A stretch of 64,000 nucleotides of DNA from Myxococcales bacterium (GTDB taxonomy: Bacteria > Myxococcota_A > Polyangia > Polyangiales > Houyiibacteriaceae): the NCBI GenBank assembly GCA_029863605.1, contig JAOTVB010000010.1, positions 62,001 to 126,000 of the forward strand, written 5' to 3'. Both the position numbers and the translations under genes were made by a program. The notes beneath the pieces were generated by a model. That model was not told where the DNA came from and searched no databases. It saw nothing but the letters and a program-made list of their open reading frames with translations. Position 1 is the stretch's first letter, and every line of letters starts with the position of its first letter. This document shows, in pieces, positions 1-64,000 of the stretch.

Positions 1-1
1 G

Positions 2-313
2 CCGGGCGAGACCGCTCCAGTCAGCACGGTCGGGTCCAACCTCCTCGGGGTCTATGGCGAGTTCGGCTACAACGTGATCGGTTCGGTCGACACCGAGATG
101 GAGCTCGTTCCGTTCATTCGGCTCGAGTGGTACGACACGACCTTCGAAGAATCGGATCCGGCATTCGATCTGCCGGCCTTCCTCGTTCCGACCGTCGGGC
201 TCAGTTACCGGCCGATTCCTCAGATCGTATTCAAATTCGACTATCAGGCGTTGCTCGCCTCCTCCGGGCCCAACGAAAACCGTTGGAACCTGGGGGTCGG
301 CTGGATGTTTTAG
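2..313 (+). CDS. C-terminal end of an outer-membrane beta-barrel protein (partial)
   Basis: The reading frame is open from the window edge and stops at 313, so only about 103 C-terminal residues are seen. They alternate polar and hydrophobic/aromatic residues in short stretches (FIRLEWYDTTF, GLSYRPIPQIVFKFDYQAL) and the chain ends in WNLGVGWMF, a C-terminal aromatic residue as expected for an outer-membrane beta barrel recognised by the Bam machinery. The family (porin or other barrel) cannot be told from this piece. It is followed after 65 bp, on the same strand, by an exported FMN-binding protein and a small membrane protein, so it may belong to the same transcription unit. Confidence 0.7.
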   Translation, partial: PGETAPVSTVGSNLLGVYGEFGYNVIGSVDTEMELVPFIRLEWYDTTFEESDPAFDLPAFLVPTVGLSYRPIPQIVFKFDYQALLASSGPNENRWNLGVGWMF

Positions 314-378
314 CCGCAAATTCTGCGTCTTTTTTGGGTTGCAGGCCGCGGGACCTACCCCTATCGTTGAAAACGAAG

Positions 379-939
379 ATGAAATGCGTTTTCAATAAGA
401 CGGCACTTCTCTTCGTGCTGACCCTGGTCGGGGCGAGCACGGCAGCAAGCGGCCACGCGCGGGTCTACTACAGCGTGCGCGGTCTCCTCGCCGAGCAATT
501 TCGGGACTCCGAGCGCGTCGACTACAAGCGTGTCGAGCTCTCCGACGAGCAGCGCCGACGAATCCAAACCCGCCTCGGCGCCAAGCTCAAGAAAGACACA
601 TACATTTTTTACGTCGCGCACTCGGCGGACAACATCGACGGTTACGCCCTCTTCGATCGGGAGATCGGCCAACACGAATACATCGACTTCGCGACATTCT
701 TCGACAGCGAAGGTCGCGTCACGCGGGTGGAGGTCGTCGCCTATCGCGAACCGTACGGTGCTGGGATTCGCTCCGAACGTTTCCGCAGGCAGTTCGTCGG
801 TAAAGAGCCCACCAATGATCTGAAACCGGGATACGACATCGACGTCATTTCCGGAGCGACCTTGTCCACACGAGCGATGGCCAAGGCGGTCAAGCGCGCT
901 TCCGTCTTGCTGCACCACTTGGTGCTCACCTCGTCCTAG
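379..939 (+). CDS. Exported FMN-binding domain protein
   Basis: This 186-aa protein begins with a signal peptide (residues 1 to about 27, hydrophobic core ALLFVLTLVGAS). Its C-terminal half carries SGATLST at residues 158-164, the S/T-G-A-T motif where FMN_bind proteins (NqrC/RnfG family) can receive covalently attached FMN on the Thr, usually through ApbE. The frame stays open further upstream, but ATG at 379 is chosen because the signal peptide starts there and the upstream stretch overlaps the barrel gene. Inferred role: electron carrier on the periplasmic side. It lies between an outer-membrane barrel and a four-helix membrane protein only 7 bp downstream. No ApbE gene is in view. Confidence 0.75.
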   Translation: MKCVFNKTALLFVLTLVGASTAASGHARVYYSVRGLLAEQFRDSERVDYKRVELSDEQRRRIQTRLGAKLKKDTYIFYVAHSADNIDGYALFDREIGQHEYIDFATFFDSEGRVTRVEVVAYREPYGAGIRSERFRRQFVGKEPTNDLKPGYDIDVISGATLSTRAMAKAVKRASVLLHHLVLTSS

Positions 940-946
940 CGCGTCG

Positions 947-1495
947 ATGCAAGACTTTACCCGACCATCTGGCAGGCTGCGCGCCCTCCCCTGGGGCGCG
1001 CGTGTGGTGTATTCGATTTTCTTGGCCTTCACGTTGGTCGCCATGATCCTCACGCTGGCGCTTACCGACGACATGGTGGGGCTCGATATGCACGGCTTGG
1101 CTAGCTATTACGAGGGGGAGGCAGCGCCCGTAGACGTTCCAGAAGATCAAGACGGCCCCGAGCTCTTGTTGCCTCCAGACGGGGAACACCTCGCCGCATT
1201 CGAACCGATGTCGCGCAGGAAGCTACTCGAGGTCACGCATTTTCATTTGTTTTCGATGCCTGTGTACCTGCTGATCCTCAGCCATTTGTTCATGTTGTCG
1301 CGTGCCCGACCCGCCTCGAAGGCGGTCTGGATCGGCTTCGCCTCGTTCGCGACTGCCCTTCACATCGCCGCACCGTGGCTTACGGCAACCGGGTCGCCAG
1401 GCTCGGTGGCCGTGTACGCCGTGTCGGGTGCGATCATGGTCGCGAGCTACAGCGTCATGGGCCTAGGCCCCTTGTGGGAGATGTGGCGGCCGTGA
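947..1495 (+). CDS. Four-helix membrane protein, possible partner of the FMN-binding protein
   Basis: A 182-aa protein with four predicted membrane segments (about 20-40, 98-118, 126-146 and 152-175) and a polar, acidic loop of about 55 residues between the first two. Histidines lie at the start of helix 2 (H98, H100), within it (H113) and in helix 3 (H139), an arrangement that could ligate b-type heme, though no known cytochrome family is recognised. The start is 7 bp after the FMN-binding gene, so the two are almost certainly co-transcribed. Inference: a membrane electron-transfer partner for the exported flavoprotein. Function is otherwise unknown. Confidence 0.65.
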   Translation: MQDFTRPSGRLRALPWGARVVYSIFLAFTLVAMILTLALTDDMVGLDMHGLASYYEGEAAPVDVPEDQDGPELLLPPDGEHLAAFEPMSRRKLLEVTHFHLFSMPVYLLILSHLFMLSRARPASKAVWIGFASFATALHIAAPWLTATGSPGSVAVYAVSGAIMVASYSVMGLGPLWEMWRP

Positions 1496-1513
1496 CCTAT
1501 GCGGGATTGCCCA

Positions 1514-1957
1514 TCACAACGACCGATGCGCCGCTGAGGGTTCGTCCTCTCCCTCGTCGGGAGGCTTGGGCTCTTCCGGTTTCTTCCGCGGGGCGGGCTC
1601 GCCGTACTCGTCGACGAGCTTCTTTTGTAGCTTGTCGAGGAGCATGCGTTCGATGTACCCCGGCATGGCCGGGATCTGGATGACGACGCGCACCGGGCCG
1701 CCGCCCTGATCCTCGATGCGGATGATCTCGAGGCTTCCCGGATAGGTACGCCCGTCGTTCTTGTAGTCGAAGAGCAGGTAGCCGATGCTCTCGTCGCGAT
1801 CGCGAATCGGGTAGCCCTGGTCGACGCGAATGAGGCGCACGGCGGCGCGCCAAACCTGCTCGTAGCTATGCCGGTAGTCCTCGGTCTTCTTCGCCTGCAC
1901 GGCGGCTGGCAAGAAGAGCGCGGCGGTGACGACGATGGCGGCCCAGGGTTTCATCAT
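1514..1957 (-). CDS. Small exported hypothetical protein
   Basis: About 147 aa when started at the tandem ATGs at 1957/1954. The frame is open further upstream, but these starts place a clear signal peptide (AAIVVTAALFLPAAVQA) at the N-terminus. The mature part has a YRHSYEQVWRAAVRLI segment and a basic/acidic Pro-rich C-terminal tail (KKPEEPKPPDEGEDEP). The fold resembles small exported proteins of the DUF3568/DUF4136 kind only in general outline and no family is claimed. It faces the membrane protein gene convergently (19 bp between stops), and the CCA-adding enzyme lies upstream on the same strand. Confidence 0.55.
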   Translation of the reverse strand: MMKPWAAIVVTAALFLPAAVQAKKTEDYRHSYEQVWRAAVRLIRVDQGYPIRDRDESIGYLLFDYKNDGRTYPGSLEIIRIEDQGGGPVRVVIQIPAMPGYIERMLLDKLQKKLVDEYGEPAPRKKPEEPKPPDEGEDEPSAAHRSL

Positions 1958-2043
1958 GAGCGACGCTACCGAAGCAAAGCCCCGTCCTCCAAAAAAGGAG
2001 CGACACCGGGTGCCAGTGGCGAGGGACACCGACCCTGCCGCTG

Positions 2044-3423
2044 CTACCGCGCTTGCTTCTCTAGCTCCGGGGCCAGCTTTTCGACGATCGGCATCAGCTT
2101 GTCACGCGTGTTGAGCGACGGGTCCTCGATCACCTGTTCCAGCAGCTCCCGGAGTACCTGCCCGACCACCGGCCCGGGCCCGCCTTCGAGGTGCGCCATG
2201 ACGTCCTTGCCATCGATGGCGAGGTCCTGTGTCGTCAAGGCGCCGCCCTGCTCGATCTGCTCGTCGATGCGGCTTCGGAGCTCTTTCAATAGGGCGAGCT
2301 CCTCTTCGACGTTGCGGCCTTTTCCGAGTGCGTCCGCCTCCCCCAGCCGAAGAAGCGCCTCGACTCGATCGGAACCCACGCGTTTGATGAAGCGGCGGAC
2401 GGCCGCGTCGGTCCATTCGCTGCCGTAACAGATCAAATGGTGACGAACGAGATCGACGATCAGCTCGCGTTCTTGATTCGAAAACCTGTAGTCGCGGAGC
2501 CACCGGTCGGCCATGTCCGCCCCGACTCGTTCGTGATGATAAAATGTCCAGTCGCCGGTCTTGTCGGAGCGCGCGCGTGTGCGGGGCTTGGCGACGTCGT
2601 GAAGGAGCGCCGCCATCCGTTCGCTTGGGTCCGCCTCCGATTCGTCCAGCACGCGCATCGTGTGGTCCCAGACGTCATACGCGTGCCACTGGTTCTGCTC
2701 ACACCCCACCTGCTCGAGAAGCTCGGGATAAGTCACCTCGAGGATGCCGGTGCGTCGCATCACTTCGAATGCCCGTGAGGGCGCCCTTGCCTTCATCGCC
2801 TTGATCCATTCCTCGCGGACGCGTTCGGGACTGACTTTGCGATAGGTGTCGAGTGCCCCTCGAAAGGCCGCCTCGGTTGCGCCTTCGAGCTCGAAGTCGA
2901 GTGTTGCGACGAAGCGAGCGCCGCGCAGAATCCGAAGCCCGTCCTCTTGAAAGCGTTCCTTCGGGTCGCCGACTGCCCGGAGCACCTTGGCGCCCATGTC
3001 GACGAGGCCATGAAAGGGATCGACGACCCGTCCGTCGACCGGGTCGTATGCGATGGCGTTCACCGTGAAGTCTCGCCGAGCCAGGTCTTGGTCGATGTCG
3101 CCGACGAACACGACGCTGTCGGGCCTTCGCCCGTCGCTATAGGCGCCCTCCCCTCGAAGCGTCGTCACCTCGTAGGCACTGCCCTTCCAAAGCACGGTTA
3201 CGGTCCCATGGTCGATGCCGGTTGGGATCACCTTGTCGAAGGTTTGCTGCACCTTTCCGGGCAAGGCCGAGGTCGCTACGTCCCAATCGTTGACCGGCTC
3301 CCCGAGTAGGGTGTCCCGGACACAACCGCCCACGACCCAAGCGCGCTCCCCGGCCTTGCGGAGCTCTTGACAGATTTCGAGCACCGGCCTCGCGATCTGC
3401 TGTCGAAGAATGCGGCTTGGCAC
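2044..3423 (-). CDS. cca: CCA tRNA nucleotidyltransferase / poly(A) polymerase-type with HD domain
   Basis: A 459-aa class II nucleotidyltransferase starting at a GTG. It shows the nucleotide-binding motif GGCVRDTLLG (residues 32-41), the metal-binding DWD (46-48), RRDFTVNA (117-124) and DGLRILRGARF (161-171), all hallmarks of the CCA-adding/poly(A) polymerase family. A C-terminal HD phosphohydrolase domain carries HDVAKP at 275-280. Family knowledge: the enzyme adds or repairs the 3' CCA of tRNAs, and the HD domain can act on 2',3'-cyclic phosphates. Class II CCA-adding enzymes and bacterial poly(A) polymerases are hard to separate by sequence, but the HD domain favours the CCA enzyme. It is divergent from the S41 protease, with 149 bp between the starts. 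Confidence 0.88.
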   Translation of the reverse strand: MPSRILRQQIARPVLEICQELRKAGERAWVVGGCVRDTLLGEPVNDWDVATSALPGKVQQTFDKVIPTGIDHGTVTVLWKGSAYEVTTLRGEGAYSDGRRPDSVVFVGDIDQDLARRDFTVNAIAYDPVDGRVVDPFHGLVDMGAKVLRAVGDPKERFQEDGLRILRGARFVATLDFELEGATEAAFRGALDTYRKVSPERVREEWIKAMKARAPSRAFEVMRRTGILEVTYPELLEQVGCEQNQWHAYDVWDHTMRVLDESEADPSERMAALLHDVAKPRTRARSDKTGDWTFYHHERVGADMADRWLRDYRFSNQERELIVDLVRHHLICYGSEWTDAAVRRFIKRVGSDRVEALLRLGEADALGKGRNVEEELALLKELRSRIDEQIEQGGALTTQDLAIDGKDVMAHLEGGPGPVVGQVLRELLEQVIEDPSLNTRDKLMPIVEKLAPELEKQAR

Positions 3424-3513
3424 GCTGGTTCGATAACCTTATGCACCTCTAAGTGCAATATTCGTTGGGAAGACCACGGTCCCGAGCCCTCTTCGTTGTT
3501 GACAACAGACGCG

Positions 3514-3542
3514 TTGGCCCGTTGGGATAACGAAGCTACAAT
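3514..3542 (+). promoter_or_regulatory. Sigma-70-like promoter candidate for the S41 protease
   Basis: TTGGCC at 3514-3519 and TACAAT at 3537-3542 are separated by 17 bp, about 30 bp before the protease ATG at 3573. The -10 matches the consensus at five of six positions, but the -35 only at the TTG. The local sequence is AT-richer than its surroundings. Confidence 0.35.
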
Positions 3543-3572
3543 CATCTCTCAGCCCCCGCCCCCCAAACCCCT

Positions 3573-6500
3573 ATGAGAAGACTCTGGAAGCCCTTACTTG
3601 GATTGGTCGTCGTCCTTGCGGCGTTCACCATTTCCTTCGGTTGGCCGCGTGAAAACGGCCTCCAAATCGATATCGACACCTCCCCTCGGGCCCGTGCGGC
3701 TCGTGAGCAGACGCCTTGGGATCTCACCAAGCTTACGGTGATGAACCGAGCGATCCTCGAGGTGAATGAGCATTACGTCGATCCGACCCGAGTCGACCAT
3801 CAGCGGATGATGCTCGCCGGGCTCAACGCGATTCAACGGAGCATCGCTCCGGTTCTCGTCCACTACGCCGACGGGGCCGACACGCTCACCGTCCAGGTCA
3901 ACGGCGACAAGAGCGAGTTCGTGGTGTCGGACGTGACCAGCCCTTGGGAGCTGGCCGGGCGTTTTCGTGAAGTTTTCGCCTTCTTGCAAGAGCACCTTCA
4001 AGACGAAGAAGATCTGGAGCTTAGGGATGTCGAGTACGCGGCGGTCAACGGTATGCTCCGGACGCTCGATCCCCATACGGTGTTGCTCACCCCGAAGGTG
4101 TTCGAAGAGATGCAGACCAGCACTCGGGGTGAGTTCGGGGGACTCGGGATCGTCATCTCGATTCGCGATGGGCACCTGACTGTCATCCGCCCGATGCCTG
4201 GTACGCCGGCCTTCAAGGCGGGGCTTCAGCGCAACGACCGCATCGTGAAGATCAACGCCGAGTCGACCCTCAACATGCCTCTCCAAGAAGCGGTCGATCG
4301 CTTACGTGGAACCCCAGGGTCGAAGGTGACCGTCTACATCACCCGAAAGAGCAAAGCCGGCGTGTGGAGCAAGGAACGGCCGGTCGAGCTCACCCGAGCG
4401 GTGATACACATCGAATCGGTAGAGCATCGGGTGCTCCGGGACGGCGTCGGGTACGTCAAAATCAACAACTTCCAGGGCAACACCGAAAAAGACCTGCGCC
4501 GCGCGTTGGCTACCCTTCACAAGAAGAAGATGAAGGGCCTCGTGTTGGACCTTCGCGGCAATCCGGGCGGGCTTCTCGACCAAGCAGTACAAGTGGCGGA
4601 CACCTTCCTCGACGGCGGCCCCATCGTCACCACTTCGTCGCAAGACCCTCACCAGCGCGAGGAAAAGTTCGCGCGCAGCGGCGGCACCGAGCCCGACTAC
4701 CCGATGGTCGTCTTGATCAACGGGGGCAGCGCATCGGCTAGTGAAATCGTCGCGGGGGCGCTCAAGAACCATGACCGCGCGCTCATCATCGGCGAGCAGA
4801 GCTTCGGTAAGGGCTCGGTTCAGGTGCTCTACAACTTCCAGGACGGCTCGGCGCTCAAGCTCACGGTCGCCCAGTACCTGACCCCCGGCGACCTTTCCAT
4901 ACAAGGCGTTGGCATCGTGCCCGATATCGGGATCAGCCCGATGACGGTCGACAAGGAGGACATGGACCTGAAGGTCGACCAGCTGTTCATGCGGGAGAGT
5001 GAGCTTCCGTCCCACCTCACCCACGAGAGCGCGAGCGATTCCCAGCGGCCCTCGGTATTGTTGGGCTATTATCTCAACAGCGACCTTCGTCAGCGATTGC
5101 TCGAAGCGGAGCCCAACGAAGAAGAGAACGAAGACCAGGAGAACTTCTTGATTCGTTTCTCGCGAAACCTCGTCGTCAGTGCCAAGTCGCCGAAGCGCCC
5201 TCAGATGCTTCGCTCGGCGCGGCCGATCATCGAGCGTATTCAAAAGCAAGAGGACGAAAAAGTCGCCCGTGACCTCAAGAAGCTCGGGATCGACTGGAGC
5301 GTCGGACCGAACAAGGGACCGAGTGACGTGCGGGTGGTGGCCACGACGAGCACGGGCGGCAAACCCGCCAAGGCGGGTGATCCGCTCGAGCTCGAGGTCG
5401 AAGTGACCAACGAGGGCAAACAGCCTCTCTATCAGCTTGGGGCGGTCACGCGTAGCGACAACCGCCTGTTCGAGGGGCGCGAGCTGGTGTTTGGCAAGCT
5501 TGCACCCGGTGAAACCCGCTCGTGGAAGACGACTCTCGGCATCTGCCGCATGGAAGATGAAAAGCGCGCTTGCCGAATCCCGCGCGACGTTTCCGACCGC
5601 GCCGACGGTATCGTCGTCGAGTTCGAAGAAGCTTACGGCCATGCCCCAGCGCCCGTCGAGGTTCGGACGCTGATCCGCGCCCTCCCCGAGCCGCGTTTCG
5701 CCTACGGTCTTCAAGTGGCTGACAACGTCAGCGGCAACAACGACGGGCGCGTACAGCGAGGCGAGCAGGTCACCTTATACTTCACCGTGAGAAATGTCGG
5801 CCCCGGGCGCACGTACGAGGTCCAAGCCAATCTCTCGAACCGCAGCGGGCCCGGCGTTCTCCTGCACAACGGTCGGTTCCAGACGAGTGACCTAGAGCCA
5901 GGCGCCGAGTGGGTCGTGCCATTCACATTCCAGGTGCTTCCCGATTTCGACGAGAAAGAGGCCAAGCTCGAGGTCGCCGTCGTCGACACCGACCTGCGCG
6001 TGTACTCAACTGAGAAGATCCGAGTTCCGATCTACGACGAGCCGCACCCCGTCGAGAGGCTCACCCCGAAGCGTCTGGTCGGGCTCAAAGCCGGGACCGA
6101 GATCCGCGAAGCCCCGAGTAGTGACGCATCCGTCATCGCCCGCGTCGGAAAGCCGGTTCGACTGTTGCACGTGGCCACGGGGCCCGATGGGTACGAGCGC
6201 ATCAACCTCGGCGGCGGACGTCCAGGTTGGGTGCGCGAGAGCGACCTCTCGGCCGCCACCGGCCAAGTCACCAAAGGGCCTGCGCTTGTTTGGGTGACCC
6301 AGAGTGCGCCACCGGAGCTGAAGCTCGTCGGGCTGGACGATTTCGTGACCCGCGATGAGACGCTCCGGGTTCGCGGCAAGGCGATGGATCAAGACCGCGT
6401 CCGAGACCTCTACATCTTCGCGAGCGGGCGCAAGGTCTACTACGAATCAAACCAGCGCAGCCGAACGCCGCAGGAGCTCGAGTTCGATGCCGAGATTCCA

Positions 6501-6653
6501 CTGCAGCCCGGGCTGAACACCATCATCGTGGTGGCCAGGGAGGATAGCGACTCCGAAGTCCGCCACTACTTCACGGTTCGGCGCGACGCCAAAGACGGCT
6601 CGCTGATGCAGACCCCGAAGCGGGACGACGTGCTGTTCGGCAACGGCCACTGA
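3573..6653 (+). CDS. S41-family carboxy-terminal processing protease with long C-terminal extension
   Basis: A 1026-aa periplasmic protease anchored by one N-terminal membrane segment (about 7-24). A PDZ domain spans about 188-258 (GEFGGLGIVISI start). The S41 catalytic core follows with a GSASASEI motif, and S388 and K413 (FGKGSVQ) are the expected Ser-Lys dyad with the same 25-residue spacing as in E. coli Tsp. Typical CTPs end near 450-550 residues. Here about 470 more follow: two CARDB/Ig-like beta-sandwich units (about 570-830), an SH3-like segment near 870-930 (REAPSSDASVIARV, GWVRESDL) and a final Ig-like domain. Family role: trimming or degrading envelope proteins by their C-termini. 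The extra domains probably bind peptidoglycan or protein partners (inference). Confidence 0.9.
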   Translation: MRRLWKPLLGLVVVLAAFTISFGWPRENGLQIDIDTSPRARAAREQTPWDLTKLTVMNRAILEVNEHYVDPTRVDHQRMMLAGLNAIQRSIAPVLVHYADGADTLTVQVNGDKSEFVVSDVTSPWELAGRFREVFAFLQEHLQDEEDLELRDVEYAAVNGMLRTLDPHTVLLTPKVFEEMQTSTRGEFGGLGIVISIRDGHLTVIRPMPGTPAFKAGLQRNDRIVKINAESTLNMPLQEAVDRLRGTPGSKVTVYITRKSKAGVWSKERPVELTRAVIHIESVEHRVLRDGVGYVKINNFQGNTEKDLRRALATLHKKKMKGLVLDLRGNPGGLLDQAVQVADTFLDGGPIVTTSSQDPHQREEKFARSGGTEPDYPMVVLINGGSASASEIVAGALKNHDRALIIGEQSFGKGSVQVLYNFQDGSALKLTVAQYLTPGDLSIQGVGIVPDIGISPMTVDKEDMDLKVDQLFMRESELPSHLTHESASDSQRPSVLLGYYLNSDLRQRLLEAEPNEEENEDQENFLIRFSRNLVVSAKSPKRPQMLRSARPIIERIQKQEDEKVARDLKKLGIDWSVGPNKGPSDVRVVATTSTGGKPAKAGDPLELEVEVTNEGKQPLYQLGAVTRSDNRLFEGRELVFGKLAPGETRSWKTTLGICRMEDEKRACRIPRDVSDRADGIVVEFEEAYGHAPAPVEVRTLIRALPEPRFAYGLQVADNVSGNNDGRVQRGEQVTLYFTVRNVGPGRTYEVQANLSNRSGPGVLLHNGRFQTSDLEPGAEWVVPFTFQVLPDFDEKEAKLEVAVVDTDLRVYSTEKIRVPIYDEPHPVERLTPKRLVGLKAGTEIREAPSSDASVIARVGKPVRLLHVATGPDGYERINLGGGRPGWVRESDLSAATGQVTKGPALVWVTQSAPPELKLVGLDDFVTRDETLRVRGKAMDQDRVRDLYIFASGRKVYYESNQRSRTPQELEFDAEIPLQPGLNTIIVVAREDSDSEVRHYFTVRRDAKDGSLMQTPKRDDVLFGNGH

Positions 6654-6663
6654 CGCAAGGCGC

Positions 6664-7227
6664 TCACGAGACCGAGAAGAAACCCGCGAAACGCTCTACG
6701 CCCTCGGGCAAGGCTCCACCCGCACGGATGTGGCGCAACAAGAGGGGAGCGACCGCCTCGACCGCAACCGGCACAGGAGACTCTGCGCCGGCTGTGAGAG
6801 ACTTCATCTCGATTTCAGATTCAATCTCGATGACTTCGATTTGATTGTGATTCCAAGTGATCCGCAGTAGCTCTCCGGCGAAACCAAACCCAGGCCGTAT
6901 CAGGCATGCTTCCCCACCGCCGGGTTGTCTCTCGAGGGTGGCGTAGCTCTCGGTGTAGCCGTAGCGCCGCAAGAGGCCGGCAAGGTCCGCCGCCAGGGCC
7001 GCATCCGATTCGACCGCGAGCAAGGCGCCGAGGGCTTTGCCCGGATTCGGAACGTCCTGGATCACGGCCCGAATCAAGCCGCGACGTCCTTCGGCTTCGA
7101 GCTGGTGGTAGGCGAACGCAAGCCCGTCTAACGCGTTAGAATCATGCAGAATTCGCTCCACGAGGCCCGCGAAGGAGCCCCCTCGGGGGCGGTCTGCGTT
7201 CGCGATACCGGGCCGTGGGGCACTCAC
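6664..7227 (-). CDS. Hypothetical protein divergent from the sigma factor gene
   Basis: About 187 aa if started at GTG 7227; a TTG at 7245 would add six residues. There is no signal peptide or membrane segment. The chain is a mix of helices (LVERILHDSNALDGLAFAY) and strands, including LLRITWNHNQIEVIEIESEIE near residue 130. I do not recognise the family. It points away from the FliA/WhiG-like sigma factor and shares with it the short intergenic region that holds a 10-bp inverted repeat, so co-regulation, or a role in controlling that sigma factor, is possible but unproven. The 3' end lies 10 bp from the convergent protease gene. Confidence 0.55.
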   Translation of the reverse strand: MSAPRPGIANADRPRGGSFAGLVERILHDSNALDGLAFAYHQLEAEGRRGLIRAVIQDVPNPGKALGALLAVESDAALAADLAGLLRRYGYTESYATLERQPGGGEACLIRPGFGFAGELLRITWNHNQIEVIEIESEIEMKSLTAGAESPVPVAVEAVAPLLLRHIRAGGALPEGVERFAGFFSVS

Positions 7228-7274
7228 AGCGTCGCTATACCTCAACGCCGACGGTCCGCCCAGCGCACAATGAT

Positions 7275-7311
7275 GTAGGTAAATATATTACACTTGACTT
7301 CATTTACCTAC
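7275..7311. promoter_or_regulatory. 10-bp perfect inverted repeat, operator candidate
   Basis: GTAGGTAAAT at 7275-7284 is matched by ATTTACCTAC at 7302-7311 across a 17-bp spacer. It lies between two divergent genes in a locally AT-rich patch and overlaps the proposed promoter of the sigma factor gene. The spacing (27 bp centre to centre) suits a dimeric regulator binding two half-sites on nearly the same DNA face. Confidence 0.55.
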
Positions 7312-7321
7312 CTGCTAAAGA
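7294..7321 (+). promoter_or_regulatory. Sigma-70-like promoter candidate of the sigma factor gene
   Basis: TTGACT (7294-7299) and TAAAGA (7316-7321) are separated by 16 bp, ending 20 bp before the ATG at 7342. The right arm of the inverted repeat lies inside the spacer, so a protein bound there would be expected to block transcription. Confidence 0.4.
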
Positions 7322-7341
7322 AAACCCGTTCAGGAGCAGGC

Positions 7342-7950
7342 ATGCAGACAGGCGACGCGTTCATCGCTCAGCATGAAAAAATGGTCCATGGCCTGGCCGC
7401 TCGAGTACGGCGGGAGTTGTCGTTCCACGGGGACCTCGACGACCTCGTAGCCTTCGGGTTCGGAGGGCTGCTCGAAGCCCAGTATCGGTTCGACCCGGCG
7501 CGCGGCGTTCGGTTTCAGACCTTTGCCTATCACCGGGTCCGGGGCGCCATGCTCGACGGCGTCCGCAAAATGACCCACCTCCCGCGCCGAGCCCACGAGC
7601 GTCTCCGAAAGTCGGCGGAAACCCCTCCAACGGCCCTCCCCAAAGCGGCCGCGACCCCGCTCGACAAGGTGTTCGCAAGGGTGAGCGCGGGCCTGACGAC
7701 CGCCGGTCCGCTCCACGGTTCCCTCGGCGAGGAATCCCCCGAGAGCACGCTCCTCAAGAACGAAAGCGTCGCGCGCTTATTGGCTGCCATTGCTGGGCTT
7801 TCCGATCGTCAGCGGACGCTTGTGCGCGGCTACTACTTCGAAGGCCGCTCCATCGACGACATCGCCCACGAGCTCGGCATCTCGAAATCTTGGGCGAGCC
7901 GCATCCACACCAGCGCTCTCGCAGAGCTTCGATTCTCCCTCGAGGCCTGA
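7342..7950 (+). CDS. FliA/WhiG-type alternative sigma factor
   Basis: A 202-aa sigma-70 family protein. Region 2 is clear at about residues 30-75 (DLDDLVAFGFGGLLEAQ, RFDPARGVRFQTFAY, RGAMLDGVR), the layout typical of the sigma-28/FliA and WhiG group. Region 4 with a helix-turn-helix is at the C-terminus (LSDRQRTLVRGYYFEG, DIAHELGISKSWASRI). The linker replacing region 3 is Ala/Pro-rich and divergent (about 85-130). ATG 7342 is chosen over a TTG at 7294 because AGGAG lies just upstream and because the 7294 codon falls within the proposed -35. There are no flagellar genes nearby, so a role in a developmental or stress regulon is as likely as motility. Confidence 0.85.
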   Translation: MQTGDAFIAQHEKMVHGLAARVRRELSFHGDLDDLVAFGFGGLLEAQYRFDPARGVRFQTFAYHRVRGAMLDGVRKMTHLPRRAHERLRKSAETPPTALPKAAATPLDKVFARVSAGLTTAGPLHGSLGEESPESTLLKNESVARLLAAIAGLSDRQRTLVRGYYFEGRSIDDIAHELGISKSWASRIHTSALAELRFSLEA

Positions 7951-7956
7951 GCAAAG

Positions 7957-7972
7957 TCGGCCGAGGGGCCGA
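7957..7972 (+). terminator. Hairpin after the sigma factor gene
   Basis: TCGGCC and GGCCGA form a perfect 6-bp stem with a GAGG loop 7 bp after the stop codon. Only a weak pyrimidine stretch follows, so termination is uncertain. A second hairpin (GCGAAT/ATTCGC, 8000-8015) lies downstream. The rest of the 239-bp gap to the next gene holds no ORF that I can support. Confidence 0.4.
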
Positions 7973-8158
7973 AATCTCAGCCTTTCTCGTGGGTTACGTG
8001 CGAATGTGGATTCGCGGCTCCGCCCTCGGCGCGAAACATGTTGCGCACCGTGACCGGAGGTAACGCTTCCGTGCACAGGTGTGGCAAACGACGCCCGGCC
8101 TTGTAAATTCAGCTGTAAAGGCGTGCCGAAAGAACAGCGCTTTGCGGCTTTCTTTGGG

Positions 8159-8174
8159 TGGCACGCATTCTGCA
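8159..8174 (+). promoter_or_regulatory. Sigma-54 (-24/-12) promoter candidate
   Basis: TGGCACG at 8159-8165 matches the -24 consensus exactly. CTGCA at 8170-8174 differs from the -12 consensus TTGCA at one base. The GG and GC dinucleotides (8160-8161 and 8172-8173) are exactly 10 bp apart, as RpoN requires. Transcription would start near 8185, only a few bases before the ATG at 8190. Confidence 0.5.
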
Positions 8175-8189
8175 TGATGCTCGCACAAG

Positions 8190-8381
8190 ATGGGGGCTAC
8201 CAGAACTCAGAACCCGAAGCCGCAAGCGGTTGATGGACGCGGTATTCGGATAATTGCCAAGTCGGTCTACCGCGAGCTCCGCAACAGCGGCCACAGCCGG
8301 ACGGACATCGTGGCGTTCACCAACGCCGTTCTCGAGTTGGTCACGACCGAGCTTCGCGACGCGCAAGAAGCGGCAGAGTAA
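8190..8381 (+). CDS. Small 63-aa hypothetical protein
   Basis: A short, probably helical, cytoplasmic protein: a polar N-terminus of about 15 residues, then IIAKSVYRELRNSGHSRTDIVAFTNAVLELVTTELRDA, which reads as two or three amphipathic helices. No family is recognised and no Shine-Dalgarno is obvious. Support comes from the clean helical composition, codon use like its neighbours, a sigma-54-like promoter just upstream, and a terminator-like hairpin about 90 bp downstream. The expected transcript would have an almost absent leader, so translation might be leaderless, or the promoter call may be wrong. Confidence 0.55.
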   Translation: MGATRTQNPKPQAVDGRGIRIIAKSVYRELRNSGHSRTDIVAFTNAVLELVTTELRDAQEAAE

Positions 8382-8473
8382 AAGCCCTCGCGGGTTCCTC
8401 ATCGCTCGCTCAAAAGCGCAACCTATTCGCGCCCTTGGCTCCTTGACCGAGGCCTAGCGCGCGGTTACGTTCG

Positions 8474-8511
8474 GCCCTCGCCGGGCCCAACCACGGGCGC
8501 CGAGGGCTTTT
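8474..8511 (+). terminator. Terminator or attenuator hairpin upstream of gap
   Basis: GCCCTCG (8474-8480) pairs with CGAGGGC (8501-8507), with an inner GCCC/GGGC stem and a six-base loop, followed at once by TTTT. It ends transcription coming from the 63-aa gene, or acts as a leader hairpin for gap, whose AAGGGAG ribosome site follows at 8514-8520. Confidence 0.55.
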
Positions 8512-8527
8512 CAAGGGAGTCGACCGG

Positions 8528-9541
8528 ATGGCCACAAAAGTAGGAATCAATGGCTTCGGACGCATTGGGCGCTGCGTTGCCCGCGTGATCGCAGAGCGCG
8601 CGCAGGGCGACATGGAGCTCGTGGGGATCAATGATCTGACGAGCGCCGAAATGCTCGCCCATCTGCTCGAGTGGGACTCGGTCCACGGGCGCTTCTCGCA
8701 TCCGGTGAAAGCCGAAGACGGCGCGATCTGGATCGGCGACCACCGTGTTCCTGTAAGCGCGGAGCGAGACCCCTCCAAGTTGAAGTGGAAAGACCTGGGC
8801 GCTGAGATCGTGCTCGAGTGCACCGGTCTGTTTCGTTCGCGAGAGACCGCCTCGGCGCACCTCAAGGCGGGCGCCGAGCGTGTGATCATCAGCGCGCCGG
8901 CCAAAGCGGACATAGACGGCACCTTCTGCGTGGGGATCAACAGCGACGAGTTCGATCCTTCGAGGGACCGGATCATGAGCTGCGCGTCGTGCACGACGAA
9001 CTGTCTCGCGCCTCTCGCGAAGGTGCTCAACGAAACGTTTGGTATCGTCAAGGGCCACATGGTGACCGTGCACTCGTACACCAATGACCAGCGCATTCTC
9101 GACCTTCCGCACTCGGACATGCGGCGGGCCCGTGCCGCCGCGGTGTCGATCATTCCCACGTCGACCGGCGCTGCCAAGGCGATCGGCCTCGTGTTGCCCG
9201 AGCTCAAGGGCAAGCTCGATGGGACCGCGATTCGGGTTCCGACCCCCAACGTGTCGCTCACGTGTCTAACCGCCCACGTGGGTCGCAACACCAGTCGCGA
9301 CGAGGTCAACCAGGCCTTCAAAGAAGCCGCCGAGGGCCCGCTTCGCGGCATCCTCGAGTACGAGGAGCGTCCGCTGGTCTCGATCGACTTCACGGGGAAT
9401 CCCCATTCGTCCATTCTCGATGCCGCGCAGACGCAGGTCGTCGGCGGCGACCTCGTCGAGGTGCAGAGCTGGTACGACAACGAGTGGGGTTTCTCCCAAC
9501 GCATGGTCGACTTGGTGCGGATCGCATCAAGCGCGCGGTGA
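8528..9541 (+). CDS. gap: Type I glyceraldehyde-3-phosphate dehydrogenase
   Basis: A 337-aa cytoplasmic glycolytic enzyme that oxidises glyceraldehyde-3-phosphate to 1,3-bisphosphoglycerate. The N-terminal Rossmann motif [11 protein letters not shown] (5-15) and IND (34-36, the Asp favouring NAD) are intact, and the catalytic Cys is C155 in SCASCTTNC. The C-terminal end [12 protein letters not shown] is typical. AGGGAG precedes the ATG. It is the first gene of gap-pgk-tpiA-secG, with 4 bp to pgk, so the whole lower glycolytic block and SecG are likely on one transcript. Confidence 0.97.
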
Positions 9542-9545
9542 GCCC

Positions 9546-10733
9546 GTGAGCGACGAGATTCGGTCGATCGAGGACTTGTCCCTCGAAAGCGCCGCCACCT
9601 TCATTCGCGTGGACTTCAACGTGCCCCTCCACGATGGCCAGGTCACCGACGACACCCGAATTCGGGCGGCGCTTCCGACGATCAAGTACGCCATCGAGCG
9701 AGGGGCGCGTGTCGTGTTGGCGTCGCATCTAGGCCGCCCGAAGGGCAAGGTGGTCCCGTCACTCTCGCTCGAGCCGGTCGCCGCGCGCTTGGCCGAACTT
9801 CTCGACGTTGGCGAGGTGCGCCTCACCGACGATTGTATCGGAGACGGCGCGCGCAAAGTCATCCAGGACCTCCGTGACGGCCAAGTTGCCCTCCTCGAAA
9901 ACCTTCGTTTCCACTCCGGCGAGGAGGCAAACGACATCGATTTCGCGCGCGCTCTCAAAGGATCGTGCGTGGCGTATGTCGATGATGCCTTCGGCGCCGC
10001 GCACCGTGCCCATGCATCGGTGAGCGCATTGCCTCGGCTCATCGAGGAGCGCGCGGCGGGCTTTTTGATGCGACGCGAGCTCGAGGTGCTCAGCCACCTC
10101 CGTAACGAAGCTCCACACCCCTACCTCGCCGTCCTCGGCGGTGCCAAGGTCAGCGACAAGATCGGGGTGATGGAGGCGCTCCTCACCAAGGTGGACGCGC
10201 TTCTCGTCGGCGGGGCGATGGCCAATACGTTCCTGGCCGCGCGCGGCCTCGAAATGGGTAGGAGCCTTTGCGAGACCGACAAGCTTGCGCTGGCGCGGAG
10301 CTTGATGAGCGCTGCCGCCAAGAGCGGGGTCGACCTCTTGCTTCCCATCGATCTACGGATAGGGAGCTCGGTTGGGGACAGCACCTCGGAGGTGGTCGGT
10401 GTGGAGCGGGTGCCCTCCGACGCTATGGCTCTCGACATCGGACCTGCGACCGAGCGGCTCTATCGGGACAGGCTGCGGCGCGCCCAAGCGATCTTCTGGA
10501 ATGGCCCGATGGGACTCTTCGAGAACACAACGTTTGCCGAGGGGACTCTCGCAGTCGCCCGCGCAGTGGCGGATTGCCCCGGGTTCAGCGTGGTCGGCGG
10601 GGGCGATAGTGTGGCCGCCGTCATGCAGGCAGGTCTCGCTGACCAATACGAGCACGTCTCCACTGGCGGCGGCGCTTCGTTGGAGTATCTAGAGGGCCGC
10701 CCTCTGCCAGGCGTGGAGGCCCTCAAGCCATGA
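9546..10733 (+). CDS. pgk: Phosphoglycerate kinase
   Basis: A 395-aa enzyme that transfers the acyl phosphate of 1,3-bisphosphoglycerate to ADP. The substrate-binding motif [10 protein letters not shown] is near the N-terminus, SHLGRPKG follows, and the C-terminal nucleotide-binding part shows WNGPMGLFE and [10 protein letters not shown]. The GTG at 9546 is chosen because it places [11 protein letters not shown] directly before the family start and gives a 4-bp gap to gap. An in-frame extension further upstream would lie inside the gap gene. The stop overlaps the tpiA start by 4 bp (ATGA), so the two are translationally coupled. Confidence 0.96.
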
Positions 10734-11506
10734 GCACGCGGACACCGCTGATCGCAGGAAACTGGAAGCTGCACAATACCGTCGCCGAGTCGCAGGCGTT
10801 GGCTGCTGGCATCCGAGAGCGCGTGGGCGACGGGCTACCGTGCCAAGTCGTGGTGGCGCCCGTGGCGACGTCGCTCGTGCCGGTTCGGGAGACGCTCGCC
10901 GGTTCTGCTGTCGGCCTCGCCGCGCAAAATGTGTACTGGGAGGATTCGGGCGCGTTCACCGGAGAGCTCAGCCCTGCCCTCTTGCTCGATGTCGGGTGCA
11001 CCCATTGCATCATCGGCCACTCGGAACGACGCCAGTACTTTGGCGAGACCGACGCGGGCGTACGAAAGAAAGCCTCTGCGCTTCTCGTTCACAAGATCGT
11101 TCCCATCACGTGCGTCGGGGAAAGCCTCGAGCAGCGCGAGGCCGGGAAGACCCTCGATGTCGTGCTTGGACAGGTGGAGGCCGCGACTGAGGGCTTGGAT
11201 GCCGTCGCGCTCGCGCCGCTCGTCGTGGCGTACGAGCCGATCTGGGCCATCGGTACTGGACGCACCGCCAAGGCGGAGGATGCCCAAGAGGTCCATCGTG
11301 CGATTCGCGATCATCTCGGTGCGCTCAAGGGTGAGTCGTGGGCCGACACCGTGCGAATTTTGTATGGTGGCAGCGTGAAGCCGTCCAACGCGGACGAGCT
11401 CCTCGCCGAGCCGGATGTGGATGGCGCGCTCGTCGGAGGCGCGTCGTTGTCCGCAGACAACTTCATTCCGATCATCGATGCCGGCGTTCGCCGGGCGGAG
11501 AGCTGA
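10730..11506 (+). CDS. tpiA: Triosephosphate isomerase
   Basis: A 258-aa TIM-barrel enzyme interconverting dihydroxyacetone phosphate and glyceraldehyde-3-phosphate. The motifs AGNWKLH (catalytic Lys13), IIGHSERR (catalytic His) and [11 protein letters not shown] (catalytic Glu and the mobile loop) are intact, as is the phosphate-binding GGS near the C-terminus ([11 protein letters not shown]). Its ATG overlaps the pgk stop, and secG starts 3 bp after its stop. Confidence 0.97.
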
Positions 11507-11509
11507 GCC

Positions 11510-11896
11510 ATGTATACCTTTGTGTCGATCCTCTACATCTTTGTGTGCTTGTTCTTGATCCTGGTCGTGCTGCTGCAGTCCGGTAAGGGGGGCGGCCTGG
11601 GATCCGCGTTCGGCGGAGGCACGAGCCAACAGATCTTTGGGGGCGCAGGAGCAGGCAATCTGCTGACACGCTTGACCGCGGCATTCGCATTTACCTTCAT
11701 GGCACTTTCGGTCTGGCTTGCGTTCTTGTCATCGAGCGGCGACCAGGCCCTCGAGCGGGCAGTTCGAGAGCAAGCCGCCGCCCAGGAAGCGGCTGAGGAA
11801 GCCGAACCGACGGACGAGCCCGAGGCCGCCCCCGAAGAGGTCCAGGTCGAGGTTGAAGAGACCGAGGCCGAGGCGACGACGCCTGAATCGGAATAG
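11510..11896 (+). CDS. secG: Protein translocase subunit SecG
   Basis: A 128-aa inner-membrane protein of the SecYEG channel. It shows the SecG pattern: first membrane helix (about 3-23), then VLLQSGKGGGLGSAFGGG, then a second helix (about 52-74). SecG proteins are usually 75-110 aa. Here an acidic tail of about 50 residues (many Glu, Ala and Pro) extends beyond the second helix, as in other high-GC proteobacteria. secG directly after tpiA is a common arrangement. It ends 3 bp from the convergent pseudokinase gene, leaving no room for a separate terminator. Confidence 0.93.
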   Translation: MYTFVSILYIFVCLFLILVVLLQSGKGGGLGSAFGGGTSQQIFGGAGAGNLLTRLTAAFAFTFMALSVWLAFLSSSGDQALERAVREQAAAQEAAEEAEPTDEPEAAPEEVQVEVEETEAEATTPESE

Positions 11897-11899
11897 ACG

Positions 11900-13093
11900 T
11901 CAGATCCCGGCGATGGCGACTTGGTGTGCTCGCTCGCGCCAATCACGGCTTTCGTCCAAGCGATCGGCTTGTGCCAGGAGCTCGGCTAGAAGCGCGCACA
12001 GCCTGCTGAAGCAGTCGTCGCGCCCGACTCCGTCGGCTAGATCCAGACCGGCGATCACGGCCGGAGCCCCCCGCTCGCCCACATGCGCCCGCACACACAG
12101 CTCGCCAAATCGTTCGTAAAGCACCAGCGTTTCAGCGACATCTTCGAACCGATCGAGGTTTTGAGCCTCGAGCGCCGCCTCGAGATAGTCGATCGCTGCG
12201 TAGAGCGCCCCGCAAGCCTCGAGCGCTCCGGCAGTTGAGACGAGCGTTGCTATCGGGTCACCGGCACGCTCGCTGCCACCGACGCTGGCACTGTAACTGG
12301 CGCTGCCACTGATCAGCCGCGCCAGATCCCCTGCCCCCACCCACTCCCCCCGTTCGTGTAAGGCGGTACGCAGGTCGTCGCGGAGCTCACCGGCGGTGGG
12401 GCGGTTTTCTGGGTAGCGTTCGAGCGCACGTGACAACGCACGGTCAATCTCGATCGGGTGATCGCTCGGAATGGCCTCTTGTACGAGGAGCGCCAACGAG
12501 TACACATCGCTTCTGCCGTCCACGGGCTCGCCGCCGAGCTGCTCGGGGGACCGGTGCCGCGCTTCGTGCTCGGCGAGCTCTTGTTGGCCCGGCCACCTCG
12601 TCCCGAAACCGGTTAGCTTTACCCCCCCGGCCGCGCTCAACAGAATTCGATGAGGCGACACACCGCGATGGACGATTCCGAGCAGACGTTGGCTCGCATC
12701 CCTGCGGGCGTGGGCATAGTCGAGCGCGTTTGCGACTTGGATGGCGATGTGGACGATGATCGGCCAGGGGAGAGGTCGCTGCGCGAGAAGCGAAGCGAGA
12801 CTCGTTCCCTCGACGTATTCGGTCGTTACGAAGCACTTGCCGCCCTCGACCCCAACGTCCAGCACCTGTGCGATGTTGGCATGCGACAGGAACGCAGACC
12901 GGTTCGCCTCGGCGATCATGTTCTCATGCGACGTGTTTTCAGAATCTGCCTCGCCCCCGATTCGCCAAACCACGACGTCTTTCTCGAATCCACACACCCC
13001 GATCGACTTCGCTTTGTAGGCCTCCGCCGACCCACGACCACCGAGCGGGCCGAGGAGTCGATATCTCCCAAGACGAAGGTTCGACGCCGACAC
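11900..13093 (-). CDS. Hanks-type pseudokinase
   Basis: A 397-aa protein kinase fold whose catalytic residues are gone. With GTG 13093 as start, the fold begins LGRYRLLGPLGG. The beta-3 Lys position is W43 (VVVWRI where VAVKRI is usual), HRD is HRG (142-144), the following Asn position is R149, and DFG is GFG (162-164). The structural parts stay: the SPEQ of the activation segment and the DGRSDVYSLALLV helix. The C-terminal 130 residues form a helical, TPR-like region (ALEACGALYAAIDYLEAALE). It probably binds partners or regulates rather than phosphorylates. The frame is open upstream, but that part lies in the transporter gene and does not look like protein. Confidence 0.8.
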   Translation of the reverse strand: MSASNLRLGRYRLLGPLGGRGSAEAYKAKSIGVCGFEKDVVVWRIGGEADSENTSHENMIAEANRSAFLSHANIAQVLDVGVEGGKCFVTTEYVEGTSLASLLAQRPLPWPIIVHIAIQVANALDYAHARRDASQRLLGIVHRGVSPHRILLSAAGGVKLTGFGTRWPGQQELAEHEARHRSPEQLGGEPVDGRSDVYSLALLVQEAIPSDHPIEIDRALSRALERYPENRPTAGELRDDLRTALHERGEWVGAGDLARLISGSASYSASVGGSERAGDPIATLVSTAGALEACGALYAAIDYLEAALEAQNLDRFEDVAETLVLYERFGELCVRAHVGERGAPAVIAGLDLADGVGRDDCFSRLCALLAELLAQADRLDESRDWRERAHQVAIAGI

Positions 13094-13107
13094 AGGCTGA
13101 GTCTGCG

Positions 13108-13944
13108 TCAGGCGTTCCGGGGCGTCCCGTTTTCGACAGGGGTCCTTCCCGGCTGCCCGCGGGTCCCGTGTACGGGGTGGATCCGGAGATAACGCCCTAG
13201 GTGTTTGACGCCGATGTAGAAGGGCAGCGTGTCGACGAGCGCGACGGTTAGCTTGAAGGTGTACCCGGCGGTGATGAAGGTGACCAACTGCGGCCACAGA
13301 GACTCCGCAGGATTGATCGGAAGTGCCCTGGCGAAGAAGTGCGTAATCAGAATCACCGCGATGGTGTCGATGAGCTGGCTGATCAACGTCGAGCCGTTGT
13401 TCCGCAGCCACAGATGGCGGCCATCGGTGAGTCGCTTCCAGAAGTGGAATAGCTGGACATCGATGAACTGGGCCGCCAGGTAGGCGATCATCGAGGCGGT
13501 GACCGCGCCAAAAGCCAAGCGGCGAACTTCGAAGAACACGCCCTCGGTGGGCGCCTCAGCGGGCTCGAAGCCGGGTAATGCGCCGCCGATCCACAGAATC
13601 AACATGACCCACAGATTGAGGGCCAGTCCAACCCAGACCACTTGGTTGGCCCGGTGGCGACCGAAGAGCTCCGACAGAAAGTCGGTGCACAGAAATGTGA
13701 TCGGATAGGGCAACACCCCGACCGCGAGCGGCATCGGAATCGTGAAATCGGTTCCCGGGATTTGGAAGCTCAGATCGATGAAGCGCGTGATGCCGAGGAT
13801 GTTGAGCATCGCCAGCGTTCCGAGGAAGAAGCCCGAGAAAACGAGAAAGACGGTCTGCCGCCGCTCGTGAAGGGTTGCGGCGTCGAGCTCGGGAAGGCCT
13901 TCGAACGCGTGCTGCTCGGAGGGAAGCGAGTCCGCCCCGTTCAC
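13108..13944 (-). CDS. Queuosine precursor transporter (YhhQ/VUT family)
   Basis: A membrane protein of about 278 aa with about seven helices, matching the vitamin-uptake-like VUT/YhhQ family: FLVFSGFFLGTLAMLNILGI, then PYPITFLCTDFLSELFGRHRANQVVWVG, and the end ALVDTLPFYIGVKHLGRYL. YhhQ imports the queuosine precursors preQ0/preQ1 for tRNA modification. GTG 13944 is preferred because it gives a 4-bp GTGA overlap with the upstream TPR gene and is preceded by GGAAAG; a start at 13989 would overlap that gene by 49 bp. The polar 40-residue N-terminus is not conserved in the family as I know it. Confidence 0.82.
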   Translation of the reverse strand: MNGADSLPSEQHAFEGLPELDAATLHERRQTVFLVFSGFFLGTLAMLNILGITRFIDLSFQIPGTDFTIPMPLAVGVLPYPITFLCTDFLSELFGRHRANQVVWVGLALNLWVMLILWIGGALPGFEPAEAPTEGVFFEVRRLAFGAVTASMIAYLAAQFIDVQLFHFWKRLTDGRHLWLRNNGSTLISQLIDTIAVILITHFFARALPINPAESLWPQLVTFITAGYTFKLTVALVDTLPFYIGVKHLGRYLRIHPVHGTRGQPGRTPVENGTPRNA

Positions 13945-15287
13945 CGGTCGGCTTTCCGGCGAAGCGCTTTTCGCTCGATGCCGCGCCAAGCCTGGTGTTC
14001 TTGCCCGGCCCGCTTGGTTTCGCCGAGCTCTTCGTAGAGGCTCGGCAGCGAGGCCGCCAATGCGCCGCTTCCAACCGAGGCCTCCCAGGCATCCCGGAAC
14101 GAAGCGAGTTCCACCGCAGCCGGCACGATGATCTTCCCACGCGCGAACTCCGACACCGACCCGTGCTCGTGCGCCACCCCCGCCTCACATGCGGCGCAGT
14201 GATGCTCGAGTCGCTCCTGTTGCACGAAAACCCTCGTTCCATCCGGCAGCGCTTGCTCGAGCCCGACAAGCGCACCCTTTTCCTTCTCGATCGCCGCGAA
14301 GGGCCATCTTCGCTCATCGCCGTGCCGAAGGATCTCTAAGAGCGGGAATACCGGCACCGGACCGCAATCCGAGATGCGGTGCTCGGCGACCGGCGCGCCG
14401 TCCCACAACACCAAGTCCCCGTAATCGATCGGCGCGTCGCGGAAGGTTGGTGACTGAACCACTCCGTGACACGGACTGAGCGGCGCGACCCACACCAGCT
14501 CGAACCCGACCCCGGTGGGAAGCTTGGTGGTGGCGTCGACCGGTGACGGCCGCGAGAGCACCCGGACCAACAGCGGTGGAAGCCCGTCGACCAAGGGCAT
14601 CTTCGTCTTGGGGTCCGCTTGGGCCGGCATCCCGAGCTCCTCCCAGCTCCGGCGCGCAACCTCGCCGGAGCCGAGGCCAGTGGCGCAGATCGCGAGGTTC
14701 CAAAGGGCGGGGCGTCTAGCCGCCTTGTGGTCGAGCGCCATCTGGTTCGCCCTGAGTCCCTCTTCGAAGCGACCGCGCCATTTGTGCAATAGTCCCAAGT
14801 CGTACCACCACGAACCTCGCTCCCCGTCGAGCTCGAGCGCCCGGTTGAAGGCTTGTTGGGCATCGGCGTCGCGGCCGGGGCCGCACAGACGCAACGCATT
14901 CCCGAGGCTCGCGTGCAGATGGCCCGCGATGGCTGGGTCCCGCCGTTCCGAGTGATCGAGCGCGTCCAAGGCGCGTCGAAGCGCGTCGGACGCCCATCGG
15001 GCAGGCGTATCTTCGCTCACGACCGGTTCGTCCATCCCCCTGCGTGCTGCCTGCTCGATCAGGAGGGCGGCAATGGCCAAAGTCGTCTTCCAGTCTTCGG
15101 GCCACCCTTCGGCCAGCTCCCGGAGTACTTCTCGGTGCGGCGTCCCGTTTCCGAGCTCCCGGATCAGCTCGATCGCGAGCTCGGCGAGTGTTCGATCGGA
15201 TTTGAGCTGACCCTTCCGCCCCAAAAGTGCCCGCCAGGTTGCTTCGAGCTCGTCCTCGGGGAGCGGCGTTGCTTCAGTGGGTCCCAT
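13941..15287 (-). CDS. Tetratricopeptide-repeat protein
   Basis: A 448-aa cytoplasmic protein with no signal peptide. Residues about 125-230 hold three TPR-like helix pairs (HLHASLGNALRL, QAFNRALELDG, WWYDLGLLHKWRGRFEEGL, ALWNLAICATGLG). The C-terminal half (about 240-420) is a different domain with mixed strands, including TGVGFELVWVAPLSP, DYGDLVLWDGAPV and a CAACEAGVAHEHG segment that could bind metal. It overlaps the queuosine-precursor transporter by 4 bp, so the two are translationally coupled. Function is not known. It is divergent from the PP2C phosphatase. Confidence 0.75.
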   Translation of the reverse strand: MGPTEATPLPEDELEATWRALLGRKGQLKSDRTLAELAIELIRELGNGTPHREVLRELAEGWPEDWKTTLAIAALLIEQAARRGMDEPVVSEDTPARWASDALRRALDALDHSERRDPAIAGHLHASLGNALRLCGPGRDADAQQAFNRALELDGERGSWWYDLGLLHKWRGRFEEGLRANQMALDHKAARRPALWNLAICATGLGSGEVARRSWEELGMPAQADPKTKMPLVDGLPPLLVRVLSRPSPVDATTKLPTGVGFELVWVAPLSPCHGVVQSPTFRDAPIDYGDLVLWDGAPVAEHRISDCGPVPVFPLLEILRHGDERRWPFAAIEKEKGALVGLEQALPDGTRVFVQQERLEHHCAACEAGVAHEHGSVSEFARGKIIVPAAVELASFRDAWEASVGSGALAASLPSLYEELGETKRAGQEHQAWRGIERKALRRKADR

Positions 15288-15439
15288 CGGGCGCCAAGCT
15301 TAGCAGTCCGTCCACCCTTGTCAGCGATGAGGCGCGCGGAGCCCTGGATTTTGGCGCCGTTCTTGCTGGTCTGCGAAGTTTTTCGCTAACCTGGGGAGAC
15401 GGGGCCGGTCAGCGGCCGTCACTGCTGAATGAGGACGAG

Positions 15440-16195
15440 TTGCAATACCACAGTGCGGGACTGACCGACGTAGGCCAACGCCGAAAGCTCAATGAGGACG
15501 CGTTCTTAGTCGATGACGTTTTGGGGCTCTACGTCGTCGCCGACGGAATGGGTGGGCACGCGGCAGGCGAGATTGCGAGCCAGGAAGCCGTCGACACCGT
15601 GCATGGCATGGTGAGTCGGGGTCACGCCGCCCTCGAGCGGGTCGCACAAGGTGATACTTCCGAAGCGTCGCTTCGCGCGGCCATCCGCGTCGTCGAGAGC
15701 GCTGTCCAGGCCGCGACCTACATGGTTTTCGGTTTGGCGCAGCACGATCCCGACCAGCAGGGCATGGGGACCACGGTCTCGGTGCTCGCGATGTGCGGCG
15801 ACTATGGCATCACCGCGCAGGTCGGCGACAGTCGGATCTATCTCATCCGCGGCCATCGAGCGAATTCACTCACCGAAGACCACACGTTGGTCGCGTGGCA
15901 GCTCAAGCAAGGGATCATCACCGAGTCCGAAGCGGCCCGATCGCCACACCGAAATGTGATCACGCGGGCGGTCGGCAGCCGGGAGTATGTCCAAGTCGAC
16001 ACCGGGTTCTTCGAGGTGCAGCCGTCGGATTGCTTTCTGCTGTGCTCGGACGGGCTGCATGGCTACCTCCAAGAGGACGAGATTCCAGAGATCATCGACA
16101 TGGGCCCCAAGGGCGCAACTCAACGGTTTGTCCACATCGCCAACTCACGTGGCGGCCGCGACAACATCACCGCCGTCGTCGTCAGCGTGCACTGA
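15440..16195 (+). CDS. PP2C-family Ser/Thr protein phosphatase
   Basis: A 251-aa metal-dependent phosphatase. Family motifs are in order: AGLTDVGQRRKLNEDAF at the N-terminus, LYVVADGMGGHAAGE with the metal-binding Asp, GMGTTVSVL, QVGDSRIYLIR, LCSDGLHGYL and GGRDNITAVVV. The TTG at 15440 is chosen because GAGGACGAG precedes it at the right distance and the family's conserved start follows within six residues; no ATG or GTG is available near it. It dephosphorylates Ser/Thr residues and may counter the Hanks kinases, one of which (29519-30832) has intact catalytic residues. Confidence 0.9.
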   Translation: MQYHSAGLTDVGQRRKLNEDAFLVDDVLGLYVVADGMGGHAAGEIASQEAVDTVHGMVSRGHAALERVAQGDTSEASLRAAIRVVESAVQAATYMVFGLAQHDPDQQGMGTTVSVLAMCGDYGITAQVGDSRIYLIRGHRANSLTEDHTLVAWQLKQGIITESEAARSPHRNVITRAVGSREYVQVDTGFFEVQPSDCFLLCSDGLHGYLQEDEIPEIIDMGPKGATQRFVHIANSRGGRDNITAVVVSVH

Positions 16196-16224
16196 CCCCG
16201 TAGAGCGACTTCGTCGCCACGGGG
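16196..16224. terminator. Two-part hairpin between the PP2C gene and rpsA
   Basis: CCCCGT (16196-16201) pairs with ACGGGG (16219-16224) around an inner GCGAC/GTCGC stem with a TTC loop. It starts at the base after the phosphatase stop codon and lies between convergent genes. No T-run follows on either strand, so factor-dependent termination or RNA protection is more likely than classic intrinsic termination. Confidence 0.45.
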
Positions 16225-16276
16225 CTGGGCTGCGCCGAGTGGCGGTGGCAGGGTGAGCGCCGGCGCCAGTGTCCGG

Positions 16277-18097
16277 TTACTCCGAGGTATCTTCGACTGC
16301 GGGAGCTTCCGCCGGGGCGTCTTCGGTCTCAGGCGGGGCCTCTTGCTCGGTCGGTGCGATGGCGATCGCGCCGAGCTTGTCCTTGAGCGCATCGCCGAGG
16401 GTGGCCTGCGCACCGCCTAGGCTCGGGCCGAGCTTGCGAGGGGCTACACGTTTCTGGGCCTCCTCGGGGCGCGCGACTTGATTGACCTCCCGGCCTTCGG
16501 CTGCGCGGAGCGAGAGGGTGATGGTGCGTTCGTCGTTGTCGAGGCGGATGACCTGGGCCTTGACGATATCGCCGGTCTTGACGATATCGGTCGGCTCCTG
16601 GCTGAGGTCGGCGCTGATCTCCCCACGGGGAATGACGCCTTCGACCCCACGCTCGAGCTCGACGTGGATCCCATATTCGTCCGCGCCGATCGCGCGAACT
16701 TCGATGACGGTGCCCTCAGGGTACCGCTCCGGGACGAAGCTCCACGGGTCTTCGTAGAGCTGCTTGATGCCGAGGCTCACTTTGCGGTCGTCGTGGTTGA
16801 CCGAAAGGATGATCGCTTCGACCTCGTCGCCCTTGCGGTAGAGGTCGGCGGGGTTGTTGATGCGCTGGGTCCAGCTGAGGTCCGATTTGTGGACCATGCC
16901 GTCGACGCCGTCCTCGATGCCGACGAATACGCCGTAATCAGTGATGGAGCGAACGCGGCCCTCGATGATGTCGCCCGGGTTGTACTTCTGCGTGAAGACC
17001 GTCCACGGGTCGGGCTCGAGCTGCTTGAGGCCCAAGCTGATGCGTTTGTTCTGTGCGTCGAGGTCGAGAACCACACACTCGACCTCCTGGCCCACCTCGA
17101 GAACCTTCGAGGGATGCTTCGGCTTTGCCCAGGTCATTTCGCTGACGTGGATCAGGCCCTCGACACCCTGCTCGAGCTCGACGAATGCGCCGTAGTCGGT
17201 CAGGGAGACGACCTTGCCCTTGACCTTCTTGCCCGGGACATAGACGTCCGTCGCGACGTTCCATGGATCTTCCATGGTCTGCTTCAGGCCTAGGGATACG
17301 CGCTCGGTGTCGGCGTTGTACTTCAGGACCTTGACGGTGACCTCGTTGCCAACCTCGAAGACTTCGGACGGGTGATTGACCCGGCCCCAACTCATGTCGG
17401 TGATGTGGAGGAGACCATCGATCCCACCGAGATCCACGAACGCGCCGTACTCGGTGATGTTCTTGATCGTGCCGGTGACGACTTGACCCTCTTGAAGGTT
17501 CTCGAGGGTCGCTTCCTTGAGTCGGTCTCGCTCCTTTTCGAGGAGCACCCGACGCGAGAGCACGATGTTGCCGCGCTTCTTGTTGAATTTGATGACCTTG
17601 AACTCGAACGTCTGGCCGAGCAGCCGGTCGAGGTTGCGAACCGGTCGGAGGTCGACCTGCGAGCCGGGCAGAAAGGCCTTGACGCCGCCTTTGATCGTGA
17701 CGGCGAGGCCTCCCTTCACGCGCTGGGTGATGGTGCCCTCGATGAGCTCGTCGCGCTCGCATGCCGCGCTGATTTCGTCCCAGACCTTGAGCTTGTCGGC
17801 CTTCTCCTTGGAGAGCATGACCAGGCCGTCCTCGTTCTCCTTGGACTCGATGAGGACATCGACGGGGTCACCCGCGGTCGCCGAGATGTTGCCTTCGGCA
17901 TTGATGAACTCGTGAAGCGAGATGACCCCTTCGGATTTGTATCCGATATCGACGACGACGGTGTCTTTGCCGACTTTGAGGATCGTCCCGACGACGATGT
18001 CGCCTTCGCGGATTTGGTCTGTACGTGTGGCCGAGGCTTCGAAAAGAGCAGCAAAGCTCTCGGGATTGGGGTCTTGGGTTTCGGTGATTTCGGTCAT
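16277..18097 (-). CDS. rpsA: 30S ribosomal protein S1
   Basis: A 606-aa RNA-binding protein that helps the 30S subunit bind mRNA. Six S1 (OB-fold) repeats span about residues 30-530, the later ones with the usual [32 protein letters not shown] signature and [10 protein letters not shown] or [10 protein letters not shown]. The last about 80 residues form a Pro/Glu/Ala-rich tail. ATG 18097 is chosen for its family-like start; the frame continues upstream without protein-like sequence. cmk lies just upstream on the same strand, the classic cmk-rpsA order. Confidence 0.95.
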
Positions 18098-18159
18098 GTA
18101 TAAATCGCTGCTTCCGGAGCTTTCGCGAGCGCCCGGCAAAATCATGCCGCACATCGGAA

Positions 18160-18181
18160 ACACCCCCGGAAAACAGGGTGT
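18160..18181 (-). other. Short hairpin in the rpsA leader
   Basis: ACACCC (18160-18165) pairs with GGGTGT (18176-18181) across a 10-base loop in the 112-bp gap between cmk and rpsA. It could be part of an S1 autoregulatory leader or a weak attenuator; the stem is short and nothing else supports either reading. Confidence 0.3.
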
Positions 18182-18209
18182 CCGTGGGTAGCAGGCGGTT
18201 TTAGGGGTG

Positions 18210-18929
18210 TCAACCGACGGGGGGATCGGTCGAGTGGTCGGTGGGACCCGAAGAATCGCACGACCGAACGAGCTCGAGGACGTGCTCGACGACGGCGTCG
18301 AGGTCGAGGCTCGTGCTGTCGAGGATGACGGCATCTTCAGCTGGCCTGAGCGGCGCGATCGTGCGGGTCGAATCCGCTTTATCACGCGAGCGAATCTCCG
18401 AGAGGATTTGTTTGTGATCCGCAGTCATTCCGCGGTCTTGGAGGTCCAGGACTCGTCGGCGAGCCCGTTCCTCGGCCGACGCCGTCAAAAAGAGCTTCAC
18501 CTCGGCATCGGGGAAGACCACCGTGCCGATATCCCGGCCTTCGAGGACGACCCCCCCGTTGCGGCCGAGCGACCGTTGGATGTCGAGGAGCGCACGCCTC
18601 ACCCCGGGGTATGCGCTGACCTGGCTCGCCCCGGCAGAGATTTCCGGCCTTCGAATCTCGTCGGCGCGATCTGCCCCGTCGATCGTGAGCCGCGGCGTCC
18701 CGTCGGCCTCGGGTTGGAACGACAGCTCCACCTCACCACTCAACGTGACGATGGCTTCCTCGTCGTCCCACGAGATCCCGCGATCGCGTGCGGCGAGCGC
18801 GACCCCACGATAGAGAGCACCCGTGTCCACCAGGACGTAGCCGAGACGTTGTGCGAGGACACGGGCGGTAGTGCTCTTGCCGACGCCGGCGGGACCGTCG
18901 ATGGCGATGACGGGGCGTGTGCGATTCAC
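18210..18929 (-). CDS. cmk: Cytidylate kinase
   Basis: A 239-aa P-loop kinase that phosphorylates CMP and dCMP. The P-loop GPAGVGKST is at residues 12-20, followed by LVDTGALYRGVAL, which is characteristic of Cmk. The LEGRDIGTVVFPDAEVKLFLTAS segment and the arginines of ERARRR are also family features. The start overlaps the aroA stop by 4 bp, giving the compact aroA-cmk-rpsA order known in many bacteria. Confidence 0.95.
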   Translation of the reverse strand: MNRTRPVIAIDGPAGVGKSTTARVLAQRLGYVLVDTGALYRGVALAARDRGISWDDEEAIVTLSGEVELSFQPEADGTPRLTIDGADRADEIRRPEISAGASQVSAYPGVRRALLDIQRSLGRNGGVVLEGRDIGTVVFPDAEVKLFLTASAEERARRRVLDLQDRGMTADHKQILSEIRSRDKADSTRTIAPLRPAEDAVILDSTSLDLDAVVEHVLELVRSCDSSGPTDHSTDPPVG

Positions 18930-20284
18930 GAAGCCTCCTCCTCGATCGATGCGCCGAGGGAACGCATGAGCGAAACGAACCCGGGAAAGCTCGTGTCGAC
19001 CGCCTCCGCACCTTCGATGACCGATTCCCCGTCGGCTACCAAGCCCAGCAAAGCGCCAGCCATGGCGATGCGGTGGTCACCGCGACTTTCGATCTGCGCA
19101 GGGCGCAGGGGCTGGCCACCGGTGATGATCAAGCCGTCCGGCAGCTCTTCGCACGGAACGCCGAAGGCACCGAGCACGCTCGCCATCGTCGCGATGCGGT
19201 CGCTCTCTTTGACGCGAAGCTCGGCCGCATCTCGAATCTCGGTGACACCTTTCGCGACGGCCGCTAGAGCACAAACCGCAGGGACCTCGTCGATCATCCG
19301 AACGATCAGCTCACCCCCCGCGACGGTGCCGCGCATCGAGCCATGTGCGATCGTGATCTCGGCCATCGGTTCGTCCCCCGCGCCGTGGCCGCTTGGCCGG
19401 TGGCTGACGTTTGCCCCGACGAGCCGAAGCCAGTCGAAGATGCCAGTGCGGGTAGGATTGACGCAAACGTCTTCGATGCTCACCTCACTGCTTGCGACCA
19501 TCGCAGCCGCGACGATGGGAAATGCTGCGCTCGACGGGTCACCGGGCACGTGCCACTCGAACGGGTCCCAGCCGCCTGTCCATTCGGCCGTAGGGTCGAG
19601 GATTACTGACGGCCCTGCTGTTTGCAGTGGTACCCCGAGCGCGAGCATCATGCGTTCGGTGTGATCGCGCGAGAGCACGGGTTCTTGGAGAGCGGTGACA
19701 CCGTCTGCATAGAGGCCGCTCAAGAGCATGGCGCTCTTGATCTGGGCGCTCGCAACCGGCATGGCATATTCGATCCCGCGCAGGGACTCGCCTTCGACGA
19801 GTGGGGCGATCGAGATCGGCGGGTAGAGCTCGTTGGGCTTGGCGCCAGGTGTGCCTGCGATGTGGGCCCCGCGGGCTCGGAGGGGCTCGATGATGCGGCC
19901 CATTGGCCGACGCGTCAGCGATTCGTCCCCAACCAGGCGCGTGCCAAATCGTTGCCCGCTCAAGAGGCCGGAGAGAAGTCGCATGGTGGTGCCCGAGTTT
20001 CCACAATCGACGACGGTGGTGGGCATGCGAAGGCCGCGTAGCCCGACGCCGTCGACTTCGGTGGCCTCCTTGCCGGTTTCGATCGCAACGCCCATCGCGC
20101 GAAACGCATCGGCGGTCGCGCGGTTGTCGAGGCCTTCGGAGAGCCCTGTTATCCGCGAGGTGCCCCGTCCGAGCGCTCCGAAAATCAGGCTCCGGTGACC
20201 GATCGATTTGTCGCCCGGGACGCGCACGGATCCTCGCAGGGGCCCGGAGCGTCGCACGCGGTAGCGCTTGCCCGTGCTAGCCAC
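18926..20284 (-). CDS. aroA: 3-phosphoshikimate 1-carboxyvinyltransferase (EPSP synthase)
   Basis: A 452-aa enzyme of the shikimate pathway that joins phosphoenolpyruvate to shikimate-3-phosphate. It shows GDKSIGHRSLI near the N-terminus (the Lys is part of the substrate site), DCGNSGTTMRLLSGLLSG, DESLTRRPMGRI, and near the C-terminus RVKESDRIA and DHRIAMA. It overlaps hisC (8 bp) and cmk (4 bp), so aromatic and histidine amino-acid genes share a transcript here. Confidence 0.95.
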   Translation of the reverse strand: MASTGKRYRVRRSGPLRGSVRVPGDKSIGHRSLIFGALGRGTSRITGLSEGLDNRATADAFRAMGVAIETGKEATEVDGVGLRGLRMPTTVVDCGNSGTTMRLLSGLLSGQRFGTRLVGDESLTRRPMGRIIEPLRARGAHIAGTPGAKPNELYPPISIAPLVEGESLRGIEYAMPVASAQIKSAMLLSGLYADGVTALQEPVLSRDHTERMMLALGVPLQTAGPSVILDPTAEWTGGWDPFEWHVPGDPSSAAFPIVAAAMVASSEVSIEDVCVNPTRTGIFDWLRLVGANVSHRPSGHGAGDEPMAEITIAHGSMRGTVAGGELIVRMIDEVPAVCALAAVAKGVTEIRDAAELRVKESDRIATMASVLGAFGVPCEELPDGLIITGGQPLRPAQIESRGDHRIAMAGALLGLVADGESVIEGAEAVDTSFPGFVSLMRSLGASIEEEAS

Positions 20285-21377
20285 CCGACTCCCTTAGCAC
20301 GCGGTCGAGGGCTTCGAGAAAGCGGGTGTTTTCCTCGGGTCGCCCCACCGTCACGCGAACCCAAGACCCGAGCGGTGCATGCATGGCTCGCACGATCACC
20401 CCCTCGTGGAGGAGCGCTTCGTAGACCGCCCTTCCTGAGTTCGGCATCTTGACGAGGAGAAAGTTCGCCTGACTCGGCGCAACTTCGAGGCCCCGTTCGC
20501 GCAGTGCGTTGCGGAGCTTCGTGCGATCTCGGAGGCATGCGTCGACGGTCGTGGCGAGATGCGCTTGATCGCCGAGCGCGAGTCGTGCCGCATGCTGCCC
20601 GATCGTGCCCACGTTGAAAGGTGCGCGCAGTCGATTGAGTGCGAAAATGAGCTCGGGCGTACCGATGACGTAACCGACGCGGAGGCCGGCAAGGCCGTAC
20701 GCTTTCGAAAAGGTTCGAAGGATGGCGAGTCGTTCGCGTGCGTCTCGAAGCTGCGTAGCGGGTCGGAAGTCGGCCGCGTCGGCGTACTCGAGATATGCTT
20801 CGTCGATCACGACGAGGACGTGGTCGGGGACCGAGGCCAGCAGCCGCTCCAGCTCTGCGCCCGCAATGTAGCTTCCGGTCGGATTGTTGGGATTCGACAC
20901 GAAGAGCAGCTTGGTTTTCGGTGTCACGGCGTCGAGGAGGTCGTCCACGTTCCAATGGAGGTCGTCGCGGAGCGAGACTGCGCCATAGCGGAGCTCTTGC
21001 GCGATCGAGCCGATGCGGTAGCAGGGAAACGACGGGTGCCCGAACACCGCGTGATCGTCTCGGCTCGCGCACACGCGACACAACAAGTCGATCAGCTCAT
21101 TCGAGCCATTGCCAAGGGTGATGTGGTCGGCCGGGATCGAATGATGCGCCGCCAATGCTTCGCGAAGGTCGTGTCCGGACGGGTCTGGATATCGATTGAG
21201 AGAAAGGTTGGCGTTGAAGAGCGCGGCCAAGACCTTGGGCGATGGTCCGTAGGGATTCTCGTTCGAGGCGAGCTTGACGACCTCCTCGATACCCAGCTCG
21301 CGCTTGAGCTCGTCCTCGGGCTTGCCCGGTTCGTAGGCGGTCAGCGCCAAGATGTGAGGGGCGACGAGATTGCTCAT
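20277..21377 (-). CDS. hisC: Histidinol-phosphate aminotransferase
   Basis: A 366-aa fold-type I PLP aminotransferase. The motifs NENPYGPSP, LGNGSNELIDLL, SNPNNPTGSYI, VIDEAYLEYA and FSKAYGLAGLRVGY (the PLP-binding Lys) are those of HisC. It acts in histidine biosynthesis. In organisms without other aromatic aminotransferases, HisC-like enzymes can also transaminate phenylpyruvate, which would suit its place between pheA and aroA (inference). A terminator separates it from pheA upstream. Confidence 0.92.
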   Translation of the reverse strand: MSNLVAPHILALTAYEPGKPEDELKRELGIEEVVKLASNENPYGPSPKVLAALFNANLSLNRYPDPSGHDLREALAAHHSIPADHITLGNGSNELIDLLCRVCASRDDHAVFGHPSFPCYRIGSIAQELRYGAVSLRDDLHWNVDDLLDAVTPKTKLLFVSNPNNPTGSYIAGAELERLLASVPDHVLVVIDEAYLEYADAADFRPATQLRDARERLAILRTFSKAYGLAGLRVGYVIGTPELIFALNRLRAPFNVGTIGQHAARLALGDQAHLATTVDACLRDRTKLRNALRERGLEVAPSQANFLLVKMPNSGRAVYEALLHEGVIVRAMHAPLGSWVRVTVGRPEENTRFLEALDRVLRESGG

Positions 21378-21413
21378 AGGGTTGTGTCAGCCTGCCACGC
21401 TCGTGTTTGATCT

Positions 21414-21441
21414 GAAAAAGTAGTGTGCAAGGGGCACACTA
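21414..21441 (-). terminator. Intrinsic terminator of pheA
   Basis: Read on the minus strand, TAGTGTGC and GCACACTA form a perfect 8-bp stem with a five-base loop, followed by CTTTTTC. The first three bases of the stem are the pheA stop codon itself. This is the clearest intrinsic terminator in the window and marks the boundary between the mutS-pheA and hisC-aroA-cmk-rpsA units. Confidence 0.75.
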
Positions 21442-22506
21442 AGCGGGTCGTGGATAGCTGCCGATAACCTTGGCATGTCGGGCGATACGGCGCAGCTCCT
21501 CGACCGCGGTCAGGACGTCGCGGTCGGTGATGTGCCCGTCCAGCTCGAGGAAGAACACGTGCTGCCAATCCGTGGTGGGTGATGGCCTCGATTCGATGCG
21601 TGTGAGGTTGATCTTCCGGTCAGCCAATGGCTGGAGCGCCCGGTGAAGCGCACCAGGCTCGTCCCCCGGAGCCATGGCGAGGATCGTGCGGTCCTGACCG
21701 GTGCGGGACGGGAGGCGGTCCCCAACGATGCCAAAGCGCGTTCGCACGCCCGAGTCGTCTTCGATGCGGTCGTCGATCACTCGGAGCTCGTGTAGCTCGC
21801 GCAAGAGACCCGTGCCCACTGCAGCGGCTTGATCGTCGGCCAATGCAAAGTGCGCGGCGGCCTCGCCGGACTGAACGTCGACGAAGATCGCGTCCGGATA
21901 ACGAGAGCGCAGCTGCCGTTCGCAGGCCGCCATCGCCGGGGCCGCGCCGTAAACCTTGACGACGTGGGCAGGATCCCCCGATTGCGAAAGCAGTTGGTAC
22001 CGCAATGGGGCGCTGCGCTCGGCGCAAAGCTTCGCGTCGGTCGCAACAAGGCCCGTCAATGTTGCGGTGATCGCGCCGTCGGTCGAGGTCTCGAGTGGCA
22101 CGACAGCGAACGTCGCGTGCCCGTGCAGCACCGCGTCGAGCGCCTCGCGGACCGACTCGGTGGGTCGGAAGCTCGGCGCGTGCCCAAAGTATTCTCGCGC
22201 CGCCGCATGTGCAGGGCCACCCGGCGAGCCAAAGTAGGCCACGACGTCGGGCGTGATGAGCTCGGTACACGCGGAGAGCACCTCACGAAACACCGGTTCG
22301 ATGTTGACGGCAGGAAATTCATTCGCGAGCGCCCGCGCCGCGGAGATGACCGCTGCCTTCTTCGGAAGTCGAAGCGGCTCATCGCCTGCTTCGCTGCGCA
22401 ATGCTCTGTATTGTTGGATCGCCTTCGCGCGCGCGTTGAGCGCCCCGACGAGTTGGCGGTCAGCCTCTTCGAGTGCCTTCGTGATCCTGTGAAGCCGCTC
22501 GTTCAT
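21439..22506 (-). CDS. pheA: Bifunctional chorismate mutase / prephenate dehydratase (P-protein)
   Basis: A 355-aa enzyme for phenylalanine synthesis. An AroQ-type chorismate mutase segment occupies about residues 1-90 (MNERLHRITKALEEADRQLV, ARAKAIQQY). A prephenate dehydratase domain follows (VVAYFGSPGGPAHAAAREYFG, then a TSTDGAITATL segment), and the ACT regulatory domain is at about 275-355 (GALHRALQPLADRKINLTRIE, ending FLELDGH). ACT domains bind phenylalanine for feedback inhibition. ATG 22506 is chosen by homology; a longer reading frame would overlap mutS. Confidence 0.92.
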   Translation of the reverse strand: MNERLHRITKALEEADRQLVGALNARAKAIQQYRALRSEAGDEPLRLPKKAAVISAARALANEFPAVNIEPVFREVLSACTELITPDVVAYFGSPGGPAHAAAREYFGHAPSFRPTESVREALDAVLHGHATFAVVPLETSTDGAITATLTGLVATDAKLCAERSAPLRYQLLSQSGDPAHVVKVYGAAPAMAACERQLRSRYPDAIFVDVQSGEAAAHFALADDQAAAVGTGLLRELHELRVIDDRIEDDSGVRTRFGIVGDRLPSRTGQDRTILAMAPGDEPGALHRALQPLADRKINLTRIESRPSPTTDWQHVFFLELDGHITDRDVLTAVEELRRIARHAKVIGSYPRPA

Positions 22507-22561
22507 GGCCGTGATGGTAGCAGCCGCCCCTGCGAACGTATACCGTGCACCCGCGGAATCG

Positions 22562-25144
22562 TCAGTCGTCGTCGTGCTGCGCGAGATCACGAAGGCGTGC
22601 GAGAGTGACGAGCGCATCGACTGGAGTCATCCGTTCGACGTCGAGCGCCTCGAGAGTCGCCTCCACCTCGGACCGAGCAGGCGTGCCTCCCTCGAATAGG
22701 GTAAACTGTGACGCAGCTGCCTCGTCGGTGGATTCGTGCAGCGCCTCGAGCTCTTGCAGCTTCGTTTTTGCGCGCGCCAACACGACGGGCGGGACGCCGG
22801 CAAGCCTAGCAACTGCCAGGCCATAGCTTCGGCTCGAGCCGCCGGGCACCACGCGATGGAGGAAGATCATACTGTCATCATGCTCTTTTGCCGCGACGTT
22901 GTAGTTCGCCGCGTTCGAAGCACGATCTGCGAGCTCGCAAAGCTCGTGGTAGTGCGTTGCGAAGATCGCACGACACCGCACGACATCGTGGAGGTGCTCA
23001 GCGACCGCCCAGGCGATCGCAAGGCCGTCATAGGTGCTCGTCCCCCGTCCGATCTCATCCAGAATGACGAACGAGCGGTCAGTGGCACCTCGCAGGATCG
23101 CCGAGGCTTCCATCATCTCGACCATGAATGTGCTGTGTCCCCGGGCGAGATGGTCGCTCGCCCCGACGCGGGTGTAGACGCGATCGACGATCCCGATTCG
23201 GGCGCTCTTGGCCGCAACGAACCCCCCTGCCTGGGCCATGATCACGGCCAGGGCCGCCTGTCGCATGGCTGTGGATTTGCCGGACATGTTCGGCCCGGTG
23301 AGCAGCATGAAACGGGTCGCGTCGGGGTCTAGCTCGATCGTATTGGGCACGAAGCCCCCTTTGGCCGCATGACATTCGACGGTGGGGTGTCGGCTGTCTT
23401 CGAGCGAGAGGGTTCGGCTGCCATCCACGGAAGGGCGAACGTATCCCCGCGCGTGTGCGACCTCCCCCAGCGCAGCATGGGTGTCGATGGACGCGATCGC
23501 GCGAGCCAATCGGTGAAGCCGTGGCGCGTGCTCACCGATCGAGCGGCGGAGCTCCGCGAACGCCGTGGCCTCGAGCGCCCGTGCGCGTTCATCGGCGTGG
23601 AGGATCCGATCCTGGAGCTCCGCGAGCTCGGCGGTGATGAACCGCTCGCCATTGGCAACCGTCTGCTTGCGAACGTAGTCGTCTGGTACTGCGTCGAGCT
23701 TGGATTTGGTGATCTCGATGTAGTAACCGAAGACTCTGGTGAACTTGATCTTGAGCGACGCGATACCGGTGCGCTCGCGCTCCCGCCGTTCGAGATCGAG
23801 GACGACGTCTTTGCTGCTCGTCGAGAGCTCCCTCAACCGGTCGAGCTCTCGGAGATGCCCGGCCGCGAAGATCCCGCCCTGTCGATCGACTGCCGGTGGC
23901 TCCGGCACGAGCGCCTGATCGAGGAGCGCATGCACGTCCGCGCAAAGGTCTTCGGGTCGGAGCGAGGTGAGCACGTCGTCGAGCGGGTTCTCCGGCCGTT
24001 CTGCGAGTTGCGTGTCGAGGGTCGACGCAGCTTGCAACGCGTTTCGGATGATGCCGAGGTCGCGCGGCGTAGCCAATCCCACCGCGGTGCGAACTGCAAG
24101 TCGCTCGAGATCGCCGATCCCGCTCAGGGTGACGCGCACCTCATCTCGAAACCGGGCGTCCGAGGCCAAGATCTCGACCGCGTCGTGTCGGCGACGAATT
24201 CGGTCGACGTCGGTCAGCGGCTCGAGCAGTCGACTTCGGAGGGTACGAGCGCCCATCGGGGTCTTGGTTTCATCCAAGAGGTCTAAAAGCGAGCCTCGGC
24301 GCTCACCTTCGAGTGTGCGGACGAGCTCCAGGTTTCGTACCGCCGCGTCGTCCAGTACCAGACGCTGCCCAGGCGCATAGAGGGTCGCGCGGTGGATCTG
24401 GAAATTCATGTGGTGTGTGCGCGCGTAGGCGAGCGCCAGGCACGCGGCCGTGGCGGCGTGCTCTTCGGCGAGAAGCACCGCGGCCTCTGGTTCAGGCAAG
24501 AGCTCGTGTAACAGATCGAGCCTCTCGCTGGTCGGTAGAGTGCGGAGAGCTGCTTGCGGAAGACTTTCGCGGCAGAGGGTCTCGAGCTCCGGGGCGCCCC
24601 TCTGCACCAAGACCTCCGCGGGGTCCAATCTCACCAGCTCGCCGATGAGCTGGGGGCCGACTTCAACGACGCACGCGCGAAGCGCCCCGGTGGAGACTTC
24701 GAGGGCCGCGACACCACCACCGTCGGTCACCGCCACCAAAAAGTTCTCCGCCTTCGCATCGAGGGCGTCAGGCTCGAGGCAGAGGCCCGGGGTCACGACC
24801 CGAACGACCTCACGCGGCACGACCCCTTTCACGGTCGATGGGTCTGCCATCTGTTCGCAGATCGCGACTTTTTCTCCATGGCGCAGTAGCGCCGCCAAAT
24901 ACCCCGCGGCGGCATGATGAGGGACGCCGGCCATTGGGATTCTGTTGCCGTCCGGGCCGGTGCCCCGAGAGGTCAGCGCGATGTCGAGGACGGCCGCGGC
25001 GCGGACCGCGTCGTCGTAGAACATCTCGTAGAAGTCGCCGAGCCGAAAGAAGACGATCGCATCAGGGTACTTCCCTTTGGCCCGCAGGAACTGCTGCATG
25101 ACCGGGGTGTGGTCTTTCTTTCGCGCCCTCCCCCGTACACCCAT
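22562..25144 (-). CDS. mutS: DNA mismatch repair protein MutS
   Basis: An 860-aa MutS. The N-terminal mismatch-binding domain has DAIVFFRLGDFYEMFYDDA (the Phe-x-Glu wedge motif is the FYEMF segment). Connector, lever and clamp domains follow, and the ATPase has GPNMSGKST (Walker A) and FVILDEIGRGTSTYDG (Walker B and dimer contact). It detects replication mismatches and recruits MutL. It is followed at 55 bp by pheA and preceded by a lipoprotein gene with a 9-bp gap on the same strand. Confidence 0.97.
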   Translation of the reverse strand: MGVRGRARKKDHTPVMQQFLRAKGKYPDAIVFFRLGDFYEMFYDDAVRAAAVLDIALTSRGTGPDGNRIPMAGVPHHAAAGYLAALLRHGEKVAICEQMADPSTVKGVVPREVVRVVTPGLCLEPDALDAKAENFLVAVTDGGGVAALEVSTGALRACVVEVGPQLIGELVRLDPAEVLVQRGAPELETLCRESLPQAALRTLPTSERLDLLHELLPEPEAAVLLAEEHAATAACLALAYARTHHMNFQIHRATLYAPGQRLVLDDAAVRNLELVRTLEGERRGSLLDLLDETKTPMGARTLRSRLLEPLTDVDRIRRRHDAVEILASDARFRDEVRVTLSGIGDLERLAVRTAVGLATPRDLGIIRNALQAASTLDTQLAERPENPLDDVLTSLRPEDLCADVHALLDQALVPEPPAVDRQGGIFAAGHLRELDRLRELSTSSKDVVLDLERRERERTGIASLKIKFTRVFGYYIEITKSKLDAVPDDYVRKQTVANGERFITAELAELQDRILHADERARALEATAFAELRRSIGEHAPRLHRLARAIASIDTHAALGEVAHARGYVRPSVDGSRTLSLEDSRHPTVECHAAKGGFVPNTIELDPDATRFMLLTGPNMSGKSTAMRQAALAVIMAQAGGFVAAKSARIGIVDRVYTRVGASDHLARGHSTFMVEMMEASAILRGATDRSFVILDEIGRGTSTYDGLAIAWAVAEHLHDVVRCRAIFATHYHELCELADRASNAANYNVAAKEHDDSMIFLHRVVPGGSSRSYGLAVARLAGVPPVVLARAKTKLQELEALHESTDEAAASQFTLFEGGTPARSEVEATLEALDVERMTPVDALVTLARLRDLAQHDDD

Positions 25145-25153
25145 AGCCCAGGT

Positions 25154-27784
25154 CTACTGAAAAGTCTGGATGGTGGAAAGGGGTTCGAACGTGATCTCTC
25201 TGACGCCCCGCTGCAGATCGACGAAATAGAGCCGGTCGAAGGGCTTCGAGAACGACATCGAAGACGGAAGGGAAATCGTCCCGGCACTCGTGTCCAAGAG
25301 CAAGACTCCGAATGCGTTGGAGATGTTGAACGTGAGGAGCGCGACGGTCGAGTCTGTGGGCACGACCCCCTCAGCGAAGGGCTCAATCTCGAAGCTCACG
25401 AGTGGGTTGATGAACTGGACGCCGGGAAATGCCCGGGCGCTCAAAACGGTGTCGACATCGAGGATCCCATCGATTGTCGTGATCGGCCGGCTTTCGTCGA
25501 GGATGCATTCATCGGTGTCGGGGTCCGGGACGACGCGGTGAATGAAGCCCGATGACGTACCAACGACCGTATAGGCGTTTTGGGTCTGGATTTGGTACTC
25601 GGTGAACTGATCGTAACAAAATGAGACCTGTTCGAGGGTGTAGCGATTGGGGTTGGGCGAAGCGCCGATCTCGAGCTGGTCATTGAAGGCGCGCACGATC
25701 GGAAACCAAACCGGAAAGTCGTCGACCTCGTCGGGGACATCCTCGAACTGCTGGCACTCGGGGTCGTCCCTGCGGTTCGGCGGCAGCTCTCCGGTGACGA
25801 CGAGGCGGTCACCGCCGTAGGGCGTGTCGACGAGGCCCGGGATCATGGTGGCCCCTGGAAGATCGGTCGGCCCGAGGACACCGATTTCGCAAAACGGCAC
25901 GTCCCCCGCGAGAAACCAATTGCCCGGCTCTCCGATGAAGGATTCGATCGAGAACTTGCCGAGGCCGCCCTCAGACGCGGGGATGAGGCCTTCCCAGTCC
26001 GCATCCCATCGCTGCGAGGGCGCGTTGCTCCAGACCTGCGACGAGGTGCAGATGAGTCCGTCGGCGTCGCCAACGGGGTTGATGCCAAATACGCTGAACA
26101 TCGATTCGGGGCAGGGGATGAACTCGAGCCCAGGGCCGTCGGAATTGCGAGCGGTCCCGGTTTCGGGGTCGAGGGTGCCTTGCGCCGCATTGAACACCAA
26201 GGCCGGCGTGCCTTGGGTTTCGATGAACGAAGTCGGGGTGATCCCAAAGCGTCGCCGGTGGCGGCGGATGCTGGCGAATGCGTCAGGCTCGGTGACTGAA
26301 TTACAGAAGCCTCCCCGACAGGGGGCGTTGAGGTCGTAGATGTCGAGGAAAAAAATCGAGCCGCTCCCCAAGCTGACCGCGAGGAAGACCCCCCGCATGT
26401 TCGAAGCGCTTCGCGCGAGCGCGACCTCGTTGCTGTCGAGGGGCTCACACAAGTCCTCGAGAGGGACCATCGGCGGTTCGTCGGCCGTCAATCGGTATTC
26501 GGGCGTCACGACCTCGATCGCGCGTGCATTGGTGAAGAGTGATCTCACGCGGTTGCGAGATTCGACGTTCTCCTCGTTGGCGCGCGCCGAGATGCCTGCG
26601 ATCACCGGCAAGACCGCCCCAAAGTCAGGTGAATCCAGCGTGTAGTCGACCGCCAACACGCTGCCATCGGCGGAGCTGATCGCATAGAGGTAACGCTGCG
26701 TGGCGCTTAGGTTGTCGAATGAGGCGGGCACGAGCGGCGTGACGGCGAGGGCGGTGATCGGAGTGTTGGTGACGATCGGGTCGAGCGCCGTGGTGGCGCC
26801 ATTGGCGTTATCTAGGCGGAACCGGTGGATGATCGGCTGATTGGCATCGGCGACCAAAAGGACGTCGTCGCCCGAGAAAAGATTCGGATCGGTGCCGTAG
26901 TCGACGCTGACGGCTACCGGTCGTGGTCCTGCCTCCGGCCCGTCAACGCAGGGAGTCGTCGTCTGGACCGTCTTGATGAAGCGCTCGGCGGGACCGCTCT
27001 CCGGGCAGATGCGGTGGTAGTCCGCCGGTGTCGACGGAGGCGGAGTCACCGGGTCGGTCGTGTCGCAGCTTTCGCTTTCGAGCTCGAGGAACGTGGGCTC
27101 GCCCAGCTCCCCTGTTTCGAAGTTGAGTACCTCGATCTGCGCAACGACCCCGAGGTTCGGGATGGGGGCATAGAGCCAGCGGAAGAAGACAGTCGTGCCG
27201 GGCTCGACATCGGTGACCATGCCTCCATCGCGTACGACGGTGGCCGGAGAGACGAACTCGTAGAGGGCGAGATCGGTGGGGCCCGCTCGGAGGTCTGCTT
27301 CATCGCCTGGCGGCAAGTTGGGGTCTTCGTCGCTCGTCAGGAATCGGGCGGTGGGGTATGCCTGGACCGTCTTAGAGCTGAAGCTGCTCACGTAGGTGAA
27401 CTCGGGATCGAAGGGGGAGATCTGAATGCCGGTCGGCTGCTCCCCGACCCGAAACGCGGTGAAGCCAGGAACCGCGTCGTTCGTGTCGAAAACCCCTGGC
27501 ACAGTGAAGTTGATCGCCGCCACCTCGCCCGATTGAATCTGGGTGACCGCGCCTAGCCGAAAGGGGGTGAAGCCCGGCGCCAGCTCGGTCGTTTCGAGCT
27601 CACACGCCTCGAGGGGCAGGAGCGAGACCAAATCGAAATCAACGGCTGTGACCTGCTCCAGGTCCGCACAAAAGAGTTGAATCTTCGCGGAACGGTCGAG
27701 CGCAGGCAGGATGATCTGTGTCCCGCCACGACTGCAGGCGGCGATCAAAAGAGCGCAGAGACACACGCTAGCCCAACGGATCAT
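25154..27784 (-). CDS. Large lipoprotein, possible beta-propeller
   Basis: An 876-aa exported protein. ATG 27784 gives a lipoprotein signal peptide (SVCLCALLIAAC, lipobox LIAAC with Cys15) and a 4-bp ATGA overlap with the upstream lipoprotein gene. The mature chain is strand-rich with repeated blade-like stretches (FDPEFTYVSSFSSKTVQAY, DDVLLVADANQPIIHRFRL, TPSTLYAI-type segments) and many paired cysteines, reminiscent of surface beta-propellers. The last 100 residues again read as strands (PFAEGVVPTDSTVALLTFN). No catalytic motif was found. It appears to be one of a tandem pair of cell-surface proteins and is probably anchored in the outer membrane. Confidence 0.72.
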   Translation of the reverse strand: MIRWASVCLCALLIAACSRGGTQIILPALDRSAKIQLFCADLEQVTAVDFDLVSLLPLEACELETTELAPGFTPFRLGAVTQIQSGEVAAINFTVPGVFDTNDAVPGFTAFRVGEQPTGIQISPFDPEFTYVSSFSSKTVQAYPTARFLTSDEDPNLPPGDEADLRAGPTDLALYEFVSPATVVRDGGMVTDVEPGTTVFFRWLYAPIPNLGVVAQIEVLNFETGELGEPTFLELESESCDTTDPVTPPPSTPADYHRICPESGPAERFIKTVQTTTPCVDGPEAGPRPVAVSVDYGTDPNLFSGDDVLLVADANQPIIHRFRLDNANGATTALDPIVTNTPITALAVTPLVPASFDNLSATQRYLYAISSADGSVLAVDYTLDSPDFGAVLPVIAGISARANEENVESRNRVRSLFTNARAIEVVTPEYRLTADEPPMVPLEDLCEPLDSNEVALARSASNMRGVFLAVSLGSGSIFFLDIYDLNAPCRGGFCNSVTEPDAFASIRRHRRRFGITPTSFIETQGTPALVFNAAQGTLDPETGTARNSDGPGLEFIPCPESMFSVFGINPVGDADGLICTSSQVWSNAPSQRWDADWEGLIPASEGGLGKFSIESFIGEPGNWFLAGDVPFCEIGVLGPTDLPGATMIPGLVDTPYGGDRLVVTGELPPNRRDDPECQQFEDVPDEVDDFPVWFPIVRAFNDQLEIGASPNPNRYTLEQVSFCYDQFTEYQIQTQNAYTVVGTSSGFIHRVVPDPDTDECILDESRPITTIDGILDVDTVLSARAFPGVQFINPLVSFEIEPFAEGVVPTDSTVALLTFNISNAFGVLLLDTSAGTISLPSSMSFSKPFDRLYFVDLQRGVREITFEPLSTIQTFQ

Positions 27785-29466
27785 CGCGGCCGCTCCGACA
27801 CTGGCTGAGGCAACCCCACGAGACCGACGAGCACTGGCGAGCACTCCCCCGTACCGCCGGCGCCGCCAGCAGCGCCCATGCCCCCTGCTCCACCCGCGCC
27901 CGTGCTCGGCACCTCGAGGCAGCGGAGAACCGGGCTGAGGTCGGCAATGCGCAAGACCGATATGCTGAAGTCAGCGATGTAGATCCGCTGCCGCGCCAGG
28001 TCGACGACGAACTCGAAGGAGCCGCTGATGTTGGTGAGGATGCTGATCCCTTGAAAAAGCTCCGCGTCGATGATCTGCACCATCCGTTGTTCGAAGCAGC
28101 TGACGAAGGCCGTCAGCACCGTACCGCCACGTGCGGGGAGCTCCACGAGCTTCAAACGGGACGGTCCCCGACACACCGAGATCTGATCGACCACGTTGAG
28201 TTGGTCGCCAGCCGAATCGGAGCGCGCCACGACGAGCGACTCCGGAGAGCGAGAGACCATGTAGGCCAGGTCACGACCCGGCCGCGGATCGAAAAGGATG
28301 TCGCGCATGACGTCGCCTCGGTCGAGGCCGGTGACGAATAGGGTTCCAGCATTGAAGAGGCTGCTCTGCGTCGGATCCCCGTCGATTGCGACGCCGACGC
28401 GGACGACTTGATTGCTCAGCGCGCTCGAAATCCAAGCCTTCTTCGCGTTGGGCTGGTACGTGATCGTGACCTGCTCGGGGGCGAGCTCGTCCAGGCTCGC
28501 GGCGATCCGGGGGCGCTGGACACCATTGCGTTCCTGGTCGAAGAGCAAGCTCGCCTTGCCTTCGCGGTGGGCCACTAGGATGTAGTCACCTTCGAACGCG
28601 GGGTCGTTCTCGCTAGGTGCGAAATCCGCCAAGAGACTGCCTGCAAACACATCGACCGGGTCCGGGGGCATCTCGACTGGGGCACTGGGGTTCACCTGTT
28701 CCGCGCTGCTGGTGCGATAGAACTCGCTGCACGACTGCTGCGGAACGAACCCGCTGCCGCAGTCGAGCAAACCCTCGGGGTTGACATCGATGAAGGTCAC
28801 GTTCGCGTTGCTTCGGACCGGGATGTAGAGGCGTTCACCGGTACTCGAGATGGCGAGTCCATCCGCGAAGGAGCCGATCTCCGCCTCGCTCAGCAGGAGC
28901 CCGGGCGCGACGACGGTCTTGAGGAGTGCGCCCCGGTCGCGAAGCCGGAGCTGTTCGGGGATTACGGAGCAGCGGTCCGGGGGCACCGGGTCGCAGCGGA
29001 GCTCCGAGCTCTCCGGGTCGCAGTCGCACGCCGCGCAGCCCTCGTCGACGTCGGGGTCGCAGTTGCAATCGATCGTCTGCGTGCCAGGGGGGATACACGT
29101 GTTTAGGACTCCCGTCGTGGCGTCCCGCTGGAGGCAAATGTTGAGAAAGCCGGCGCCGTTGCACCCCTCGCCAACGAACGCCCCGGTGCTGTCGATCGCG
29201 CCGTTCAAGACGTCGAGGTCATACGATTGAACGGTCCCGGTGTTGAACTGTAGGGCGAAGTTCGAGTTGGCCACGAAGACATACTCGGGTGGCGCGTCCT
29301 CGGCGGGCGGCAGCGATAGCTCGATCGCGATGGGGAACGTCATGAGGCCCGGCGGAAGCCGCTCCCCCTCTTTGTTGATGCAGCCGCCCCACATCAGCCC
29401 GGACATAAGCAAGAACCCCAGGGAAAAGCGCCTTGCGCGGCCCTGTGGGCCGAATCGCGACCCCAT
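27781..29466 (-). CDS. Lipoprotein with beta-propeller-like repeats and Gly-rich tail
   Basis: A 561-aa exported protein with an N-terminal hydrophobic segment ending GLMWGGC, a slightly atypical lipobox. Residues 130-170 form a compact Cys/Asp-rich patch (DCNCDPDVDEGCAACDCDP). The rest repeats a pattern like YIPVRSNANVTFIDV, YILVAHREGKASLLF and IYIADFSISVLRI, typical of NHL or YVTN-type propeller blades. Near the C-terminus comes a Gly/Ala linker (GAGGAGGMGAAGGAGG) and a final short segment. It overlaps the following lipoprotein gene by 4 bp, so the two products are made together and may form one surface complex. Confidence 0.72.
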   Translation of the reverse strand: MGSRFGPQGRARRFSLGFLLMSGLMWGGCINKEGERLPPGLMTFPIAIELSLPPAEDAPPEYVFVANSNFALQFNTGTVQSYDLDVLNGAIDSTGAFVGEGCNGAGFLNICLQRDATTGVLNTCIPPGTQTIDCNCDPDVDEGCAACDCDPESSELRCDPVPPDRCSVIPEQLRLRDRGALLKTVVAPGLLLSEAEIGSFADGLAISSTGERLYIPVRSNANVTFIDVNPEGLLDCGSGFVPQQSCSEFYRTSSAEQVNPSAPVEMPPDPVDVFAGSLLADFAPSENDPAFEGDYILVAHREGKASLLFDQERNGVQRPRIAASLDELAPEQVTITYQPNAKKAWISSALSNQVVRVGVAIDGDPTQSSLFNAGTLFVTGLDRGDVMRDILFDPRPGRDLAYMVSRSPESLVVARSDSAGDQLNVVDQISVCRGPSRLKLVELPARGGTVLTAFVSCFEQRMVQIIDAELFQGISILTNISGSFEFVVDLARQRIYIADFSISVLRIADLSPVLRCLEVPSTGAGGAGGMGAAGGAGGTGECSPVLVGLVGLPQPVSERPR

Positions 29467-29518
29467 GAGGCGCCACCCTAGCCGTTCGGCCTAAGCCGAG
29501 CAACTGGCAGCGGGCCCG

Positions 29519-30832
29519 TTATTTCCAGGGATCGAGGATCGGTCCGTCGCCATGCCCCCGCGACTGCGAGGGCTTCGGCCCGACGCGCGGCTTGCGCTTG
29601 GCGCGCTCCCGGTTTGGGCGCGCCGGAGATGCCGCTTCGGGGTGGGTGTCGGCCTCGTCGGCGTCGGTGATCTCGGGCGGCTGCTCGCTCGCCGAAGGCT
29701 CCGGTACCGGTGGATCGACCACGGCGTCCGCCGCCGTTCCCAACTCGCGCGGCTCCCCGGTTGAATCGAAGACGCCCCCGAACGCGGCCAGACCGAGGAT
29801 GGACGCCACGATGAGCCCCAATACCCCGAGGAAGATCGCCGTCTTGCGCGCTTGCTGGCGCATCGACCCGACTTCCAGCTTGAGCGTGATCGCCTCGGAG
29901 CCGAAAGGCTCTTGCATGGCCTGCAGTCGACCCAAAGCCGCTTCCATCTCGTGCATCGTTTGGTAGCGGTGCGCCGGCTTTTTCTCGAGGGATCGCATGA
30001 TGATGCGCTCGAGCTCCGTGGACAACTTGGAAACCCGCACACTCGGGGCGACCGGGTCCTCGTACATATGCTTGGTGAGAATGCCCATCATCGTGTCCGC
30101 GTCGTGCGGGACGTGCCCGGTCACCATCTCGTAAAGAAGCACCCCAAGCGCGTAGACGTCTGTCCGGTGATCGATGTTGTCTCCCGCACACTGTTCGGGC
30201 GACATGTAGTGCGGCGTCCCGAGAACCTCGCCGTCCCTCGTCAGGCGCTGTGGGCGATTGGCGACCTTGGCGATTCCGAAGTCGAGCACTTTGACGAAGT
30301 CCTGCTCTTCGCCACGGCGGATCAAGAATACGTTTTCCGGCTTCAGGTCCCGATGCACGATGCCCGCGTCGTGGGCTGCGGCGAGGGCGTGGCAAATCTG
30401 ACGGGCGATGTGTATCGCTCGGCCTTCGGGGAGTCGTTGCACGGCGTCGATGGTGTCGATGAGGTCGAGGCCCTCGAGACACTCCATCACGAAATAGGTC
30501 GAGCCGTCGGGGAGGGTACCGAAGTCGATGATGTCGACGATGTGCTCGTTGCCGATGTTCGACGCGCTTTGCGCTTCTCGCCGGAACCGAGCGAGCACTT
30601 CCTCATCCTTGGTGTTCGCGCTCCGGAGGACCTTGATCGCGAGGGTCTTGTCGAGCTCGGTGTGGGTCACTCGATACACCAAGCCCATCCCGCCCTCGCC
30701 GAGCAGCGCTTCGACACGGTAGCGGCGGTCGATCACGGTGCCGATCAGCGCATCGGGCGTTCGCGCGACGCCGGAGTCTCGACCGCCGACCTCGGGATCC
30801 TCGTCGTCGATCCGTCTCGCGCTACCGGGCAT
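29519..30832 (-). CDS. Hanks-type Ser/Thr protein kinase, membrane-anchored
   Basis: A 437-aa kinase with all catalytic residues: glycine loop LGEGGMGLVY (44-53), K67 in LAIKVL, HRDLKPEN with D162, and DFG at 184-186, then GTPHYMSPEQ and DVYALGVLLYEM. After the kinase domain (about 38-310) come a membrane helix near 330-355 (AIFLGVLGLIVASILGLAAF) and a polar Pro/Arg-rich tail of about 80 residues. The kinase domain precedes the helix, so it should face the cytoplasm with the tail outside. It lies 50 bp downstream of ppdK and upstream of the two lipoproteins on the same strand. It is the catalytically intact counterpart of the pseudokinase at 11900-13093. Confidence 0.93.
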   Translation of the reverse strand: MPGSARRIDDEDPEVGGRDSGVARTPDALIGTVIDRRYRVEALLGEGGMGLVYRVTHTELDKTLAIKVLRSANTKDEEVLARFRREAQSASNIGNEHIVDIIDFGTLPDGSTYFVMECLEGLDLIDTIDAVQRLPEGRAIHIARQICHALAAAHDAGIVHRDLKPENVFLIRRGEEQDFVKVLDFGIAKVANRPQRLTRDGEVLGTPHYMSPEQCAGDNIDHRTDVYALGVLLYEMVTGHVPHDADTMMGILTKHMYEDPVAPSVRVSKLSTELERIIMRSLEKKPAHRYQTMHEMEAALGRLQAMQEPFGSEAITLKLEVGSMRQQARKTAIFLGVLGLIVASILGLAAFGGVFDSTGEPRELGTAADAVVDPPVPEPSASEQPPEITDADEADTHPEAASPARPNRERAKRKPRVGPKPSQSRGHGDGPILDPWK

Positions 30833-30882
30833 ACAGTGTCACCGCAAACTTCCAACACTCATTGGAACACGGAGACGCGCGG

Positions 30883-33591
30883 TCAGCAAGCGGAAAGAGG
30901 CTTGATTGGGCTGTCCAGCTGGCGCAGCCGGGCCTGGGCCGCGGCGAGCCGGGCCCCCGGCAGCTGTGGGAGGGGGCACGAGACGAAATCGAGGCCGAGA
31001 GCCTCGCAGATCTCGATCGACCCGGGATTGCCCCCCTGGTCGCCACAGAGGCCGGCCACGAGGGTTGGCCGAACCGCCTTGGCACGCGCGAGGGCGATTC
31101 GGATGAGCTCCGCGACTCGATCGTCGAGGTGCGTGAACGGGTCCCGGCCGAGCAAACCGAGCTCGTCGAGATACTTGGGTAAAAACCGGCCCGCGTCCTC
31201 TCGGCTGATTCCGAGCGCGGCTTGCGTGAGGTCATTGCCACCAAAAGAAAAGACCTCCGTCGATCGCGCGATCTCGTCGGCAGCGAGACATGCGCGGGGA
31301 ACCTCGATCATGGTGCCAACGCGGCAGGTGAAGAGGTGCTGCGGCTCGGTGAAGACCTGCTTTTCGATCCCGTGCAAGATCTGACAGACCGCTTCGATCT
31401 CCGATGCAAAGGCGACCATTGGAACGAGCACTTCGAGCTCGACCGTCAAGCCTCGCTCGACGCAGTCGCGTGCGGCGAACAGCATTGCGCGGAGCTGCAT
31501 GTCATAGAGGCCAGGCACGGTGAGCCCTGAGCGCACACCACGGTGGCCGAACGCCGGATTCGATTCGCCATTGCGGACGGCGGCCTTGCGTATCTCGTCC
31601 GGTTCGAGGTCGAGCTCCTCGGCGAGAGCCTCGATTGCGCTTTCCTCGCGGGGCATAAACTCCTCGAGTGCCCGGTCGAGAAGGCGGATCGTCATGGGCC
31701 TTCCGTCCATTGCTTGGAAGAACTCGACGAAATCGTCGCGTTGCGCACGTTCGAGCTCGGTGAGCCATCGCGCCCGTTGCTCGCTGTCGACGGCGAGCAA
31801 AGCGCATCGCATCGCGAACAATCGGTCCTGCGCGAAAAACATGTGCTCCGTTCGGCACAGACCGACGCCTTCGGCCCCGTAGCTCAGAGCAGCGCGCGCC
31901 GCGTGAGGTGTGTCCGCTTCGGCGTACACGCGCATCCGCCGTGCTCCATCGGCCCACGTCATGAGCTCCTCGAGCTCGTCGACCGTCGCTGAAGCCATGA
32001 CGTCGAGCGCCCCCTGGTAGACATTGCCTGTGGACCCATCGAGGGTCAGGAGGTCGCCCTCGCGAAGCGGTTGGGACGTCGCATCAGCATGATCGAACCG
32101 AACCGTGCGCTCTCGGAGGTTGATGTGGAGTCCCCCGCATCCGACTACACAGCACTTTCCCAAGCCGCGCGCGACGACTGCAGCGTGCGACGTCATTCCA
32201 CCCGCGGCGGTCACCACCCCTTTGGCGACCCTCATCCCGTGGATGTCTTCCGGGCTGGTCTCCTGGCGGACCAGGATGACGTCTTGGCCTTCGTCGACCC
32301 ATCGGACCGCATCATCGGCGTCGAATACGATGCGACCCGATGCGGCGCCAGGGCTTGCGGGTAGGCCCACGGTAAGAGGCTCGATTCCCTGGGCTGAGAG
32401 GTCGGCGGACTGGGGGAGCCTCGCTTGAAGAAGCTGCTCGAGCGATCTTGCATCGACTCGGAGCAATGCGTCCCACTTGCTGAGAACGCCCTCGCGCACC
32501 ATGTCAACGGCGACCCTGACCGCCGCGCGTGCGGTACGCTTGGCGGTTCGCGTCTGCAACAGATACGGACGGCCGTCTTCGACCGTGAACTCGATGTCTT
32601 GCATGTCGCCGAAGTGCTTTTCGAGCGCCGCGCAATAGTTCGAGATCGCCTCGAAGGCCTCGGGCACCGATCGTTCGAGGCTGTCGCCCTCCCTGCCCGG
32701 CGCCGAGGCGTTTGCGGTGAGTGCGACCGGTGTCCGGATCCCGGCAACGACGTCCTCGCCCTGCGCATTCGGTAGAAACTCGCCGTAGAGCTCTTTGTCG
32801 CCGCTCGACGGGTTGCGGGTGAACGCTACGCCTGAGCCACTACGAGGCCCTGTGTTGCCGAACACCATCGCCTGCACCGTGCATGCGGTGCCGAGGGCCT
32901 CGTCGATCCGTTGCATCCGGCGATAGCGAACGGCCCGCGCGTTGTCCCACGACTCGAAAACGGCCGCCGTCGCGTCCCAAAGCTGCCTTTTCGCGTCTTG
33001 CGGGAAAGGGTTGCCACCTTCCCCGATGACCGAGAGGTAAGAGCCGACCAACTTTTGCAACGCGCTGACTGGAAGCTCCGAGTCGAGCATCCTGGGTTGG
33101 CCGAGATCGTTCTTCAAATCGCCGAGCAGGTATTGAAACCGATCGGCGCCAATGCCACGAACGACCGTCCCATACATCTGCAGCAATCGGCGATAGGCAT
33201 CGAGGGCAAACCGTTCGTCGTCGTGCGCTTTGGCGAGACCCTCGAGCGTTCTGTCATTGAGACCGACATTGAGCAACGTATCCATCATGCCCGGCATCGA
33301 AACGGGCGCCCCCGACCTGACCGACACGAGGAGGGGCTTGTCAACGTCGCCGAAACCCCGTTGCAGTTGCTCTTCGAGCGCGCCAACGGCTGTCTCGACC
33401 GCCGCCTGCAAGCCGTCCGGCCATGCATCGTCCCGGCGGTAAGCCGCGCCGACCTCGGTCGTGAGGGTGAACCCGGGTGGCACTGGAATTCCAAGGGCCG
33501 TCATCTCATGGAGGCCGGATGCCTTGGTGCCCAAAAGCTGCAGCCGGACCTCGGGTTCGAGCGAGGCGTCAAGCGGATATAGCAGGGTCAC
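30883..33591 (-). CDS. ppdK: Pyruvate, phosphate dikinase
   Basis: A 902-aa enzyme interconverting pyruvate, ATP and Pi with PEP, AMP and PPi. The N-terminal nucleotide-binding part has LLGTKASGLHEM and VSVRSGAPVSMPGMMDT; the swivelling phosphohistidine domain has GGMTSHAAVVARGLGKCCVVG; the C-terminal PEP/pyruvate barrel has CRTEHMFF, GRRGVRSG-like HRGVRSG and CRVGTMIEVPRA. Near the end CGDQGGNP stands where CGEHGGDP is usual: the catalytic Cys is kept, the neighbours differ. GTG 33591 is chosen as the nearest family-like start; it overlaps the glyS end by about 20 bp. The glyQ-glyS-ppdK order is known from other deltaproteobacterial lineages. Confidence 0.93.
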   Translation of the reverse strand: MTLLYPLDASLEPEVRLQLLGTKASGLHEMTALGIPVPPGFTLTTEVGAAYRRDDAWPDGLQAAVETAVGALEEQLQRGFGDVDKPLLVSVRSGAPVSMPGMMDTLLNVGLNDRTLEGLAKAHDDERFALDAYRRLLQMYGTVVRGIGADRFQYLLGDLKNDLGQPRMLDSELPVSALQKLVGSYLSVIGEGGNPFPQDAKRQLWDATAAVFESWDNARAVRYRRMQRIDEALGTACTVQAMVFGNTGPRSGSGVAFTRNPSSGDKELYGEFLPNAQGEDVVAGIRTPVALTANASAPGREGDSLERSVPEAFEAISNYCAALEKHFGDMQDIEFTVEDGRPYLLQTRTAKRTARAAVRVAVDMVREGVLSKWDALLRVDARSLEQLLQARLPQSADLSAQGIEPLTVGLPASPGAASGRIVFDADDAVRWVDEGQDVILVRQETSPEDIHGMRVAKGVVTAAGGMTSHAAVVARGLGKCCVVGCGGLHINLRERTVRFDHADATSQPLREGDLLTLDGSTGNVYQGALDVMASATVDELEELMTWADGARRMRVYAEADTPHAARAALSYGAEGVGLCRTEHMFFAQDRLFAMRCALLAVDSEQRARWLTELERAQRDDFVEFFQAMDGRPMTIRLLDRALEEFMPREESAIEALAEELDLEPDEIRKAAVRNGESNPAFGHRGVRSGLTVPGLYDMQLRAMLFAARDCVERGLTVELEVLVPMVAFASEIEAVCQILHGIEKQVFTEPQHLFTCRVGTMIEVPRACLAADEIARSTEVFSFGGNDLTQAALGISREDAGRFLPKYLDELGLLGRDPFTHLDDRVAELIRIALARAKAVRPTLVAGLCGDQGGNPGSIEICEALGLDFVSCPLPQLPGARLAAAQARLRQLDSPIKPLSAC

Positions 33592-35677
33592 GGCGTTCCG
33601 ACTTTGTCGCAAGCTGGTGGAGGTGCGCAATCCCGTTGACGGCATCTGCGATTTCGCCCAACAAACGGAGGCGGTTTTCACGAACGTTGGCGTCGTCCAC
33701 CATCACGAAAACCTCGTCGAAGAACCGATCGATGGGTGCACCGAGCTCCTTGGCGACCAGCTTGAGAGCCTCCGCGTAGCGCCGTTTCGTGGTTGCCTCT
33801 CGAATCTGATCGCGAACGGTGGTGAACCGGTCCGCCAGCTCGCTCTCCGGGCCTGACTCGAGCAGGGTCGGGTCGACCGCGCCGCGGGCGCTCTCCTTGG
33901 TGATGTTGAAGGCGCGCTTGAAGGCAGTCGCGAGCGCCTCGAATTCCGGTGCGGCGCGAACCTCGGTGACCGCGTCCATCCGCGTGCGAAGATCACGAAT
34001 CGAGCTGCCATCCCAAGCACCGATGCAAGCGTCGACGACGTCGCCTTCGTAGTGGTCCCTGGCGAGCACGCGGATGCGTCCTCGAAAAAATTCGTCGAGT
34101 GCCGTGCGAGTCTGGTCGGCCGGTGCAAGTTCCGCATCACCCGCGTACTGAGCATACGCCTGATCGATGATCTTGCGCAGGTCGACGTCGATGGGCCCCT
34201 CGAGCGCGATTCGGACGATGCCGAGAGCAGCGCGGCGAAGCGCAAAGGGGTCGGCGGAGCCGCTCGGCACGAGGCCGATTCCGAAACAGCCGACGAGCGT
34301 GTCGATCCGATCGGCTACCGCGACGATCGCACCGACGACCTGATCGGGAACGAGGTCGTCGGCGCCTTGCGGACGATAATGATCCCGGATGGCGTCGGCG
34401 ACGGCGGGGTCGATCCCCTCCCGAAGCCCGTACCAGCGTCCCATCTCGCCTTGGAGCTCGGGAAACTCGTAGACGATGAGGGTCTCGAGGTCGGCTTTGC
34501 AGAGCCGCGCGGCTTGCCCTGCCGCGTTCGCGTCCGCCCCCACGTGATCGGCGAGGGCCCGCGCGATGCCTTCGATCCGTCGGACCTTCGCTCCCATCGT
34601 GCCGAGCTTCGATTGGAAAACGACCGACTCGAGCTTTCTCAGCCTGTCCAACAGCGGGGCCTTCTGATCCTCCTCGACGAAGAAGCGCGCGTCGGCCAAC
34701 CGGGCGTGAAGGACGCGGTCGTTGCCCGTGGCGATGGTTAGCGGCTCCTCCGCCGTGTTGACGACGTTGAGATAGGCCGGCATCAAATCGCCCCCTTCCG
34801 CGGCGCGTACCGCGAAGTAACGCTGGTGGTCGCGCATGACCGCAATGACGACTTCGTCTGGCAGCGCAAGGAAGGCGTCGTCGTACCTGCCGGGCACGAC
34901 GAAGGGCTCTTCGACCAAGGAGACACACTCATTTGCCAGAAACGCGTCCGGCTCGAGGATGCCGCCGAGCGACTGAGCCGATCGCACTAGCGCGTCGAGC
35001 ATGCGTTGGCCACGGACATCGAGCTCGACCACCACGTGTGCAGCCGCGAGCGCGTCGACGTAGCTCGTGGCGTCCCCGAGCTCGAAGGTCTGTGGCGCGA
35101 GGAACCGGTGGCCTCGCGTGGTCCGTCCCGATCTCACGCCCGCATACTCGAAGTCGACGACCTCGCTTCCGAGCAGTGATACGATCCAGTGAATCGGTCG
35201 ACCAAAGGCGACGTCTCCACTTCCCCAACGCATGGTTTTCGGGAACGTGATTCGCGCACAAAGCTCGGGAAGAATTTCGCGGAGCACTTGGTCGGTTGGC
35301 CTTCCGGGCTCATGGATCTCGACGCTGACGTAGTCTCCCTTTTCGGTGGCCTGCTTGCGGAGAGCATCGACCTCCACACCGTGCTTTTTCGCAAAGCCGA
35401 CCGCCGCTTTCTTGGGTGTTCCGTCTTTGTCGAAGGCAGCGCTCCACGGTGGGCCGACGACTGTTTCCTGGCGGTCCGGTTGGGTCGCCGACAAACCGCG
35501 CAGCCGAAGAGCCAACCGACGAGGCGTGCCCATCGTGGTGGCCTCGAGACTATCCGAGCCGAGACGAGCCTGCCGGATGAGGTCCTTGGCAGCCTGCTCC
35601 ATCGAACGCAGCCCGTGCGTCACGAACGATGAGGGCAGCTCTTCTGTGCCAATCTCCAGCAAAAACTCGGCGGACAT
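33569..35677 (-). CDS. glyS: Glycine--tRNA ligase beta subunit
   Basis: A 702-aa beta subunit of the heterotetrameric glycyl-tRNA synthetase, which mainly binds the tRNA. The start FLLEIGTEELPSSFV, the RPIHWIVSLLG segment, HRFLAPQ, and PYEFPELQGEMGRWYGLREG-like stretch are family features. The C-terminal anticodon-binding helical part ends near 33569. It is 48 bp downstream of glyQ. Confidence 0.95.
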   Translation of the reverse strand: MSAEFLLEIGTEELPSSFVTHGLRSMEQAAKDLIRQARLGSDSLEATTMGTPRRLALRLRGLSATQPDRQETVVGPPWSAAFDKDGTPKKAAVGFAKKHGVEVDALRKQATEKGDYVSVEIHEPGRPTDQVLREILPELCARITFPKTMRWGSGDVAFGRPIHWIVSLLGSEVVDFEYAGVRSGRTTRGHRFLAPQTFELGDATSYVDALAAAHVVVELDVRGQRMLDALVRSAQSLGGILEPDAFLANECVSLVEEPFVVPGRYDDAFLALPDEVVIAVMRDHQRYFAVRAAEGGDLMPAYLNVVNTAEEPLTIATGNDRVLHARLADARFFVEEDQKAPLLDRLRKLESVVFQSKLGTMGAKVRRIEGIARALADHVGADANAAGQAARLCKADLETLIVYEFPELQGEMGRWYGLREGIDPAVADAIRDHYRPQGADDLVPDQVVGAIVAVADRIDTLVGCFGIGLVPSGSADPFALRRAALGIVRIALEGPIDVDLRKIIDQAYAQYAGDAELAPADQTRTALDEFFRGRIRVLARDHYEGDVVDACIGAWDGSSIRDLRTRMDAVTEVRAAPEFEALATAFKRAFNITKESARGAVDPTLLESGPESELADRFTTVRDQIREATTKRRYAEALKLVAKELGAPIDRFFDEVFVMVDDANVRENRLRLLGEIADAVNGIAHLHQLATKSERRDPAISA

Positions 35678-35725
35678 GGAGTGGCGTTGCTACCAGACCG
35701 GATCCACGCGCGCAATCGGGCGTCC

Positions 35726-36664
35726 CTATTGGGCAGCAGCCGCCGGGCGGAGCAGCGGAAAGCCAAGAGCCTCTCGCTGGGCATACCAAGACTCGGCGAC
35801 GGCACGGGCGATGAACCGCACCCGGCCGATATACCGCTGGCGCTCGGTCACGCTGATGGCGCCGCGAGCATCGAGCACGTTGAAGTAGTGGCTGCACTTG
35901 ATGACGGCGTCGTAGGCGGGCAGCACGAGTCGCTCGAGAGGCTCACGATCGAATCGGAGAGCGCCCCCCTTCCCCTTCTTGTCGCCGAGTCCGAGCAACA
36001 CGCTGACTTGCTTTTCGTAATCCTCGAACAGTCGGTCTTGGAGGTCGACGTCGGCCTGCTCGAAGTTGTAGGTGCTCCACTCCCATTCGGCGCGTTTATA
36101 GAGGTCGCCGTATCGAATCCCCGGCGCCCACTCGAGCTCGTAGACATCGTCGACGTCTTGGAGATACATCGCGATGCGCTCGAGGCCGTAGGTGAGCTCC
36201 CCGCTGACCGGCTTGCAGTCGATGCCTCCGCACTGCTGAAAATATGTGAATTGGCTGATCTCGAGCCCGTCGAGCCAGACCTGCCACCCGAGGCCCCACG
36301 CACCTAGCGTCGGTGACTCCCAATCGTCCTCGATGAACCGAATGTCGTGGCGGTTGGGATCGGTCCCGAGCGCGCGAAGGGACTCGAGGTAAAGCTCTTG
36401 AATCTCGATCGGCGAAGGCTTGAGGATCACCTGATACTGATAGAATTGCTGGAGCCGGTTTGGGTTCTCGCCGTAGCGCCCGTCGGTCGGGCGGCGACTC
36501 GGTTCTACGTAAGCCACATTCCAGGGCTCAGGCCCGATGGCACGAAGAAACGTGTGCGGATTGAACGTCCCGGCGCCGACTTCGGAATTGTAGGGCTGTA
36601 CGATCAGGCAACCGTGCTCCGCCCAGAATCGCTCGAGCGCGAGAATGAGTTCCTGAAAGGTCAC
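35726..36664 (-). CDS. glyQ: Glycine--tRNA ligase alpha subunit
   Basis: A 312-aa class II aminoacyl-tRNA synthetase catalytic subunit. Highly conserved stretches are easy to see: [83 protein letters not shown] and FTYFQQCGG. It charges tRNA-Gly together with GlyS. The start overlaps the scpB stop by 4 bp, so synthesis of the chromosome-condensation and glycyl-tRNA genes is coupled. Confidence 0.97.
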
Positions 36665-37443
36665 TCGTCGTCCTCTTCCTCGTCGTCGTCTAGGTCGCCT
36701 TCCTCATCTGCGTCGTCCTCTTGCTCGGCCGCGAGCCGGGCGGCATCTTCTTGCTCACGAAGCTCGCGTTCGGCGGTTTCGAGGGCTTCGGTTGCGGCGA
36801 TCTCAGCGGCTGCCAGGTCGATCGACTCGCCGGTCTTGAGCTCGAAGAGCGCCTTGTGCTCTTCCGTCAGGTCGCTGAACTCCTGAAGCGTGGGCAGGTC
36901 TTGAAGGGTGCTCAGCCCAAAGAACTCCAGGAAGCGGGCCGTGGTCCCGTATACCAGTGGTCGACCGGGCTCGTCTTTTCGACCGAGGATTTTTATCAAG
37001 CTGCGCTCGGCTAGCATTCGAAGAGCCGAGCCGGAGTCGACGCCCCGAACGTTGTCTACTTCAGGTCGGGTGATCGGCTGGCGGTAGGCGACGATGGCCA
37101 GGGTCTCGAGCTGCGCGCGCGTCAAACGTAGTGGCCTCGGCGCCACGAACGTCTTCACGAACTCGGCGCTGTCGGCCGCGGAACGAAACTGGTACCCCCC
37201 GGCGATGAAGTAAAGGCGGATGCCTCGGTCCTGGTAGTCGGCAACCAACTCATCCAAAAGAGGCTGCACCTCCGCGATGCTCGCATGTGCGCTCCGGGCG
37301 AGGCGCTTGGCCGAGACGGGCCTCTCGGAGACGAAAATCAGGCTCTCGAGCACGTTCTTCAACACGGAAGAGGTGTGCGACAGCGGCGCCGGGGCGCCAT
37401 TTTCTTCGCTGGCGGTTTCGGTTGGTCGGTGGGGTTGGGTCAT
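36661..37443 (-). CDS. scpB: Segregation and condensation protein B
   Basis: A 260-aa winged-helix protein that dimerises and binds ScpA in the SMC condensin complex. [22 protein letters not shown] at the N-terminus and [31 protein letters not shown] in the second winged helix are diagnostic. A strongly acidic C-terminal tail (poly Asp/Glu) follows. ATG 37443 overlaps the scpA stop by 4 bp and is preferred over an in-frame start 24 bp upstream. Confidence 0.95.
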
Positions 37444-38378
37444 GACTTCAGCTCGTCCTCGATCCATCCGTAGTCGTCGGACGAGCCAGCCGGCACGATG
37501 ACGGACGCACGTCGCTGTCCTTGCGGTTCTTCGATGTCTGGGGCTTGATACCCGGAAAGCGTTCGCGCGACATCTTCGGGCACCAGGGGCTCGCCGTCTT
37601 CGTCGAGCAGGGTGTATTCGAGGTAGATCGGCTCTTCATGGTCGGTTTGGTAGATGCTGGCGAGGCGTATTTTGGCCATCTCGAGCAGGGCGAGGAAGGT
37701 GACCACGAGCTCGTAGGACGTGCTGACCCCCTCGAAGAGCTCATCGAATCGACAGCGACGCCGTTCGCGGAGCAACTCGACCAGCTCGCCGATGCGCTCC
37801 TGAATCGTCATTCGTTCGGCATCCACCTCGAGAGAGATCCCGGCGTTGATGCGTTTGGCGACCTCTTTGAGCGCGTCGATGAGCTTGAAGACGCTGAACT
37901 TCGCGAGGGACGGCGCGGCGTCCGAAGTAGGAGTCGGGGACCCACGGGAAAACACGTCACGCCCCGCGATCGCACGCGCGCCGAGATCTTCGGCGACCCG
38001 CTTGTACTTTTGATACTCGAGCAGACGCCGGATCAACTCCGCCCGAGGATCGCCCTCATCGACGTCATCATCGTCTTGGTCCTCGGGGGGTCGTGGCAGG
38101 AGCATCTTGCTCTTGATGTGCGCCAACGTGGCCGCCATCACGAGGTATTCCGAGGCGATGTCGAGGTTCAACTCTTTCATCAACCCGAGGTATTCTAGGT
38201 ACTTATCGGTGATGAAGGCGATCGGCAGATCGAGGACATCGAGCTCGTGCTTCCGGATCAGATGGAGGAGCAAATCGAGCGGCCCTTCGAAGTTGGGCAG
38301 CGCGATCCGGAAGTTGGGGTCCAGAGCCTCCGGCGCGGTTTGGGCATCTTGGGCCGGCATGGGGCTGGGCTCGTTCAT
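37440..38378 (-). CDS. scpA: Segregation and condensation protein A
   Basis: A kleisin of about 312 aa that bridges the SMC heads in bacterial condensin. ALPNFEGPLDLLLHLIRKHELDVLDLPIAFITDKYLEYL and EYLVMAATLAHIKSKMLLP are the family signature, and the C-terminal winged helix (FLALLEMAKIRLASIYQ) is present. ATG 38378 (MNEPSP) is chosen. A TTG at 38417 would overlap the upstream peroxiredoxin stop but adds an unconserved stretch. A C-terminal extension of about 60 residues follows the kleisin core. Confidence 0.93.
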   Translation of the reverse strand: MNEPSPMPAQDAQTAPEALDPNFRIALPNFEGPLDLLLHLIRKHELDVLDLPIAFITDKYLEYLGLMKELNLDIASEYLVMAATLAHIKSKMLLPRPPEDQDDDDVDEGDPRAELIRRLLEYQKYKRVAEDLGARAIAGRDVFSRGSPTPTSDAAPSLAKFSVFKLIDALKEVAKRINAGISLEVDAERMTIQERIGELVELLRERRRCRFDELFEGVSTSYELVVTFLALLEMAKIRLASIYQTDHEEPIYLEYTLLDEDGEPLVPEDVARTLSGYQAPDIEEPQGQRRASVIVPAGSSDDYGWIEDELKS

Positions 38379-38413
38379 CCCGGTCGAACCATGCGCTCCA
38401 AGGCTCCCAGGTG

Positions 38414-38884
38414 TCAATTGCTACGGGCGTCGTCGAGGGCTTCGAGGACCTCGTCCACGTGCCCGTTTACCTTCACCTTCGGGAAGTGCTTGATCACCTT
38501 CCCATCGGGGCCGATCAGCACGGTAGAGCGAATGATCCCCATCGATTTCTTGCCGTACATGTTCTTCTCGCCCCAGGCGTCATACTTCTCGAGCATCTCG
38601 CCGTCAGGGTCGCTCAAGAGCGGGAACTTGAGCTCGTATTTGTCTGCGAACTTACAATGCGACGCGATCGAATCTTTGCTGACCCCGATCACCACGGCGT
38701 CTCGAGCCTTGATTTTTCGTAGCGCTTTGTTGAAGTCGTTGGCCTCGGTGGTGCACCCAGGCGTGTTGTCTCGGGGGTAAAAGTAGATGATTGCGTACTT
38801 TCCAGCCAAGTCTTTGAGAGCGACCTTGCCGCCATCGGAGGACTCGAGACTGAACGCGGGCGCTTTGCGGCCTTCTTGGATCAT
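38414..38884 (-). CDS. bcp: Bcp/PrxQ-type peroxiredoxin lacking the usual resolving Cys
   Basis: A 156-aa thiol peroxidase with the thioredoxin fold. The peroxidatic Cys is C44 in RDNTPGCTTEANDF, and the FYPRDNTPGCT and GVSKDSIASH segments match the Bcp family. In most PrxQ proteins a second Cys lies five residues later; here position 49 is Asn, so this is a one-Cys form that must be reduced by a partner or another thiol. It heads the large minus-strand run toward scpA, scpB, glyQ and glyS. Confidence 0.92.
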   Translation of the reverse strand: MIQEGRKAPAFSLESSDGGKVALKDLAGKYAIIYFYPRDNTPGCTTEANDFNKALRKIKARDAVVIGVSKDSIASHCKFADKYELKFPLLSDPDGEMLEKYDAWGEKNMYGKKSMGIIRSTVLIGPDGKVIKHFPKVKVNGHVDEVLEALDDARSN

Positions 38885-38977
38885 GTAGAGGCGTCTATTG
38901 CGGGTTTGCGTGCGGTGTCAACGACCGAAGAACCCCGCGAACTTGGTTTCTGAGAGCTGCGGCACCAAGATCGAGCC

Positions 38978-39655
38978 ATGACCCCCCGGACTCTGGTCGT
39001 GGGCGACGTTCACGGTTGCCGAGAGGAGCTCGAGGACCTCTTGCGCGAGTCGGGCTGGGAGCAGGGAGATCAGCTGGTCTTCGTCGGAGATTTGGTCGCC
39101 AAGGGCCCGGATTCACGCGGGGTTATTCGGCTAGCCCGTGATCTCGAAGGAAAAGCGGTCCGAGGAAACCACGATCAGCATTGCCTCCGTTGGTGGGATG
39201 CCAAGCAACGTGGAGAGCCGCTCCCCGAGCTCCGTGATGCCCATCAGCGGGTCGTGGACCAGCTCGAAGAGGAGGACTGGACCTGGCTTGCCGGTCACCC
39301 CCTGTGGCTCGAGCTTTCCGAGCACGACGCACTGGTGGTTCACGCCGGGCTTCTCCCGGACCTGCCTCTCGAAGACCAAGATCCCGACGACCTGATGAAC
39401 ATGCGGAGCATTCTCGACGACGGGACGGCGTCCAGTGACTACGAAGAAGGTGAGCCCTGGGCGTCGCTCTGGCCGGGGCCGCGGCTCGCGCTCTTCGGGC
39501 ACGACGCGATCCGTGGGCTTCAGCGCTACCCGCATGCATTCGGCCTCGACACCGGATGTGTCTACGGAGGCTGGCTTACGGGGCTCTGGCTTCCCGGCCG
39601 CGATCTGGTCTCGGTGCCCGCACGCGCGACCTGGGCCGAACCGGGGGAGAGCTAG
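38978..39655 (+). CDS. ApaH-like metallophosphoesterase
   Basis: A 225-aa calcineurin-type phosphoesterase. The metal-binding blocks are intact: VVGDVHGCREEL (DxH), FVGDLVAKGPDS (GDxxxxG), and GNHDQH (GNHD/E). This set fits bacterial ApaH/PrpA-like enzymes, which hydrolyse diadenosine tetraphosphate, RNA caps or phosphoproteins; the exact substrate cannot be told. It is divergent from the peroxiredoxin gene and is followed 1 bp later by the Rieske protein gene. Confidence 0.85.
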   Translation: MTPRTLVVGDVHGCREELEDLLRESGWEQGDQLVFVGDLVAKGPDSRGVIRLARDLEGKAVRGNHDQHCLRWWDAKQRGEPLPELRDAHQRVVDQLEEEDWTWLAGHPLWLELSEHDALVVHAGLLPDLPLEDQDPDDLMNMRSILDDGTASSDYEEGEPWASLWPGPRLALFGHDAIRGLQRYPHAFGLDTGCVYGGWLTGLWLPGRDLVSVPARATWAEPGES

Positions 39656-39656
39656 C

Positions 39657-40007
39657 GTGGCGGAAGTCTTCGTATGCACCGCGGACGAGCTGATCACCGG
39701 GGTCATCCGGGCCGCACATCTCGGTCACGACGATAGCGGCTTGCCGATCATGGCCCTCGTGCTTCGTGACGAGACCGGGACGGTCCGTGCGTATCGAAAC
39801 CTCTGCAGGCACCTCCCGGTTCCGCTCGATGGTGGAACGGGCGAGCTGTTGAGCCAGGACGGAGCCCACCTCATCTGCGGGACCCACGGCGCCACCTATC
39901 GGCTGATCGATGGATACTGCGTCGACGGCCCGTGCGAAGGTCTCGCACTTCAGCGCCTGTATTGCCGCGAGCGCGATGGCGATCTCTACGTGTCAGACTC
40001 GCCTTGA
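39657..40007 (+). CDS. Rieske [2Fe-2S] ferredoxin-like protein
   Basis: A 116-aa stand-alone Rieske domain. CRHLPVPLDGG (C-x-H) and CGTHGATY (C-x-x-H) are the ligands for a 2Fe-2S cluster with two Cys and two His. There is no signal peptide or membrane anchor, so it is soluble and cytoplasmic, like the ferredoxins of oxygenase systems or NirD-like proteins. GTG 39657 follows a GGGGGAG site and lies 1 bp after the ApaH-like gene stop. No oxygenase gene is nearby. Confidence 0.87.
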   Translation: MAEVFVCTADELITGVIRAAHLGHDDSGLPIMALVLRDETGTVRAYRNLCRHLPVPLDGGTGELLSQDGAHLICGTHGATYRLIDGYCVDGPCEGLALQRLYCRERDGDLYVSDSP

Positions 40008-40023
40008 TTTCGGGTCCGCTGAG

Positions 40024-40881
40024 TCAGCCGGCTTTTTCTTGCTTCGCGCTCCAAGCGGCAGGGGATGACAGGGGGCCGACCTCGGCCCAGGGCTTGTCTT
40101 CGCTGTGTCGAATGACTTGCGGGCGTGCGGTGAGCACGTCGGCGCCGTCGCGCGTGACCAGCACGGTATGCTCGAACTGCGCCGAGAGGGAGCGGTCGAG
40201 CGTGAGCACCGTCCACCCGTCGTCCATCAGCTCGGTCTGGTAGCCACCGGCATTGATCATCGGCTCGATGGTGAACACCATGCCCGCCTTCATCCGCTTG
40301 TCTTTGCCGCGCTTGCCGAAGTGCGGGATCTGCGGTGGCATGTGGAACTCGCGTCCAACCCCATGTCCGACATAGTCACGCACCACCGAGCATCCCCGGC
40401 CCTCAGCGTACTCCTGTATTGCGGCGCCGATGTCGCCGATACGCTTGCCGTGCTTCACCTCGGCGATTCCGAGCTCGAGGCAACGACGTGCCGTCTCGAC
40501 GACGTAGATGGCCTCGTCGCCCGGTTGGCCTACGTAGAAGGTGACGCTGGTGTCCCCGTGGTAGCCGTGCTCGGTCGGGAGATACGTCGTGACGTCGACG
40601 TTGACGATGTCGCCGTCCTTGAGGATGTAAGGCCCCGGGATGCCGTGACAGACGCAGTCATTGACGCTGGTGCAGACGCTCTTCGGGAAGCCTTTGTAGT
40701 CGAGCGGCGACGGATAGGCGTCGCGCGAGACGATGTAGTCGTTCACGAACCGATCGATCGCGTCGGTGGTGATGCCAGGCTCGATCATGTCCCCGACCGC
40801 CGTGAGGCAGTCCGCTGCCAATTGGCAGGAACGCCGCATGTCTAGAAGCATGCGGGGGGTCATGAGCTCGATTGCGGACAA
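40024..40881 (-). CDS. map: Methionine aminopeptidase, type I
   Basis: A 285-aa metalloprotease removing the initiator Met. Metal ligands are in place: VNVDVTTYL and YHGDTSVTF (the two Asp), GHGVGREFHMPPQIPH (the His), FTIEPMIN (Glu) and QFEHTVLVT (Glu). The Cys-rich CTSVNDCVCHGIPG and a C-terminal extension of about 30 residues are seen. It converges on the Rieske gene with a 16-bp gap. Confidence 0.95.
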   Translation of the reverse strand: MSAIELMTPRMLLDMRRSCQLAADCLTAVGDMIEPGITTDAIDRFVNDYIVSRDAYPSPLDYKGFPKSVCTSVNDCVCHGIPGPYILKDGDIVNVDVTTYLPTEHGYHGDTSVTFYVGQPGDEAIYVVETARRCLELGIAEVKHGKRIGDIGAAIQEYAEGRGCSVVRDYVGHGVGREFHMPPQIPHFGKRGKDKRMKAGMVFTIEPMINAGGYQTELMDDGWTVLTLDRSLSAQFEHTVLVTRDGADVLTARPQVIRHSEDKPWAEVGPLSSPAAWSAKQEKAG

Positions 40882-41030
40882 CGTGAACCTTAGGCGCCTG
40901 AGTAGGGGTTCTAAGACTTAGTCGCAAATTGTCCAGAAAATCCCGGCCTCGCGACGTTCGTGCGCGTACCCAGAAATAGCGACCGCGAGGGGAGTTTTCT
41001 TGTTATCGTCGGCCCACGGAGGAAACGGCC

Positions 41031-42404
41031 ATGATCCGATTCACGGTGGTGTCATTTGCACTGGTCGTCTTGCTCGCGCCGGCAAGAAGTGCGGTTGCCC
41101 AGACGGTCTACGAAGAGGGCAATTTCGATCTCGCGAAGTGGACCCTCTTCGGCCCCTTCATCACCCCCGAGGACAATCTCGGCGGCGGCGCCTTCGACGC
41201 GGCAGCGCCCGCCAGCGGTGGCAATCCGGGTGGCTATCTTCGTATCTCGATCGAACATGTGTCCGTGCCCCTGGGCAGCTCGTTCCTGGCCTGGGCCTTG
41301 TTCATCAACGACGAGGCCGAGTACCAACCGACAAGCCAAGGTGCTATCCAGCGCGTGGACTTCGACTTCGATGCCCGCTTGGCCCCCGACGGTCGGAACG
41401 CACGGACCGTGACGCTAGCGGTCGAACAGGACGGCTTTGTGTGGGCTGCGATCGAGCCGAGGTTGTCCGTCGACGATAGAAGCTGGTTGCCGAAGTGGAT
41501 ATCCGGTTTGGAGGCCGCCGACTTCGTCGTCGGGAACTGGGGTGAGCAAGACCAGCCGGGCAACCCAGATTTTTCCGAAACCGCCTCCCCGATCAAGTTC
41601 GGAATCGCACAAGGCCAATCCTGCCCGGTCACGTCGGATTGCCGCACAATCATTCCGCTAGAGCTCGACATCGACAACTGGAGGGTGGCGGTCAACGAGA
41701 GCGGTTACAGCCTCACGCTATCGGTCGCTGAGACGGCCAGTCCCGGGCCGCTGACCGATTTGCCCTTGCAGTTCCGGGTCAGCGCGAAGGTGCGCAACAC
41801 GACGTCACCCGACTTGAGCGACCTCACCGTGCGCTTCCTCTTGCCGAAGGAGGAGCTGGCGGACTTCACGATCCCAGAGGATGAGTGCATTCCGGATTCT
41901 GCGAGCCGGAACGATTTCGTGATCGCTGATTGTGCAGTGCCGGGTCCCGTCGGGCCGGCGAGCACCGAGACGGTCGAGGTGCCGACAGCGGGGATCTCCG
42001 TCGGCTACGCGGCCGTCGTTCCCGCCGCTCCCCCCGTTCCCGATGCTGGCCCCCCGCCCCCCTCCGACAGGGCTGTCTTCACTTACAAGGCCGGCGTCCT
42101 GCCCTTGGTGGGCACCGACCCTGACCCCGCCAACGACGTTGCGGATCTAGTCGACGTCGTGGTCTGCAACCCTACCGGGATGGACCCAGTGACCGTGGAC
42201 GACATCACCGACTGTGACGACCTGATGACCGGCGGCACATCAGGTTCTGGCGGCGGAGCTGGCACCGGTGGTACGGATATGGGCGGCAGTAGTGATGGCT
42301 GTGGCTGCGACGTCGTGGCCACGAACGGCTCCGCACCCTGGCTCCTGATCCTGGGTCTCGCCGGCGCAGCGGTTTGGCTACGCCGACGCTATCGCCACAT
42401 CTAG
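41031..42404 (+). CDS. MYXO-CTERM secreted protein with Cys/Gly-rich anchor region
   Basis: A 457-aa exported protein with a signal peptide (1-24, ending SAVAQ). The body is beta-rich, with a repeated surface-type Pro/Asp linker (VPAAPPVPDAGPPPPSDR) near 330-350. The C-terminus has a Gly/Ser linker, a Cys pair (DGCGCDVVA), a hydrophobic segment (WLLILGLAGAAVWL) and an Arg cluster (RRRYRH), the MYXO-CTERM sorting layout. Family knowledge: such tails direct proteins to the cell surface of Myxococcota. GGAGGAAA precedes the ATG. The function of the body is unknown. Confidence 0.85.
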   Translation: MIRFTVVSFALVVLLAPARSAVAQTVYEEGNFDLAKWTLFGPFITPEDNLGGGAFDAAAPASGGNPGGYLRISIEHVSVPLGSSFLAWALFINDEAEYQPTSQGAIQRVDFDFDARLAPDGRNARTVTLAVEQDGFVWAAIEPRLSVDDRSWLPKWISGLEAADFVVGNWGEQDQPGNPDFSETASPIKFGIAQGQSCPVTSDCRTIIPLELDIDNWRVAVNESGYSLTLSVAETASPGPLTDLPLQFRVSAKVRNTTSPDLSDLTVRFLLPKEELADFTIPEDECIPDSASRNDFVIADCAVPGPVGPASTETVEVPTAGISVGYAAVVPAAPPVPDAGPPPPSDRAVFTYKAGVLPLVGTDPDPANDVADLVDVVVCNPTGMDPVTVDDITDCDDLMTGGTSGSGGGAGTGGTDMGGSSDGCGCDVVATNGSAPWLLILGLAGAAVWLRRRYRHI

Positions 42405-42570
42405 GCCGCGCCGACACGGAACTTCGAGTCGTCCGCCGGGTGGAGGTCGGGACACGCTGGCCCTCCCCGTTTGTCCGCGGCCCCAGTGTCCACGTGAGTC
42501 TGTGGGCGGGTTTGACCCGTCGCCCCCTTGGCACTATCTAGCCGCCCGAGAGGACTTGAACGGCTTTTCG

Positions 42571-42804
42571 ATGCCAGATACTTACAACAACGTCCCGATG
42601 AGTGACGGCATGGCGGAGCGCACCGTCAAGGAAGACGCCTTCTGGAGCGGGCCGAAGCTCGTCATCCTCGGCTTCGTGACGCTTGGCCTCTGCTTTGGCC
42701 TGCTTTGGGCGATGGCGGAAGGCATCATCGGCCCGGAGCAACACGAGGCCGATTGGGGCAACGAAACCCACATGCTTCAGCCGGGCGGCGGCCCCCTCGA
42801 TTGA
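42571..42804 (+). CDS. Small single-helix membrane protein
   Basis: About 77 aa from ATG 42571. The N-terminal part is polar (ERTVKEDAFWSGPK), one membrane helix follows (about 33-52, LVILGFVTLGLCFGLLWAMA), and the chain ends in a short acidic/Gly tail (HMLQPGGGPLD). An alternative ATG at 42598 would shorten it by nine residues. No family is recognised. It converges on a 60-aa gene with an inverted repeat over both stop codons. Confidence 0.5.
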   Translation: MPDTYNNVPMSDGMAERTVKEDAFWSGPKLVILGFVTLGLCFGLLWAMAEGIIGPEQHEADWGNETHMLQPGGGPLD

Positions 42805-42828
42805 ATCAGGGCGGCGAGCCTTGATTCA
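42802..42828. terminator. Inverted repeat over two convergent stop codons
   Basis: TGAATCA (42802-42808) and TGATTCA (42822-42828) are perfect arms with a 13-bp spacer. The left arm contains the stop of the small membrane protein gene and the right arm the stop of the 60-aa gene. A bidirectional terminator is likely, but there is no T-run. Confidence 0.4.
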
Positions 42829-43008
42829 GTCGAAATCGAAATCGAGCTCCTCGGGCTCCTCGCTTTTGAGCGAGTCGTCTTCGCCCGGCTCGAAGGTGGC
42901 TTCGGAATAGAGATCGTCGAGGGACCAGCCGGCCTTGTGGTGGCGTCGGAGCTCTTCGCGCTCGAACTCGGCCAGTGAGAAATAGTTCTTCGGTCCTTTC
43001 GGCCGCAT
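42826..43008 (-). CDS. Small 60-aa acidic protein
   Basis: The N-terminus is basic and aromatic (MRPKGPKNYFSLAEFEREEL) and the C-terminal half strongly acidic (EATFEPGEDDSLKSEEPEELDFDFD). A very good ribosome site (GGGGGAG) sits 4 bp before the ATG. No family is recognised. It is divergent from parA with about 150 bp between starts. The acidic tail and helix suggest a small regulator or interaction partner (inference). Confidence 0.65.
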   Translation of the reverse strand: MRPKGPKNYFSLAEFEREELRRHHKAGWSLDDLYSEATFEPGEDDSLKSEEPEELDFDFD

Positions 43009-43159
43009 GTCTCCCCCTTTTCAGCAGCCTGCCAACCGAGTCTGGTATGGCAAATGACTACTTTGTCCTACACTGCAGCACACCCTACTCACCGGGATCG
43101 AGATCGCAAAAAAAACGGGCGAGATTGAAACCAACCGGCCGCGCTGGTAGACGCAGTCC

Positions 43160-43930
43160 ATGAGTCGGGTGGTTGCGATCGCCAATCAAAAGGGCGGCGT
43201 CGGGAAGACGACGACCGCGGTGAACCTCGGAGCCAGCCTCGCGGTGGCGGAGCAGCGCGTCCTTTTGGTCGACCTCGACCCGCAGAGCAACGCCTCGACC
43301 GGTGTCGGTTGCGACCCGGGCAATGAAGAGATGGAGGGCTCCTACGAGCTCCTCCTGCGCGAGATCGAGACCGCCGACGCCATCTACGAGACCGAGATGC
43401 CCTACTTGCACATCATCGCGGCGACGCAGGACTTGGTTGGCGTTGAACGCGACCTGCTCCATTCGGACGACGCCGCCACGCGGCTTCGCGACGCCCTCGG
43501 CTCGGTGCGCGACGACTACGACTTCATCGTGGTCGACTGCCCGCCCTCGCTCGGCATGCTCACGATCAACGCCTTGACGGCGGCCGACTTGGTCATCGTG
43601 CCATTGCAATGCGAGTACTACGCGCTCGAGGGGCTATCGCAGCTGGTTGGCACGATCGAACGCGTGCGTGCCTCGGTCAACGAAGACCTCGAGATCCACG
43701 GCGTGTTGCTGACCATGTTCGATTCGCGGAACAACTTGGCCAACGAAGTGGCCGAAGAGGTGCGTCGCCACTTCCGCGTCTATGACACGATTATTCCCCG
43801 AAATGTGAGGCTCGCCGAAGCTCCCTCCCACGGAAAGCCAGTCATCCTGTATGATGCGTCCTCGCGGGGTTCCTATACGTACTTGAACCTCGCTCGAGAG
43901 CTGCTCGATGATCTGGAGGTAGCGGCGTAG
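43160..43930 (+). CDS. parA: Chromosome partitioning protein ParA (Soj)
   Basis: A 256-aa Walker-type ATPase. The deviant Walker A KGGVGKTT is at residues 11-18, followed by LLVDLDPQSNAST (A' motif) and DFIVVDCPPSLGM (Walker B). It binds DNA when ATP-bound and works with ParB to move origin regions apart. It lacks an N-terminal HTH, as chromosomal Soj-type proteins do. parB starts 1 bp inside its stop. Confidence 0.96.
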   Translation: MSRVVAIANQKGGVGKTTTAVNLGASLAVAEQRVLLVDLDPQSNASTGVGCDPGNEEMEGSYELLLREIETADAIYETEMPYLHIIAATQDLVGVERDLLHSDDAATRLRDALGSVRDDYDFIVVDCPPSLGMLTINALTAADLVIVPLQCEYYALEGLSQLVGTIERVRASVNEDLEIHGVLLTMFDSRNNLANEVAEEVRRHFRVYDTIIPRNVRLAEAPSHGKPVILYDASSRGSYTYLNLARELLDDLEVAA

Positions 43931-44781
43931 TGGCGCGAAGACGGTTGGGGCGTGGGTTGGATGGCTTGCTTCCGGCAGCGCCGCCGGCCTCGGAACGCTC
44001 CGCAAAGAACACCGCAGCGATCGAAGACCTGCACCCGGGACAGATGCAGCCCCGCACGCGTATGGACGCGGAAGCCTTGGCGGAGCTTGCGGCTTCGATC
44101 CGTGAGCACGGGGTGTTGGAGCCGGTCCTGGTGCGTAAGCGGTCTCCGGGCGGCTTCGAGATCATCGCGGGGGAGCGGCGGTGGCGCGCCGCGCAGCAGG
44201 CCGGGCTCAAGGAGCTGCCGATCTTCGTGCATGACCTCAACGACGAGGCGGCCTTCGAAGCGGCTCTCGTCGAGAACCTCCAGCGCGAAGACCTCAACCC
44301 GATGGAAACCGCGCGTGCATTTCAGCGGTTGGTCGACGACTACGGTTACACGCAAGAAGCGATCGCGACCAGGGTCGGCAAAGAACGGTCGACGGTCGCC
44401 AACGCCCTGCGCCTTCTGAAGCTTCCAAAAGACATCATGGACATGGTCGAGGATGGTCAGCTCAGCGAAGGCCACGCCCGCGCCCTGCTCTCGGCCCCCA
44501 ACGTGAGCACCATGAAACGGCTCGCACGGAACGCGGTCTCGAAGGGCTGGAGTGTGCGCGAGGCCGAGCGGCACGCCCGTAAGGTGGCCCGAGGGAATGG
44601 CGATGGCGCCGCCAAGGCGAAGGCCGGCAAGAGCGCGAACGTTCGCGACCTCGAACATCGGCTTTCCCTCGCCCTCGGCTCGACGACCACGATCCACGAA
44701 AGCGGCAAAGAGCGCGGCCAGATCCGCATCCACTACGCGAGCTTCGACGAGCTCGACCGAATCATCGCGAAACTCACCTAG
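43930..44781 (+). CDS. parB: Chromosome partitioning protein ParB
   Basis: A 283-aa parS-binding CTPase. GERRWRAAQQAGL and the ENLQREDLNPMETARAFQRL block (N-terminal CTP-binding part), an HTH (YTQEAIATRVGKERSTVANALRLLKLP) and a C-terminal dimerisation segment are present. The start is GTG, overlapping the parA stop. No parS-like TGTTTCACGTGAAACA was seen in this window, so the centromere site must lie elsewhere. Confidence 0.95.
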   Translation: MARRRLGRGLDGLLPAAPPASERSAKNTAAIEDLHPGQMQPRTRMDAEALAELAASIREHGVLEPVLVRKRSPGGFEIIAGERRWRAAQQAGLKELPIFVHDLNDEAAFEAALVENLQREDLNPMETARAFQRLVDDYGYTQEAIATRVGKERSTVANALRLLKLPKDIMDMVEDGQLSEGHARALLSAPNVSTMKRLARNAVSKGWSVREAERHARKVARGNGDGAAKAKAGKSANVRDLEHRLSLALGSTTTIHESGKERGQIRIHYASFDELDRIIAKLT

Positions 44782-44791
44782 GAGCCGGGTG

Positions 44792-45571
44792 ATGGATGGC
44801 GCAGTTTCACCAGCGAAGCCGCCCCTTGGTAGCTGGGATTGGCTGACCGAGACGGGCGGCGTGCTGACCGCCAAAGAGCGGCTTGCGCTGGTTCCGTCTC
44901 TGGCCAAGACGTTCGGGCGATTTTCCTTCGACCGGCTCCGACTCGCGATCGGCGCTCGCGCGCGGCATGGGTTGAGTGCAGAAGACCTTTGGCCGGTACG
45001 CCCCGACTCCCAGTTGATTCGCCACGCAGAGGAAGAAGCCCGCGATCTCCAGTCCGTGCCGGTGGTGAACCATGGCTATCGTACGTGGGTCTTCGGTGTG
45101 GCGCTCGCCAAGCTCGATGACGCTGTGATCGACCCTGAGCTCTTTCACGCGGGATCGCTGCTTCACGACCTGGGGCTCGAGCACATCCAACCCGGGCAGT
45201 GTTTCACCCGTCGAAGCGCAGAGTCGGCAGAAGCCGTCGCGGAGCGATCTGGTCTCGATCGGGCTAGGGCGCTCGAGATGATGAACGGTATCGCCATGCA
45301 CATCACCCCTGGGCTCCAGCCTGCAGGCAGCGCGCTCGGGTTCTACTTGCAGGCTGGCGCTATGGCGGACCTCGCCGGCCTTCGCGCCTGGCAGCTACCC
45401 AAGGATCTGCGCGCCCGCGCTGACCAAGCCTATCCTCGCGAGCGGGTGCACGAAGTGCTCTCCCGGTGTTGGCACGCCGAGGCCAAAGCGGTTCCGAACG
45501 GTCGGGCCCACTTCGCGGACAAGTGGGGCGGCTTTTCGCGCATCGTCAAGTGGTTTCCCGTCGCGAAGTAG
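44792..45571 (+). CDS. HD-domain protein, cyanamide-hydratase-like
   Basis: A 259-aa cytoplasmic protein. VNHGYRTWVFGVALAKL and DPELFHAGSLLHDLGLEH give the H...HD metal site, and NGIAMHITPGL a later His, an arrangement like the cyanamide hydratase branch of the HD family. The role in this organism is not known; the substrate cannot be inferred from sequence. ATG 44792 follows GGAG at 44781-44784, 10 bp after parB. Being next to parAB is probably only a matter of gene order. Confidence 0.75.
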   Translation: MDGAVSPAKPPLGSWDWLTETGGVLTAKERLALVPSLAKTFGRFSFDRLRLAIGARARHGLSAEDLWPVRPDSQLIRHAEEEARDLQSVPVVNHGYRTWVFGVALAKLDDAVIDPELFHAGSLLHDLGLEHIQPGQCFTRRSAESAEAVAERSGLDRARALEMMNGIAMHITPGLQPAGSALGFYLQAGAMADLAGLRAWQLPKDLRARADQAYPRERVHEVLSRCWHAEAKAVPNGRAHFADKWGGFSRIVKWFPVAK

Positions 45572-45585
45572 CATTCGAGATTGCA

Positions 45586-46437
45586 CTATCGCGCGCGCGC
45601 CTCGGCTGCGTCGACGGTGTTGCTGAGCAACATGGCGATCGTCATTGGGCCCACGCCGCCTGGCACGGGAGTGATGTAGGAGGCGTGCTTCGACGCTCCT
45701 TCGAAGTCGACGTCTCCCGTGAGTGAGCCGGCTTCCAGGCGGTTGATCCCCACATCGATGACCACTGCGCGTTCTTTGATCCAATCCCCTTTGACGAGAT
45801 TCGGGCGGCCGACGGCGGCGACGACGATGTCGGCTTCACGAACGCGGTGGGCTAGGTTTTCGGTCCGCGAGTGGGCAATGGTGACCGTCGCGTGCTTCTC
45901 GAGCAGCATCAGGGCGATCGGTTTGCCGACGAGCGTGCTCCGTCCGAGCACGAGGGCGCGCTTGCCTTTGGGATTGCAGCCGACATGCTCGAGCATTCGC
46001 ATGCAGCCACTCGGGGTGCACGGCCGGAGGCCCTTTCGACCGACCACCAGCAACCCCGCGTTGAACGGATGCAAGCCATCGACGTCTTTGCTGGGGTCGA
46101 TGGCGTCGACGATCATCTGGTCGTCCAGATGGTCCGGCAACGGGAGCTGCACCAGGATGCCGTCGATGTCTGGAGCGGCGTTGAGCTCCGCGACGAGGGC
46201 CAAGAGGTCTGCCTCGGTGGTTTCCGCCGGGAGCCGATGGACCTCACCGGCGATCCCGGCTTTGCCCGCGGCCCGCTCCTTGTTTCGGACGTAGACCTGG
46301 GAGGCGGGGTCTTCGCCCACCAACACCACGTGGAGCCCGGGCGCCCTTCCATGCTTGGCGGCAAACGCCTCCGCTCGGGTTTTGACCTCCGCCCGCACCT
46401 CTTTGGCGAGCGCCTTGCCGTCGATCAGCTCAGCCAT
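45586..46437 (-). CDS. folD: Methylenetetrahydrofolate dehydrogenase / cyclohydrolase FolD
   Basis: A 283-aa bifunctional one-carbon enzyme. [25 protein letters not shown] (with the catalytic Lys), QLPLPDHLD, the Rossmann motif [16 protein letters not shown] and [15 protein letters not shown] at the end are diagnostic. It oxidises methylene-THF and hydrolyses methenyl-THF. ATG 46437 is chosen; the frame is open upstream but without family sequence. It is divergent from ileS. Confidence 0.96.
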
Positions 46438-46522
46438 GGCCGGGGTGTAACAGCTGCCCCTTCCCCGCTCAAACCACCGGTGCCGGTGGAAATCGCGGCT
46501 TGGCGTGGTATGCCGCGTGGCC

Positions 46523-49500
46523 ATGTTCGAGCCCGTGTCTCCCCAGGTTTCGTTCCCCGAGCTCGACGCGATCCATCTCGCGTTTTGGGAGGACACCCGC
46601 ATTTTCGAAAAGACCCTCGAGGGCGGCGCCGACAAGCCCCCGTTCATCTTCTACGAGGGGCCTCCAACGGCGAACGGCATGCCCCACCCCGGACACGTCA
46701 TGACCCGCGTCATGAAGGACGTGTTTCTTCGCTACCGCACGATGGGTGGCTACTACGTGCCGCGCCGCGCCGGGTGGGACACACATGGGCTGCCGGTCGA
46801 GGTCGAGGTCGAAAAGGCACTCGGGATCAGCGGCCGCGACGCGATTCAAGCCTACGGGGTCGAAGCCTTCAGCAGGCAATGCATCGACTCGGTGTTCAAG
46901 TACATCGACGAGTGGCAGGAGATGACCCGTCGCATCGGGTTTTGGCTTGACTTCGACGACGCGTACGTGACCTTCCACAAGTCTTACGTCGAGAGCGTCT
47001 GGTGGGCGCTGTCCGAGATGTTCGAAAAGGGCCTTCTCTATCAGGGCTACAAGGTCGTTTGGTGGTGGCCACAGGGCGGCACGGCTCTTTCTGCTGGCGA
47101 GGTCGGCCAGGGCTACAAGACCATCGACGATCCCTCGGTGATGATTCGTTTTCCTGTCGTCGACGAGGACAACACCTCGTTTCTCGCCTGGACGACGACC
47201 CCCTGGACCCTTCCCTCCAACATCGCCCTCGCGGTCGACCCCGAAACCTCATACGCGACGGTGGAGGTCGAAGGCGAGCACCTGATCGTGGCCGAAGCCC
47301 TGGTCGAAAAGGTGCTGGGCGAAGAGGTCACCGTCGTCGCGAAGCGCAAGGGCTCGGAGCTCGTCGGGATGCGGTACGAGCCGCCCTTCCGATACGCCGA
47401 GCCCGAAGGAGGCCCCGCGTGGGAGGTGGTCGAGGCAGACTTCGTGTCGCTCGACAGCGGCACTGGCCTCGTTCACTTGGCCCCCGCCTTTGGCGAGGAC
47501 GACTTCCGCGTCTGCAAGGACAAAGGGATGGGCTTTTTGCAACTGATGAACCCAGACGGCACGTTTCCAGCAACCGTGACCGATTTTGCGGGGCGGTTTT
47601 GCAAAGAGGCGGACCGAGACATCATTCGGAACCTTCGATCGCGTGGATTGCTTTTCAAGGAAGAGGTTTACCGACACGACTACCCGTTTTGTTGGCGCGC
47701 GATGGATGACCCGCTCATTCAGTATGCGCGACGCTCATGGTTCATCCGCACGACCCAAGAGATCGAGCGCGTCAAGGAGAACAACCGGGCCATCCACTGG
47801 GAGCCCGAGCACATCAAGACCGGGCGCATGGGGCAGTTCCTCGAAGGCAATGTCGATTGGGCGCTGTCGCGCGAGCGTTTCTGGGGGACGCCGCTTCCGA
47901 TCTGGGTGAACGACGAGACAGGCGCCGTCGAGTCGGTGGGTTCCGTCGCCGAGATCCTCGAGCGCAATCCGAAGGCGTTTGGGCATTTCGAAAAGGCCAA
48001 AGCCAAGGACCCGTCCCTTCAAGATCACTTGATGGTGCACAAGCCGTGGGTGGACGAGGTGACCTGGGTCAAGAACGGCGAGCCCGGGGTCTACCGGCGG
48101 GTGCCCGAGGTCATCGATTGTTGGTTCGATTCGGGGTGCATGCCCTTTGCGCAGTGGGGGTACCCGCACCGGGGCCAGGACGAGTTTCAACGCTCCTTCC
48201 CGGCGGACTTCATCACCGAGGCCGTCGACCAGACGCGCGGCTGGTTCTACTCGCTGATGACGATCAGCACCCTGATGTTTCCAGCGCAAGAGGTGCCCCA
48301 CCCCTTCAAGAACTGTGTGGTGATGGGGATCATCACCGACGAAAAAGGAAAGAAGCTCAGCAAGCGCGACAAGAACTACACCGACCCCCTGGTGCTCATG
48401 GATCGGGTTGGCGCCGATGCCGTGCGCTGGGCGCTCTACGCAGGAACCGTACCGGGGCAGAACACCCGCTTCTTCGACGCCGCGGCGACCGACGCGGTCC
48501 GCGAGTTCCTGCTCAAGATTTGGAATGTCTATAGCTTCTTCGTCACCTACGCGAATATCGACGCCTGGACGCCGACCGCCGACCGGCCTCCACTTTCCGA
48601 GCGTTCGGACATGGATCGCTGGCTGCTCGCAAAGCTCGACGCCACCGTGCGGGCGGTCCGGCGCGAGCTCGATGACTATAAGAGCCACATGGCGGTTCGG
48701 CACTTGCTTACGTTCGTCGATGGCCTGTCGAATTGGTATGTGCGGCGAAGTCGTGCGCGGTTTTGGGCCGCCGACGACAGCGCGGACAAACGTGCGGCGT
48801 TCAGCACGCTCTATGAGGCGCTCGTCGATTTGATCAAGCTCACTGCTCCGTTCACGCCTTTCATGACCGAGACGCTCTTTCAGAATTTGGTGCGCAACAA
48901 CGATCCTTCCGCCCCCGAATCGGTGCACCTAGCCTCGTTCCCCGAGCCCGATGATGCGCGGGTGGACGACGCGCTCCGCCACACGGTCGAACAGGTCCGC
49001 AATGTGGTCAACCTGGGCCAGCGGGTCCGCAACGAGAACAAGCTCAAGGTTCGCCAGCCTCTGGCCGAAGCGATCGTCGTGGTGGCCGACGATGGCGAGC
49101 GCGCCGCGATCGATGGCTTTTCGGACGCGATTCGTGAGGAGCTCAACGTGCGATCCCTTGGGTTCACACAGGAGCCCGAAAAGTATGTCGAGTTCGAGCT
49201 CGTGCCGAACTTCCGCGTGCTCGGCCCAAAGCTCGGCAAGCAAGTCCCGGCATGCAAGAAGGCACTCGCAGAGTCCGATGGCTCGGAGCTCTACGCCGAG
49301 ATGGAGGCCAATCAAAAGATCCGGGTCGAGCTTCCCGATGGCCCGATCGAGCTCACCCCCGACGAGGTCGAGGTTCGGCTCACCGCCCGCGAAGACTTCG
49401 CTGCCGCCTCGGGTGCTGGCCAAGTTGTGGTTCTCGACACCCGAATCGACGACGACCTCCGCCGCGAGGGCATGGCGCGCGAGGTGATCAACCGCATTCA

Positions 49501-49723
49501 ACGTGCGCGAAAGGCGATGGACCTCCCCTACGAGGCCCGCATCGAAGTCAGCTGGAAGGCCGACGGCGAAGTCGCACAGGCGATCGAGGAGCACGCCGAG
49601 CGCATCGCCGGCGAAACCTTGGCCACCCGCTTCGAGTCCGGCGACGCCAAGGGCGCCACCGTCGAAGAAACCGAGATCGAAGGAACGACGCTCCGGCTCG
49701 GGATCACCACGGCCCCAGCCTGA
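46523..49723 (+). CDS. ileS: Isoleucine--tRNA ligase, type II
   Basis: A 1066-aa class I synthetase. The HIGH motif is [11 protein letters not shown] (48-58) and the KMSKS loop is [10 protein letters not shown]. Length, the HIGH variant and the lack of a C-terminal Cys4 zinc finger fit the longer type II (eukaryote-like) IleRS, which in known bacteria is less sensitive to mupirocin. [34 protein letters not shown] (editing domain) and RGWFYSLM are also seen. ATG 46523 is chosen; GTGs at 46505 and 46517 are possible. Confidence 0.95.
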
Positions 49724-49727
49724 CACT

Positions 49728-49744
49728 GACGCTACGTTAGCGTC
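49728..49744 (+). terminator. Hairpin after ileS
   Basis: GACGCTA and TAGCGTC form a perfect 7-bp stem with a 3-base loop, 4 bp after the ileS stop. No T-run follows. Confidence 0.45.
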
Positions 49745-49840
49745 GGCTCGGGGCAACTGGGCGCCCGATCATGCCGCCAATGCGAAAGAGGGAAATCGCG
49801 TTCCAGTCGCGTGCAGCTGGCGTTGCGGTGAGGCACGGGT

Positions 49841-49856
49841 TTCACAGCGCTGTGAA
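49841..49856. promoter_or_regulatory. Perfect 16-bp palindrome, operator candidate
   Basis: TTCACAGCGCTGTGAA is fully self-complementary. It lies in the 285-bp gap between ileS and a Cys-rich lipoprotein gene. It is not a parS (TGTTTCACGTGAAACA) sequence. The rest of the gap holds no supported gene. Confidence 0.45.
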
Positions 49857-50008
49857 GGCGAAGACACACCACGGTGGGACACAACGCAGCCCTCTGACGT
49901 GGCTGCTCGCGCTGGTGCTCCTCGGCGTGATTCGACCTTGGCAATCACGCTCGAGAGTGAGGCTCACAGACCGATGACCGGTTTGCCCTCGCGTGATAGA
50001 CTGCCTTG

Positions 50009-50551
50009 ATGCGCGTCCTCAGTCGATGTCTCATCGTCGCTGCCGGGCTCACCATCATCGGTTGCGCCAGCTCAGAGTCCGGCGCCAACGCGAAGCTTCA
50101 ATGCGGATGCGTTCGCAACAGCTTTGATGAAGGGTTCCTCGACCGCACGCTGCCCGATGGAACGGCGTGCACGAACGCTGCGGTGGGCGGATGCAGTTGC
50201 CTCGCGAGCGAGTGCCAAAATTTCTGCGCATTCGACATGTGTCAGCCCGAGTGCGAGACCAACGAAGACTGCAACGCCGAGAACTTCGAGTGCAACGGGC
50301 TCGTCGACGCCGAGTTCGGAAGCCTCGGGATGTTCTGCGAGTTCGTCGCGCCTTGCCCCGAAGGTACGACGGGCTGCCCCTGCGGCCCGGGCGGCGCATG
50401 CAGCGCTTTCGGTGATCGACTGGAGGCGTTTTGTGATAGCGAGAACATCTGTCGCGTCAACGACCTCTGCACTTCCGGATGTCGCCAAGGAAGCGTGTGC
50501 TGCGGCGGCGCACTCTGCAGTGGGGACTGCATCGGCACGCCTTGCTGCTAG
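50009..50551 (+). CDS. Cys-rich lipoprotein
   Basis: A 180-aa exported protein with a signal peptide ending TIIGC, a good lipobox (Cys19). The mature chain holds 27 Cys in about 162 residues (GGCSCLASECQNFCAFDMC, PCPEGTTGCPC, SVCCGGALCSGDCIGTPCC), spaced like disulfide-rich modules seen in many myxobacterial surface proteins. No catalytic motif is visible. Two further membrane protein genes follow on the same strand, 15 bp away. Confidence 0.72.
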   Translation: MRVLSRCLIVAAGLTIIGCASSESGANAKLQCGCVRNSFDEGFLDRTLPDGTACTNAAVGGCSCLASECQNFCAFDMCQPECETNEDCNAENFECNGLVDAEFGSLGMFCEFVAPCPEGTTGCPCGPGGACSAFGDRLEAFCDSENICRVNDLCTSGCRQGSVCCGGALCSGDCIGTPCC

Positions 50552-50566
50552 TCAAATGAGGGGATC

Positions 50567-51700
50567 GTGAGCTTGAACCGTCGGCTGGAGGCGTGGATTC
50601 GCGCTGGAATCATCGACGAGGGTACCTCGGACCGGATCCGTGCGTTTGAAGAGGCCCGCAAGCGACCGACGGCCCTCTACGCGCTCGTCGGCCTCGGGGC
50701 GCTGGCGATCGGGATCGGGTTCGTCGCGATCGTCGCCGCCAACTGGGATGCCATCCCATCGGCGGTCAAGCTCGGTGTCGATCTGCTCATCGGAGTTGCA
50801 TTGGCGTTCGGCATCGAGCGCTTGCTCCGGCGCGATGAAGGCTGGAGCGCCGAAGGCCTGGTGATCGTCTACTACCTCTTCGTCCTCGCTTCGATCGGGC
50901 TCATCGGACAGGTTTACCAACTCGGCTCGCCCCTCCGCGTTGCCCTCGGCGTTTGGTCGCTCGCGACCTTGCCGCTGCTGTTTCTTGCGCGAAGTCGTTT
51001 CGCCGGTGGGCTTTGGGCGGCGGGCCTGATCACGACCTACGTGGCCAATGCGTACGAATGGATCGAGCTTGCCAAGGACGCAGACCGCCCCGATCTATCG
51101 GTGTCGCTCGGCGTCGCGCTGCCAGTCCTGATCTTCGGGTTGAGTTGGGTGCTTCGTCGATCGAGCGACAAGGTCTCTCGAACGTTTCAAGAGGTTGCCT
51201 GGGTTGTCCTGGCCGTCGGCGCCTTCGCCGGGAGCTTCACTTGGTATGTGAGGATCCAGCCCGAACATCTCGTCACCTGGGGTGCCGGGGTCACTATCGT
51301 CCTCGTCGCGGTGCCCATCCTATTTGGAAGAGCCCTGTTCGGGAAACGCTCGGTTCTAGCTTCTGCGACCCTCGTTGTGGTCGTGATCACACTCCTGCTG
51401 CCCCTCGTCATGACGCACGGAAGTCTCAGGCTCGTCGGCGGTCTCGTGGGCCTTGCAGTTCTTGGGTTCTTCGCGTTTGCAGCGTACTCGATCGGCCACC
51501 ATGCGGCGTTCAGTATTCTGACGGCGGCGATAGGAATCCGAATGGTGACCATTTACTTCGAGGTTTTCGGCTCGTTGATGAGCACCGGACTTGGCATGGT
51601 CACGGGTGGTGTGCTCACCCTGTTGATCGCGTGGCTCTGGGCCCGCACGTCGTCGAGGCTCAAAGACACGTTTGACGTGGAGAAGGCCCATGCCCAATAA
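50567..51700 (+). CDS. DUF2157 membrane protein
   Basis: A 377-aa protein with a short cytoplasmic N-terminal helix pair (LNRRLEAWIRAGIIDEG) and about nine membrane helices. The segment ERLLRRDEGWSAEGLVIVYYL and IGQVYQLGSPLRVALG matches the DUF2157 N-terminal signature. GTG start preceded by GAGGGG. It overlaps the next gene by 11 bp. DUF2157 proteins are usually next to a GDYXXLXY protein, as here. The molecular function of the pair is not known. Confidence 0.85.
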   Translation: MSLNRRLEAWIRAGIIDEGTSDRIRAFEEARKRPTALYALVGLGALAIGIGFVAIVAANWDAIPSAVKLGVDLLIGVALAFGIERLLRRDEGWSAEGLVIVYYLFVLASIGLIGQVYQLGSPLRVALGVWSLATLPLLFLARSRFAGGLWAAGLITTYVANAYEWIELAKDADRPDLSVSLGVALPVLIFGLSWVLRRSSDKVSRTFQEVAWVVLAVGAFAGSFTWYVRIQPEHLVTWGAGVTIVLVAVPILFGRALFGKRSVLASATLVVVVITLLLPLVMTHGSLRLVGGLVGLAVLGFFAFAAYSIGHHAAFSILTAAIGIRMVTIYFEVFGSLMSTGLGMVTGGVLTLLIAWLWARTSSRLKDTFDVEKAHAQ

Positions 51701-52184
51701 GGCCTGGCGTTGGTTTGCCCTCGTGCTCCCGCTCTTGGTGCTGGGCGTAGGCATCGTGCGCGGCGAACACGCGATTCGGACGGGCGAGCCATGGCGCTTC
51801 GATATCGGCGGCTACGATCCGCGAGACCTTTTGCGTGGGCACTACCTGCTCTTTCGCGTAGAGCTGCAGCTGGGAGAGCCCCATGACGAAGTCGCCGAGG
51901 GAGCGGAATGTGCCTGCCTCGAGCGAACCCCCGACGACGCGGCACCGATTCTTCGCCCGGCCTCCTGTTCGTTCGCGCGGGCGAGCTGCGACAGCTTCGT
52001 TGTCCGCGGCGAGCTCGAAAAGCTCGACCGATTCTACATTCCCGAGGCAAGGGCACGAGAGCTCGAGAAAATCCTACAAGACGCCGCCGCGCGTGATGCC
52101 GCGCAAATCCTAGTCAGAATCAACCGCAATGGAACCCCCACGCTGGTCGACCTCCTCGTAGACGGCACCCCGATCGGCCAGTAG
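51690..52184 (+). CDS. GDYXXLXY-domain membrane protein
   Basis: A 164-aa protein with one N-terminal membrane helix (WRWFALVLPLLVLGVGIVRG) and a soluble outer domain. YDPRDLLRGHYLLFRVEL is a variant of the GDYxxLxY motif (GHY instead of GDY). Cys pairs (CACLE, CSFARASCDS) may form disulfides. ATG 51690 has GGAGAAGG 4 bp upstream and overlaps the DUF2157 gene by 11 bp. The two proteins are a known neighbour pair and probably act together at the membrane. Confidence 0.82.
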   Translation: MPNKAWRWFALVLPLLVLGVGIVRGEHAIRTGEPWRFDIGGYDPRDLLRGHYLLFRVELQLGEPHDEVAEGAECACLERTPDDAAPILRPASCSFARASCDSFVVRGELEKLDRFYIPEARARELEKILQDAAARDAAQILVRINRNGTPTLVDLLVDGTPIGQ

Positions 52185-52190
52185 CGGTGA

Positions 52191-53093
52191 CTATCCCCTT
52201 TGCCAGCGGGTCCAAAGGACGGCGACTAGCGCTAGCGCGGCGATTCCGAGGGCCTGGGACGTGCTGAGGCCTAGAAGCTCTCCGCGTTCGTCCGCGCGCC
52301 AGAACTCCAGCACGAACCGCAGGATCGCGTACAAGCCGAGGAAGGCGAGCATCACTTGGCCTTGGAACTTCTTTCTCGGACGGAGCCAGAGCAGGTACGC
52401 CGCGATCAGGGCGCAACCGATCGCTTCGTAGAGTTGGGTCGGGTGGACCGGGAGCGACTCGAGTCCCGGCTGTGGCAGCAACCCGGCACGCCATTGCGAT
52501 TCGCTTGCCGGCGAAAACGCGGGGAAGCGCAGGCCGAGGGCTCCGTCGGTGTGCGTGCCGAAGCAGCAGCCGCCGAGGAAGCAGCCGATGCGACCGAAGA
52601 TCAGACCGACACAGATGCCGATTCCGGCGATGTCCACGCCCTTGCGTAGCGGGACTCCCTCGCGCTTCACGAACCAAACGCCGAAGACCGACGCGGCGAT
52701 CAGGCCGCCATAATAGGCAAGCCCCCCTCGCCAAAACGCTGCCCATGCCAAGCAGTCGCGCTCCGCGGGTTGGCAAACCTGTCGAACCGGGTCCCAGATC
52801 GCCTCGGCTTCGCGACACTGTGCGGCGGTGATCTCCCAGGCTACGCGAGTCGGATCGGTACATAGATGCACGTAGTCCCAGAAGTAACCGTCTGCGAAGA
52901 CGTGAAGCGCACGAGCGCCGAGCACGCCGAAGATCACGGAGAAGAGCCCGAGGTCGATGAAGGTGTTCGGGTCGATTCCCTCTTGCTTGGCGAGGCGCGC
53001 GCAAAGCCAAGTTGCGACCGCAAAGCCGACCAGGAGCATCGTGAAGTATGCCGGAATGGGCTCTCCGAAGATCTCCGCGAGAGTCGGAAACAT
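52191..53093 (-). CDS. lgt: Prolipoprotein diacylglyceryl transferase Lgt
   Basis: A 300-aa inner-membrane enzyme that adds diacylglycerol to the lipobox Cys. GRIGCFLGGCCFG (the Lgt signature) and HPTQLYEAIG are seen, with about seven helices. A periplasmic loop at about 75-115 carries four extra Cys (CTDPTRVAWEITAAQC, QVCQPAERDC), which is unlike E. coli Lgt. It stands 24 bp downstream of lspA, so both lipoprotein maturation enzymes are co-transcribed. Confidence 0.95.
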   Translation of the reverse strand: MFPTLAEIFGEPIPAYFTMLLVGFAVATWLCARLAKQEGIDPNTFIDLGLFSVIFGVLGARALHVFADGYFWDYVHLCTDPTRVAWEITAAQCREAEAIWDPVRQVCQPAERDCLAWAAFWRGGLAYYGGLIAASVFGVWFVKREGVPLRKGVDIAGIGICVGLIFGRIGCFLGGCCFGTHTDGALGLRFPAFSPASESQWRAGLLPQPGLESLPVHPTQLYEAIGCALIAAYLLWLRPRKKFQGQVMLAFLGLYAILRFVLEFWRADERGELLGLSTSQALGIAALALVAVLWTRWQRG

Positions 53094-53117
53094 TCAGCGC
53101 GAGCCTAGCACGAGCAT

Positions 53118-53774
53118 CTACTTGGCTGGTTGTGCGGCTCGTTCACGTTCGCGCCTTCCGTCGATGAAGCCGTCGATCAGAATCAAGGCGACACCGATCG
53201 TAATCCAGGCGTCGGCAATGTTGAACGTCGGGTAGGCCCACCGGTCGTTCAGATGGAAGCGTATGAAGTCGACGACGTATCCGAATCGTACGCGGTCGAC
53301 GAAGTTGCCGATCGCGCCCCCAACGATCAAGGGAACACTCCACGCGAAGAGCCTCCCACCGCGACCTCCAGCAAACATCCAAAGAAGCAAGACGACCGCC
53401 CCCACGGCGGCGAAGTAGAAAACCCCTTTGCGGACCATAGAGGGCATGTCCCGCATGAAGCCAAATGCAGCGCCGCAATTTTCGGCGTATCGGAATTCGA
53501 GATAGCCATCGACCAGCACCACGGGCGGACGCTGGGTTCTCTGCTGGCGGATGTGACCGTATTCATCGGGCTCGCAGGCCGGGTCTGACGCGTGCGCCGA
53601 CGGCTGGGAGAGGCGGTCCAGAGCCCAGTGCTTGGTACCCAGATCAATGCCGGCAAGAACCGCGGTCGCGATCAGGCAGAGTAACAGGGCCTTCCGAGAA
53701 CGAGGAGCGCGAGACACGGCGCCGGACTCTAACAGTCCGATCTCGCCCGTCAAATTCGGCCTTTCGCCTGTCAT
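53118..53774 (-). CDS. lspA: Lipoprotein signal peptidase LspA
   Basis: A 218-aa inner-membrane aspartic protease that removes the signal peptide after Lgt. ENCGAAFGF, VVDFIRFHL and FNIADAWITIG contain the conserved segments, with the two catalytic Asp in VVDFI and FNIAD. LspA is usually 160-170 aa; here an N-terminal extension of about 30 and an insertion of about 40 residues (HASDPACEPDEYGHIRQQRT) lie before the NCGAAFG loop. ATG 53774 overlaps the DUF2062 stop by 4 bp and is preferred to a far upstream start. Confidence 0.93.
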   Translation of the reverse strand: MTGERPNLTGEIGLLESGAVSRAPRSRKALLLCLIATAVLAGIDLGTKHWALDRLSQPSAHASDPACEPDEYGHIRQQRTQRPPVVLVDGYLEFRYAENCGAAFGFMRDMPSMVRKGVFYFAAVGAVVLLLWMFAGGRGGRLFAWSVPLIVGGAIGNFVDRVRFGYVVDFIRFHLNDRWAYPTFNIADAWITIGVALILIDGFIDGRRERERAAQPAK

Positions 53775-54343
53775 TCTTTCGAAGATGTCGCCGCCCCGTG
53801 CGCAAGCCGCCGCCCTTCGCGCAGATGCCGAAATGCGTTGATGCCCCATCGCGTCGCAAAGTAGAGAGGAATGCCGGTCAGCAGCCCGAAGATGAAGCCT
53901 CCCAACCAAAGCTCGTCGCCGGTGCTGAGCAATACCCGGCCGGCGTCCATCCAGAAATCGCGGTTGAAAAGGGGTTCGAGCCCCGTCTCCTTCAGGGCGT
54001 GGCCAGTCTTTCCGAGCCATGCCTCGATGGTGTCTTCCGTCACCAAGCTCCCGCCGTCTTCGGGATGCAAGATCGTCTCACCCACGCTCCAAGTCGTGTA
54101 GTAGAGCGGCACCGCCGTGAAAGGATTGCTGATGAAGAGGATCGGAATGCCAGACACTTTGTTCGCACCTAGCAGGGTCGCAACGAGCAGGTAGAAGATG
54201 ATCTGAAGCCCCAAGGTCGGTGTGAATGCGATCATCGCGCCGATGAAGACGCCCCAGGCAATGCGATGCGGCGTGTCATCGAGGTGCAAGATGTTGTGAA
54301 AGACGAGCTGCTGCAGGCGTCGCCAAAGCTCGGTCGCATTCAT
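53771..54343 (-). CDS. DUF2062 membrane protein
   Basis: A 190-aa protein with two or three membrane helices. The DUF2062 pattern is clear: PHRIAWGVFIGAMIAFTPTLGLQIIFYLLVATLLGANK and PILFISNPFTAVPLYYTTWSVG. The function is unknown; the family is often found near glycosyltransferase or lipid genes. It overlaps the 5-oxoprolinase-like gene and lspA by 4 bp each. Confidence 0.85.
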   Translation of the reverse strand: MNATELWRRLQQLVFHNILHLDDTPHRIAWGVFIGAMIAFTPTLGLQIIFYLLVATLLGANKVSGIPILFISNPFTAVPLYYTTWSVGETILHPEDGGSLVTEDTIEAWLGKTGHALKETGLEPLFNRDFWMDAGRVLLSTGDELWLGGFIFGLLTGIPLYFATRWGINAFRHLREGRRLAHGAATSSKE

Positions 54344-57300
54344 TCCGCTTCACCCCAGCCACCACCGCCCGGCGTTTCGATGCGCAGCACGTCCCCTGGT
54401 GAAACCTCGATCGATACCCGATGTGGGAGCTCTGTGCCGTTCAAAAGATTCATGCCTGCGGCCCCGGGGCCGCCGCCGCGCATACCATAGGGCCGGGTCA
54501 CGCGCCGCTCGGAGAGCACCGAAACACGCATCGGAGCGAGGAACTCCAATTCGCGGACGAGCCCGTCGCCACCCGGATGCAACCCCTCCCCGCCCGAGCC
54601 CTCGCGAAGCTCGAAGCGCCGAATCCGGACCGGAAAGCGGGTTTCGAGTACCTCGGGGTCGGTGCACTTCGAGTTGGTCATATGGGTATGCACTCCCGAG
54701 GCGCCAGCGCGATTCGCAGTAGCTCCCGCCCCGCCGCCCAGGGTCTCGTAGTACGCGAGCTGATCGTCGCCGAAAGTAAGGTTGTTCATGGTGCCCTGGC
54801 TTGCGGCGGCGAGACCGAGTGCCCCGAAAAGTACATCCACGATGCGTTGCGAGGTTTCGACATTGCCGGCCGCGACCGCGCGCCAAGGCTCAGGGGCGAG
54901 AAGCGAGCCTTCGGGGATTCGGATCGTGACCGGGCGCAGGCACCCGCTGTTGAGTGGGATCGGCTTGCCGACGAGGACGCGCAACACGTAGAGCACCGCA
55001 GCGACCGTGACCGCTTTGGGCGTGTTGAGATTGCTGTCGACTGCCGAGTCGGTCCCTTCGAAGTCAATTTCCATCGAGCGGCCGCGGACCGTCACCCGCA
55101 CCGCGATGCGCGTGCCGTCGTCGAGGCGATCTTGGAACGCATGGACTCCGTCGTCGAGTCCCTCGATCGCGGCAGCGGTGAGATCGGCCGCGTTGTCTTG
55201 GATGTGTTGCATGTACGCTGCAACGACCTTCAGGCCGTATCGATCGAGAAGATCCGCGAGAAGTTGCACGCCTTTTTCATTGGCTGCGATTTGGGCCTGT
55301 AGGTCCGCCAGGTTCTCGTCAGGCCTGCGCGCGGGATGCATGCCGGTCGTCAACACTTGGGCGAGCAGCACCTCGTCGAGCTTGCCGTCCTCGACGATTC
55401 TGAGGTTCCGAAAAATGACTCCCTCCTCGTCGAGACGCGTCGAGAAAGGCGGCATCGACCCGGGAGTCAATCCTCCGACATCCGCGTGATGACCCCGGGA
55501 TGCCACGACGAATCGAAGACGACCGGCCTCGTCGTGCGCTGGCGTCACGACCGTGATGTCCGGCAGGTGGGACCCCCCCGCGGCCGGGTCGTTCGTGACA
55601 TAGACATCGCCCGGGCGCGTGCTTGGATGGGCTGAGAGCACGGCCCGTACCGATTCCCCCATGGCGCCGAGATGCACCGGGATGTGCGGCGCGTTCGCCA
55701 CGAGGCCGCCATCCGCATCGAAGACGGCACATGAAAAGTCCAACCGGTCGCGGATGTTCGTGCTCAGCGCAGTACGCTGGAGCACCACCCCCATCTGTTC
55801 GGCAATCGATTTGAACTGGTTGTTGAAGACCTCGAGAAGCACGGGATCGACGTGCGTGTGGGCCGCTTCGTCGTGTCCCTCGGCGCTCATGTCTCGCAAA
55901 ACCAGATAGTCGCGAGGGTCCCGCACCCCGACGAAGCCCGCTTCGATCACGACTGTACCGGTCTCGCCGAGCACCAGGGCGGGCCCCGGGACCTCCGTGT
56001 CTATCGGAACGTTCTCTCGCTTGTAGACCGGCGCCTCGACCATGACGTCACCGGACCACAGGGTCGTGGTGCGTTCGGGCTGGCCGCTTCCCGGTTCGAC
56101 GCTCGGCAGCGAGGGCTTTTGACCCGAGAGCTCGACCCGCACGCGCAATGTCGCGGCTTCGATGGAATGCTCCGGTCGCGTGTATCCGAACTCCAGGCGA
56201 TGCCTCGCCTCGAAGGCCCTGCGCATTTCGATCGGTTCAGCCAGCTCGACGGTCAGCGCCGTCTCGGTGCCTCGATATCGAAGTGCGACCCGTCGGTTGA
56301 ATGTCCATCGTGAGTCGGCGCCCGCATCCCGTGCAAGCGCGGCCCGGCCTGCGGTCTCGAGCTCTTGAAATGAGCTCTCCCAACCGGAGACGGTGACGGC
56401 CTCGAGCTCGACGCGGCCCGCGTCGCGCTCTCCATGCCATTCGAAGTTGGCGACCCCCATTCCGAACGCGGAAAGCGCGCCGGCGTATGGATGGAACACG
56501 AGTTTCCGAATCCCCAAACGCCGCGCCACCCAGCAGGCGTATTGTCCTCCGGCACCGCCGAACACGATCATGGCGTGCGTGCGCACATCGTGACCGCGGC
56601 CGACCGAGACTTTTTGAATCGCGGCCGCCATGTTCTCGACGGCAATGCGCAGGAATCCGCATGCGACTTCCACTGGGCTCTTTGCCATTCCCAGCGCAGC
56701 CAAGGTTTCGGCGATTTGTTGCAGTTTGTCTCGTGCGCGCGCGTCCTCGAGTGCAAACGGGAATCGATCCGGTGCGATCCGTCCGAGGCACAGGGACACA
56801 TCGGTCAGGGTTAATTCTTCCGCCTCGGGGTGGCCGTAGCAAAGGGGGCCTGGGTTCGCGCCGGCGCTCGCCGGTCCGACGATCATTCGTTGACCCTCGA
56901 GGGCACAGATCGACCCGCCACCAGCGGCAACGGTGTGGAGCTCGATCATCGGCGCCCGAATCCGAATCCCAGCGATTTGGGTCTCGAACACGCGGATCAC
57001 CTCCCCTCCGTAACGAGACACGTCGGTCGATGTGCCCCCCATGTCGAACCCGATCACTTCGCCGAGGTCGAGCTCGTCGGCCACCGCCCCCGTGGCGACT
57101 GCCCCCGCGGCCGGTCCCGAGAGCACCGCGTTGCGGCCGATGAAGTGCGATGCGTCCACCAGGCCTCCGTTGCTCTGCATCATTCGCAAGCGGCCCGAAC
57201 CAACTTGCTGCTCGAGTTTGTCCATGTACTGCGTGAGAAGGGGCGTGAGGTACGCGTTGGCGGTCGTCGTGTCGGTTCGACCGAGGAGCCCGAGCTCATT

Positions 57301-57876
57301 TGAAATTCGATGGGAAGCCGATACGTGCGCGAAGCCGACGGCCGATGTGATCTCAGCGACTCGATTCTCGAACCCCCCGTCACGGTAGGCGTGCATCAGC
57401 GCGATCGCAACCGACTCCGCACCTTCCGCCCGCGCGTGTTCGAGCGCGCGTCGGAGGGCATCCTCGTCGAGCGCATGCAATATGTGCCCATCCGCGGTCA
57501 TCCGGGCGTCGACCTCGACCACCCAACCAGGAAGGACCTCGGGCTTCTCGATGTCGAGAGCAAACAGATCGGGGCGCGTTTGATCCCCGATCCGCGTGAG
57601 GTCACCGAGCCCCCGATCCGCGACGAGCGCGCACGGACAACCCCCGCGCTCGAGAAGGGCGTTGGTCGCCAGGGTCGTTCCCATCCGGATCTCGGCCGGG
57701 GGTATGGGGTCGTCCGGCCCCAGGACGAGAAGCTGGCGGATTCCGATCAGGGGTGCCTCGTCCGACGAAAGGACTTTCGCTACCCGAAGGGCTCCTGAGC
57801 CTGGGTCTCGGTGGATGCAGTCGGTGAAGGTTCCGCCGCGGTCGATCCAGAACTGGTGTCTAACGTCGTTTCTCAA
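54340..57876 (-). CDS. 5-oxoprolinase-like hydantoinase A/B fusion, 5' end rewritten by an insertion
   Basis: A 1178-aa ATP-dependent hydrolase of the OPLAH/HyuA-HyuB type. The N-terminal HyuA half (about 1-680) starts [15 protein letters not shown] and has [12 protein letters not shown]; the HyuB half (about 690-1178) starts [25 protein letters not shown]. Family role: ATP-driven opening of 5-oxoproline or hydantoin rings. The first five residues (codons from TTG 57876) are supplied by the integrative island; the pre-insertion start, MAHRAP-RHQFWI, can be read at 62010-61975. It overlaps DUF2062 by 4 bp. The weak TTG start with GGAA 7 bp upstream may lower expression. Confidence 0.88.
57844..57855. 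repeat. Attachment core, oxoprolinase side
   Basis: GATCCAGAACTG, coding for the QFWI residues of the present 5-oxoprolinase-like protein on the minus strand. The identical 12 bp recur at 61975-61986, and the next three bases differ only at one position (GTG here, ATG there). Confidence 0.72.
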
Positions 57877-57879
57877 ATG

Positions 57880-57897
57880 ATTCCAGATAGTTGGAAT
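57880..57897. promoter_or_regulatory. Inverted repeat just inside the island end
   Basis: ATTCCA and TGGAAT are perfect 6-bp arms around six bases, directly upstream of the TTG now used by the 5-oxoprolinase-like gene and 24 bp from the attachment core. It could be a binding site for an integrase or excision factor, or an operator. Confidence 0.35.
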
Positions 57898-57901
57898 TAA
57901 G

Positions 57902-57921
57902 CGGTCACAAAGACGGTCACA
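57902..57921. repeat. Arm-type repeat, right end
   Basis: Two CGGTCACA copies with a 12-bp period, 47 bp inside the attachment core. It matches the 61800-61819 repeat at 18 of 20 positions. Inferred to be arm-type integrase binding sites. Confidence 0.55.
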
Positions 57922-57942
57922 CGCCGCGAGCGTGTGCGCTCT

Positions 57943-58737
57943 CTACTGGAGTGGAACCTCGCGCTCTAGCTCCGCGGTCACCAGTCGGGTTCGGCGCTCG
58001 ATCTCTTTCTGCCGCTCTCTCGCTGCCGCGCGGTGCCACGTATGGTAACGGGCCTGTTCGTCCATCGAGGGCCGCTCGCCGTGCCAGCCAAGGGTCTTGA
58101 TCTCGCCACGCTCGGAAAGCGCCACTGCGACGTAGGGCAACTCGAGATCGGCTGCGTCGATCGGCTGTTCAATGCCGAGTAGCAGACACAACTCCATTTC
58201 AGGCGGGAACGTGTCGGGCGCTACTCTGTCCATCGCGCTTTCCGCGTCACCGGCCACGGCCACCGCGCCGTCATGCCTTGCGGCAGTCCACCGCTGTTCT
58301 TGCGGCTTCGCGCCGCCGCAGTGCTGTTGCAGAAACGCGAGCCGCTTTGGCTTCGAGGGGTAGAGGTGTTCCACCAGAGCGCTTGGCTTGGTGACGCGCC
58401 CGCACGACCGGCATTGAAGGCTGCGCGGGTTGGACTGGCCGCTGGCGCGATACTGGCCGCCGGTCAAGAAGCACGAAGGCGTGGGCGCTTCGCCCCGTTC
58501 TGCCGCTTCCTTCGCCCCGCAGTGCGGGCACGCGAAGCCTTGCGCGTAGGTTCCGGCGAGTTTGCCAACGAGAGAAACAAACGAGAAGCCGCTTTCTTTC
58601 AAAATGTGCGTGGCGCTTGTGTGCGGGCTTTCATCGCAACCTGCGGCCCACCGCGCTAGCAGCACTTCGAGTGAAGGTGTGAAGCGCGCGCAACCGGCAC
58701 GCACGGTTTCAAATGGTGCTTTCGCTTTTTCACTCAT
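57943..58737 (-). CDS. Island protein with zinc-ribbon-like motifs (264 aa)
   Basis: Cytoplasmic, no signal peptide. A Cys-x-x-Cys pair at about residues 69-72 (CPHCG) and another at about 108-111 (CRSCG) suggest a zinc ribbon; a further HCGG follows. The N-terminal part has LARWAAGCDESPHTSATHILKESG. The C-terminal third is rich in charged helices (YHTWHRAAARERQKEIERRTRL). No family is recognised. The start overlaps the 85-aa gene by 4 bp. A DNA- or RNA-binding role would fit zinc motifs on an integrative element (inference). Confidence 0.6.
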   Translation of the reverse strand: MSEKAKAPFETVRAGCARFTPSLEVLLARWAAGCDESPHTSATHILKESGFSFVSLVGKLAGTYAQGFACPHCGAKEAAERGEAPTPSCFLTGGQYRASGQSNPRSLQCRSCGRVTKPSALVEHLYPSKPKRLAFLQQHCGGAKPQEQRWTAARHDGAVAVAGDAESAMDRVAPDTFPPEMELCLLLGIEQPIDAADLELPYVAVALSERGEIKTLGWHGERPSMDEQARYHTWHRAAARERQKEIERRTRLVTAELEREVPLQ

Positions 58738-58991
58738 GCTCGAAGCCTTCCCGCCCGGTCGTCGAAGAAGTCGGCCCGCCGCGTGCGCTGGTTTAGGTGA
58801 GCCTCGAGCTCGGCGAAGTGTTGGGCCTTCTGTGCTGCCTCGTGCTTCACCAGCAGCTCGTCCAGCCGCCGCCCGATACCTTCGACAGCGCGCAGCATGT
58901 CGCCGATCGCCGCGTCTAGGGTGCGCTGCCGCTGTTCTTGGGTTTCGGCTATCTGCGAGAGGTCGTTGTCGTGTCGCTGTTCAATGTTCAT
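58734..58991 (-). CDS. Island coiled-coil protein (85 aa)
   Basis: Almost entirely helical with heptad-like spacing (QIAETQEQRQRTLDAAIGDMLRAVEGIGRRLDELLVKHEAAQ). A good ribosome site, AGGAG, lies 5 bp before the ATG. It overlaps the 264-aa gene by 4 bp, so the two are co-translated. No family is recognised. Confidence 0.62.
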   Translation of the reverse strand: MNIEQRHDNDLSQIAETQEQRQRTLDAAIGDMLRAVEGIGRRLDELLVKHEAAQKAQHFAELEAHLNQRTRRADFFDDRAGRLRA

Positions 58992-59064
58992 AAATCTCCT
59001 GTGGGGCTCGGCGGTTGTGGTGAGGTTAGCAGCAAACCGATCTGACGGAACGCGCGTGGGTGCG

Positions 59065-59163
59065 TCACAGCGGCAGCCATACCGCCATCACCAACAGTCC
59101 GAACAGCCCGCCGACAACGGCCAGCGCGAAGGATTCGTAAAGGTCCAGATAGGGATCACTCAT
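59065..59163 (-). CDS. 32-aa single-helix membrane peptide
   Basis: The start ATG at 59163 overlaps the stop of the 74-aa gene by 4 bp (ATGA), as in other coupled genes here. The product starts MSDPYLDLYESF and continues as one hydrophobic helix (ALAVVGGLFGLLVMAVWLPL). Such tiny one-helix proteins occur as holins, toxin peptides or membrane anchors in phages and mobile elements; which one applies here is unknown. It is too short for usual gene finders. Confidence 0.5.
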   Translation of the reverse strand: MSDPYLDLYESFALAVVGGLFGLLVMAVWLPL

Positions 59164-59384
59164 TTCCGCCGCTCACCCATGAGCTGGCCGCCCTGCGTCC
59201 TGATGAAACACCGCCACTTGTCGTCCGCGCCGCACTGGCATTTCCGCCGGGAGCTGCGCGGTGGTTCTCGCTTCCGCCAGGCATCGAACCGAGGGAACTC
59301 GGTCTGCTGTTTCTTTGGCGGCGTCAGCGAACGCAGGTTGAGTCGCTGCGTGTCGTCCCAAAAGTTTTCGAAGTATCGGCACAT
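59160..59384 (-). CDS. Island hypothetical protein, basic and Cys-containing (74 aa)
   Basis: Starts MCRYFENFWDDTQRLNLRSL, then a basic Arg/Pro region and CQCGADDKWRC, which may bind a metal. ATG 59384 has a strong GGGGGAGG site just upstream; a longer reading frame (to 59609) has no such support. It overlaps the 32-aa gene. No family is recognised. Confidence 0.5.
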   Translation of the reverse strand: MCRYFENFWDDTQRLNLRSLTPPKKQQTEFPRFDAWRKREPPRSSRRKCQCGADDKWRCFIRTQGGQLMGERRK

Positions 59385-59799
59385 CAGCCTCCCCCCGGAG
59401 GAGCCCCCGGACAGCCCGGCTCTAAGGACGAAACCGACTGTCCGGGAGGAACCCCGACGGCAGACGATCAAGAAACCGCCGCCGGGGTTTGTGTTGGGTG
59501 GCAAAGTCTTCGAGCCGATGCCGCCCGCGTGAACAGCCGATCGAGCTCGACTGTCCTGGATGAGGAGCGCCGGATGGCACACGCACAAACGGTCACCGCC
59601 CGGCTTCAATATGAAAGAACTGAGCCGACCCTAGCACCATATGGGGACAGGAGTCACCCCAGAAGGCGCTAGGACGGCCGCTAGAGGCTTCTCAGCGGCT
59701 TCTACGCCCGATTGCCCAGATCTAGGCAAACGGGGCAGGAGCTTAGGCGGCGGCTGGAGGGGCGCTACGGCTGCACCTCAAACGCGCCGAGTCGCACGA
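59385..59799. other. Gene-poor stretch of the island with an inverted repeat
   Basis: 415 bp without a gene that can be supported. It holds the inverted repeat at 59406-59446, and otherwise only short, unconvincing reading frames. The promoter of the small-gene run (minus strand) should lie here. Confidence 0.4.
59406..59446. promoter_or_regulatory. 9-bp inverted repeat upstream of the island small-gene run
   Basis: CCCGGACAG (59406-59414) and CTGTCCGGG (59438-59446) are perfect arms with a 23-bp spacer, ending 22 bp before the ATG of the 74-aa gene. The CGGACAG/CTGTCCG element is also found in the palindrome at 61821-61833 near the integrase fragment. Confidence 0.42.
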
Positions 59800-61173
59800 C
59801 TACTGGACCGGGAACGTGGCGCACACAGTGGCCGGGTCGACCGCGACCGGAACCGTCTCGCAGGTGCCGGCGCACGGGGTCGGGTCGCCAAACGGCGTAC
59901 ACGTCTGGTTGGGCACTGGAGGCCCGGCATCCCAATTGCAGTCCGATGTCGGGAATGGGGTTTCGCCCACGTCTCCGCTGCCCACCTCGGTGGCGCAGTC
60001 GTTGCCGTTCGGCGTGCTTGGGTTCGGGTTGGCAAGGATGCATCCGATGTCATTCTCGCTCCCAGGCGCGGGATTCGTGGTCGACGAGGTGTTGCATTGG
60101 TAGACAAGCCAAACGGCGCCTCCGCCAATTTCGAGATGTGCGAAGGTCTGCACGGGGGGATCAGTGGCCGAGAGGCTGAGCGGCACCTGGCCGGTCGAGC
60201 AGATCTGCACCTCGCTTCCTGCCGTACCTGCCGTGCAAGACAGGACCTGGTGCGGAAGCGGGATCGAGACGCCCGAGTTGACCGTGATGCTACCACCGAA
60301 GCCGCATGTGCCGGTGAGTGTGACGTCTAGGGCGACGGTCTGCGGGACCGGGCTCAGCTCGGCGAGCTGCTCGGTGCAGGTGGCACCCGCGATCGCGTCG
60401 ATCGACACCTGCGCGACCGAGATATCCACCTCCGTCAAGGTTCCCCCCCTGTCGCAATACCATGACGCAAAAAGGTTCAAGGGCGCCTTATCGATCGTTA
60501 TGACCGGGTCCACGCCTACGTTGAAGGGCTGACCTTCAAAGATGCAGTCATCCGGTGTGACGTTCAGTAGGTCGATCGGGAATGTCCAAACCCTCTGGGT
60601 GAAGTTGTCGCGACATGCCATCGGGATCGCAAGAGCGTCCTGCGAAGTTATGCCGCGCAGGAACACGCACTGCTCCGCCACAGGGTCGCACGTGTCATTC
60701 GTGCACTCGTTTGCGCCATCGCAGTCGCTGCATCCCACTTGAATATCAACGCTGTAGGCAGCCCTAGCGCCACCCGGCGCGGTGATGTTGATGCGCAGCG
60801 TACTCCGGCCCTCCGGAAGCAGACCGACAAGGTTGATGTACCCGCCGCCCTCCGGGAAGTAACCATAGTCGATGTACCCGGAGGTCCCTGCTTCGGCGAG
60901 GTTGTAACTCACTTCGGAGTCCGAGTCGGTCGGATACGCATGCACAATCGCCGAGTGGGCCCTGAGCGGGAGCCAGACGTTGTACGCCCGCTGCCCGGAG
61001 CTGAAATCCCAGATCTGATCCTGACCCAACACCTCCACTTCGAGGCTCGAAAGCGTCGCGTCTCCGGTAGCGGGGTTACAGGAGATACTCTGCTGCATCA
61101 CCGCCGGGGACAGCGCAACCGCGAAGGCGAGAGCGTAGGTCCTCAGTGAAACGAAACTTCGCGAAGCCATCAT
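59800..61173 (-). CDS. 457-aa secreted beta-sandwich protein (island cargo)
   Basis: A signal peptide (about 1-30, TYALAFAVALSPAVM) is followed by a cadherin-like or Ig-like domain (LSSLEVEVLGQDQIWDFSSG, TSGYIDYGYFPEGGGYINLVGLLPEGRSTLRINITAPGG), then a Cys-rich segment (CSDCDGANECTNDTCDPVAEQC) and a further beta-rich part with several disulfide candidates. It looks like a typical surface protein of this lineage, so it may be chromosomal sequence captured by, or merely enclosed in, the island. It has its own 5' region of 260 bp without other genes. Confidence 0.72.
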   Translation of the reverse strand: MMASRSFVSLRTYALAFAVALSPAVMQQSISCNPATGDATLSSLEVEVLGQDQIWDFSSGQRAYNVWLPLRAHSAIVHAYPTDSDSEVSYNLAEAGTSGYIDYGYFPEGGGYINLVGLLPEGRSTLRINITAPGGARAAYSVDIQVGCSDCDGANECTNDTCDPVAEQCVFLRGITSQDALAIPMACRDNFTQRVWTFPIDLLNVTPDDCIFEGQPFNVGVDPVITIDKAPLNLFASWYCDRGGTLTEVDISVAQVSIDAIAGATCTEQLAELSPVPQTVALDVTLTGTCGFGGSITVNSGVSIPLPHQVLSCTAGTAGSEVQICSTGQVPLSLSATDPPVQTFAHLEIGGGAVWLVYQCNTSSTTNPAPGSENDIGCILANPNPSTPNGNDCATEVGSGDVGETPFPTSDCNWDAGPPVPNQTCTPFGDPTPCAGTCETVPVAVDPATVCATFPVQ

Positions 61174-61433
61174 GACGCGCCTCCTTCCGAACCCCCCGAG
61201 GGGTCCTAAGTAACGTGGGGTCGCCGGACCGCGCCTCGCTATACGTATTTCTTTAGTGCTGAGCCGATTCTGCGCGCAGCTTTTGCGTTTGGGGCGTGGG
61301 GCGCAGCGGGTGCGCTGAGAGGCTGCTACGAAAAGTTTTCATATCCCTTGGGCCACAAAATCAGAATTTTTGCCCGTGTTGGAGGCTCCGCCACCCGCCT
61401 CCGCCGCTGATTTGCCGATCTGGGGGTACGGGT

Positions 61434-61766
61434 CTAGGCCGGGTAAGTCGCCAGCCACTCCGTCGTCGCCTCCAGGACCGACTTGTGGGCGTGGGGTGCC
61501 GCGCCTTCCACCAGCTCCCGACGACGACCTGCCAGGCCCTCGCTCACGCGCTCGCAGTAGTCGATCCGCCGATCCTCCGTCACCGCCCACTCCGGCGGGA
61601 TCGCTTTGCGCCTCAGCCGATCGCCCTTGTCCGGATCTTTGAATTGGATTCGCCAGCCGTGGCCGCCATCTTTCTGGGGCCTCAGGAGCGAAACCCCGGG
61701 CGTCTTGCGTCGTCGACGTCGTTTTGGCCGCGGCGTGGCTTGTGACCGCTCGTTTGACCGCTCCAT
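61434..61766 (-). pseudogene. N-terminal fragment of a tyrosine integrase
   Basis: 110 codons on the minus strand. After a basic start (PRPKRRRRRKTP) the sequence GWRIQFKDPDKGDRLRRKAIP and DYCERVSEGLAGRR, then SVLEATTEWLATYPA, read like the arm-binding domain and the beginning of the core-binding domain of a phage-type integrase. A stop follows; no R...HxxR...Y catalytic domain is in this or another frame down to 61174. It is therefore truncated, and the element immobile unless helped. GGGGGAG precedes the ATG. Confidence 0.55.
61741..61760. repeat. Third copy of the paired repeat, inverted
   Basis: Read on the minus strand, CGGTCAA and CGGTCACA with the same 12-bp period. It lies within the integrase fragment's coding part, so it could be partly coding coincidence. 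Confidence 0.35.
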
Positions 61767-61799
61767 GCTCCCCCGTCTTTCTCGACCTGTGGCGGCCGA

Positions 61800-61819
61800 C
61801 GGTCACAAATATGGTCACA
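61800..61819. repeat. Arm-type repeat, left end
   Basis: CGGTCACA and TGGTCACA with a 12-bp period. It matches the repeat at 57902-57921 at 18 of 20 positions, just upstream of the integrase fragment. Confidence 0.55.
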
Positions 61820-61820
61820 A

Positions 61821-61833
61821 ACTGTCGGACAGT
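61821..61833. promoter_or_regulatory. Palindrome next to the integrase fragment
   Basis: ACTGTC-G-GACAGT, with one central base. It shares the CGGACAG element with the inverted repeat at 59406-59446. Two TCTAGGG copies follow within 25 bp. Possible operator of an integrase or excisionase promoter. Confidence 0.4.
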
Positions 61834-61959
61834 CTAGGGTTTTCTGTAACCATCTAGGGCTGTTTCGATGACTCGGTCGCGCGTTGCCGCGATCGCGGAA
61901 ACCTTCGATAATTCGGCGCTTTCCGGGCGTTTCCGACTGAGCTGAGAGCGCACTGGCCG

Positions 61960-62010
61960 TCAGCCTCCATCGCTGATCCAGAACTGATGCCGTGGAGCGC
62001 GGTGGGCCAT
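61960..62010 (-). pseudogene. Displaced original 5' end of the 5-oxoprolinase-like gene
   Basis: From ATG at 62010 the frame reads MAHRAPRHQFWI up to the attachment core, the same residues that continue DRGGTFTDC in the gene at 57876. After the core it runs into island sequence (SDGG) and a stop. This is strong evidence that the island entered this gene and cut it off from its own start. Confidence 0.7.
61975..61986. repeat. Attachment core, integrase side
   Basis: Second copy of GATCCAGAACTG, at the outer island boundary. Everything beyond it is chromosomal. Confidence 0.72.
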
Positions 62011-62211
62011 CGGACGATGCATCGAAGCACGGAGGCGGAGGTGGTCAAGAACCCCTCACGATCGGTCGGCGTCGACCGTGAAAACACCCAAACAGGTTAC
62101 AGAATCACGAAAATCGAGTAGTTATCGCGCCGTAGGACCTCTATTTTTTTGGTTTTCAAACGACTTTCATGGACTTATACAACCGACCGAGTCAAGGAAC
62201 GTAGCAGGGCG

Positions 62212-63462
62212 ATGGCCACGGAAGAATTTAGTGTTTCGTCCGTGATACCCGCAAGTCCAAACCGAATTTATTCTGCGTGGATGGACGAGCGCCACCACAG
62301 CGCTTTCACCGGCGCGCGGGCCACGGTGGACCCTTGGGTAGGCGGGCGAGTCGTTGCGCACGATGGGTTCGTGGATGCCATGCACGTGTATTTGGTGACC
62401 GGCAGCCGCATCGCGATGACCTGGCGAACACGGGATTTTCCCGAGGGGTCCAGCGACTCGCGGGTGGATATCACGTTTGAGCCGATCGCCGGCGGGACCA
62501 AAGTGGAGGTCACTCATACGGGGATTCCCGAAGGCCTTGGGGCGGCCTGCCGGCAAATCTGGCGGACTCATTACCTCGACCCGATGAAGAAGTATTTCGC
62601 TAAGCCTGGCGCGATGCGCGCGGCATACACGGCGGCGAAGAAGGCGGGGCACCTGCCGCTGTCCGGCATCAAGGCCAGTCGCCCTGCCCCGCGTCGCCCG
62701 CTCGTTCCTGCGGCTCAGGCTTCCACCGAGGAGGACGAGGACGAAGAGGAGCAAAAGCCGAAGAAGACGAGGCCTCGCGTCGAATCCAAGACGATCGATC
62801 TGCGCGAGCTCGCCCGTGCCCAGGCGACCGCACGAAAGGAAGCCCAAAGAAAAAAGGCCGAGGCCAAGCGGAAAGCCGAAGCGGTTCGCAGGGCGGCAGA
62901 GGTGGCTAGCAAGAAAGCTGAAGCTAGGCGCAAGGCCGAGCTGGCGAGACAGAAGCGCGCCGAAGCACAGCGCAAGGCTGCCGAAAAGAGACAGGCCGCT
63001 CTCGAAAAGAAGAAGGCCGCGGCAAAGAAAAAGGCGGAGCTTGCCAAGAAGAAGGCCGCCCAAAAGAAGAAGGCCGACGCGCTCAAGCGCAAGAAGGCTG
63101 CACAAGAGAAGAAGGCCGATGCGCTCAAGCGCAAGAGGGCCGCAGCTAAGAAGAAGGCGGCCGCGAAAAAGAAGGCCGCCGCGAAAAAGAAGGCCGCCGC
63201 GAGGAAGAGGACGCCGGCAAAGCGGCGCACCGCCACCAAGAGGCGTTCCCCCCAAAAGAAGCGGCGCGCCGGCAAAAAGACCGCCAAGCGAAGAACGGCG
63301 AAGCGGCGTGCGCCCACCAAGAAGGCCAAGCGCAAGCCCGCACCGAAGAAGCGCAAGAGCACCAAGAGAAGGACCGCGCCGAACAGGAAGCGTCGCCCCG
63401 CGAAGAAAGCGAAGCGACCGACCAAGGCGCGCTCCGCCCGCAAGCCCAAGCGTCGGCGCTAG
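62212..63462 (+). CDS. AHSA1/SRPBCC domain fused to a histone H1-like Lys/Ala/Arg tail
   Basis: A 416-aa protein. Residues about 5-130 form an SRPBCC domain of the AHSA1 type (SSVIPASPNRIYSAWMD, GGRVVAHDGFVDAMHVYLVTG, RVDITFEPIAGGTKVEVTHTGIP). Residues about 185-416 are a Lys/Ala/Arg tail with AKKKAA-type repeats, then a Pro-containing KRR-rich end, as in bacterial histone H1-like proteins; it should bind DNA or RNA. ATG 62212 is chosen because AGCAGGGCG precedes it. Neither the ligand nor the function is known. Confidence 0.8.
   Translation: MATEEFSVSSVIPASPNRIYSAWMDERHHSAFTGARATVDPWVGGRVVAHDGFVDAMHVYLVTGSRIAMTWRTRDFPEGSSDSRVDITFEPIAGGTKVEVTHTGIPEGLGAACRQIWRTHYLDPMKKYFAKPGAMRAAYTAAKKAGHLPLSGIKASRPAPRRPLVPAAQASTEEDEDEEEQKPKKTRPRVESKTIDLRELARAQATARKEAQRKKAEAKRKAEAVRRAAEVASKKAEARRKAELARQKRAEAQRKAAEKRQAALEKKKAAAKKKAELAKKKAAQKKKADALKRKKAAQEKKADALKRKRAAAKKKAAAKKKAAAKKKAAARKRTPAKRRTATKRRSPQKKRRAGKKTAKRRTAKRRAPTKKAKRKPAPKKRKSTKRRTAPNRKRRPAKKAKRPTKARSARKPKRRR
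63145..63198 (+). repeat. 18-bp coding tandem repeat
   Basis: Three 18-bp units coding AKKKAA; the last two (63163-63180, 63181-63198) are identical. They belong to the histone H1-like tail. Such repeats make the tail length likely to vary between strains. Confidence 0.65.
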
Positions 63463-63986
63463 CCAAGCGGAGACTCGGCCTGGCGCCGAAGCCCGTCGAT
63501 GACCGACTCGAGGGGCTTGTGGTCCGCACGATGTTCAATGATCGTGAGCTCCCCGAGCGCGAGGTCTCGTGGGGTCGCGTCGAGCCAATGTTGCATGGCG
63601 TCCTCTGCCGAAAGACGATCCATGCTTCGACCGGGGAGTGCCAGTGCGGCCGTCGCGAGCTTCGCTTCGTTGATGGCCTTGGCGATCAGCGCACAGGCTT
63701 CCTCGGCGACACGCCGATCGAAGGCTTTGCTTTGCCCCAGCCCAAACAACAACAAGCGTTCGGCTTTGAGCTTCGGAAGCGTAATCGCCCAGCTTTTTTC
63801 CCCGAAGTTGCCTCGAAGATCGCCGCCAGCGAGCCGTCGCGAAAGCGCGCCGCAGAGCCTCCAATCGACCAATCCGGCAGCGCCCCGCAGCGGGCGCTCG
63901 TCTTCGAAAAACGGAAGGAGAATCACCTCGGTTTGGAGCTGGTCCAAGCTCGATTGCTCAGGAGGAATGAAGTCGTACTCGATCAC
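63459..63986 (-). CDS. Stand-alone M17-peptidase N-terminal domain protein
   Basis: 175 aa from GTG 63986, with GGGGAA upstream. EVILLPFFEDERPLRGAAGLVDW, LLLFGLGQSKAFDRRVAEEAC and IAKAINEAKLATAALALPG fit the macro-like N-terminal domain of leucyl aminopeptidases, but the catalytic metal-binding half is absent and a stop follows. Its stop codon lies on the same CTAG (63459-63462) as the stop of the convergent AHSA1 gene. The start is close to the window edge, so a longer form starting outside cannot be fully excluded. Confidence 0.65.
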   Translation of the reverse strand: MIEYDFIPPEQSSLDQLQTEVILLPFFEDERPLRGAAGLVDWRLCGALSRRLAGGDLRGNFGEKSWAITLPKLKAERLLLFGLGQSKAFDRRVAEEACALIAKAINEAKLATAALALPGRSMDRLSAEDAMQHWLDATPRDLALGELTIIEHRADHKPLESVIDGLRRQAESPLG

Positions 63987-64000
63987 GGCTTCCCCAGCTC

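Follow-up and report, generated by a model that had tools for sequence, protein, structure and literature searches.

The locus and its genes

The window analyzed here is a 64,000-nucleotide stretch of contig C36 in the 4.2-Mb genome of a Myxococcales bacterium (G000). Immediately beside secG it carries an open reading frame of 397 amino acids, which is open throughout without any internal stop. A Pfam search of the protein gave Pkinase at residues 48-215 and a weak TPR match; no ATPase domain was found. The features of the locus are as follows.

11510-11896, + strand: secG, the convergent neighbor that defines the slot (Pfam SecG, 76 bits; synteny)
11900-13093, - strand: pseudokinase gene, 397 aa, GTG start (Pfam Pkinase, 60 bits)
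11909-12256, - strand: TPR-like helical tail (residues 280-395), whose homologous stretch in a large syntenic kinase is residues ~960-1072
12308-13069, - strand: kinase-fold domain without helix alphaG, residues 9-262 (AlphaFold2 pLDDT 88; PDB matches, Z 23-25)
12452-12475, - strand: junction where alphaG and its flanks (about 30 aa) are absent compared with active kinases (alignment and model)
12602-12610, - strand: G162-F163-G164 in place of DFG (Gly162 in 8/8 complete proteins)
12647-12649, - strand: catalytic-loop Asn replaced by R149 (8/8 complete proteins have Arg)
12662-12664, - strand: HRD Asp replaced by G144 (orthologues have G or R; alignments)
12965-12967, - strand: beta3 Lys replaced by W43 (orthologues have W or R; two alignments)
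13108-13989, - strand: queuosine precursor transporter (Vut_1/TIGR00697), upstream and in the same direction (domain match and synteny)
13941-15287, - strand: TPR protein, a conserved neighbor (Pfam; synteny)
15227-16195, + strand: Stp1/IreP-like PP2C phosphatase, whose true start is probably nearer 15400 (domain match; kept where the pseudokinase is lost)

Two of the neighbors have features of their own. The C-terminal tail of SecG (11768-11893) is long, acidic and rich in Ala and Glu, and it varies strongly within the genus. The TPR protein at 13941-15287, which stands beside the transporter and PP2C genes across much of the order, has a C-terminal region (HHCAACEAG..HEHG) without a Pfam or NCBIfam name.

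A kinase fold with a replaced active site

The initial annotation described a Hanks-type pseudokinase in which the beta3 Lys is replaced by Trp43, HRD by HRG, the catalytic-loop Asn by Arg149 and DFG by GFG. All of these replacements were borne out by alignment with relatives. The beta3 strand reads VVVW43RI, compared with VVVLKRI or VIKRI in relatives, and the catalytic loop has H142-R-G144 in place of HRD. The structural parts of the domain were also said to be kept. This held for the alphaC Glu (E62), the APE-type Pro-Glu pair (P183-E184), the alphaF Asp (D196) and the alphaI Arg (R231). It did not hold for alphaG and part of the activation segment, which are lost, or for the glycine loop, which is degraded according to both the alignment and the model. 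Judging from its sequence, the protein should be incapable of transferring phosphate from Mg-ATP.

The AlphaFold2 model had a mean pLDDT of 87.9. A PDB search with this model returned the kinases PknI, PknA, PknB and Stk1 at Z scores of 23-25, and the eukaryotic MST and PAK kinases were also among the matches. Thus, the 397-aa protein has a protein kinase fold. The helical repeat region expected after the kinase domain was found as well: six helices were modeled across residues 280-395, and larger kinases have a homologous TPR region.

Orthologues within the genus

A scan of genome contigs with the single protein alone returned no relatives; an alignment-based scan found them. Seven other complete orthologues (in G017, G014, G012, G008, G001, G010 and G015; 79 to 36% identity) occupy the same slot convergent with secG, and G018 has a partial one in this slot at a contig edge. 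All belong to one genus, that of Myxococcales bacterium MAG SG8_38, for which the orthologue is present in G001:C28 and in record LJTN01000054.1. In most cases, the gene for the queuosine precursor transporter lies upstream; in G014, none was found there.

The seven further proteins carry the same replacements that the initial annotation had proposed to look for. Among the eight complete proteins, Trp (five, including the window protein) or Arg (three) stands for the beta3 Lys, and Gly or, in most, Arg for the HRD Asp (the motif reads HRG, HRR or HGR); the catalytic Asn is always replaced by Arg and the DFG Asp by Gly. A bacterial Hanks-type pseudokinase lacks at least one of the beta3 Lys, the HRD Asp and the DFG Asp; here all three are replaced in 8/8. 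The alphaC Glu, His142, Pro183-Glu184, Asp196 and Arg231 are invariant among the eight, which implied that the structural core of the C-lobe is conserved together with the dead active site. Arg149 and Gly162 are likewise invariant despite an overall identity of about 40%. The host genome has 43 kinase matches, nearly all with intact catalytic residues. Given this, and as the same replacements recur in eight orthologous proteins, they are beyond what chance would give. None of the eight reading frames contains a stop. The TPR tail is gone in G001, G010 and G015.

Probable origin from a large kinase in the same slot

In sister genera and in other families of the order, the slot is occupied by a kinase of ~1350 aa (loci L116, L124, L127, L128 and L134). 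Its domains are Pkinase, AAA_16/nSTAND NTPase and TPR, and a cyclase-like region between the kinase and the ATPase was read from the sequence and from a TIGR03903 match. Every syntenic large kinase that was aligned retains VIK/VVK, HRD, Asn and DFG. In several genomes, this kinase adjoins secG, and the genes for the queuosine precursor transporter, the TPR protein, PP2C and rpsA lie on its opposite side.

Two observations connect the window gene with these kinases. Both are found in the same slot, between secG and the transporter/TPR/PP2C group, and they share a homologous C-terminal TPR block. The C-terminal 126 aa of the window protein match essentially only the C-terminal part of the ~1350-aa kinases (E to 1e-15), and outside the genus nearly every genome with a match has a single one. 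The large kinases are also among the best matches to the kinase domain (about 43-47% over ~200 aa). In a kinase-domain tree, the nearest sequence by path outside the pseudokinase clade was a large kinase, but the branching did not single out the exact sister. Therefore, the orthology rests on synteny and the shared tail.

Relative to the large kinase, the window protein consists of the kinase domain followed by the stretch equivalent to residues ~960-1072. An internal segment of about 650 aa and a C-terminal one of about 270 aa are missing; within the kinase domain, the protein also lacks about 30 aa at alphaG and its flanks and a portion of the activation segment. The intact catalytic residues, the ATPase, the cyclase-like region and the longer TPR array of the large kinase are all absent. 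A second copy of the tail was not found elsewhere in the host genome, so the large kinase has not simply moved. By these sequence comparisons, the window gene is a remnant of a ~1350-aa multidomain Hanks kinase.

The existence of large intact orthologues in relatives might suggest an artifact of sequencing or assembly, or else a pseudogene that arose recently in a single strain; the initial annotation had named orthologues with intact residues as the finding that would point this way. Such orthologues do exist, but in other genera and families of the order, so the catalytic loss is neither recent nor an error. The same losses are shared by eight complete proteins from separate genomes with intact reading frames, which refutes this reading and leaves it with hardly any probability.

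Reduction of this gene has thus occurred more than once. In G033, a 3.3-Mb genome from a different family of this order, the slot is taken by a stand-alone kinase of ~310 aa (L268, G033:C27, 5124-6032) with all catalytic residues and alphaG intact. There, the gene shrank without loss of catalysis.

Repeated losses and selective constraint

In a tree of eight neighboring proteins, genomes with the large kinase were outgroups, and the pseudokinase mapped to the base of the genus. Presence and absence on this tree required at least three changes, which we interpret as losses, one each in G003, the G005/G006/G013 group and G007/G016. No kinase remnants were recognizable by eye in a six-frame reading of the gaps in the genomes without the gene. 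The repeated loss indicates that the pseudokinase gene is not essential. In the same tree, L072 (G009:C105), the secG contig of a genome assigned to the same genus, had a branch of 1.4 changes per site, far above the others. This is probably due to contamination or misplacement.

We estimated dN/dS at 0.246 (95% 0.18-0.33) for G000/G017, both of which carry the catalytic losses, and at 0.22 for G012/G008. The TPR block gave 0.17-0.36. Neighboring genes had values of 0.03-0.18, compared with about 0.25 for the pseudokinase, which thus evolves faster; the active kinase domain of the large kinases, at 0.05-0.11 in two pairs, was also below it. In a neutral simulation, 6.7 stops were expected per lineage (P = 0.0015 for no stop), and the expected identity was 39%, compared with 79% observed. 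Together with the repeated losses, these results imply that constraint persisted after catalysis was lost, but that it is loose and the gene is dispensable.

A slowly dying gene would also show some constraint, if what is left merely prevents misfolding of a protein whose function has gone. The three or more losses, the further truncation in three lineages, the evolution faster than that of the neighbors and the small genomes of this genus relative to most large-kinase relatives all agree with this explanation. However, dN/dS is 0.2-0.25 with an upper bound of 0.33 for G000/G017, the eight complete reading frames are free of stops, Arg149 and Gly162 do not vary at ~40% overall identity, and the TPR tail is itself under constraint. 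We therefore consider slow death of the gene unlikely. The suggestion of a coherent loss rather than decay is supported by eight complete orthologous proteins and a post-loss dN/dS of about 0.25, and the loss is both old and selected.

To our knowledge, the origin and function of bacterial pseudokinases are mostly unknown. The history of this one is unusually readable: an active giant kinase became a small dead protein that is selected in many species and lost in others. A single locus fixed by synteny holds the intact ~1350-aa kinase, the intact 310-aa kinase of G033, the dead kinase with a TPR tail, the dead domain alone, and absence. As these stages stand side by side, the role of a kinase after catalysis can be tested by comparison and by swapping versions.

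Possible functions

It seems fairly probable to us that the remnant of the large kinase is now a small protein-binding adaptor without catalysis; the scaffold role proposed in the initial annotation is plausible on the same sequence grounds. The ancestor would have been a multidomain Hanks kinase of ~1350 aa in the slot beside secG. In the ancestor of the genus, it would have lost its central sensor/ATPase region, a large part of its TPR array, its catalysis, alphaG and some of the activation segment. The kinase fold, with its Arg-containing former active site, and the TPR tail might then grip a partner that was also held by the ancestral kinase. The losses within a shared slot, the intact large kinases in that slot, the common tail, the species tree, the dN/dS values, the simulation and the folded model support this interpretation. 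The three or more losses of the gene, its faster evolution, the tail loss in three orthologues, the failure of both suggested partners to track it and that of the kinase tree to separate a sister count against it. The adaptor role and the lack of activity are what we infer from this combined evidence.

No candidate partner was found when the two suggested ones were checked by co-occurrence across the genus genomes. Most of these genomes, some without the pseudokinase among them, have an orthologue (58-81% identity) of the intact kinase at 29519-30832, and the PP2C gene persists in genomes that lost it. As both occur without the pseudokinase, neither tracks it. The neighboring TPR protein was rejected for the same reason. 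A part in anti-phage defense was also rejected: the window protein's PADLOC matches fall on the kinase domain and are common to many kinases, and, in contrast to a defense island, the locus lies in conserved core synteny.

The former active site might instead bind ATP or another phosphate ligand through its Arg residues without metal, and so control adaptor binding. A precedent for Arg-rich sites is reported in PMC12599244, where such metal-free binding is proposed in the case of DLHK pseudokinases and described in that of ULK4. In 8/8, the two metal-binding residues are replaced, with Arg for Asn and Gly for Asp; most also have Arg at the HRD Asp position, and three have it at the beta3 Lys position. 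However, a bulky Trp occupies the beta3 position in five of the eight, the window protein included, and the glycine loop is degraded. By analogy, such a switch is conceivable but rather improbable. Slightly more doubtful still is the fuller scenario, in which a metal-free, Arg-lined site would bind a phosphate ligand and switch a kinase-fold/TPR adaptor whose ancestor, a catalytic STAND-type kinase, lost catalysis, alphaG and its regulatory ATPase together.

Comparison with known pseudokinase families

Seven families of bacterial pseudokinases have been described, ActPs2, ActPs3 and DYD among them (PMC12599244); the detailed comparison here covered features of ActPs1, CP1, DLHK and GLW. The genus-level pseudokinase reported here is new, but bacterial pseudokinases are known as a kind, and CP1, DLHK and GLW each fail one tested defining feature. 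CP1 resembles the window family in its variable motif loss, and its link to a COG3899 ATPase recalls the ATPase fusion of the ancestral large kinase (PMC12599244). However, the fused COG3899-type ATPase is absent from the 397-aa protein, whose active relatives are intact kinases. The P. aeruginosa example of DLHK shares GFG for DFG and an Arg in the active site with the window protein, but DLHK keeps the HRD Asp and the catalytic Asn (PMC12599244), where the window protein has Gly144 and Arg149. The GLW family has GLW in place of HRD, whereas HRG, HRR or HGR is found here.

ActPs1 shows the same triple catalytic replacement, and alphaG is absent in about 60% of its members, as it is here (PMC12599244). 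Its members are mainly actinobacterial and allied to Act1, and many have a C-terminal PQQ domain (PMC12599244), whereas the window protein is myxobacterial, with a TPR tail and no PQQ (Pfam gives the weak TPR match alone). EssB/YukC, which functions through protein binding, has all motifs degraded and the glycine and activation loops reduced, as in the window protein (PMC12599244). It is, however, a membrane component of type VII secretion, and we found no sequence or synteny link to it. The large kinases match the cyclase-ATPase-TPR part of the TOMM system kinase/cyclase fusion (TIGR03903) at 184-220 bits; these scores, and the 54 bits of the window protein over the kinase stretch alone, are far below the curated cut-off of 705.75.

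Other kinase-like proteins of G000 also miss at least one catalytic residue, namely those at C40:44146-44829, C28:610601-611011 and C45:99060-99338, and a further atypical one at C26:7740-8186. Thus, G000 carries several pseudokinases.
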